Source: Holophagaceae bacterium (GTDB lineage: Bacteria; Acidobacteriota; Holophagae; Holophagales; Holophagaceae). Taken from it: a stretch of 33,877 nucleotides of DNA. The translations under genes and the position numbers were made by a program. Within the stretch, counting starts at the first letter, position 1. Every line of letters starts with the position of its first letter. The notes under the pieces were generated by a model. That model ran no database searches, had not been told where the DNA came from, and saw only the letters and a list, made by a program, of their open reading frames with translations. Shown in pieces: positions 1 through 33,877 of this stretch. Location of the stretch: positions 1 through 33,877 of the forward strand of contig PLUC01000233.1 in the NCBI GenBank assembly GCA_003165415.1, given 5' to 3'.

Positions 1-81
1 TCGATATCTAACCGAACAGTATTGCTGCTAGCTGTCACAAGCCTCCTGCCGCCCGCGTCTAAAGGGCCATGGAGGCGAATC

Positions 82-991
82 ATGCATTGCTGCGTCCGGT
101 CTTCCGCTCTGGCCGCGGCCTTGCTGGGGATGCTTGTGCTCGTGGACGGGTGCGCGTCCGGCGGGTCCGGTCCCGCCGCCGGCGCCCAGTCCAGCCTGCC
201 GCCGGCCGTGGCCCAGGCGCTCCGGCAAAAGACTGCGGTGAATCCAAAACTGGTGGCGGGGGACAACGGGCTGGGCTTCGCCCTGGCGAACAAGCTGAGC
301 AGCGCCGCGCCCGGGGCCAACCTCATCATCTCGCCGCTGAGCGTCGCCCTGGCCCTGGACATGACCTACGCCGGCGCGGCCGGCGCCACCCAGGAGGCCA
401 TGGCCGGGGCCCTGCGGCTGGGCCCGGTGGCCGAGGTCCCGGAACAGGCCAACGCGGCGCTCCAGGCCAGCCTCCTCTCCGCCGACCCCGGGGCCCGGCT
501 CCAGGTGGCCAATTCCCTTTGGGCCAGGCCGGGCATCCTCAAACCGTCGTTCCTGTCGCTGAACCAGACCTACTACGGCGCCTTCGTGGGCGACCATGGA
601 TCAGCAGAGCTACCAGCAACTGGTCGACAGCATGGGCAGCGCCCTGGTCCGGTTGGCCCTGCCCAAGTTCGCCTGCAGCAGCGAAGCCCAGCTCAAGGCC
701 CCGCTCACCGCCCTGGGCATGGGCCTGGCCTTCGACCCGGAGCGGGCCGACTTCTCCGCCATGGCCACGGTGCCCGAGGCCATTCTCGCCGTGGTGCACA
801 AGGCCCGGATCGCCGTGGATGAGCGGGGCACCCTGGCCGCCGCCGGTTCCGCGGTGGAGGTGGCCCCCACCGCGGTGCCCTCCGGTCCCCAGCCCATGGT
901 GCTGGACCGGCCGTTCCTGGTGGCCATCACCGACCAGACCACGGGCGCGGTGATCTTCCTGGGGCAGGTGATGGACCCTTCGGCCCGCTAG
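82..991 (+). pseudogene. Serpin-family lipoprotein, internally deleted and frameshifted
   Basis: The start at 82 has GGAGGC at 71-76. It opens a lipoprotein signal peptide ending in LVDGC. The first reading frame then gives the serpin N-terminal core (NLIISPLSVALALDMTY, GAAGATQEAM) as far as about SLNQTYYGAF near 585. The second half lies in another frame, from about 587 to 991. It holds the serpin C-terminal core: LPKF, a GMGLAFDPERADFS block, VVHKARIAVDERGT with an AAA hinge, and the closing DRPFLVAITDQTTGAVIFLG. Roughly 130-140 residues expected between the halves (helices E-F and the main sheet-A strands) are missing, so this is a deletion and not a simple base error. The second half has no signal or ribosome site of its own. 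An intact parent would have been an exported, membrane-anchored protease inhibitor. The gene converges on the next gene with one base between their stops. Bases 1-81 hold nothing I recognise. Confidence 0.85.
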
Positions 992-992
992 C

Positions 993-3900
993 TCAGACGA
1001 CGGCCTTGTCCCTGCGCCGGCGCGGGAACTTGAGGTACGGGATTACCGCGTCGTTGGGTGAGGCCCCGGTGCCGTCGTAGGTCACCGACACCACCGGCAC
1101 CCCGGTCACCCGCTCGATGCGGGCGGCCAGCGCCTCGGTGACCAGGCCGGGACAGCAGAAGGCCGGGCTGGCGTGGACGAACAGGGCCAGGTCGGGGTGG
1201 GCCTGGAGCACGTGGAAGACATTCAGGATGTTGTCGAAGGTCTCGCCGGTCTGGTACGGGCTGATGTTGAACTGGGCCAGGAGCGCTTCGGCCTCGGGCA
1301 CCGGGCGCTCCGCGGGCGCGGGGCCGGTGAGCTGGCTGAAGATGTCGTTGTACTTGCGCTCCAGGAACTGGATGGTCTTCAGGATCGAGCCGGACTTGAG
1401 CACGCTGAGGTAGTGGCCTTCCCGGAACCACCGGCGCAGGTAGAGGCCGGCGATGGTCTTGATGTAGTCGTTGTAGGGGGTGGTGATCACTTCGCCGCCG
1501 TTGGCCTCGATGGCGCGCACCAGGTCCTGGTTCAGGACCTCGTTGTCCCGGGCGTACAGGTCGCCGAAGATGGCGACCTTGGGGCGGGGCGTGACCCGGG
1601 TCGGGATCCGCTGGAACCGATCCACCACCTGCTGGGCCACCTCGACTCCGGGCAGGCCCAGCCGGAAGGCCCGCTCGAACTGGATCAGCCCCGCCTCCAG
1701 CGCCTGGTCGGCGGCGCCGGGGACGGTCTCGTAAGGCCGGATCCCGCAGGCCAGGCGCCGGAGCATGCCGCCGAACAGGTGGCAGAAGTAGCCGTTGAGC
1801 GCCGCCCGCAGGGAGATGTCGAGCATGGAGATGTCGCCCAGGTAGACCCGGGCCCGCTCGAAGCCGCGGTGGCTGGCCATCACGCTCTGGATGGCGTGGG
1901 GATACATGCCGATGTGGCAGGCGATGGTGGAGCTGGCCATCCAGAGCAGGGTCTGCTCCGGGTCCAGGTCCCAGCGGCGCACCTGGTCCACATAGGTCTG
2001 GGCGATGATGTTGAGCGGAATGCACTGGCCGGTGTTGCGGGCCAGGGACCGGGAGACGGTGCCGCTGTCCTCGCGCATCAGCCGGGCGTCGACGCCCTGG
2101 TTCACCAGGTTGGCCACCAGCAGCGAGCAGCTCAGGCGGTCCCAGCAGGGGAACAGCAGGGTCTTGCCGGCCAGGCTGTCGGCGAGGGGCGCCAGCACCG
2201 GCGTGGCGGCGGGAACGGCCGCGGGCCGGCCGCGGGCGGCCTTGCGGTGGTTGCGGAAGGCGCGGACCGCAGCCTCGATGCGGGTCTCGTAGCCCACGGC
2301 GGAGGCGTGGTCGTCCAGCTGCAGCACCAGGTAGGGCTTGTGCTGGCGCTGGCAGACCTCCTTGAAGTAGTCGAGGACGCACGCGTCCGGCGCGCAGCGG
2401 AAGGAGGTGACCAGCACCGGGTAGATGCCGGGGGTGGCCGCCGCCACCTGGGCCGCCTCCAGCAGCTTGGCGGCGTAGTGCCAGTGCACGGCCTGCAGCA
2501 GCGGGGCGATGGGCTCCAGGTCCTGCTCCCCGTAGGACAGCATGTCCTGGTAGAAGGTCTTCACCCCCAGCGCCGCGAACAGGTCCGGGATGCCCTGGTT
2601 CAGGGCCGGCGCCAGCACCAGGTAGGGCCGGCCGATGAGCACCACGGCCACGTCGTCGGCCTTGGCCAGCTCGGCGCGGAACAGCTCCTTCAGCTCCCGC
2701 CGCCAGGTGGCCTGCGCCTCCAGTGCCTTGGCGTAGGCGGCGGAGATCTCCGAAAAGCCCAGATCGGGCCCGAGCATCGGCTTGAGCTCCGAAAGCAGGC
2801 TGAGCCGGGTCTGCAGCGTGGTCAGGCCCTGGGTCGCCCGGGGCATGGCGCAGCGCTTGCGCAACTCGCCGTCGTCCAGGCCGGCGATGAGGGTGGTGGC
2901 GTACTGGGAGTAGTAGCAGTACTGGCGGCTCAGGTCGCCGTCCTGCTCGGGGGAGGCCAGGTCCAGCGGCAGGAACAGGAAGTCGGCCCGTTCCGCCAGG
3001 TAGCTGGCCTGGGCGTGCAGGACCGCCATCGGCGCGCAGAATTCGGCCTGGGCGAGCTTCTTGCCGGCGGCGACCAGGTCCTTGCGTCCGGGGGCGATGA
3101 GGGTGCGCACGCCCAGCTCGGCGAAGAACCGCTGCCAGCGGTCGGCGTCCTCGAAGAACTGCAGGCTGGTGAGGATGCCGACGCTGATGTCCCGGCGCGC
3201 GGCCCCGTCCGGCCCGGGCCGGGCCAGGGCGCGCCGGCTGCGCAGCAGGTCGAACCCCGAGGTGTTGCTGGAGACGTAGTGGTCGCCCTCATAGTCGCGG
3301 CCGCACAGGAAGCCATAGGCCGCCTGGGTCCCGGCCACCTCGGCGACGGTGATCCTGCAGCCGTTGGCGCAGAGGGCGCAGGTCTCCTGGCGCAGCGGGA
3401 TGTGGCCGCGGAACAGGCCGAGCCCCCGGAACACCGACGGACCGGCTTCGCCCTCGGCCAGCAGCAGGGCCGCCCCCAGGGCCCCGGTCAGGTGGCAGTA
3501 ACGCGAGACCCGGATCGGCCGGCCGAGCTTCTGGGCGAAGGCCGCCACCAGGGCCCGGTTCTTGGCGGTGGCGCCCTGGAAGCAGATGCGCTGGCCGATG
3601 GCGCCTTCCTGGGCGACCTTGCGCAGGTAGTTCTCCCGCACCGAATGGAGCACCGCCGCCAGGGTCTCGGGCACGGTGTAGCCGCTGGCGATGAGGTGGT
3701 TGATGTCCCGGTGCATGAACACGGTGCAGCGGTCGCTGGCCATGGGCGAGCGCACCGGCGCCACCTTGGCGGCGATGTCGGCCAGGGGGGTCTCCAGCCG
3801 GCGGGCCTGCTCCTCGATGAAGGTGCCGGTGCCGGCGGCGCAGACGGTGTTCATAAACGCCGAGGTCACCATGCCGTCCTTGAGGGTGGTGAACTTGGCG

Positions 3901-5210
3901 TCCTGGCCGCCGATCTCGATGATGGTGTCGGTGTCCGGGTCCAGGGCGCAGGCGGCCCGGGCGTGGGCGGTGATCTCGTCCACCACCAGGTCGGCGCCGA
4001 TGATCGCGGCGATGAACTTGCGTCCGGCGCCGGTGGTGCCGGCCCCGGCGAAGGCCAGCTCGAGCCCCCGCCGGCCGGCCCAGGCCTGGGCGGCCTCGAA
4101 GATGGCCTGGGTGGCGATGAGCGGCCGGCCGCTGGTGCGGGTGTAGAAGCCGGCCAGCACCTCCCGGGACGAATCCAGCAGCACCGCCTTGGTGCTGGTG
4201 GAGCCGATGTCCAGGCCCAGGAACACCCGGAGAGGGCCGGCGGGCGGCTCCCGGTAGAGGTCCACTTCCACCGGGGCCGCGTCCCGCACCACCTCGGGCT
4301 GGAACAGGTCCCGGGCGGAGCCCTGGAAGTCCGGGTAGTCCGGCAGCTCCGTGTCCAGCGGGTCGAAGCTGTAGCTGCGCCCGGGGTCCGGGTCGAGGAT
4401 CAGGTCGCCGGGGGCGGCCAGGTCCAGGGTTTCACCTGGCAGTTCGTCCCGCAGCAGCAGGGCCGCGCCGAGGGCGCCATAGAGGTGGGCCCAGGGGTCC
4501 ACCACCAGCTCGGCGCCGATGAGGTCCTTGAGGTGCCGCACCACCGCGGCGTTCTGGGCGACCCCGCCGGCGAACACGATGGGCGGGCGCACCGCTTCGC
4601 CGGAGAACAGCGCGTCCACCACGGTGGTGGCCAGGCCGCGGCAGAGCCCGTCGCAGATGGCTTCCCGGGAATGGCCCTGCTGCTGGGCATGGGTGACGTC
4701 GGTCTTGGCGAACACGGCGCAGCGGGAGGCGATCCTGGGGGGCGGCTGGGTGGAGCGCTCCGCTTCCGCGCTGAGCGCCGCGCTGCCGAGCAGGCCCAGG
4801 TTCACGGCCTGCTCGTCCAGGAAGCTCCCGGTGCCGGCGGCGCAGGAACTGTTGCCCCGGGCGTCGCGGTACTGGTGGTCCTGGTCGAAGCTGATCAGCC
4901 CGAAGCGCTCGCCGCCGATGGTCAGGATGGCGCCCAGGCCGGGATGGAGGTGCCGGGCGGCGGCGATGGTGGCCAGCCGGTTGTCGAAGGGGGCGCTGCG
5001 GCGGACCCGGGCCGGGGTCGAGGCGGTGGCGGCGACCCAGCCGATGCGCGCCAGATCCACCTCCGCCAGCAGGCCCTGGACGCTCTCGGCGATCCGGCCG
5101 TGGTGGAACGTGTAGCCGCGCCAGAGCACCTGGCGCGCCTGGTCCGTCACCACCATGGCAGTGGCCACGGAGCCGATGTCCACTGCGAGGATGTCCTTGC
5201 CTTTCGGCAT
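993..5210 (-). CDS. 2-hydroxyacyl-CoA dehydratase activase fusion (BcrAD/BadFG ATPases + DUF2229 + HgdB-like)
   Basis: This 1405-residue protein has two ASKHA-type BcrAD/BadFG activase domains in tandem. The first begins ILAVDIGS and has Cys123 (CAAGTG) and Cys164. The second begins FLGLDIGSTSTKAVLLD near residue 330 and has IGGQDAK, Cys457 (CAAGTG) and Cys495. These Cys pairs match the two per subunit that hold the shared 4Fe-4S cluster in HgdC-type activases. A CALCANGC cluster (Cys611, 614, 618) follows, then a DUF2229-like region, then a C-terminal half resembling the dehydratase D component (HgdB). HgdC-type activases use ATP to drive an electron onto a radical dehydratase or reductase. 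The role of these giant fusions is unknown to me. No dehydratase subunit gene lies nearby. The ATG at 5210 has only a weak GGATCGG ribosome site. A long open frame on the opposite strand is a GC-rich shadow. Confidence 0.9.
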   Translation of the reverse strand: MPKGKDILAVDIGSVATAMVVTDQARQVLWRGYTFHHGRIAESVQGLLAEVDLARIGWVAATASTPARVRRSAPFDNRLATIAAARHLHPGLGAILTIGGERFGLISFDQDHQYRDARGNSSCAAGTGSFLDEQAVNLGLLGSAALSAEAERSTQPPPRIASRCAVFAKTDVTHAQQQGHSREAICDGLCRGLATTVVDALFSGEAVRPPIVFAGGVAQNAAVVRHLKDLIGAELVVDPWAHLYGALGAALLLRDELPGETLDLAAPGDLILDPDPGRSYSFDPLDTELPDYPDFQGSARDLFQPEVVRDAAPVEVDLYREPPAGPLRVFLGLDIGSTSTKAVLLDSSREVLAGFYTRTSGRPLIATQAIFEAAQAWAGRRGLELAFAGAGTTGAGRKFIAAIIGADLVVDEITAHARAACALDPDTDTIIEIGGQDAKFTTLKDGMVTSAFMNTVCAAGTGTFIEEQARRLETPLADIAAKVAPVRSPMASDRCTVFMHRDINHLIASGYTVPETLAAVLHSVRENYLRKVAQEGAIGQRICFQGATAKNRALVAAFAQKLGRPIRVSRYCHLTGALGAALLLAEGEAGPSVFRGLGLFRGHIPLRQETCALCANGCRITVAEVAGTQAAYGFLCGRDYEGDHYVSSNTSGFDLLRSRRALARPGPDGAARRDISVGILTSLQFFEDADRWQRFFAELGVRTLIAPGRKDLVAAGKKLAQAEFCAPMAVLHAQASYLAERADFLFLPLDLASPEQDGDLSRQYCYYSQYATTLIAGLDDGELRKRCAMPRATQGLTTLQTRLSLLSELKPMLGPDLGFSEISAAYAKALEAQATWRRELKELFRAELAKADDVAVVLIGRPYLVLAPALNQGIPDLFAALGVKTFYQDMLSYGEQDLEPIAPLLQAVHWHYAAKLLEAAQVAAATPGIYPVLVTSFRCAPDACVLDYFKEVCQRQHKPYLVLQLDDHASAVGYETRIEAAVRAFRNHRKAARGRPAAVPAATPVLAPLADSLAGKTLLFPCWDRLSCSLLVANLVNQGVDARLMREDSGTVSRSLARNTGQCIPLNIIAQTYVDQVRRWDLDPEQTLLWMASSTIACHIGMYPHAIQSVMASHRGFERARVYLGDISMLDISLRAALNGYFCHLFGGMLRRLACGIRPYETVPGAADQALEAGLIQFERAFRLGLPGVEVAQQVVDRFQRIPTRVTPRPKVAIFGDLYARDNEVLNQDLVRAIEANGGEVITTPYNDYIKTIAGLYLRRWFREGHYLSVLKSGSILKTIQFLERKYNDIFSQLTGPAPAERPVPEAEALLAQFNISPYQTGETFDNILNVFHVLQAHPDLALFVHASPAFCCPGLVTEALAARIERVTGVPVVSVTYDGTGASPNDAVIPYLKFPRRRRDKAVV

Positions 5211-5347
5211 GGGTCACCGATCCTGTACGATCACGCATTGGGTGCGAACAACCCCAAGGTGGGTTCCGCCAGCTCCCCCGTCAACTGAAAATAACAATAT
5301 TTTATACGCCTGGTGCCGGGGAGGCGGTTTGTGCGTACACTGCCTGC

Positions 5348-5941
5348 ATGCGCAACGCGATCCTCGTCCTCATGCTGGCGCTTCTGCTGGTCGTCCTGGG
5401 GCTGGCCCTCACCCACAGCACGCTCCTGTTCGGCAGCCGCGGGGGCCCGGACGAGGCGGGCGGCCATGCTGGAACGGAGGCGACCATGCGAATCTCAACC
5501 CCTGATTTCCCCGCCGGGGGCGGCATCCCCCGGACATTCACCGCCGACGGCGGCGATGTCTCGCCGGCCCTGGCGTTCCAGGACGCTCCGGCCGGCACCC
5601 AGGCCTTCGCCCTGATCGTGGACGATCCGGACGCCCCGGTGGGCCTCTGGGTGCACTGGGTGCTCTACGACCTGCCGGGCAGCGCCGGCGGCCTGGCCCA
5701 GAACCAGCCGCGCAGCGCCACCCTGGACAGCGGGGCCCGGCAGGGCAAGAACTCCTGGTCCCGCATGGGCTGGAACGGACCCGATCCGCCGCCCGGGAAG
5801 CCCCACCGGTATTTCTTCAAGCTGTACGCCCTGAGCGGCCCCCTGGGCCTCGAACCCGGAGCCACCGCCCAGAAGGTGGAGGCGGCCATGAAGGGCAAGG
5901 TGCTGGCCGAGGCCAGCCTCATGGGCACCTACGGCCGATAA
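5348..5941 (+). CDS. YbhB/YbcL-family (PEBP, Raf-kinase-inhibitor-like) protein with N-terminal membrane segment
   Basis: The 197-residue product is a phosphatidylethanolamine-binding-protein-like fold of the bacterial YbhB/YbcL type. It shows the ligand-pocket block DDPDAP followed by GLWVHWVLYDLP, and the later HRYFFKLYAL block. Residues 1-29 form a hydrophobic helix (LVLMLALLLVVLGLAL), so the long form should be exported or anchored. The ATG at 5348 has no clear ribosome site. A second in-frame ATG at 5486 has a strong GGAGG at 5476-5480 and would give a cytosolic 151-residue protein close to YbhB in length. I keep the long form because the extension encodes a convincing signal or anchor, but both may be made. 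No substrate can be inferred. It is transcribed away from the activase gene across a 137-bp gap. Confidence 0.88.
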   Translation: MRNAILVLMLALLLVVLGLALTHSTLLFGSRGGPDEAGGHAGTEATMRISTPDFPAGGGIPRTFTADGGDVSPALAFQDAPAGTQAFALIVDDPDAPVGLWVHWVLYDLPGSAGGLAQNQPRSATLDSGARQGKNSWSRMGWNGPDPPPGKPHRYFFKLYALSGPLGLEPGATAQKVEAAMKGKVLAEASLMGTYGR

Positions 5942-5942
5942 C

Positions 5943-6131
5943 CTACCTGGGGTGGGATATGTACTGGTCGATGAGGAATCCGGCCAGGAGCAGCACCAGG
6001 AAGCAGATGCGCTTGCCGTTGCGGATCCATTTCGGGTTGCTGGAGAACCGGCGGTATTTTGCGTCGGGGATCAGGATGATGACGATCGCCAGCACGTCCA
6101 GCGATAGGGATAGATAGACACTGGCCTTCAT
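5943..6131 (-). CDS. Small two-helix membrane protein, unknown function
   Basis: A 62-residue protein with hydrophobic segments at about residues 4-23 (VYLSLSLDVLAIVIILI) and 43-56 (ICFLVLLLAGFLI). They are separated by a basic, polar stretch (KYRRFSSNPKWIRNGKR) that would sit in the cytosol under the positive-inside rule. The start is well supported by AAGGAG five bases before the ATG. It converges on the YbhB-like gene with one base between the stops, and its own start lies about 100 bases from cysK, transcribed the other way. I recognise no family. The ribosome site and the two clean hydrophobic segments are the reasons to believe it is real. Confidence 0.65.
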   Translation of the reverse strand: MKASVYLSLSLDVLAIVIILIPDAKYRRFSSNPKWIRNGKRICFLVLLLAGFLIDQYISHPR

Positions 6132-6178
6132 GCCGCTCCTTGGGATGGAATCAGAATAACTTGGACCGGTTCAAAAAA

Positions 6179-6212
6179 CATTCTTGATCATATTTATAAG
6201 AATGATTATATT
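6179..6212 (+). promoter_or_regulatory. Likely cysK promoter with overlapping inverted repeat
   Basis: In a short AT-rich island, TTGATC (6184-6189) and TATATT (6207-6212) are separated by 17 bases, a good sigma-70-type promoter. A perfect 7-bp inverted repeat, CATTCTT (6179-6185) and AAGAATG (6198-6204) with a 12-bp spacer, straddles the -35 box and is a candidate operator. The predicted transcript would begin near 6219, leaving a leader of only about 13 bases that contains the GAGG ribosome site at 6221-6224. Confidence 0.55.
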
Positions 6213-6231
6213 GGGATCCAGAGGTAACCCC

Positions 6232-7167
6232 ATGCCCAGACCCAATCGAGTCGACCACGCTTACGAACTCATCGGCTTCACCCCCGTGGTGCGGCTCAAC
6301 CGGATCGTTCCGGAAGGGGCTGCCACCGTCTACGTGAAGCTGGAAAGCGCCAATCCCGGCGGCAGCGTCAAGGACCGCATCGCCCTCAGCATCATCGAGG
6401 ACGCGGAGGCCACCGGCAAGCTCAAGCCCGGCCAGGTGATCCTGGAGGCCACCAGCGGCAACACCGGCATCGGCCTGGCCTTCGTGGCCGCGGCCAAGGG
6501 CTACGCCATGGCCCTGGTCATGCCCGACACCATGACCCTGGAGCGCCGGTCCCTGCTCAAGGCCTACGGCGCCGAGCTGATCCTGACCCCAGGCTCGAGC
6601 GGGATGAAGGGGGCGGTGGAGAAGGCCGAGGAACTGGCCCGAGCCGATTCTAAATACTTTCTGGCCCGGCAGTTCGACAACCCGGCCAACCCCGAGATCC
6701 ATCGCCGCACCACCGCCCTGGAGGTGCTGGAGCAGGTGCCGGAGCTGGACGCCTTCGTGGCCGGCATCGGCACCGGCGGCACCATCACCGGCGTGGGCGA
6801 GGTCCTGGCGCAGAAGAAGCCCGGCACCCTGGTGGTGGCCGTGGAGCCGGAAACCTCGCCCCTGCTCACCAAGGGCGTCGCCGGCCCCAACAAGATCCAG
6901 GGCATCGGCGCCAACTTCATCCCGTCCGTGCTCAACCGCGAAGCCTACACCCGGGTGGAGGACGTCTCCTACGAGGACGCCGTGGCCGTGGCCCGGCTCC
7001 TGACCCGCAAGGAGGGCCTGTTCTCCGGCATCTCCACCGGCGCCATCGTCCACGCCGCCATCAAGGTGGCGGTGGAGCTGGGCAAGGGCAAGACCGTGGT
7101 GGCGGTGCTGTGCGACACCGGCGAGCGCTACCTGAGCCACCCCCTCTACGCCGAGATCGACGCGTAG
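6232..7167 (+). CDS. cysK: Cysteine synthase A (O-acetylserine sulfhydrylase)
   Basis: The 311-residue product is a fold-type II PLP enzyme that makes L-cysteine from O-acetylserine and sulfide in the cytosol. Visible motifs are GGSVKDR with the PLP lysine at Lys47, the TSGNTGIGLA substrate loop, and the GTGGTITG phosphate-binding glycine loop. The C-terminal region (KEGLFSGISTGA) is also typical. The length fits CysK. I chose the ATG at 6232 because GAGG lies seven bases upstream and homology begins at once; an in-frame ATG upstream at 6184 falls inside the promoter. It stands alone, not in a sulfate-assimilation cluster. Its stop codon abuts the left arm of the 7168-7594 inverted-repeat element. 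A cystathionine beta-synthase-like activity cannot be excluded from sequence alone. Confidence 0.93.
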   Translation: MPRPNRVDHAYELIGFTPVVRLNRIVPEGAATVYVKLESANPGGSVKDRIALSIIEDAEATGKLKPGQVILEATSGNTGIGLAFVAAAKGYAMALVMPDTMTLERRSLLKAYGAELILTPGSSGMKGAVEKAEELARADSKYFLARQFDNPANPEIHRRTTALEVLEQVPELDAFVAGIGTGGTITGVGEVLAQKKPGTLVVAVEPETSPLLTKGVAGPNKIQGIGANFIPSVLNREAYTRVEDVSYEDAVAVARLLTRKEGLFSGISTGAIVHAAIKVAVELGKGKTVVAVLCDTGERYLSHPLYAEIDA

Positions 7168-7320
7168 CACACCTGCGGCGTCCGTTGTCCCGCCCATCGC
7201 GCCTTCTCGTTTCGCTCGGGTCCCATAGCGGTGCGCCGACCCATCGGTGCGTGAATCTCTTGAAGTGTCCTCGCTTCGCTGCGGGCGCTGCAAGAGTTCA
7301 CGCAGACCTTCCCCGCCTGG
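7168..7320 (+). repeat. Structured intergenic element, left copy (sense to cysK)
   Basis: The element starts right after the cysK stop. Bases 7181-7254 match the reverse complement of 7508-7581 at 73 of 74 positions; the one mismatch is A7196. An imperfect hairpin follows: GCGTGAA (7249-7255), bulged T7256, CTCTTG (7257-7262), pairing with CAAGAG (7291-7296) and TTCACGC (7297-7303). A last conserved block, CCTTCCCCGCCTGG, spans 7307-7320. The 113 bases between the arms (7321-7433) are not repeated and hold no gene I can support. Short open frames in the arms are by-products of the repeat. Confidence 0.85.
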
Positions 7321-7433
7321 TTTATTGGATACGTCACCAGTCATTGGAAGACGATTCGCGGCAACCATTCCGGGACGCGGGGCCTATAGGATCAGGCCAG
7401 CGCCAACTCTGCCATTGAACCGCAACCTGGAAT

Positions 7434-7594
7434 CCAGGCGGGGAAGGCCAGCGTGAGACCTTGGATCGCCCGCAGGCGGCACAGCCGCCGAGGACGGTCC
7501 AAGGATCTCACGCACCGATGGGTCGGCGCACCGCTATGGGACCCGAGCGAAACGAGAAGGCGCGACGGGCGGGACAACGGATGCCCCAGTGGGC
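7434..7594 (-). repeat. Structured intergenic element, right copy (sense to the alcohol dehydrogenase gene)
   Basis: The second copy reads on the minus strand, beginning next to the stop codon of the alcohol dehydrogenase gene. Beyond the 74-base core (7508-7581) it has its own hairpin: GCGTGAGA (7451-7458) and CCTTGGA (7459-7465) pair with TCCAAGG (7498-7504) and TCTCACGC (7506-7513), leaving A7505 bulged. That bulge sits where the left copy has its own. An extra apical hairpin, GGCGGC-ACA-GCCGCC, lies at 7476-7490. CCAGGCGGGGAAGG at 7434-7447 mirrors the inner end of the left copy. Neither copy has a T-run, so neither is a standard intrinsic terminator. Confidence 0.85.
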
Positions 7595-8638
7595 CTATAG
7601 CGTCTTGATGTCCAGGACGAAACGGTAGCGGACGTCCCCCTTGACCATGCGCACGTAGGCTTCGTTGACGCCGCTGACGGGGATCAGCTCGATGTCGGAG
7701 ACCACGTTGTGCTCCGCGCAGAAATCGAGCATCTCCTGGGTCTCCTTGATGCCGCCGATGAGCGAACCGCTCAGGGTCTTGCGGCCGAAGATGAGGGAGC
7801 CGGCGGCGATGGGGGTGGGCGCCGGCGGCACCCCCAGCAGCACCATGGCGCCCTCCAGGCGGACCATGCCCAGGTACTTGTTGTAGTCGTGGGGGGCGGA
7901 GATGGTGTCGATGATGAGGTCGAAGCGGCCGGCCAGGCGCTTGAAGGTGGCCTCATCGGAGGTCAGGCCGAAGCCGGCGGCCCCCAGGCGCCGGGCATCC
8001 GCCTCCTTGCCAGCGGAGGTGCTGAGCATGGTCACTTCCGCGCCCATGGCCGCCGCCAGCTTCACGGCCATGTGGCCCAGGCCGCCCAGGCCCACGACCC
8101 CCACCTGGTCGCCCGGCTTGGTATGCCAGTGGCGCAGGGGCGAGTAGGTGGTGATCCCGGCGCACAGCAGCGGCGCGGTGGCGGCCAGGTCCAGCTTGGG
8201 GGACAGGTGCAGTGCGAAGGCCTCGTCCACCACGACGCGGGAGGAATAGCCGCCGTAGGTGCGGGTGACCCTGTCCATCTCGGTGCCGTTGTAGGTGAAG
8301 GCCGCGCCCTTCTGGCAGAATTGCTCCAGGTCCCGGGCGCAGCTGGGGCAGGTGCGGCAGGAATCCACCATGCAGCCCACCCCGGCCAGATCGCCGGGCT
8401 TGAAGCCCTTGACGTGGGCACCCACCTGGGCCACCCGCCCCACGATCTCGTGGCCGGGGACCATGGGGAACAGCGAGCCGCCCCACTCGTCCCGCACCTG
8501 GTGGACATCGGAGTGGCAGACGCCGCAGTAGGCGATCTCGATCAGCACATCGTGGGGACCCACCGCCCGGCGCTGGATTTCGAAGGGCCCCAGGGGCAGG
8601 GCGGCGGCTGGGGCGGCATAGGCTTTGGTGGGGTGCAT
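7595..8638 (-). CDS. Zinc-dependent NAD(P) alcohol dehydrogenase (YahK/cinnamyl-alcohol type)
   Basis: A 347-residue medium-chain dehydrogenase that probably reduces aldehydes reversibly. Catalytic-zinc ligands are Cys41 (CGVCHSD), the His63-Glu64 pair in PGHE, and a Cys in LLCAGITTYSP. The structural-zinc lobe has Cys94, 97, 100 and 108. The Rossmann motif is GLGGLGHMAVKLA. Length and motifs fit the YahK/CAD branch, whose members mostly use NADPH and reduce many aldehydes; the true substrate cannot be read from the sequence. The ATG at 8638 is supported by AGGAG about seven bases upstream. It is a single gene, convergent with cysK across the paired repeat element. The next gene is divergent, 160 bp away. 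Confidence 0.92.
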   Translation of the reverse strand: MHPTKAYAAPAAALPLGPFEIQRRAVGPHDVLIEIAYCGVCHSDVHQVRDEWGGSLFPMVPGHEIVGRVAQVGAHVKGFKPGDLAGVGCMVDSCRTCPSCARDLEQFCQKGAAFTYNGTEMDRVTRTYGGYSSRVVVDEAFALHLSPKLDLAATAPLLCAGITTYSPLRHWHTKPGDQVGVVGLGGLGHMAVKLAAAMGAEVTMLSTSAGKEADARRLGAAGFGLTSDEATFKRLAGRFDLIIDTISAPHDYNKYLGMVRLEGAMVLLGVPPAPTPIAAGSLIFGRKTLSGSLIGGIKETQEMLDFCAEHNVVSDIELIPVSGVNEAYVRMVKGDVRYRFVLDIKTL

Positions 8639-8798
8639 GGGGACTCCTGCGGGAAATTTCCCGGTCCCGCATAGATTACCCTAGGCGTCCGGCTGAAATT
8701 TGTCCGGGGCCCGAGGAACCTGTCTCTGGTTCGTGGCATGAACTGTAAATAAGGCTCCGTTCCATTTGATCGGCTGCCCTGTTGAAGGGAGAAACTTC

Positions 8799-10223
8799 GT
8801 GCTCAAACCCATCTTGTCCCTGGCAGCGCTTGCGCTGCTGGCCTTGCCCTTGTCTGCGCAGGCAAGGATATTCAACGATTCAAAGGGCCCCTGGACCCTG
8901 AGAAGGGCCGCCAACCTTTGGAATATTGAGGAACGCCTCGAGCCTTCTCCATGGGATGACGTGATCATCCCCCCCGGGGGGAGTGCCCAGGACTGGGGTG
9001 GTTTCGAGAAACCGGGGATGGTCTTTTTCCGGCTTGAGGACCAGAGCGGCGCAGGCCATCTGCTCATCTGCCTCAACAACGAGAAGCCCAGGCATGCCCA
9101 CCTGCTCAAACGCTTCGACAAGGAGAAACCTGACTACCTCCGTCTGGGATCCTGCATCGAGCCGGGCAAGGAAGACGCCCGGGAGATTCTGCGCGATGAA
9201 GACGCCGAGCGCGAGGACAAGCACAGCGGTCCGAGTCTGGTGATCATCAAGGAGGCCTACCCTCCCAGCGGGGCGATCGACAGGCCCGGGCCGTCCAGGA
9301 AACGGGGAGCGGCGGCGGCCGGACTGGGAGCGGCGGCCGGCGGCGGAGCCCCGGGCCACCGCGATCGGATGGTGGTGAAGTTCGGGAAAGGGGACGAGAC
9401 CGCGGCCTTTTCCCTGGGCGACGCCTTCATCCTTGAGGCCAGTGCGGTCGCGGAGGAATCCGGGCGGGCCTGGGAGAGTGCCATGACCTCGCACCGAGCG
9501 TTGCGGAGCATATGGGAGGCCATGCCCGCGGGCCTCCCCAAGGACAAGGCGGAACTGGCGATGCACCGGGCCGGGGTGTCCCTTCTGGAATGTCAACGCG
9601 ATCACCTGCTTGACCAGATGTCCAGCTTGCGCCATAAGGACAGGGCCTTGGAGGTCCACGCAGGGGGCGCCGCCAGGGGCCGGGACCGCCGCGAAAAAGC
9701 ACTGGCCAAGGCCCAGGAAGGCTTCAATGCGGCAGGGAAGAACCTGGATAGGGCTCGCCACGAGGTGCGGCTGATGGCGTCTCTCATCGGGGCTGTTTCG
9801 CACCGGGTGCAAGCCGAAACGACCATGACGGCGGTTCGTCAACTCGCTGGGGAAGAGAGGCAAGAAAAGCCAGGGGGACAGCTGAAAGTGTATGAACTGA
9901 TCCAGACCGCGCAGGCGGAACTGGGAACGGGCAATGTCTGGTGCGCCGAAGCCCTCCGGGTGATGCCGGAGTTCGCCGATGCATGGGCCGATTGGAATGC
10001 GCGGTTGGATGGGGAAATGGACAAGCTCACCCCCCTTGAACAGTCCCTGGCGCTGGCTTCCAAGGTGCCACGCGGACCCCGCACGCCCCATAAATCGCGC
10101 GTCGCCCCCGCCAAGCCGGCCATGGGCAAGAGCAAGAGGGAGCTCAGGACCAGGAAAGGGAAGCCGGGCGTCCGGTTCGAAGCGCCCGCCGCGGCAGCCG
10201 CGGCCGCTACGGCCGCTGATTGA
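8799..10223 (+). CDS. Exported protein of unknown function, 474 residues
   Basis: The GTG at 8799 is the best start: GGGAG lies seven bases upstream and the signal peptide (LKPILSLAALALLALPLSAQA) begins at once. The mature N-terminal part (about residues 25-115) looks like a compact beta-rich domain with WTLRRAANLWNIEE and IIPPGG. A low-complexity Ala/Gly linker follows near residue 170. Residues about 200-370 are charged and helical and could form a coiled coil. The tail is very basic (KSKRELRTRKGKPG) and ends in an Ala run. I recognise no family. Being basic and exported, it may bind something anionic, but that is a guess. Its 3' end overlaps the convergent activase gene by 17 bases. Confidence 0.75.
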   Translation: MLKPILSLAALALLALPLSAQARIFNDSKGPWTLRRAANLWNIEERLEPSPWDDVIIPPGGSAQDWGGFEKPGMVFFRLEDQSGAGHLLICLNNEKPRHAHLLKRFDKEKPDYLRLGSCIEPGKEDAREILRDEDAEREDKHSGPSLVIIKEAYPPSGAIDRPGPSRKRGAAAAGLGAAAGGGAPGHRDRMVVKFGKGDETAAFSLGDAFILEASAVAEESGRAWESAMTSHRALRSIWEAMPAGLPKDKAELAMHRAGVSLLECQRDHLLDQMSSLRHKDRALEVHAGGAARGRDRREKALAKAQEGFNAAGKNLDRARHEVRLMASLIGAVSHRVQAETTMTAVRQLAGEERQEKPGGQLKVYELIQTAQAELGTGNVWCAEALRVMPEFADAWADWNARLDGEMDKLTPLEQSLALASKVPRGPRTPHKSRVAPAKPAMGKSKRELRTRKGKPGVRFEAPAAAAAAATAAD

Positions 10224-10938
10224 AACCCGGCCGGCCATCCTGGGACAGGAGCTCGCGGGCCCTGGCCACCGCCTCCGCCGAAGGTTCCAGCGCGCTGAGC
10301 GAGTAGGGCAGGCCCAGTTCCTGGTACTTGCCCAGGCCCAGGGTGTGGTAGGGCATCAGCTCGATGGGCAGGCCGCCCAGGCGCGCGGCGAAATCGGCGG
10401 TGGCGGCCAGGTTCTCCGGGTCGTCGTTGCTGCCGGGCACGAGAGGCACCCTCAGGATCATGGGCGTGCCCTGGTCCGCCAGCCGCACCGCGTTCTCCAG
10501 GATCAGGCCGTTGCCCACCCCGGTCAGGAGGGCGTGGCGGGTGCTGTCCATGTGCTTCAGGTCGAAGTAGACCAGGTCCATCAGGGCCAGCGCGGCTTCG
10601 TTGGGCGCCCACGGGAAATGGCCGCAGGTCTCCAGGGCCAGGTGGATGCCCGAGGCGTGCAGGCGTTGGGCCAGGTGCAGCAGCAGCTCCGGCTGGGCCG
10701 TGGGTTCGCCGCCGGAGAAGGTGACCCCGCCGCCAGACTGGCGGTAGAACACCCGGTCCCGCTGCACCGCCGCCAGGATGGCCTCGGCGGGCATGGTCCG
10801 GTCCGGCCCGTGCCAGGCTTCCGGGTTGCAGCACCAGGCGCAGCGCAGCGGGCAGCCCTGGAAGAAGATGGTGCTGCGGATGCCCGGGCCGTCGTCGGTG
10901 GACCAGCGCTGGATCTCGAAGATGTTCCCTTCGATCAT
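10207..10938 (-). CDS. Glycyl radical enzyme activase (radical SAM, PflA-like)
   Basis: The 243-residue protein installs the glycyl radical on its partner using S-adenosylmethionine and a 4Fe-4S cluster. The cluster ligands are the CX3CX2C motif Cys29, Cys33 and Cys36 (GCPLRCAWC). It also has the GGGVTFSGGEP block for SAM binding and YFDLKHMDSTRH. Many activases of the dehydratase/lyase group carry a ferredoxin-like insert with two extra clusters after this motif. Here it runs almost straight to the VFYRQSGGGVT segment, so the insert is absent, as in PflA. The start overlaps the stop of the upstream enzyme gene as ATGA, so the two are translationally coupled and this activase almost certainly serves that enzyme. 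Confidence 0.92.
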   Translation of the reverse strand: MIEGNIFEIQRWSTDDGPGIRSTIFFQGCPLRCAWCCNPEAWHGPDRTMPAEAILAAVQRDRVFYRQSGGGVTFSGGEPTAQPELLLHLAQRLHASGIHLALETCGHFPWAPNEAALALMDLVYFDLKHMDSTRHALLTGVGNGLILENAVRLADQGTPMILRVPLVPGSNDDPENLAATADFAARLGGLPIELMPYHTLGLGKYQELGLPYSLSALEPSAEAVARARELLSQDGRPGFNQRP

Positions 10939-13337
10939 AGGTGGGCGTACGAGGTGCGGGCGATGATGGCGTCCTGCACCTCCCGGGACAGGGTCACGAA
11001 CCGGGCGCTGTAGCCCGCCACCCGCACCAGCAGGTCCTGGTGTTCCTCGGGGCACCGCTGGGCGGCCCGGAGCGTCTCCGGGGAGATGACGTTGAACTGG
11101 ACGTGGAAGGCGCCCAGCTCGAAGTAGCCCCGGATCAGGGCCGCCAGGTTGGCCAGGTCCCGGTCGGTCTTCAGGGCGTCCGGGGACAGCTTGAGGTTGA
11201 GCAGGGTGCCGCCGGAATGGGCCTCGTGGTCGAGCTTCGCGGCGGACCGCATGAGCGCGGTGGGGCTGGTGAGGTCGGTGCCGGCGTGGGCGGCGCAGCC
11301 TTCGGTGAGGGGGCTCCAGGCCCGGCGCCCGTCCGGGGTGGCGCCCACCACGGCGCCCGCGGGGATGTAGTTGGAGATGCCCATGAAGGCGCTGTTGAAG
11401 GGGGAGCCGAACCAGTCCCGGCGGCTGCGGACTTCCCTCTGGTAGACGTCGCCGATCTCCGCCGCCAGCCGGTCCACCCCCTCCAGGTCGTTGCCGTACT
11501 TGGGGCAGCCGGCGGCCTCGACGCGGAGCTGCTCGAAGCCTTCCCAGTCCCGCTCCAGGGCCTGGCAGAGGGCCTGGAGGCTGACGCTGCCGCGCTCGAA
11601 CACCAGGGTCCGCACGGCCTCCAGGGCGTTGGCGGCGTCGGCCAGGCCGATGCCGGTGAGCACGGCGCCCCCGTTGACGGCGGCCCCGCCCCGGGACAGG
11701 TCCCGGCCCGAAGCCATGCAGCCCTCCACCATGAGCGACAGGAACGGCCGCGGGGCCTGCTCGGAGTGCACCTGCTGGGCGATCAGGGTGGCGATGCTCG
11801 CCTGCTTCACCAGGTATGCCACCTGCTGGAAGAAGGCGGCCTTGACCTGGTCGAAGGTGGTGAAATGGCTTGGGTCGCCGCTGGCGACGCCCAGGCGCTC
11901 GCCCCGGCGGTTGCGGCCGTCGTTCAGGGCGAACTCCAGGGCCGAGCCCAGGTTGATGTTGGCCGCGGCGGTCCACTCGTTCACCTTGCGCGAATGGGGC
12001 ACCACGCAGCCGCCGTTGTTCCAGTCCCGGGCGGCCGCCAGCGGAACCCCGGCCGCCAGGAGCATGGCGGTGCCGGTGCGGTCGTTGTGGATGGCGGGGA
12101 AGCCCATGCCTTCCCGCACCAGTCCGCAGACCGCCAGCAGGAACGGCTCGGGGCAGTCCGGGTGGATGCGCACGCTCAGGTTGGGCTGGTGGGTGCGGGC
12201 ATGGCGCGCCGCGGCCAGGCACATGTAGGACACCGGGTTGGTGGCGTCGGAGCCGTCGGCTCGCTTGCCGCCGATGGTGAGGTTCTGGAAGGCGCTGTAG
12301 CCCGCGAAGAAGCGGGCGGTGTTGCTGGAGACCGCCCAGACCCACTCCGAGAGCTTGATCCACAGGCAGTCCATGAGCTCCTGGGCGGCCTCGGCGGTGA
12401 TGAGGCCCCGCTCCAGGTCCGCCTGGAAGTAGGGGGCCAGCACCTGGTCCAGCCGGCCCAGGTTGAGCGCCACGGCGTTTTCCGACAGGATCCGGCCCAC
12501 CTGGACGAACCAGACCATCTGCACCGCTTCCCGGAACCCGCGCGGGGGCTGGGCCGGCACCCGCCGGCAGGTGGCGGCGATGGTCTCCAGCTCGGCCCGG
12601 CGCGCGGGTCCGGCGGCGAGGGCCAGCCGTTGGGCCTCCTCGGCGTAGCGCTCCCCCAGGCGGATGATCGCCGCGCAGCAGAGGCTCGCGGACCGGTAGA
12701 ACTCGATGCGCTCCAGGCTGTCCCGGTCGGCCGGCTCCAGGTTGCGCAGCCGCTCCTCGGCCTCGGCCTGGAGGCCGGCGAAGCCCTGGGCGAAAATGAT
12801 GTCCTGGAAATCGGGAGTATGTTCGCCCACGTAGGCGCGCCACTTGGAGTCGTTGTCCACCACCCCGGTGTCCACGGTCACCCGGGCGGTCTCTTCGGGC
12901 AGCCGGGCCAGGTAGGCCTCCTCCAGGGAACGGCCCCGCCAGAACGGGAAGATCTCCTCGCGCAGGCGGCGCTTCTGCTCCTCGGTGACCCGGTAGGGGT
13001 CCTGGTCCCGGTGGGGAAAGTCGTCCAGCTCCGCCTCGATCCATTTCCAGGACAGCTCCGGATCCACCGACCCGGCCCGGCGGGAGGCGCCCGGGTTGCC
13101 GACGATGAGCTCGTCGTCGAAGATGGTCACCGGCAGTTCCGAGCAGGTGGCCAGGAACCCCAGGGCGCTGCGCACCTGGGCGCTGGCTCCGGCGTGCTCC
13201 CGGTGGGCCCGGGTGTAGAGGGCCGCGCGCGCAATGCAGAGGCTGGGCTGGGCCTGGTTGAAGGCCTGCTTCAGCCGCCGGATCCTCGGGCTGGGGGCGG
13301 CGAAAGTTTCACTGGGGCTGGGTTCCACCTGCAGCAT
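10935..13337 (-). CDS. Glycyl radical enzyme (PFL-like), substrate unknown, GCVVP active site
   Basis: The 800-residue protein has the usual length of the family. The C-terminal glycyl-radical loop is VRVAGYSARF with Gly775, followed by LSREVQDAIIART. The thiyl-radical cysteine is Cys444 in GGCVVPH. Known eliminases and decarboxylases (choline lyase, propanediol and hydroxyproline dehydratases, hydroxyphenylacetate decarboxylase) carry GCVE, with the Glu acting as acid/base; here that position is Val446. Pyruvate formate-lyase has two adjacent Cys, which this lacks. The chemistry is therefore open. The start has AAGGAG eight bases upstream. No microcompartment shell genes or downstream aldehyde or alcohol enzymes lie in the same operon. 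Family members are irreversibly broken by O2 once activated. Confidence 0.9.
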   Translation of the reverse strand: MLQVEPSPSETFAAPSPRIRRLKQAFNQAQPSLCIARAALYTRAHREHAGASAQVRSALGFLATCSELPVTIFDDELIVGNPGASRRAGSVDPELSWKWIEAELDDFPHRDQDPYRVTEEQKRRLREEIFPFWRGRSLEEAYLARLPEETARVTVDTGVVDNDSKWRAYVGEHTPDFQDIIFAQGFAGLQAEAEERLRNLEPADRDSLERIEFYRSASLCCAAIIRLGERYAEEAQRLALAAGPARRAELETIAATCRRVPAQPPRGFREAVQMVWFVQVGRILSENAVALNLGRLDQVLAPYFQADLERGLITAEAAQELMDCLWIKLSEWVWAVSSNTARFFAGYSAFQNLTIGGKRADGSDATNPVSYMCLAAARHARTHQPNLSVRIHPDCPEPFLLAVCGLVREGMGFPAIHNDRTGTAMLLAAGVPLAAARDWNNGGCVVPHSRKVNEWTAAANINLGSALEFALNDGRNRRGERLGVASGDPSHFTTFDQVKAAFFQQVAYLVKQASIATLIAQQVHSEQAPRPFLSLMVEGCMASGRDLSRGGAAVNGGAVLTGIGLADAANALEAVRTLVFERGSVSLQALCQALERDWEGFEQLRVEAAGCPKYGNDLEGVDRLAAEIGDVYQREVRSRRDWFGSPFNSAFMGISNYIPAGAVVGATPDGRRAWSPLTEGCAAHAGTDLTSPTALMRSAAKLDHEAHSGGTLLNLKLSPDALKTDRDLANLAALIRGYFELGAFHVQFNVISPETLRAAQRCPEEHQDLLVRVAGYSARFVTLSREVQDAIIARTSYAHL

Positions 13338-13467
13338 GGTCGGGGCTCCTTGGCTGGGCCTGCTCCCAAAGTAGGGTCATTCATGCCTTTTGGGGCATAC
13401 ACTTTGGCGCATTTTTCTATAACAGTCGGCATCCAAGGGAGGAGGAAGGTTGAACGACCCGGCGCCG

Positions 13468-13481
13468 TTGAACCGGATCAA
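13468..13481. promoter_or_regulatory. FNR/CRP-like box upstream of the glycyl radical enzyme
   Basis: The 14-mer TTGAACCGGATCAA matches the FNR consensus TTGAT-N4-ATCAA at nine of ten defined positions. It lies 131 bp before the glycyl radical enzyme start. On the minus strand a possible -10 (TATAGA, about 13421-13416) would put the box about 64 bp upstream of transcription, near class I activator spacing. The 396-bp gap 13338-13733 also holds the prkA promoter and a small hairpin (TCTCC at 13671-13675 with GGAGA at 13682-13686); I see no gene in it. Confidence 0.45.
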
Positions 13482-13573
13482 CCCCGTCGCCGCACATGAC
13501 AAAGAGTGAGGGCATCATCATTGCGTTCCTGAAAAGGATGCCTAAACTTTATGAATTATTAGTTCGAAAATTA

Positions 13574-13602
13574 TTGACTGCTTCAAACCTAAAAACCATA
13601 AA
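13574..13602 (+). promoter_or_regulatory. Likely promoter of the prkA-yeaH-spoVR operon
   Basis: In an AT-rich stretch, TTGACT (13574-13579) is followed after 17 bases by CATAAA (13597-13602), a reasonable sigma-70-type match. The transcript would carry a leader of about 125 bases before the prkA ATG at 13734, which has a strong GGAGG at 13723-13727. No sigma-54 (GG-N10-GC) promoter was apparent here. Confidence 0.5.
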
Positions 13603-13733
13603 GACTAAAGAGGAATAAGTTTAACGGGCGTGGCTGGGAGAATATACTAATATTACTACAAAGGTCGGGTTCTCCGATACGGGAGACGAGAAGGAAGGCC
13701 AGCAGGGCAAAGTCCAACCAGGGGAGGGATGCA

Positions 13734-15656
13734 ATGTCCGTTTTTGATCGCTGCCTCAACCGCTATTCCACCGCGCGGGAAGAGGAGATGACCGTCCAGG
13801 AGTACCTGGAACTGTGCAAGAAAGATTCATCAGCCTATGCCAGCGTGGCCGAGCGGATGCTGATGGCCATCGGCGAGCCGGAGGTGGTGGACACCCACCT
13901 GACCGACCGCAACTCCCGGATCTTCGCCAACAAGATGATCCGGATCTATCCGGCCTTCAAGGGCTTCTACGGCATGGAGGAGGTGATCGAGGCGATCGTC
14001 GCCTACTTCCGCCACGCCGCCCAGGGCCTGGAGGAGAAGAAGCAGATCCTCTACCTGCTCGGGCCGGTGGGGGGCGGCAAGTCCTCCCTGGCGGAGGAGC
14101 TCAAATCCCTCATGCAGAAGGTGCCCTTCTACTCCATCAAGGGGTCGCCGGTGAACGAGTCCCCCCTGGGCCTGTTCAACCCGGTGGAGGATGCCCGGAT
14201 CCTGGAGGACGACTACGGCATCCCGCGCCGCTACCTGGGCTCCATCATGAGCCCCTGGGCGGTCAAGCGCCTGCATGAGTTCGGCGGCGACATCACCCAG
14301 TTCCGGGTGGTCAAGCAACGCCCCTCGGTGCTGTCCCAGGTGGCCGTGGCCAAGACCGAGCCGGGGGACGAGAACAACCAGGACATCTCCTCCCTGGTGG
14401 GCAAGATCGACATCCGCAAGCTGGAGATGTTCTCCCAGAACGACCCCGACGCCTACTCCTACTCCGGGGGCCTGTGCCTGGCCAACCGGGGCATGCTGGA
14501 GTTCGTTGAAATGTTCAAGGCGCCGATCAAGGTCCTGCACCCCCTGCTGACCGCCACCCAGGAGGGCAACTACAAGGGGACCGAGGGCTTCGGCGCCATC
14601 CCCTTCGACGGCCTGATCCTGGCCCACTCCAACGAGGCGGAATGGACGACCTTCAAGAACAACCGCAACAATGAGGCCTTCCTGGATCGCATCTACATCG
14701 TCAAGGTGCCCTACTCCCTGCGGGTCACCGACGAGGTGCAGATCTACCAGAAGCTGCTGGACAACTCCTCCCTGACCCAGTCCCCCTGCGCCCCGGACAC
14801 CCTGCGCATGCTGGCCCAGTTCTCGGTCCTGTCCCGGCTCAAGGAGCCTGAGAACTCCAGCATCTACTCCAAGATGCGCATCTACGACGGCGAGAACCTC
14901 AAGGACATCGACCCCAAGGCCAAGAGCTACCAGGAGTACCGGGACTTCGCCGGGGTCGACGAGGGCATGACCGGGCTCTCCACCCGGTTCGCCTTCAAGA
15001 TCCTGTCCCGAGTCTTCAATTATGACCACCGGGAGGTGGCGGCCAACCCGGTGCACCTCATGTACATCCTGGAACAGCAGATCGAGCAGGAGCAGTTCGC
15101 GCCGGCCACCGAGGAGCAGTACCGCCGCTACCTCAAGGAATACCTGTCGCCTCGCTATGCGGAGTTCATCGGCAAGGAGATCCAGACCGCCTACCTGGAG
15201 AGCTACTCCGAGTACGGCCAGAACATCTTCGACCGCTACGTGACCTATGCTGATTTCTGGATCCAGGACCAGGAGTTCCGCGACCCCAACACCGGCGAGA
15301 TGCTGGACCGGGCCGCCCTCAACGAGGAGCTGGAAAAGATCGAGAAGCCCGCCGGGATCTCCAACCCCAAGGACTTCCGCAACGAGGTGGTCAATTTCGT
15401 CCTGCGCGCCCGGGCCAAGCACGACGGCAAGAACCCGCTGTGGACCTCGTACGAAAAGCTGCGGGCGGTGATCGAGAAGAAGATGTTCTCCAACACCGAG
15501 GAGCTGCTGCCGGTGATCTCGTTCAACACCAAGGCCAGCACCGACGACCAGAAGAAGCACCAGGATTTCCTTGAACGGATGGTCAGCAAGGGCTATACGG
15601 AAAAGCAGGTGCGCTTGCTGTGCGACTGGTATCTTCGGGTGCGCAAGTCGTCCTGA
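13734..15656 (+). CDS. prkA: Serine protein kinase PrkA (YeaG)
   Basis: The 640-residue protein matches E. coli YeaG (about 644) in length and organisation. An AAA+ domain has the Walker A motif GPVGGGKS at residues 110-117. The conserved PrkA region follows (KVLHPLLTATQEG, FDGLILAHSNEAEW, FLDRIYIVKVPYSLR), and the C-terminal third carries the weakly kinase-like PrkA domain. PrkA proteins have been reported as Ser/Thr kinases and, in Bacillus, as an ATP-dependent protease, so the activity is unsettled. In enterobacteria the operon responds to starvation and stress. It is the first gene of a three-gene operon, with 17 bases to the next gene. Confidence 0.96.
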   Translation: MSVFDRCLNRYSTAREEEMTVQEYLELCKKDSSAYASVAERMLMAIGEPEVVDTHLTDRNSRIFANKMIRIYPAFKGFYGMEEVIEAIVAYFRHAAQGLEEKKQILYLLGPVGGGKSSLAEELKSLMQKVPFYSIKGSPVNESPLGLFNPVEDARILEDDYGIPRRYLGSIMSPWAVKRLHEFGGDITQFRVVKQRPSVLSQVAVAKTEPGDENNQDISSLVGKIDIRKLEMFSQNDPDAYSYSGGLCLANRGMLEFVEMFKAPIKVLHPLLTATQEGNYKGTEGFGAIPFDGLILAHSNEAEWTTFKNNRNNEAFLDRIYIVKVPYSLRVTDEVQIYQKLLDNSSLTQSPCAPDTLRMLAQFSVLSRLKEPENSSIYSKMRIYDGENLKDIDPKAKSYQEYRDFAGVDEGMTGLSTRFAFKILSRVFNYDHREVAANPVHLMYILEQQIEQEQFAPATEEQYRRYLKEYLSPRYAEFIGKEIQTAYLESYSEYGQNIFDRYVTYADFWIQDQEFRDPNTGEMLDRAALNEELEKIEKPAGISNPKDFRNEVVNFVLRARAKHDGKNPLWTSYEKLRAVIEKKMFSNTEELLPVISFNTKASTDDQKKHQDFLERMVSKGYTEKQVRLLCDWYLRVRKSS

Positions 15657-15673
15657 AGATTTGGAGGGAGCCT

Positions 15674-16936
15674 ATGATCCGGATCGTCGATCGGAGATTC
15701 GACAGCAAGAACAAGAGTTCCGTCAACCGCAGCCGATTCATCCGTCGTTTCAAGAACCAGATCAAGAAGGCCGTCTCCGACACCATCGACAAGAGCGGCA
15801 TCCGGGATCTGGCGGAGGGCAAGCGCATCGGCATCCCCGCCAAGGACATCAACGAACCGCAGTTCCGCACCGGCCAGGGCGGGGTGCGTGAGCAGGTGCT
15901 GCCCGGCAACGACCGGTTCAGCACCGGGGAGACCATGGACCGCCCCCAGGACCAGTCCGGCGGCCGGGGCTCCAAGGCCAGTCCCGACGGCGAGGGCTAT
16001 GACGATTTCGTATTCACCCTGACCCGGGATGAATTCATGGAAATCTTCTTCGAGGAGCTGGCCCTGCCCAACCTGGTCAAGCGGCACCTGGCCAGCATCA
16101 AGGAATACCGGCGGGTGCGGGCCGGCTACTCCCAGACCGGGGTCCCCACCAACATCAACCTCATCCGCACCATGCGCGGTGCGGCCGGGCGCCGCATCGC
16201 CGTGGGCGGCCCCTACCAGGCCAGACTGCGGGAACTGGAGGAGGAACTGGCCCGGACGCTCCTGGCCCGGGGCGAGGGCGACGTGGAGGTCACCCGCCTG
16301 CGCCACGAGATCCAGCGGCTGCGGACCCGGGCGGCGGCGGTGCCGTTCATCGATTCCTTCGACCTGCGCTACAACAACCATGTGCGCATCGCCCAGCCCA
16401 CCACCCAGGCGGTGATGTTCTGCCTGATGGACATCTCGGGCTCCATGGACGAGGAGAAGAAGAACATCGCCAAGCGCTTCTTCACCCTGCTCTACCTGTT
16501 CCTGACCCGCACCTACGAGCACATCGACGTGGTCTTCATCCGCCACCACACCGTGGCCGAAGAAGTGGACGAGGAGAACTTCTTCCACTCCAGGGAGACC
16601 GGCGGTACGGTGGTCTCCAGCGCCCTTAAGCTCATGCGCAAGGTGATCGAGACCCGCTACGGCAACGGCCTCTGGAACATCTACGGGGCCCAGGCCTCGG
16701 ACGGCGACAACTGGCTGGAGGATTCGGTGCTGTGCTACCAGCTCCTCCATGAACAGATCCTCGGCCTGACCCAGTACTACGCCTACATCGAGATCGCCGA
16801 GGACACGCCCCAGAACCTTTGGGAGGAATACGAGAAGGTCCAGTCCGTGCACCCGGACGTCTTTGCCATGAGACGGATCAAGGCCGTCACAGACATCTAT
16901 CCCGTGTTCCACGAATTGTTCAAGAAGCGCGCCTAG
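15674..16936 (+). CDS. yeaH: YeaH/YhbH family protein (DUF444, von Willebrand A-like)
   Basis: The 420-residue protein is DUF444 (YeaH in E. coli, YhbH in Bacillus). The start at 15674 has GGAGG six bases upstream; an in-frame ATG at 15620 lies inside prkA and is less likely. The basic N-terminus (IRIVDRRFDSKNKSSVNRSRF) is typical of the family. The C-terminal half is a VWA-like fold with a metal-site motif, DISGS at residues 253-257, then VVFIRHHTVAEEVDEENFF and ETGGTVVSSALKLM. It occurs with prkA and spoVR across distant phyla, which suggests the three act together, possibly as an AAA+/VWA pair resembling MoxR-type systems. That last comparison is inference. Confidence 0.93.
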   Translation: MIRIVDRRFDSKNKSSVNRSRFIRRFKNQIKKAVSDTIDKSGIRDLAEGKRIGIPAKDINEPQFRTGQGGVREQVLPGNDRFSTGETMDRPQDQSGGRGSKASPDGEGYDDFVFTLTRDEFMEIFFEELALPNLVKRHLASIKEYRRVRAGYSQTGVPTNINLIRTMRGAAGRRIAVGGPYQARLRELEEELARTLLARGEGDVEVTRLRHEIQRLRTRAAAVPFIDSFDLRYNNHVRIAQPTTQAVMFCLMDISGSMDEEKKNIAKRFFTLLYLFLTRTYEHIDVVFIRHHTVAEEVDEENFFHSRETGGTVVSSALKLMRKVIETRYGNGLWNIYGAQASDGDNWLEDSVLCYQLLHEQILGLTQYYAYIEIAEDTPQNLWEEYEKVQSVHPDVFAMRRIKAVTDIYPVFHELFKKRA

Positions 16937-16944
16937 GAGAGATC

Positions 16945-18450
16945 ATGCCCCGAAAGAAGATCCAGCCCCTGCCGGGCGGTTCGGAGTGGAGTTTCGAGTC
17001 CATCGAGGCCTATGATCAGGCCATCGGCAAGATCGCCCAGAACTACGGCCTCGAATGCTACCCGCACCTGCTGGAGATCATCAGCACCGAGCAGATGATG
17101 GACGCCTACGCCTCCATCGGCATGCCGGTGTACTACCACCACTGGTCCTTCGGCAAGCAGTTCCTGGCCACCGAGGTCCGCTACAAGCGCGGGCAGATGG
17201 GCCTGGCCTACGAGATCGTCATCAACTCCGACCCGTGCATCGCCTACCTCATGGAGGAGAACACCCTGCCCATGCAGGCGCTGGTCATCGCCCACGCCGC
17301 CTACGGCCACAACTCCTTCTTCAAGGGCAACCACCTGTTCAAGCAGTGGACCTCGGCCAACGCCATCATCGACTACCTGGTGTTCGCCCGCAACTACATC
17401 GCCGAGTGCGAGGAGCGGCACGGACAGGACGCCGTGGAGCGGCTGCTGGATTCCTGCCACGCCCTCATGAACCTGGGCGTGGACCGCTACAAGCGGGCGC
17501 CCAAGCTGTCGCTGCAGCGGGAGCAGGCGCGCATGCGGGAGCGGGAGGACTACCTGCAGACCCAGATCAACGAGCTCTGGCGGACCCTGCCGCCGCAGCC
17601 CGAGAAGGACGGCCAGGCGGAGGAGAAGCGCTTCCCGGTGGAGCCCGAGGAGAACGTGCTCTACTTCATCGAGAAGAACGCTCCGCTGCTGGAGCCCTGG
17701 CAGCGGGAGGTGATCCGCATCGTGCGCAAGATCGCCCAGTACTTCCACCCCCAGCGCCAGACCCAGGTCATGAACGAGGGATGGGCCACCTTCTGGCATT
17801 ACACGCTGCTCAACACCCTCTACGACGAGGGCCGGGTCAGCGACGGCTTCATCCTGGAGTTCCTGCAGTCGCACACCAACGTGGTCTACCAGCCGCCGTA
17901 CAACAGCAAGTGGTACTCCAGCATCAATCCCTACGCCCTGGGCTTCAACATGTGGCGGGACCTGCGGCGGGTCTGCGAGAACCCCACGGACGAGGACCGC
18001 GAATGGTTCCCGGAGGTGGCCGGGTCGGACTGGCGCAGCACCTTCGCCTTCGCCATGAACAACTTCAAGGACGAGAGCTTCATCGCCCAGTACCTGTCGC
18101 CCCGGCTCATGCGGGATTTCCGGTTCTTCTCGGTGGTGGACGACGACAGCAAGCCCAAGCTGCGGGTGGGCCCGATCCACGACGACCAGGGCTACCACTC
18201 GCTGCGCCAGGCCCTGTCCGACCAGTACAACCTGGGCAGCCGCGAGCCCAACATCCAGGTGTGGAACATGGACCGGCGCGGAGACCGGGCGCTGACCCTG
18301 CGCTATTTCAGCTACCAGCGCCGTCCGCTGCACGAGGACTTCACCCAGGTCCTGGACCATGTGGCCCATCTCTGGGGCTTCCCGGTGCGGCTGGAGGAGC
18401 AGACCGTCTCCGGGGAGGTCAACCGGCTGGCGGAGCGAAAAAGTCCGTGA
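16945..18450 (+). CDS. spoVR: SpoVR family protein (YcgB)
   Basis: The 501-residue product fits the SpoVR family (E. coli YcgB is about 510). The start follows AGGAGA at 16935-16940, eight bases after the yeaH stop. Conserved blocks include YYHHWSFGKQF, VIAHAAYGHNSFFKGNHLF and MNEGWATFWHY; these His- and Glu-rich stretches look metal-binding. It affects spore cortex in Bacillus, but it is common in non-sporulating bacteria, so it does not show sporulation here. The last 32 bases overlap an antisense transporter remnant, so the final residues (LAERKSP) may be shaped by, or derived from, that foreign sequence. Confidence 0.95.
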   Translation: MPRKKIQPLPGGSEWSFESIEAYDQAIGKIAQNYGLECYPHLLEIISTEQMMDAYASIGMPVYYHHWSFGKQFLATEVRYKRGQMGLAYEIVINSDPCIAYLMEENTLPMQALVIAHAAYGHNSFFKGNHLFKQWTSANAIIDYLVFARNYIAECEERHGQDAVERLLDSCHALMNLGVDRYKRAPKLSLQREQARMREREDYLQTQINELWRTLPPQPEKDGQAEEKRFPVEPEENVLYFIEKNAPLLEPWQREVIRIVRKIAQYFHPQRQTQVMNEGWATFWHYTLLNTLYDEGRVSDGFILEFLQSHTNVVYQPPYNSKWYSSINPYALGFNMWRDLRRVCENPTDEDREWFPEVAGSDWRSTFAFAMNNFKDESFIAQYLSPRLMRDFRFFSVVDDDSKPKLRVGPIHDDQGYHSLRQALSDQYNLGSREPNIQVWNMDRRGDRALTLRYFSYQRRPLHEDFTQVLDHVAHLWGFPVRLEEQTVSGEVNRLAERKSP

Positions 18451-18521
18451 TCTGCTCCAGGGTCCGGCCCTTGGTTTCGGGCAGGAAGCCCAACACGGCG
18501 GCTACGCAGTCGGGTGTCCTT
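18419..18521 (-). pseudogene. Remnant: MFS sugar-porter C-terminus joined to a scrap of the DUF4143 ATPase
   Basis: Read on the minus strand, this frame gives RTPDCVAAVL followed by GFLPETKGRTLEQITDFF and a stop at 18419-18421. PETKGRTLEQI is the classic C-terminal signature of sugar-porter MFS transporters. The preceding RTPDCVAAVL is also encoded near the 3' end of the DUF4143 ATPase gene (about 20389-20418), and the DNA agrees at about 27 of 29 bases. The rest of the transporter is absent. The fragment overlaps the 3' end of spoVR and has no start or ribosome site, so it is a dead end left by rearrangement. Confidence 0.6.
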
Positions 18522-18577
18522 TGAGGTGAATAGAGGGATTGTTCGCATCGTGCTGAGATGCGATTGAGAATCTGGCC

Positions 18578-18606
18578 TTGCCGCTGATGCGATTAGGGCC
18601 TATATT
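18578..18606 (+). promoter_or_regulatory. Likely promoter of the Fic gene
   Basis: TTGCCG (18578-18583) and TATATT (18601-18606) are spaced by exactly 17 bases. Transcription would begin around 18613, only about eight bases before the first ATG at 18621, so the message would be almost leaderless. Just upstream, CGCATC (18544-18549) and GATGCG (18557-18562) form a 6-bp hairpin or operator-like palindrome. Confidence 0.45.
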
Positions 18607-18620
18607 CACATCACCACAGG

Positions 18621-19886
18621 ATGTGCTTAGGCATGCAACACCCCCGTTCTCATCCCAGGCCCCACCCTCAGGATTCCAGTCCGCCTGAACCCCTCGCGGC
18701 CCCGCCGCCGGAAGTGCTCCGGTTGGGCCGTGGCATCCTTCCCGCCCCCGAGCAGATCCGGGACCGCTGGATCTGGCAGCACCCCGATTGGCCCGGGTTC
18801 ACCTGGGACTGGGAGCGGCTGGTGGAGCCCCTGGGGGATGCACGTCAGGCCTTGGGCCGCCTGCAGATGGCCGGGCAGGTTCTGACCCCCCAGGCCACCC
18901 GGGCGGTGCTGGCTGAGGTTCTGGCGCTGGAAGGGGTCAGCAGCAGCGCTATCGAGGGGGAACCGATCAATCCGGCTTCCATGGCCGCCTCCATTGCCCG
19001 CCACCTGGGCTTGCCGCCGGACCCGAACGCCCCCATCGACCGGCACGCCGAGGGCATCGCCGCCGTCCTTTGGGACGCCATGCGCAACCACGCCTCCGCT
19101 CTGTCCGTGGAGCGCCTGTGCTGCTGGCACCGGGCCCTGTTCCCGGAGAGCCGGCCCGACATCGCCGTGGGCATGCTCCGTCCGGGGCCAGTCCAGGTGT
19201 CGACCCTGGTTTCGGAAGAGGAAGCCATCGTCCATCTCATGGCCGTGCCCCGGGAGCGTTTGGAGTCCGAACTGGACCGCTTCATTGCCTGGTTCAACCA
19301 GGATGAAGGGCGGGGCTCCCTGGACGGCCTGGTGCGGGCCGGCCTCACCCATCTCTGGTTCGTGACCATCCACCCCTTCGACGACGGCAACGGCCGCATC
19401 GCCCGGGCTCTCACCGACCTGGCCCTGGCCAAGGAACGGGCCGGTGATCCCCTGGCCCGCATGTCCACACGTATCCTTCAGGTCCGCCCCGAATACTATG
19501 CCGCCCTGGAAAACGCCCAGGCCTTCCGCAACGGGCTGGAGGCAACCCCCTGGCTCATCTGGTTTCTCCGGCAGGTGGCCGAGGCCTGTGCCCAGTCCGA
19601 ACGGATCGTCCGGCGCACCCTCGCCAAGGGCGCCTTCTGGGTCCACCACCGGGAGGACCCGATCAATGAGCGCCAACGCAAAGTGCTCAACCGGCTCCTG
19701 GACGCAGGGCCCGGAGGCTTCCAGGGCGGCATGACCACCCGCAAATACGCCTCTCTCACGCGCTGCAGCCTGATCACGGCTTCCCGGGACCTGTCCGACC
19801 TCGCCATGTTGGGCTGCCTGACGGCCTTCGGCGGGGGGCGGAGCACGGCCTACGAGATCCCTTGGAATGCACTCCTGGATGGCTGA
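18621..19886 (+). CDS. Fic-domain AMP-transferase-like protein with DUF4172 and C-terminal winged helix
   Basis: The 421-residue protein (417 if the ATG at 18633 is used) begins with a DUF4172-like domain (RWIWQHPDWPGFTWDWERL). The Fic active site HPFDDGNGR is at residues 251-259 and is fully conserved, so AMP transfer (or another phosphoryl-type transfer) from a nucleotide to a target hydroxyl is expected. An inhibitory helix motif of the S-x-x-x-E-G type (Ser108 to Gly113 in SSSAIEG) precedes the Fic core, making it a self-inhibited class II Fic protein that needs no separate antitoxin. The last 70 residues look like a winged-helix DNA-binding domain. Neither ATG has a good ribosome site. 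It is flanked on both sides by scraps of other local genes, which suggests it arrived by rearrangement. Confidence 0.9.
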   Translation: MCLGMQHPRSHPRPHPQDSSPPEPLAAPPPEVLRLGRGILPAPEQIRDRWIWQHPDWPGFTWDWERLVEPLGDARQALGRLQMAGQVLTPQATRAVLAEVLALEGVSSSAIEGEPINPASMAASIARHLGLPPDPNAPIDRHAEGIAAVLWDAMRNHASALSVERLCCWHRALFPESRPDIAVGMLRPGPVQVSTLVSEEEAIVHLMAVPRERLESELDRFIAWFNQDEGRGSLDGLVRAGLTHLWFVTIHPFDDGNGRIARALTDLALAKERAGDPLARMSTRILQVRPEYYAALENAQAFRNGLEATPWLIWFLRQVAEACAQSERIVRRTLAKGAFWVHHREDPINERQRKVLNRLLDAGPGGFQGGMTTRKYASLTRCSLITASRDLSDLAMLGCLTAFGGGRSTAYEIPWNALLDG

Positions 19887-19937
19887 AGGGTGAATATTAC
19901 CTCGCCAGGGTGGCCTGCCATAATCAATCAAACAGAT

Positions 19938-20008
19938 GGAACAGCCGGAGCAACTCAGCCTGGACGGCCTCCGAGAACGGCGGCATCCGGTCCACCCCGC
20001 GTTGCGGT
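19938..20008 (-). pseudogene. Degraded copy of the bluB 5' end
   Basis: These about 70 bases match 22214-22284, the N-terminal coding part of bluB, with roughly four mismatches and in the same orientation. Just to the left, CATAATCAATCA (about 19919-19930) also occurs at 21528-21539, across the start codon of the ATPase gene. The copy is too short to be functional. The 423-bp gap 19887-20309 consists of this mosaic, the short open frame described next, and little else. Confidence 0.75.
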
Positions 20009-20108
20009 TGCAGGGTCAGGGAAGCCCTCGCGCCCTGAAGCGCGAAACCTGGCGGATGCAGGGGCTCATGGCGGGTCCATTGCGGGTGAGAATAAGGGCT
20101 TCCTTCCG

Positions 20109-20294
20109 GTGACGGTCTCTGTTAATTGGGTGAATGCCAAAAAAATCTTCAAGGCGATCAGGAATGGGGGGAGTTCCATCAGCATCCGAGTGACGGACTC
20201 CAAGGATCCCAATGTCTCGATCCAAGGTGATTTCGCGACCGTGGAGATAGCCGGGTCGATCGGGAAAATAATGGCTGGATACTGGCGGCCATGA
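20109..20294 (+). CDS. Short open frame, probably the tail of a lost gene
   Basis: A 61-codon frame starting GTG encodes a protein-like sequence (VNWVNAKKIFKAIRNGGSS, then DPNVSIQGDFATVEIAGSIG) ending in MAGYWRP. Its base composition is visibly less GC-rich than the neighbouring genes. The frame stays open upstream to about 19890, but that part runs through the bluB scrap and is not credible protein. There is no ribosome site. It could be a small gene, or more likely the C-terminal remnant of an imported one. I do not recognise a family. Confidence 0.3.
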   Translation: MTVSVNWVNAKKIFKAIRNGGSSISIRVTDSKDPNVSIQGDFATVEIAGSIGKIMAGYWRP

Positions 20295-20309
20295 TTGCCC
20301 AACCCATTT

Positions 20310-21530
20310 CTACCCCAGCAGATGCCCTAGCGGGATGGCGAACAGACGATCGGACAGTTTCACGGCTTCCCTGCCGTTGTACGCCAACACGGCGGCGACG
20401 CAGTCGGGCGTCCTTTCCAGGAAGGCCCGCAAGCCGGAAAGCTCGCCAGCGCTCCATCGGGTGGCTGCCTTGACCTCGATGGCCAAGACCCTTCGGCCCG
20501 ACTCGATGACGAAATCCACCTCGTGGCGTCCCTGCTCGTGCCAAAAGCCCATCTGCGCATCGGGCTGATGGGCTTCCAGCAGGCCGGCCAGGTTCTGGGC
20601 CACATACGTCTCGAACAGGGCGCCGCGCAACCTATCGTCGTGGCCTGGCTCGAGCGTGCTGACGCCGGCCATGTGGGCCGCAAGCCCGCTGTCCGTGAAG
20701 TACAACTTGGGGGATTTCACCAGGCGGGAGCTGCGGTTTTTCAGGAAGGGCGGCAGGCGCTGGATGAGGAACGAAGCCTCTAGCAGGTTGAGATAGCGGC
20801 CCGCAGTCGCGGCGTTCAGCTTGGCATCCCGCGCCAGGGCGCTGTTGGCGAGCACCTGACCGGTGCGCAGGGCGGCGAGTTGCGCCAGGGTGCGGAAGGC
20901 GACCAGATCGGTGATCTGGGACAGCTGCCTCACATCGCGTTCCACGTAGGTTTGCACATAGCCGCGGAACCATTCGTCCACGTCCTCCGAGGGGCCAAGG
21001 CAGGCGGGGGGCAGGCCGCCACGCAGGACCTCGAGGTCCGTCACGGGTTCGGCTTTGCCGGCAGGCAAGCGGGGTTCGCGGAGGAGTTCGATCAGGAAGG
21101 GCGGGTCGGTGGTCGCTCCCCGCCGTTCCCGCCGGGTCATCGGGTGGAGGGTGCAATAACCGGCGCGTCCCGCCAGGGTTTCGGAGACATGACCGAGCAT
21201 CGCCAGGTTGGCCGACCCGGAAAGGATAAAACGCCCCGGCCGGCGCTGTTCATCCACGCTGCGCTTCAGCGCCAGGAGGAGTTCCGGACAGCGCTGCACC
21301 TCATCCAGGATCACCGCGTCCGCCAACAAGGATTCCGGATTGCTCCGCGCCGCCGCCAGAGTGGCAAAGTCATCGAGCGTGAGGTACTTGTGGTTTCTGG
21401 CAAAGCCCGGTTCGCTCTGGAGCAAGGTGCTCTTGCCGGTCTGCCGCAACCCGGAAAGCACCACAACCGGCAGTTGCCGCAGCGCGCGTTCCAGCCTTCG
21501 GGATAGTTCTCGGGGAAGGTAGTCTGTCAT
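20310..21530 (-). CDS. AAA-type ATPase with DUF4143 domain
   Basis: The 406-residue protein has Walker A GLRQTGKS at residues 27-34, Walker B AVILDE ending at Asp76-Glu77, and the sensor-like SGSANL. The DUF4143 region follows (LPPFLKNRSSRLVKSPKLYF and FTDSGLAAHM). Near the C-terminus, EVDFVIE followed by LAIEVKA is a PD-(D/E)XK nuclease-like signature. These ATPases are common and mobile, and their function is not established. I place the start at the ATG at 21530; a TTG six bases upstream is in frame but less likely. There is no ribosome site, consistent with a leaderless message. Fragments of both ends of this gene appear on either side of the Fic gene. Confidence 0.92.
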   Translation of the reverse strand: MTDYLPRELSRRLERALRQLPVVVLSGLRQTGKSTLLQSEPGFARNHKYLTLDDFATLAAARSNPESLLADAVILDEVQRCPELLLALKRSVDEQRRPGRFILSGSANLAMLGHVSETLAGRAGYCTLHPMTRRERRGATTDPPFLIELLREPRLPAGKAEPVTDLEVLRGGLPPACLGPSEDVDEWFRGYVQTYVERDVRQLSQITDLVAFRTLAQLAALRTGQVLANSALARDAKLNAATAGRYLNLLEASFLIQRLPPFLKNRSSRLVKSPKLYFTDSGLAAHMAGVSTLEPGHDDRLRGALFETYVAQNLAGLLEAHQPDAQMGFWHEQGRHEVDFVIESGRRVLAIEVKAATRWSAGELSGLRAFLERTPDCVAAVLAYNGREAVKLSDRLFAIPLGHLLG

Positions 21531-21547
21531 AATCAATCAGACCATAG

Positions 21548-21584
21548 TGTCATTTTGACAGGTTGTCAATGGTCATTTTGACAG
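21548..21584 (-). promoter_or_regulatory. Promoter and paired operator-like palindromes of the DUF4143 ATPase gene
   Basis: On the minus strand, TTGACA and TATGGT are separated by 17 bases, placing the transcript start within a few bases of the ATG. The promoter contains two copies of a 13-base direct repeat, GTCATTTTGACAG, at 21549-21561 and 21572-21584. Each contains a palindrome (TGTCA-TTT-TGACA in the first), and they overlap the -10/-35 region. Repressor binding there would block transcription. No repressor gene is adjacent. Confidence 0.55.
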
Positions 21585-21597
21585 CTGGTAGGCCTCC

Positions 21598-21612
21598 GTC
21601 GGCCCAGCCGAC
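21598..21612 (-). other. Hairpin just beyond the bluB stop
   Basis: GTCGGC (21598-21603) and GCCGAC (21607-21612) form a 6-bp stem with a CCA (minus-strand TGG) loop, 20 bases past the bluB stop codon. No T-run follows on the minus strand, so it may stabilise the transcript end or be a weak terminator. It separates bluB from the ATPase promoter. Confidence 0.3.
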
Positions 21613-21631
21613 CCGATCCCATGAGATCCCC

Positions 21632-22300
21632 TCACCGGGTGAACAGCACCTCGCTGAGCGGCCGGCGATGCTCCCAGCCGGCGGTCTCCAGTTCGGGGTG
21701 GTCGCGCTCCTGCTCGGGCCAGCCCATGCACAGGTAGGCCACCCACTGCCATTCGGGAGGAAGGCCCAGCGGCTCGCGCAGTTCCTCGGGGTCCAGGATG
21801 CTGATCCAGCCCACGGCCATGCCCCGGGCCCGGGAGGCCAGCCAGAGGTTCTGGATGGCGCAGAGCACCGAGTCTCTCAGGGTTCCGGGCAGGGTGGCGC
21901 GGCCCAGGCCGTGGCCCTGGGCGGTGTCGGTGTGGCAGCAGACCAGCAGGTGCTCGGGGGCCTCGCGCAGGCCGGCCAGCTTCAGGTTCCGGTAGAGCTG
22001 GGCGCGCTCGTCGGCGTAGGCGGCGCTGGCGGCGGCATTGGCCCGCTCGAACGAGGCCACCACCGCGGCCCGGGCCGCGTCGCTCTGCACCCGCACGAAC
22101 CGCCAGGGCTGGCTCAGGCCGACGCTGGGGGCGGTGTGGGCCGCTTCCAGCAGGGCCAGGATCTCCGCCTCGGGCAGGGGGTCGCGCTTGAAGCGGCGCA
22201 CGTCCCGGCGCAGCTGGAACAACCGGAGCAACTCAGCCTGGAAGGCCTCCGAGAACGGCGCCATCCGGTCCACCCCGCCTTGCGGTTGCTGGGATGTCAT
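21632..22300 (-). CDS. bluB: 5,6-dimethylbenzimidazole synthase BluB
   Basis: The 222-residue protein belongs to the flavin nitroreductase fold and carries BluB-type motifs: RRDVRRF, APSVGLSQPWRFV, FERANA, LKLAGLREAPEHLLV, GLGRATLPGTL, SVLCAIQNLWLASRARG and VGWISILDP, ending with the GWE segment. BluB breaks down reduced FMN with O2 to give dimethylbenzimidazole, the lower ligand of vitamin B12. The ATG at 22300 is supported by GGAGG about 10 bases upstream, with an A/G-rich run closer in. No cobalamin biosynthesis genes or B12 riboswitch are visible around it. A generic nitroreductase is the alternative, but these motifs favour BluB. The 113-bp gap to the divergent EamA gene shows no clear promoter. 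Confidence 0.88.
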   Translation of the reverse strand: MTSQQPQGGVDRMAPFSEAFQAELLRLFQLRRDVRRFKRDPLPEAEILALLEAAHTAPSVGLSQPWRFVRVQSDAARAAVVASFERANAAASAAYADERAQLYRNLKLAGLREAPEHLLVCCHTDTAQGHGLGRATLPGTLRDSVLCAIQNLWLASRARGMAVGWISILDPEELREPLGLPPEWQWVAYLCMGWPEQERDHPELETAGWEHRRPLSEVLFTR

Positions 22301-22413
22301 GGGCGTCGCCTCCATCGCTGCCGGGATCACTGGCTGAAGTCTACCGCCCGCCCGGCGCCGGCGGCAATATTCGGACCGCATCACGTACTATGGAGTTACT
22401 GGAAGGGGAGTCC

Positions 22414-23271
22414 ATGTCATTTCTGCTGGCGGTTTCCATCCTCTGGGCGCTCTCGTTCGGGCTGATCGCCCGGGTGAGCGGGCTGGGCGCCACTTTCGTG
22501 GCCGCGGCCCGGACTGTGCTCGCGGTCCTGGTGTTCCTGCCGTTCATGCGGATCAGGGGGCTCCGGGGCCGGGTGGTGCTGGCGCTGGCGGGCGTGGGCG
22601 CCCTGCAGTTCGGGCTCATGTACGTGCTCTACATCGAGTCCTACCGGTGGCTCCACCCCGCCGAAGTGGCTCTGTTCACCATCTTCACGCCGCTGCTGGT
22701 GACCCTCTTCAACGGCCTGCTGGTGCGGCGCCTGACCTGGGTGTTCCTGGCCACCGCCGGGCTGGCGGTGGCCGGCACCGGGATCTGCCTGTGGACCTCC
22801 CTGGACCGCCCAGGCCTCTTCCGGGGTTTCCTGCTGATGCAGGCGTCCAACGCCTGCTTCGCCATGGGCCAGATCCTGTACCGGCGGATCGCCCCCGGCA
22901 CCGGGAAGGCCGATCACCAGCTCATGGGGGTGCTGTACGTGGGCGCGGCGGTGGTCGCCCTGGCCATGGCCCTGCCGGCGGTGCGCTGGGACCTGGTGGC
23001 CGCCATGACTCCGGGGCAACTGGACATCCTTCTGTACTTGGGGATCGTCGCATCGGGGGTGGGGTTCTTCCTATTCAACGCCGGGGCCCGCCGGACCGAC
23101 GTGGGCACCCTGGCCATCTTCAACAATGCCAAGATCCCCCTGGCCATCCTGGCGTCGGCCCTGGTCTTCCATGACCAGGTGGACTGGGTGCGGCTGGCCG
23201 CGGGCGGGGTGGTGATCGCCGCCGCCCTGGGATTGAACCGATGGCTGGTCCGGCTGAAGGCGATGGCGTAA
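22414..23271 (+). CDS. EamA-family (DMT) inner-membrane transporter
   Basis: The 285-residue protein shows about ten hydrophobic helices arranged as two EamA repeats, as in drug/metabolite transporters that export amino acids or other small metabolites. The first repeat starts FLLAVSILWALSFGLIA. The second starts GFLLMQASNACFAMGQILYRR and ends ALVFHDQVDWVRLAAGGVVIAAAL, the usual DMT closing motif. The ATG at 22414 is preceded by GGGGAG at 22405-22410, which decides it over an upstream in-frame ATG. The substrate is unknown. Its stop overlaps an ATG at 23271 (TAATG) that is in frame with the next gene, so the two are probably cotranscribed. Confidence 0.9.
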   Translation: MSFLLAVSILWALSFGLIARVSGLGATFVAAARTVLAVLVFLPFMRIRGLRGRVVLALAGVGALQFGLMYVLYIESYRWLHPAEVALFTIFTPLLVTLFNGLLVRRLTWVFLATAGLAVAGTGICLWTSLDRPGLFRGFLLMQASNACFAMGQILYRRIAPGTGKADHQLMGVLYVGAAVVALAMALPAVRWDLVAAMTPGQLDILLYLGIVASGVGFFLFNAGARRTDVGTLAIFNNAKIPLAILASALVFHDQVDWVRLAAGGVVIAAALGLNRWLVRLKAMA

Positions 23272-23297
23272 TGTTTTCAATATGCGAGGTGGCGGCG

Positions 23298-24380
23298 ATG
23301 CGTGCATGGGGCCTGGGCAAGGTGTTCGGAATGGCGGGGCTGGCGCTCTTCGTCGGCTGCTGGCGGGGCCCCGGCCCGGCGGTGGAACCGGCTCCGGTGA
23401 CGGTCCAGGTCCTGCCCGCGGCGGCGACCCTCACCGCCGGCAAGACCGTGGCCTTCGCCGCCCGCATGGATGACGGCCCGGCCCAGGATGTGGCCTGGAG
23501 CGTGCTGGAGGCGGGCGGCGGCAGGGTGGACGGCGCCGGCACCTACCGGGCTCCGGCCAACCCCGGGGTGTTCACGGTCCGGGCGCAGTTCAAGGACGCC
23601 CCGGGCCTGACCGCGGCGGCCAAGGTGACCGTGGTGGCGCCGCCCGCCGGAGAGATCATCGCCCCGCCCCGGGGCACGCCCCTGGAGGGCCAGACGGCCA
23701 GCATCGAACCGGTCTCCGGGTCGCAGTACCACTGGACCATCACCGGCGGCGAGATCACCGCGGGCACCGACACGCCCGCGGTCTCCTTCCAGTCCGGGAC
23801 CGGGCCCAAGGTGGTGCTGGCCTGCAGGGTGACCAACGCGGCGGGGGATGTGCTGAACTCCTCCCTGGAACTGCCGGTGGCGTCCCGGGTGACCCTCGCC
23901 ATCAGGCCGGCGGCGGTGACCCTCACCGCCGAGCGGACCATGAAGTTCGGCTTCGACCTGGCGGGGGGAACCACCCTGGGGACCACCTGGAGCCTGGGCG
24001 AGCCCGGCGCCGGCAGCGTGGACGCGTCGGGCAACTATGTGGCGCCGCCGGTGCCGGGCCGGTACACGGTGCGGGTGAGCTCGGTGGACGACCCGTCCGT
24101 GGTCTCCACCGCCACGGTGAGGGTGGTGGCGAAACCGCCCGAAAGCCTGTTCGCGCCCGATTCCTTCAAGCCCGGAGCGGAGGGCCTCCGGGCCCGGGTG
24201 CCCGAGCTGGCGGGGATGACCTACGCCTGGGAGATCGAAGGCGGCACCATCACCGCGGGCGCCGCCGCGCCGTCCATGGTGTTCGAGGCCGGGCCCGGCC
24301 CCGCCCTCACCCTGCGCTGCAGGATCACCAATCAGGCGGGCGATTCCTTCGCCGCCGTCAAGGTGCTCAAAGTCTTCTAA
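23298..24380 (+). CDS. Exported lipoprotein with duplicated Ig-like / PKD-like domain pair
   Basis: The 360-residue protein starts at an ATG with GAGGTGG upstream; an in-frame ATG at 23271 would add nine residues. The signal peptide ends in LFVGC, a plausible though not ideal lipobox. The rest is two copies of a two-domain unit. Each copy has a bacterial Ig-like (BIG2-type) domain (VTVQVLPAAATLTAGKTVAF and VTLAIRPAAVTLTAERTMKF, each with a G-x-Y-x-APxxPGxxTVR stretch). Each is followed by a PKD-like domain (YHWTITGGEITAG and YAWEIEGGTITAG, closing with CRVTNAAGD or CRITNQAGD). It probably sits on the cell surface and acts in adhesion or assembly, which is inference. Its stop overlaps the convergent amidohydrolase stop by three bases. 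Confidence 0.85.
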   Translation: MRAWGLGKVFGMAGLALFVGCWRGPGPAVEPAPVTVQVLPAAATLTAGKTVAFAARMDDGPAQDVAWSVLEAGGGRVDGAGTYRAPANPGVFTVRAQFKDAPGLTAAAKVTVVAPPAGEIIAPPRGTPLEGQTASIEPVSGSQYHWTITGGEITAGTDTPAVSFQSGTGPKVVLACRVTNAAGDVLNSSLELPVASRVTLAIRPAAVTLTAERTMKFGFDLAGGTTLGTTWSLGEPGAGSVDASGNYVAPPVPGRYTVRVSSVDDPSVVSTATVRVVAKPPESLFAPDSFKPGAEGLRARVPELAGMTYAWEIEGGTITAGAAAPSMVFEAGPGPALTLRCRITNQAGDSFAAVKVLKVF

Positions 24381-25972
24381 CTATGCGCGCCGGTGCCCCG
24401 CACCTCCGGTGCGGTGCGCCGGTACTCGGCGTACCATTCGGACAGGGCCTGGATCTGGGCCATCACGTCCCGGGGCCGGGTGCCGTCCAGGAACGGGAGG
24501 ATGGCGCCGTCGTGCTTGAGCAGGCGGCCGCGGGCCACCACGGTGTCCACTTCGGAGCCGTCGGCGGCCCACAGGAGGTTTTCGGTGAGGTTGTCCAGGC
24601 GGGTGGGCACCAGGTTGGGCCGGGCCAGGTCCAGCAGCAGCCAGTCCGCTTGCCGGCCCGGGGCCAGTTCCCCCTGGTTCAGGCGCAGGATGCGGCTGGG
24701 CGCCACGGTGATCATCTCCAGGAGCTGCTGGGAGGGCAGCAGGGTGGCGTCCTGGTGCAGGGCCTTCTGGTACTGGGAGGCGAGCCGGGCGGCGGCGAGG
24801 ATGTTCTGGTTGTCGGCGGAGCCTGAGCCGTCGGTGGAGATGGCCACGGGCACGCCGGCCCGCAGCATCTCCATGAGCGGCGGCATGCCGGAGCCCAGGA
24901 TGGTGTTGGCCAGGGGATTGTGCACCACCGCGGCGCCGCTGGCGGCGATCAGCTCCACGTCCCGGGGGCCGCAGTTCACCTGGTGCGCCAGCACGGTGCC
25001 GGCATCCAGGATGCCGATGGACTGGAAATACTCCACCGGGGTCAGGCCCGGTTCGATGGTTTCGGTGAACCACTTGGTGGTGCGCGGTTCCTCGGAGCTG
25101 TGGATGTGGAACAGGGTGCCGTGGGCGCGGGCCCAGGCCTTCTGGGGCACCAGGGATTCCCGGCTGTTGGAGAAGCACTGGTCCGGGCCCGGCACGAACA
25201 CGGTGCGCCGGCAGCCGGCCTGGATGGCCAGGGCCTTGTCCAGGCGCCGCACGGCGTCCCCGGGGCGGTCCAGCAGTTCGGGGGCGTAGAACCGGTCCTG
25301 GCCGCCCACGGCCACGATCATGGTGGTGCCGGCCGCTTCGTTGGCGGCGGCGATGTCCTCCAGGTGGAACTTGTTCCAGTTGCAGTGGTGCACCATGGAG
25401 GCGGTGATGCCATAGTGGATGTCGGCCACCCGGGCCATGCGGTAGGTGGCGGACTGGGGGGTGCGGCCCAGCCTGGCGGTGAGCTCGGCCCGCTGGGCGT
25501 TGAGGAAGCCGGTGAAGGGGTTCACCGCGTGGTCCAGCCAGTCGGTGAGCGGCTCGTCCTTGGCGATCCCGATGAGGGGCTGCTCGTGGTCGTGGCCGTG
25601 GGCCTTGACGAAGGCCGGCAGCAGCACCATGTCCTGCATGGGGATGGGGTCGTCAGACGGGATGACCGGGCTCCGCCCGGTCTTCCCGTGGGGGAGCACG
25701 AGGGGGGACGGAGAGCGAGCATCGCGAGCGAGCGGTCCCCCCTCGTTCATGTCAGGGTGCAGTTCCCGGCGGGTGTGCAGGACCTCCAGCCGGTCGCCCC
25801 AGGTGGCCAGGAGCCGGCGGCCGGTTTCCGCCGAATAGGGTCCGGCTTCCAGGATCAGCTCGCCCTGGGCCAGCACGTAGCCGTCGTGGATGCGCAGGGA
25901 GCGGTCGGGCGCCGCCAGGGGCAGCACGAAACGGGCGCGGCAGACCAGGAGCCGTTGATCTTCCATGGTCAC
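24377..25972 (-). CDS. Metal-dependent amidohydrolase, purine/chlorohydrolase-deaminase type, with in-frame palindromic insertion
   Basis: The 531-residue protein belongs to the TIM-barrel amidohydrolases (guanine deaminase, SsnA, AtzA/TrzN group). Metal ligands visible are HGH (His125, His127), the His of FHIHSSEE, the His of LAHQVNCG, and the Asp of AISTDGSGSADNQN. The C-terminal beta-sandwich segment (LNQGELAPGRQADWLLLDL) is also typical. I favour the GTG at 25972, because GGAGG sits five bases upstream; the ATG at 25966 is the alternative. Residues about 75-111 interrupt the short linker that normally precedes the barrel and are encoded by two palindromes. Divergence from a nucleoside-type transporter operon suggests deamination of an imported purine-like compound. 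Confidence 0.9.
   Translation of the reverse strand: MTMEDQRLLVCRARFVLPLAAPDRSLRIHDGYVLAQGELILEAGPYSAETGRRLLATWGDRLEVLHTRRELHPDMNEGGPLARDARSPSPLVLPHGKTGRSPVIPSDDPIPMQDMVLLPAFVKAHGHDHEQPLIGIAKDEPLTDWLDHAVNPFTGFLNAQRAELTARLGRTPQSATYRMARVADIHYGITASMVHHCNWNKFHLEDIAAANEAAGTTMIVAVGGQDRFYAPELLDRPGDAVRRLDKALAIQAGCRRTVFVPGPDQCFSNSRESLVPQKAWARAHGTLFHIHSSEEPRTTKWFTETIEPGLTPVEYFQSIGILDAGTVLAHQVNCGPRDVELIAASGAAVVHNPLANTILGSGMPPLMEMLRAGVPVAISTDGSGSADNQNILAAARLASQYQKALHQDATLLPSQQLLEMITVAPSRILRLNQGELAPGRQADWLLLDLARPNLVPTRLDNLTENLLWAADGSEVDTVVARGRLLKHDGAILPFLDGTRPRDVMAQIQALSEWYAEYRRTAPEVRGTGAHS
25664..25746. repeat. Palindromic element inserted in frame in the amidohydrolase gene
   Basis: There are two perfect stems side by side. 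GACCGGGC (25664-25671) pairs with GCCCGGTC (25675-25682) around a TCC loop. ACGAGGGGGGAC (25698-25709) pairs with GTCCCCCCTCGT (25735-25746) around a 25-base interior containing GCGAGC-ATC-GCGAGC. The surrounding insertion, about 25640-25753, keeps the reading frame and adds low-complexity residues absent from the expected domain layout. Confidence 0.7.
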
Positions 25973-26106
25973 GGAAACCTCCGGGAAGGGGTGGTGAACA
26001 TTCCGCCCAAGGGCGCTAAGCTATGGGATGAAAACAGGCTGCAAGCATTATGGCCCGTGCCTGGCGAGGACAGGTTACCCCGTCTCCGGGACACTGATGA
26101 AAAAAA

Positions 26107-26135
26107 TTGACCTTTCAGGAAAAATTTTTTACACT
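26107..26135 (+). promoter_or_regulatory. Likely promoter of the ABC transporter operon
   Basis: TTGACC (26107-26112), a 17-base A/T-rich spacer and TACACT (26130-26135) form a good sigma-70-type promoter in the only AT-rich part of the 360-bp gap 25973-26332. Transcription would start near 26142, giving a leader of about 190 bases. The left part of the gap (25973-26100) should hold the amidohydrolase promoter, which I cannot place confidently. Confidence 0.6.
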
Positions 26136-26244
26136 GGTGCTGATCCACGCCCAAAGTGTTTTTTGGAAATCGTTCCCCCAACCCAGGCCCGGTCATCCCC
26201 ATGTCCGGTTCTCGTTCCTCGGGTTGGTCTCATCCTGCATGTAG

Positions 26245-26296
26245 CGACCGGTTCCACCGGGCCGGGAAGGAAGCTTCCCGACCCGGGAAGCGGTCG
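26245..26296 (+). promoter_or_regulatory. Leader RNA with mutually exclusive hairpins, candidate attenuator or riboswitch
   Basis: CGGGAAG occurs at 26263-26269 and again at 26284-26290, with the single complementary CTTCCCG at 26274-26280 between them. Either copy can pair with it, through a GAAG loop or an ACC loop, but not both at once. Outside them CGACCG (26245-26250) can pair with CGGTCG (26291-26296), enclosing the whole switch. I do not recognise a known riboswitch class; the purine aptamer core is not present. Confidence 0.45.
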
Positions 26297-26332
26297 GTTG
26301 TCCGAATGCCCCGTTGCCCCTGGCGGATCCAA

Positions 26333-27886
26333 ATGAATGCAGCGACCACCCCAACACCCAGGCTTGCCATCAAAGGAATGCGCAAGGTGTATCCCGCGGT
26401 CATCGCCAATGATGGTGTGGACCTGACGGTGATGCCCGGCGAGATCCACGCGGTGGTGGGCGAGAACGGCGCCGGCAAGTCCACCCTCATGAAGGCCATC
26501 TACGGCGTCATCCGCCCGGACGAGGGCGAGATCCGCTGGGAGGGCGAGCATGTGAACATCACCAGTCCCGGCCAGGCCCGGGAGCTGGGCATCGGCATGG
26601 TGTTCCAGCACTTCTCCCTGTTCGAGACGCTCACCGTGGCGCAGAACGTCGCCCTGGCCCTGCCCGGCAAGTTCGACCTGGCGGGCCTGTCCAGGCGGAT
26701 CATCGAGGTCTCCGAGCGCTACGGGCTGCCCATCGACCCGCGCCGGCTGGTGCACGCCCTGTCGGTGGGCGAGCGGCAGCGGGTGGAGATCATCCGCTGC
26801 CTGCTGCAGAACCCGCGCCTGCTGATCCTGGACGAGCCCACCTCGGTGCTGACGCCCCAGGCGGTGCGCAAGCTGTTCGAGACGCTCCGGAAGCTGGCCT
26901 CCGAAGGCTGCAGCATCCTCTACATCAGCCACAAGCTGGACGAGATCCAGGAGCTGTGCCACACCGCCACCATCCTGCGCGCGGGCAAGGTCACCGGCAC
27001 CTGCAGCCCCGCCCAGGAGACCCCCAAGACCCTGGCGCGGATGATGATCGGCGAAGACCTCCCGGTGATCCACCACGGCGAGCCCGCCGAAGGCGGCGAG
27101 GTGCGGCTGCGCATCGATGGGCTCACCCAGGCCACCGGCGATCCGTTCGGGGTCAACCTCAGGGACATCCACCTGGAGGTGCGCAGCGGCGAGATCGTGG
27201 GGATCGCCGGGGTTTCCGGGAACGGCCAGCAGGAGCTGCTCAAGGCCATCTCCGGCGAGGAGACGCTGCATGACCGGCGGGCGGTCCAGATGTGCGGGGT
27301 CCCGGTGGGGCGGCTGAACCCGGCCCGGCGCCGGAGCCTGGGCATGTGCTTCGTGCCGGAGGAACGGCTGGGCCGCGGCGCGGTGCCGCGCCTGTCCCTC
27401 ACCGAGAACATCCTGCTCACCGCCTACCGCAAGGGCATGCTGGTGAGCGGCATGATCCGCTTCGGCGCGGCCAGGCGCTTCGCCGAGGAGTGCATCCGGC
27501 GCTTCGACGTGAAGTGCGGCGGCCCGGGCTCGGAAGCCAAGTCGCTGTCCGGGGGCAATCTGCAGAAGTTCATCGTCGGCCGGGAGATCATGCAGGATCC
27601 CAAGCTGCTGGTGCTGGCCCAGCCCACCTGGGGTGTGGACGTGGGCGCGGCGTCGTTCATCCGCAGGTCCCTGCTGGACCTGCGCAACGCGGGCACGGCG
27701 GTGCTGGTGATCTCCGAGGAGCTGGACGAGCTGTTCGAGATCTGCGACCGCCTGGTGGTGATCGCCAAGGGCACCCTATCGCCCACCAAGGTCACTTCGG
27801 AGACCGGGGTGGAGGAGATCGGCATCTGGATGAGCGGCATGTGGCCCGACTCTGTCGTTGCGGGAGACACCACCCATGTGGCTTAA
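26333..27886 (+). CDS. ABC transporter ATPase, BMP/nucleoside type (two fused ABC domains)
   Basis: The 517-residue protein has two nucleotide-binding domains. The first is complete: Walker A GENGAGKS at residues 43-50, signature LSVGERQR, Walker B LLILDEPT. The second is degenerate, as usual in the RbsA/NupA-like group: GVSGNGQQEL replaces a standard Walker A, the signature is LSGGNLQKF, and LLVLAQPTWGVDVGA replaces the DEPT motif. It powers uptake through the two permeases that follow. The ATG at 26333 has only a weak GGCGGA ribosome site, and the frame is open upstream through the leader with ATGs at 26201 and 26306, so the N-terminus is somewhat uncertain. It overlaps the next gene by 11 bases. 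Confidence 0.93.
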   Translation: MNAATTPTPRLAIKGMRKVYPAVIANDGVDLTVMPGEIHAVVGENGAGKSTLMKAIYGVIRPDEGEIRWEGEHVNITSPGQARELGIGMVFQHFSLFETLTVAQNVALALPGKFDLAGLSRRIIEVSERYGLPIDPRRLVHALSVGERQRVEIIRCLLQNPRLLILDEPTSVLTPQAVRKLFETLRKLASEGCSILYISHKLDEIQELCHTATILRAGKVTGTCSPAQETPKTLARMMIGEDLPVIHHGEPAEGGEVRLRIDGLTQATGDPFGVNLRDIHLEVRSGEIVGIAGVSGNGQQELLKAISGEETLHDRRAVQMCGVPVGRLNPARRRSLGMCFVPEERLGRGAVPRLSLTENILLTAYRKGMLVSGMIRFGAARRFAEECIRRFDVKCGGPGSEAKSLSGGNLQKFIVGREIMQDPKLLVLAQPTWGVDVGAASFIRRSLLDLRNAGTAVLVISEELDELFEICDRLVVIAKGTLSPTKVTSETGVEEIGIWMSGMWPDSVVAGDTTHVA

Positions 27887-28943
27887 ATTCGAACAGCGGA
27901 CCGAACCTTCCCCCCTCATGAGCTACCTGTCGCCCGCGATCGCGGTGGGCCTGATGCTGGTCAGCGGCATGGCGCTCTTCTACGTGCTGGGTCGGAACCC
28001 TTTCGCCGGCTTCAAGATCTTCTTCCTGAACCCGGTCAAGGACTGGTACGGCGTCTCGGAGCTGCTCCTCAAGGCGACCCCGCTCATGCTCTGCGCGGTG
28101 GGCCTGTCGGTGGGTTTCCGCGCCAACGTCTGGAACATCGGGGCCGAGGGCCAATTCCTCATGGGCGCCCTGGCCGCCGGCGGCGTGGCCCTGCACTTCC
28201 CCGACAGCACCAGTCCGTTCCTGCTGCCGGGGATGGTCCTGGCCGGCGCCCTGGGCGGCATGGCCTGGGCCGCCATCCCGGCCTGGCTGCGCACCCGCTT
28301 CAACGCCAACGAGATCCTCACCAGCCTGATGCTGGTCTACGTGGCCCAGTTGATGGTGTCCTGGCTGGTGCACGGGCCGTGGAAAGACCCGGAGGGCTTC
28401 AACTTCCCCCAGACCCAGATGTTCCAGCCCCATGCCCTGCTCCCCCTGCTGAAGGAGGGGAACCGGGTCAACGCCGCTCTGTTCATCGCCATTGCCGCGC
28501 TGATCATCGGCTGGGTGTTCATGAACCGCAGCTTCCTGGGCTACCAGATGAAGGTGGCCGGGCAGGCGGAGAACGCCGGGCGCTACGCCGGTTTCTCATC
28601 CAGGCGGACCATCTGGCTGGGCATGCTGGCGGGCGGCGCCCTGGCGGGCATCGCCGGCATGTCCGAGGTGGCCGGCCCGATAGGCCAGATCACCGAGCAC
28701 ATTTCCCCCGGCTATGGGTTCGCCGCCATGATCGTGGCCTTCGTGGGCCGGCTGAACCCCATCGGCATCTTCTTCGCCAGCCTGCTGCTGGCCCTGCTCT
28801 ACGTGGGCGGGGAACAGGTGCAGCAGTACATGCAACTGCCGTCCGCCATCTCCAACGTGTTCCAGGGCATGCTCCTGTTCTTCCTGCTGGCGTCCGACGT
28901 GTTCATCAATTTCCGACTGCGCCGCATGGCGCGCCGGCAGTAG
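27876..28943 (+). CDS. ABC transporter permease 1, BMP/nucleoside type
   Basis: The 355-residue inner-membrane protein belongs to the BPD_transp_2 family (as in NupP/YufP). The conserved loop GFRANVWNIGAEGQFLMGAL, shared with sugar/nucleoside permeases, is clear, and GLNVGAEG-type equivalents occur in homologues. About nine to ten hydrophobic segments are visible; a loop of about 55 residues near 155-195 separates the halves. The start overlaps the ATPase gene, which suggests translational coupling. It is predicted to form the translocation pore with the next gene product, and the gap between them is nine bases. Confidence 0.93.
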   Translation: MWLKFEQRTEPSPLMSYLSPAIAVGLMLVSGMALFYVLGRNPFAGFKIFFLNPVKDWYGVSELLLKATPLMLCAVGLSVGFRANVWNIGAEGQFLMGALAAGGVALHFPDSTSPFLLPGMVLAGALGGMAWAAIPAWLRTRFNANEILTSLMLVYVAQLMVSWLVHGPWKDPEGFNFPQTQMFQPHALLPLLKEGNRVNAALFIAIAALIIGWVFMNRSFLGYQMKVAGQAENAGRYAGFSSRRTIWLGMLAGGALAGIAGMSEVAGPIGQITEHISPGYGFAAMIVAFVGRLNPIGIFFASLLLALLYVGGEQVQQYMQLPSAISNVFQGMLLFFLLASDVFINFRLRRMARRQ

Positions 28944-28952
28944 GGGCGCACC

Positions 28953-29885
28953 ATGGGACTCGATCTCCTCACTTACATCCTTTTCGCCACCGTGATGGCC
29001 GGAACGCCGCTGATCATCGCCGGCCTGGGCGAACTGGTCACGGAAAAGGCCGGCGTGCTGAACCTGGGCTGCGAGGGCATGATGTCCATGGGGGCGGTGG
29101 CCGCCTTCGCGGTCGCCTATGGCACCCATAACTATTTCCTGGCCATCCTCGCCGGCCTGGTCGCGGGCCTGGTCATGTCCCTGCTGTTCGCGGTGGCCGC
29201 ACTCACCCTGATGGCCAACCAGGTGGCCTGCGGGCTGGCCCTCTCCATTTTCGGGGTGGGGCTGGCCGCCTTCATCGGCAAACCCCTGGAATCCATGTCC
29301 CTGACGGCGGGCACGCCGGTGGCCATCCCGCTGCTGTGCAGGATCCCGGTCCTGGGCCCGGCCTTGTTCCAGCAGCAGTCGCTGGTCTATTTCTCCTGGG
29401 TGCTGCTGGCGGCGGTGGCCTGGTTCCTGTACCGCAGCAAACCCGGACTGGTGCTGCGGGCGGTGGGCGAGGCGCCGGTCTCGGCCCACGCCATCGGCTA
29501 CCGCGTCGTGCGGATCCGCTACCTGGCGGTGCTGTTCGGCGGCGCCATGGCCGGGGTCGCGGGCGCCTTCATGGTGGTGTTCTACACGCCCCTCTGGGTG
29601 GAGGGCATGATCGCCGGCCGGGGCTGGATCTCCATCGCCCTGGTGGTGTTCTCCACCTGGCGGCCGCTGCGGGTGCTGTTGGGCGCCTACCTGTTCGGTG
29701 GCTGCATGGTGGCCCAGATGTTCGTCCAGGCTTCCGGCATCCACTTGAACGTCCCGGCCCAGTTCCTCTCCGCGCTGCCTTACCTGGCCACCGTCCTGGT
29801 GCTGGTGCTGATTTCCCATAATCGGAGTAACATCAGGCTCAATTCCCCCGCATCCCTCGGTCAGCCCTTCCTGCCCGACGTATAG
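28953..29885 (+). CDS. ABC transporter permease 2, BMP/nucleoside type
   Basis: The 310-residue protein is the shorter partner permease (NupQ/YufQ-like). It has the family motif LVTEKAGVLNLGCEGMMSMGA, then QVACGLALSIFGVGLAAFIG and the closing MIAGRGWISIALVVFSTW segment. It has about eight to nine hydrophobic segments. It begins nine bases after permease 1 and is followed by a 66-bp gap holding a hairpin before the binding-protein gene. Substrate choice lies mostly with the binding protein, so nucleoside versus another purine-like ligand is open. Confidence 0.93.
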   Translation: MGLDLLTYILFATVMAGTPLIIAGLGELVTEKAGVLNLGCEGMMSMGAVAAFAVAYGTHNYFLAILAGLVAGLVMSLLFAVAALTLMANQVACGLALSIFGVGLAAFIGKPLESMSLTAGTPVAIPLLCRIPVLGPALFQQQSLVYFSWVLLAAVAWFLYRSKPGLVLRAVGEAPVSAHAIGYRVVRIRYLAVLFGGAMAGVAGAFMVVFYTPLWVEGMIAGRGWISIALVVFSTWRPLRVLLGAYLFGGCMVAQMFVQASGIHLNVPAQFLSALPYLATVLVLVLISHNRSNIRLNSPASLGQPFLPDV

Positions 29886-29901
29886 AACTGTCCCAATCCC
29901 C

Positions 29902-29918
29902 CCGCCGTTTACCGGCGG
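29902..29918 (+). other. Hairpin between permease and binding-protein genes
   Basis: CCGCCG (29902-29907) and CGGCGG (29913-29918) form a perfect stem with a TTTAC loop. There is no T-run after it, so it is more likely a processing or stabilising hairpin that allows higher expression of the downstream binding protein than an intrinsic terminator. The binding-protein ribosome site, GGAGG at 29938-29942, lies 20 bases further on. Confidence 0.45.
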
Positions 29919-29951
29919 CTTCATCCACTTTCTTTCTGGAGGTTACATCCA

Positions 29952-31028
29952 ATGGCAATGCGCAATATCGCACTCATGATCGTCAGCGGGTCGCTCCTGC
30001 TGGCCCAAGCCCCGGTGAAGGTCGGGTTCGTCTACGTGAGCCCCATCGGCGACGCCGGGTACACCTATCAGCACGACTTGGGCCGCAAGGCGATGGAAGC
30101 CGCGCTCAAGGGCAAAGTGACCACCCAGGTCGTGGAGAATGTGGAGGAGGGCGCCGACGCCGAGCGGGTGATCCGCAGTCTGGCCACCGACGGCTGCAAG
30201 ATGATCTTCACCACCTCCTTCGGCTACATGAATCCCACCGCCAAAGTGGCCGCGACCTTCCCCAACGTCGACTTCTTCCATGCCACCGGCTACAAGTCCA
30301 GCAAGAACATGGCCACCTACAACGGCCGGTTCTACGAGGGCCGCTACCTGAACGGCATCATCGCCGGAAAGATGACCAAGACCCACATCGCCGGCTTCGT
30401 GGGCGCCTTCCCCATCCCCGAAGTGATGATGGCCATCGACGCTTTCACCCAGGGCATGCGCAGCGTGGATCCCAAGGCCGAGGTGCACGTGGTGTGGGTG
30501 AACTCCTGGTTCGACCCCGGCAAGGAGCGTGAGGCCACCAATAGTCTGATCTCCCAGGGCGCCGACATGATCACCCAGCACACCGACTCCACCGTGGTGG
30601 TGTCGACCGTGGAAGAGCAGCACAAGGCCGGGAAGGGCGTGTATTGCTTCTCCTACAACTCCGACATGAGCAAGTACGCCCCCACCTCCCAGCTCAGCGG
30701 CGACATCACGGACTGGTCCGGCTACTACACCAGGACGGTCCAGAACGTGCTCGCCGGCAAGGGCATCGGGCCCAACGTATGGGACGGCCTCAAGGAGGGC
30801 ATGATCAAGATCGCCCCCTTCAATGCCGCCGTGCCCAAGCCCGTCCGGACCTATGTGGACAAGGTGATGGCCGAGATGAAGGCCGGCAAGGTGAACGCCT
30901 TCCAGGGCCCGGTAGTCGCCCAGGACGGCACGGTCAAGGTGCCGGCTGGCAAGGTGATGAGCGACAACGATCTGGGCAGCCTCAACTACTACGTGCAGGG
31001 CGTGGTGGGCAACGTGCCCAAGGGCTGA
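29952..31028 (+). CDS. BMP-family substrate-binding protein (PnrA-like)
   Basis: The 358-residue exported protein has a short signal peptide (NIALMIVSGSLLLAQA) with no lipobox Cys, so it should be a soluble periplasmic protein and implies a Gram-negative envelope. BMP-family blocks are KVGFVYVSPIGDAGYTYQHD, VVENVEEGADAERVIRSLA, IFTTSFGYMNPTAKVA, then FVGAFPIPEV and GADMITQHTDS. Characterised members bind purine nucleosides (PnrA, BmpA), but this branch is diverse and the ligand is unproven. It closes the four-gene operon and is followed within 21 bases by a strong terminator. GGAGG nine bases before the ATG is a usable ribosome site. Confidence 0.93.
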   Translation: MAMRNIALMIVSGSLLLAQAPVKVGFVYVSPIGDAGYTYQHDLGRKAMEAALKGKVTTQVVENVEEGADAERVIRSLATDGCKMIFTTSFGYMNPTAKVAATFPNVDFFHATGYKSSKNMATYNGRFYEGRYLNGIIAGKMTKTHIAGFVGAFPIPEVMMAIDAFTQGMRSVDPKAEVHVVWVNSWFDPGKEREATNSLISQGADMITQHTDSTVVVSTVEEQHKAGKGVYCFSYNSDMSKYAPTSQLSGDITDWSGYYTRTVQNVLAGKGIGPNVWDGLKEGMIKIAPFNAAVPKPVRTYVDKVMAEMKAGKVNAFQGPVVAQDGTVKVPAGKVMSDNDLGSLNYYVQGVVGNVPKG

Positions 31029-31048
31029 GTCTGTTCCGCGCTACGGAA

Positions 31049-31071
31049 GGGGGGCCTCGGCCCCCCTTTTT
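31049..31071 (+). terminator. Rho-independent terminator of the ABC operon
   Basis: GGGGGGC (31049-31055), loop CTCG and GCCCCCC (31060-31066) are followed immediately by TTTTT (31067-31071). This is a textbook intrinsic terminator 21 bases after the binding-protein stop, and the clearest one in the window. Confidence 0.93.
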
Positions 31072-31142
31072 CGTTCCATGCGCTAATATCGTAGTGATCC
31101 AGGCACCGGCCCGCCGGCGTCAACACCATGGAGGAGCCCGTC

Positions 31143-32549
31143 GTGGAGAACATCAGCACCAGGGGTGGCTGCGCGGCCCGGCCCTTTTCCGACACCCTGC
31201 TGGGGGGGCTCGCCCCGGACGGGGGGCTGTTCCTGCCGGAAGCCTATCCCCGGGTGTCCGCCGAGACCTTGGAACAGTGGCGGGGGCTGACCTATCCGGA
31301 ACTGGCCTTCGAGATCATCCGGCGGTTCGCCACCGACATCCCGGAAGCGGACCTGAGGTCCCTGGTGGACCGCACCTACACCGCGGAGGTGTTCGGCAGC
31401 GCCGATATCACCCCGGTGCGGGAACTGGAGCCGGGCCTGCACGTGCTCGGCCTGTCCAACGGTCCGACCCTGGCCTTCAAGGACCTGGCCCTGCAGCTGC
31501 TGGGCAACCTGTTCCAGTACGCCCTGGCCCGGGCCGGCGAGGAGCTCAACATCCTGGGCGCCACCTCGGGCGACACGGGCTCCGCGGCGGAGTACGCCAT
31601 GCGCGGCAAGCAGGGCATCCGGGTGTTCATGCTCTCGCCCCACGGCCGCATGAGCGCGTTCCAGCGGGCGCAGATGTACAGCCTTGAGGATCCCAACATC
31701 TTCAACATCGCCATCGAGAGCATGTTCGATGACTGCCAGAACATCGTGAAGGCGGTCTCCGGCGATGCGGACTTCAAGCGCCGGCACCGCATCGGCACGG
31801 TCAACTCCATCAACTGGTCGCGGCTGATGGCCCAGGTGGTGTACTACTTCAAGGGCTACTTCGCCGTGACCCGCTCCAACCGGGAGCAGGTCTCTTTCGC
31901 CGTGCCCTCGGGCAATTTCGGCAACATCTGCGCGGGCCACGTGGCCCGCATGATGGGCCTGCCGGTGCGGCGGCTGATCCTGGCCACCAACGAGAACGAC
32001 GTGCTGGACGAGTTCTTCCGCACCGGGGTCTACGCGCCCCGATCGACCCAGCGGACCCACGCCACCTCCAGCCCCTCCATGGACATCTCCCGGGCTTCCA
32101 ACTTCGAGCGGTTCGTGTTCGACCTGGTGGGGCGCGACCCGGCGGTGGTCAAGGGCCTGTGGGCCAAGGTGGAGGCCGGCGGCGCCTTCGACCTGGCCGG
32201 GACGCCGCACTTCGCGCGGATCCCGGAGTTCGGCTTCGTGTCCGGCAGCAGCACCCACGCCGACCGGCTCGCCACCATCCGCCGGGTGTGGCGGGACCAT
32301 GGGGTGGAGATCGATCCGCACACCGCCGACGGGATCAAGGTCGGGCTGGAGTTCCGGGAGCCGGGAGTGCCCCTGGTCTGCCTGGAGACGGCCCTGCCCA
32401 TCAAGTTCGAGGAGACCATCCTGGAGGCCCTGGGGCGCAAGCCGGCCTGCCCGGAGGCGTTCCGGGGCATTGCGGACCGGCCCCAGCGGGTGACGGTCAT
32501 GGCCGCGGACGTGGAGAAGGTGAAGGCCTTCATCGAGGCGCACGCATGA
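31143..32549 (+). CDS. thrC: Threonine synthase
   Basis: The 468-residue PLP enzyme converts O-phosphohomoserine to threonine. The N-terminus has the ThrC signature (STRGG, then FSDTLLGGLAPDGGLFLP). The PLP lysine is Lys113 in LAFKDLALQLLG. LGATSGDTGSAAEYAM and VPSGNFGNICAGHVA complete the core. I choose the GTG at 31143 because GAGGAG ends six bases before it; the ATG at 31128 has no ribosome site and is itself part of that sequence. The stop overlaps the next start as ATGA, so the two genes are coupled. No homoserine dehydrogenase or classical thrB is in the window. Confidence 0.94.
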   Translation: MENISTRGGCAARPFSDTLLGGLAPDGGLFLPEAYPRVSAETLEQWRGLTYPELAFEIIRRFATDIPEADLRSLVDRTYTAEVFGSADITPVRELEPGLHVLGLSNGPTLAFKDLALQLLGNLFQYALARAGEELNILGATSGDTGSAAEYAMRGKQGIRVFMLSPHGRMSAFQRAQMYSLEDPNIFNIAIESMFDDCQNIVKAVSGDADFKRRHRIGTVNSINWSRLMAQVVYYFKGYFAVTRSNREQVSFAVPSGNFGNICAGHVARMMGLPVRRLILATNENDVLDEFFRTGVYAPRSTQRTHATSSPSMDISRASNFERFVFDLVGRDPAVVKGLWAKVEAGGAFDLAGTPHFARIPEFGFVSGSSTHADRLATIRRVWRDHGVEIDPHTADGIKVGLEFREPGVPLVCLETALPIKFEETILEALGRKPACPEAFRGIADRPQRVTVMAADVEKVKAFIEAHA

Positions 32550-33736
32550 AATACGCGATCATCCTTCCCGACGGCGCCTCGGATGAGGCCATCCCCGAGC
32601 TGGGCGGGCGCACGCCCCTGGAGGCCGCCCGCATCCCGCACATGGACTCCGTGGCGCGCCAGGGCCGTCTGGGCCGGGTGGTCACCATCCCCGACGGCTA
32701 CCCCGCCGGCACCGATGTGGGCACCCTCGTGCTCATGGGGTACGATCCCAAGGTCTGCTACTCAGGCCGGGCGCCCATGGAGGCCACGGCCCAGGGCCTC
32801 ACCACCACCCCGGACCAGATGATCTTCCGCTGCAACTTCGTGCACCTGGCCGACGGGCTGATGCGCGACTTCACCGCCGGGCACATCAACCAGGACGACG
32901 CCAACGAACTGATCGCGGCCCTCAACGCCAGCGTGTTTCCCGGGGAGACCTGCGCCTTCCACGCCGGGGTGTCCTACCGCAACCTGCTGTTCCTCTCCAA
33001 CGCCGCCGGCATGCGCCTGCAATGCGCGCCGCCCCACGACAACGCCGACCAGCCCGTGGACCGGCTCTGGCCCAAAGGCGAGGGGCAGGAGCGGGCGCGG
33101 GCGCTCATGGCCCGGGCCCACGAAATACTGGCGGACCATCCGGTGAACCAGCGCCGGCGGGCCCGGGGCGAAGCCTGGGCCACGGACATCTGGCTCTGGG
33201 GCCAGGGCATCCAGGTGCCGCTGGCCAGCCTGGAGGAGCGGTTCGGCCTGAAGGGCGTGGTGATCACCGCGGTGGACATCATCCGTGGCATCGCCGTGGG
33301 CATGGGCATGGACCTGATCCGGGTGCCCGGGGCCACCGGCTACATCGACACCGACTACGAAGCCAAGGGCCGGGCCGCGGTCCAGGCCCTGGACGACTAC
33401 GACGTGGTGGTGGTGCACGTGGAGGCGCCGGACGAATCGGCCCACCAGGGCATGGCCGAGGAGAAGACGAAGTCGCTGGAGCGCATCGACCAGGCCGTGG
33501 TCGGCCCGCTGCTGGAGGCCCTGCGCGCCCACGGCGACTACCGCATCCTGGTGGCGCCGGACCACGCGACCCTGATGAGCAGCAAGGCCCACGACGCCGC
33601 GCCGCCGCCGTTCTGCTTTGCGGGGACGGGAGTCGGGCCGGGGTCGGGGCGGCCGTTCACCGAGGCCGAGGCGGCGGCGACCGGGATCCTGCTGGATCCC
33701 GGGCACACGCTGCTGGGGGCGTTCCTTCGTGGCTAG
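32546..33736 (+). CDS. ApgM-like phosphoglycerate-mutase superfamily protein, probable alternative homoserine kinase
   Basis: The 396-residue protein belongs to the alkaline-phosphatase-superfamily phosphoglycerate mutases (archaeal type). Metal and phosphate ligands visible are Asp9 in LPDGASD, the probable nucleophile Thr56 in GTDVGTLVLMGYDP, and the C-terminal site HVEAPDESAHQG, APDHATLMSS and KAHD. The nucleophile is usually Ser in close relatives (GSDVAN), so Thr is a variation, though one used elsewhere in the superfamily. Close relatives encoded next to threonine genes have been proposed as homoserine kinases (the TIGR02535 type). The ATGA overlap with thrC strongly supports that role here: it would make the phosphohomoserine that ThrC uses. 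True phosphoglycerate mutase is the alternative. Confidence 0.85.
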   Translation: MKYAIILPDGASDEAIPELGGRTPLEAARIPHMDSVARQGRLGRVVTIPDGYPAGTDVGTLVLMGYDPKVCYSGRAPMEATAQGLTTTPDQMIFRCNFVHLADGLMRDFTAGHINQDDANELIAALNASVFPGETCAFHAGVSYRNLLFLSNAAGMRLQCAPPHDNADQPVDRLWPKGEGQERARALMARAHEILADHPVNQRRRARGEAWATDIWLWGQGIQVPLASLEERFGLKGVVITAVDIIRGIAVGMGMDLIRVPGATGYIDTDYEAKGRAAVQALDDYDVVVVHVEAPDESAHQGMAEEKTKSLERIDQAVVGPLLEALRAHGDYRILVAPDHATLMSSKAHDAAPPPFCFAGTGVGPGSGRPFTEAEAAATGILLDPGHTLLGAFLRG

Positions 33737-33738
33737 TC

Positions 33739-33877
33739 GCAGCCCTGAATACCCTGGATGGGACGGTGATCTCCGATACGATGCCGCGCCACCGACACGA
33801 CGAATGGCTGAGATTCCTCAAACGGCTGCACCGGGAAACCCCGAAAAACCTAGTGCTGCACATCATTTGCGACAATT
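33739..33877 (+). pseudogene. Truncated IS630-type transposase, continues past the window edge
   Basis: The frame starting GCA at 33739 reads ALNTLDGTVISDTMPRHRHD, then EWLRFLKRLHRETPKN, LVLHIICDN. This is the central catalytic part of IS630-family (DDE_3) transposases, including the Asp-Asn that forms the second catalytic acid. The expected first half, with the DNA-binding region and first Asp, is absent: the frame starts directly after the apgM-like stop codon. The element is therefore 5'-truncated. Whether the 3' end and inverted repeat survive lies outside the window. Confidence 0.75.

Follow-up and report, generated by a model that had tools for sequence, protein, structure and literature searches.

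Positions 7168–7594 of the window, the whole 33,877-nt stretch of Holophagaceae DNA analyzed here, appear to hold one copy of a lineage-specific, non-autonomous REPIN- or MITE-like repeat that inserts at stop–stop junctions and acts there as a two-way 3′-end structure, a reading to which we assign a probability of roughly 0.6. At the level of sequence comparison, the element is seen to disperse as one unit and to have been gained (or repeatedly lost) at a stop–stop junction. It looks like a mobile palindrome separating colliding genes, and probably functions as a two-way 3′-end hairpin that may act in termination, RNA stability or read-through.

Table 1. Features of the palindromic element and its flanking genes, in window coordinates.
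Feature	Positions	Strand	Remark
cysK-like PLP enzyme gene	6232–7167	+	PF00291; stop TAG 7165–7167 abuts element
Dispersed palindromic element	7168–7594	.	occupies the whole 427-nt gap between the two stop codons
Outer stem, left leg	7180–7224	+	pairs with 7538–7582; alignment columns converted to window positions
Highly variable ~7-nt block, left leg	7225–7231	+	
Core GCGCCGACCCA, left copy	7233–7243	+	
Left side hairpin	7249–7303	+	helix 3 of consensus structure
Central arm and centre	7305–7449	+	conserved in 13/13 complete copies
Right side hairpin	7451–7513	+	helix 10; two-sided changes in some copy at 8/18 stem pairs
Core GCGCCGACCCA, right copy, inverted	7519–7529	-	
Highly variable ~7-nt block, right leg	7531–7537	+	
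Outer stem, right leg	7538–7582	+	
Zinc alcohol dehydrogenase gene, convergent	7595–8638	-	PF08240, PF00107; stop TAG abuts element

The palindromic unit and its copies

The outer inverted arms (7173–7273 and 7489–7589) are 101 nt long and match at 91 of 101 positions (90%), and a second pair of arms (7279–7323 and 7431–7475) spans 45 nt at 82%. The longest exact run is 58 nt and the best 74-base stretch matches at 73 positions, the exact count in the window thus agreeing with the original prediction, which had described the gap as two inverted copies of a roughly 150-nt element around a unique centre. The gap is indeed one structure with inverted arms, but the unit that is dispersed is the whole of ~430 nt, including the centre taken to be unique. 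Searching the genome itself with a 436-base query returns 13 complete copies and pieces, for a total of 16 copies, of which 13 are complete and 3 are interrupted, either by gaps in the assembly or by an inferred intron. Pairwise identity among the complete copies is 79–92% with a median of 87% (78 pairs), the smallest is ~400 nt long, and the oriented alignment of copies shows the centre conserved in every complete one. With no more than one mismatch allowed, a 16-nt arm motif matches 28 sites in the genome assembly, all of them inside the 16 whole-unit copies, which indicates that the arms are legs of one unit; three additional sites with two mismatches lie outside copies, and the assembly is 94% complete. 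These sites do not sustain the idea of a separate ~150-nt element for each gene, and a ~150-nt element used twice is rejected, since no lone arm was seen and the partial matches are broken copies.

The broken copies comprise two interrupted by N runs, on contigs C84 and C186, and two halves on C120 and C266 that may represent one split copy. A group II intron domain (RF02001) lies at L033 3164–3339, after the break on C120, and one copy (L033 3001–3339 together with the start of a match on C266, L030) is apparently interrupted by this intron, which would also account for the contig break between C120 and C266. The element is non-coding, the alignment containing indels and, by eye, no long reading frame common to the copies. 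It thus has terminal inverted repeats and no coding capacity, as MITEs do, as well as the inverted, hairpin-forming palindromic units and extragenic dispersal of REPs and REPINs. A plasmid search with the element gave no match, and a pattern scan of contigs from other genomes gave 12 single matches in unrelated organisms.

The predicted RNA fold has an energy of −321.6 kcal/mol on one strand and −327.9 kcal/mol on the other, ∼22 standard deviations below dinucleotide shuffles in both cases (z = −21.98 and −22.63). The folding stability is far beyond chance, and its near equality on the two strands agrees with the proposal that both convergent transcripts would end in the same RNA. In the consensus, a long outer stem is joined by two side hairpins and a central arm. 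Across the 13 complete copies 96.5% of 1866 cells are paired, and both sides have changed at 22 pairs (46 cells), compared with 10.0 and 14.9 in shuffles and with 1–5 pairs and 1–6 cells in slid controls, over which the consensus structure is favoured by having been derived from the same alignment. These paired changes show that the stem has been maintained. Mispaired cells in mostly Watson–Crick pairs are GT in 34 cases and AC in 24, numbers similar enough that no single RNA strand is marked as the functional one; they fit a fold on both strands, or correction of the palindrome at the DNA level. A block of ~7 nt in each leg varies freely among copies and is mostly unpaired, amid an otherwise conserved stem. 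Against the 4227 models of Rfam 15, window positions 7000–7800 give no match up to E = 1, and the copies in the window (L001) and at a second locus (L006) give none at the gathering score.

Placement between convergent genes

All 16 copies, complete and broken, lie between convergent genes, and none lies between tandem or divergent ones. The element is accordingly dispersed and tied to gene 3′ ends, as predicted, and random scatter relative to genes, named in advance as evidence against that view, is not what is observed. The stop codon precedes the arm motif by 0–19 nt at 29 of 31 readable ends, and by exactly 12 nt at 13 of them, which bears out the claim that the edges stand close to stop codons; the count of 31 excludes five rows in which the motif matched by chance outside the element. 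One exception is an end at locus L010, where the called frame extends 31 nt beyond the motif start, and the other is the right end of the C186 copy, where the stop is 74 nt away and belongs to a weakly called gene of 69 aa. At the C84 copy, the gene on the right is on the far side of the N run. In the window, the dehydrogenase stop TAG occupies 7595–7597 (CTA on the + strand), and residues 1–308 of the cysK-like protein align with the proteins of relatives.

The chance of 16 convergent placements out of 16 is 1e-12 given the share of convergent junctions (57/321), 7e-8 given the share of stop codons (114/319), and 8e-7 given the share of YTAR stops at element-free ends (25/60). These baseline shares come from a 418-kb sample of the genome consisting mostly of copy-holding contigs, with genes called by a codon-score caller made for this analysis. 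In the same sample, which includes the window, loci L070–L089 and the element-bearing junctions, TAG is the stop in 60 of 114 genes with a convergent neighbour; among the 205 tandem genes, 129 stop with TGA and 40 with TAG.

Element-free convergent gaps in the sample (n = 43) have a median length of 1 nt, and 31 of the 43 are no longer than 31 nt. Because such genes mostly overlap or lie ∼1 nt apart, any insert that spares both must abut both stops. The short gaps account for the tight fit of the element but leave its avoidance of tandem and divergent junctions unexplained. This geometry would also be expected of a purely selfish MITE that offers the host no benefit and lands wherever its YTAR- or CTAG-like target occurs, persisting only here because anywhere else its giant hairpin would disrupt a gene, operon or promoter. 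Signs of a target site are consistent with such an insert: the flanks share a run containing CTAG or CTAA/TTAG at 5 of 13 complete copies, and the mean shared flank length is 4.46, compared with 3.90 in swapped flank pairs (permutation p = 0.034), a weak sign of target duplication, for which runs of at least 5 give p = 0.08. The original prediction had held that a pair found only as terminal inverted repeats of one mobile element with target-site duplications would speak against it; the arms do occur only in whole units, and of duplication there is this weak sign. Other observations speak against a purely selfish insert. Among 356 YTAR sites away from element-bearing stops, 25 are element-free convergent stops and 35 are tandem stops, with 235 outside called genes (a class that includes missed genes and element interiors), yet tandem and divergent junctions have received none of the 16 copies. 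Paired changes in the stem are, moreover, unexpected in a dead insert, barring palindrome correction in the DNA. We hold a purely selfish origin of the placement to be rather unlikely.

The reading that we prefer, a repeat with two-way 3′-end action, can be outlined as follows. A trans-acting enzyme, not seen, would insert the element at stop–stop junctions without harm to either gene, perhaps at YTAR-like targets, for which the signal is weak. Each of the two colliding transcripts would thereby acquire the same long hairpin, which might limit antisense read-through or protect 3′ ends. If so, copies would be kept preferentially only where genes converge, a placement rule against which counts a minority of tandem or divergent places among the palindromes of relative G002 described below.

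Junctions and palindromes in relatives

At locus L006, all five relatives searched retain the left gene together with its convergent neighbourhood. The stop–stop gap there is 431 nt with the element in the present genome, and without it only 1 nt in G001, 3 nt in G004 and 8 nt in G005, the C-termini being conserved. Since three relatives are nearly gapless, the element was gained at this junction, or else lost several times. In G003 an additional gene is called between the pair, and in G002 an unrelated 523-nt palindrome of another family stands between the same two stops. The reverse case also occurs: a pair that overlaps by 4 nt here (a shared CTAG) holds a 448-nt palindrome in G002, and a pair that overlaps by 38 nt holds one of 510 nt, the latter being the weaker reciprocal case because the C-termini on one side differ. 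A preference of REP-like repeats for convergent gaps is known, and the question is whether such placement benefits the cell or is simply tolerated. Convergent gaps are otherwise almost absent in this genome, and one gene pair can be examined with and without the insert in different species; with an unrelated palindrome at the same spot in another species, the question of usefulness becomes testable.

The element itself has one weak match of 65 nt in 59 relatives (among at most 11 scored candidates per genome), in G002, and this match is a member of another palindrome family. Among up to 40 scored candidates per genome, that family has 72 matches in G002, 7 in G003, 19 in G005 and 5 weak ones here, and none in G001 or G004. 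In G002 stretches chosen mostly around matches, the 31 places comprise 22 between convergent genes, 8 between tandem genes and 1 between divergent genes. Three other families occupy 27 places in unselected G002 stretches, 19 of them convergent (P from 5e-7 to 1e-10); this count leaves out one family-C match located at the end of a stretch and includes matches down to 70 nt in length. The three family-B places between tandem genes start 0, 5 and 18 nt past the upstream stop. A broader reading is that stop–stop junctions in this group are a habitat of their own, in which unrelated giant palindromes turn over at the same address with the same both-strand fold, because a two-way 3′-end insulator is useful where genes overlap and leave no room for a terminator. 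Little beyond a short core would be common to the families, this being GCGCCGACCCA in some of them and, judged by eye, no more than GCGCCGAC in another. We put this forward only tentatively. Because matches to the three families occur in as many as 19 of the 70 convergent gaps of the unselected G002 stretches, double occupancy of the same gene end, as at L006 and the cysK end, is no proof of hot spots. Nor is the habit universal, given how few convergent gaps with a long stem occur in 200-kb samples of G001 (0/20), G004 (1/23), G008 (0/31) and G013 (0/30).

Short core words follow a related distribution. The 10-mer GCGCCGACCC occurs here at 2.76 per kb in convergent gaps and 0.02 in genes, and not at all in tandem or divergent gaps; the corresponding densities in G002 are 1.29 in convergent, 0.29 in tandem and 0.11 in divergent gaps and 0.02 in genes, and there is no convergent-gap match in the G001, G004, G008 and G013 samples. 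When 61 genomes of this family are scanned, the 13-mer GCGCCGACCCAYC matches 115 times in G002, 31 times here, 8–19 times in each of seven others and rarely or never in the rest, compared with 0–5 per genome for its reversed control. In other genera it lies in hairpins with quite different legs, and their convergent placement is not constant. Several further structures were encountered. In the present genome, a second type of long-stem structure, containing the core GGGTCGGCGC, fills a 607-nt convergent gap (L081 14068–14676). In G002 a 270-nt convergent gap (L150 266–537) is filled by an inverted repeat that starts GAGCCTGTCCAAGTAATATTCGG and by eye is unlike the other families. In G069 (L208 4114–4775) a tRNA-Pro gene precedes three tRNA-like repeats spaced ∼125 nt apart, and each repeat has at its end the GGTGGGTCGGCGC core that the palindromes also contain.

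A conserved pair is found at only one of the six loci compared in this way. The cysK and dehydrogenase genes of the window are apart in 5/5 relatives, as are the flanks of L007 in relatives, and for L004 and L005 only one flank is found, with other neighbours. The 3′ neighbour of cysK differs among all five relatives (L143, L140, L141, L142 and L144; 2 tandem, 3 convergent); it is convergent in G002, with a palindrome-family match in the gap, and in G005, with an N run in the gap. Some copies thus occupy junctions with changed partners. In the best-hit relative, none of 5 distinct element-bearing gene ends is convergent (L087 and L032 being the same gene, counted once), compared with 10 of 16 element-free ends (p = 0.035), a contrast that hinges on the relative picked, since convergence is seen for cysK in G002 and G005, and in the relatives for L006 and for each of the two L011 genes.

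Such changes of partner could instead mean that the element is a recombination site, its copies marking inversion endpoints and its placement mirroring genome shuffling and not a 3′-end function. Inversion between palindromes at two convergent junctions would preserve the convergent layout, and the separation of cysK from the dehydrogenase is in keeping with this. The genes flanking L011 are convergent with other partners wherever the neighbour is readable (5/5 and 4/4, or 9/9 together); in G001, G002 and G004 they are separated by 109–117 kb, and a single inversion can account for their order. The reciprocal junction of that inversion is absent among the element-flanking genes, the partner at L006 is unchanged in relatives so that rearrangement is unneeded there, and inversion leaves the first placement unexplained. 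We regard recombination as quite improbable as the cause of the placement.

Comparison with known systems

Three matches to the Y1 transposase domain PF01797 were found, on C270, C2 and C107 (2 of the 3 places were read), and these contigs have no element match, which leads us to reject a strictly RAYT-driven REPIN. No autonomous IS with the ends of the element was found by the arm-motif scan (at most one mismatch) of the 94% complete assembly. A candidate 3-kb autonomous parent in G002 (L180 14384–18102) is rejected because it contains an ordinary reading frame of 854 aa, which by eye we take to be an FtsX-like permease. An intrinsic terminator is rejected as well: on both strands of 7100–7700 there are no instances of a stem with a T-run, and no T-run follows a G+C-rich stem. 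A literature search with partial coverage found no publication on such repeats in this bacterial group.

A bidirectional intrinsic terminator would likewise present one hairpin common to two convergent genes, but the element is many times longer and has no T-run after any stem. With bacterial MITEs such as RUP, NEMIS/Correia and ERIC, it shares the lack of coding sequence, terminal inverted repeats, strong folds, a position adjoining coding sequences and possibly a short target duplication. MITEs are given as 70–300 bp with terminal repeats of 15–30 bp in PMC3733652, whereas the element is ~430 nt with legs of ~150 nt; in addition, no parent IS with the same ends is seen and the duplication is weak.

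Descriptions of REPs and REPINs give units of 20–40 bp for REPs (PMC3733652), mostly located in tandem and convergent gaps and able to supply stop codons (PMC3733652, PMC1525189), and inverted doublets with compensatory changes for REPINs (PMC3116915). The element resembles REPs, BIMEs and REPINs in being a dispersed extragenic palindrome with inverted pairs about a spacer and compensatory changes, in preferring 3′ gaps (tandem as well as convergent in the case of REPs), and in having ends able to supply a stop codon (PMC3116915, PMC1525189, PMC3733652). By eye, CTAC (GTAG reversed) and CGTC lie near many ends of the element, their terminal position not being constant. It differs from REPs and REPINs in that its unit is not tens of nucleotides but ~430 nt, with ~150-nt legs, side hairpins, a conserved centre and stop-to-stop filling of the gap, and in that the contigs with Y1 transposase (RAYT) matches show no element match. 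The element resembles a giant REPIN or MITE in action, although the size and transposase features of these were not found, and if it does insulate its neighbours, it would represent a selfish repeat turned into punctuation for overlapping genes.
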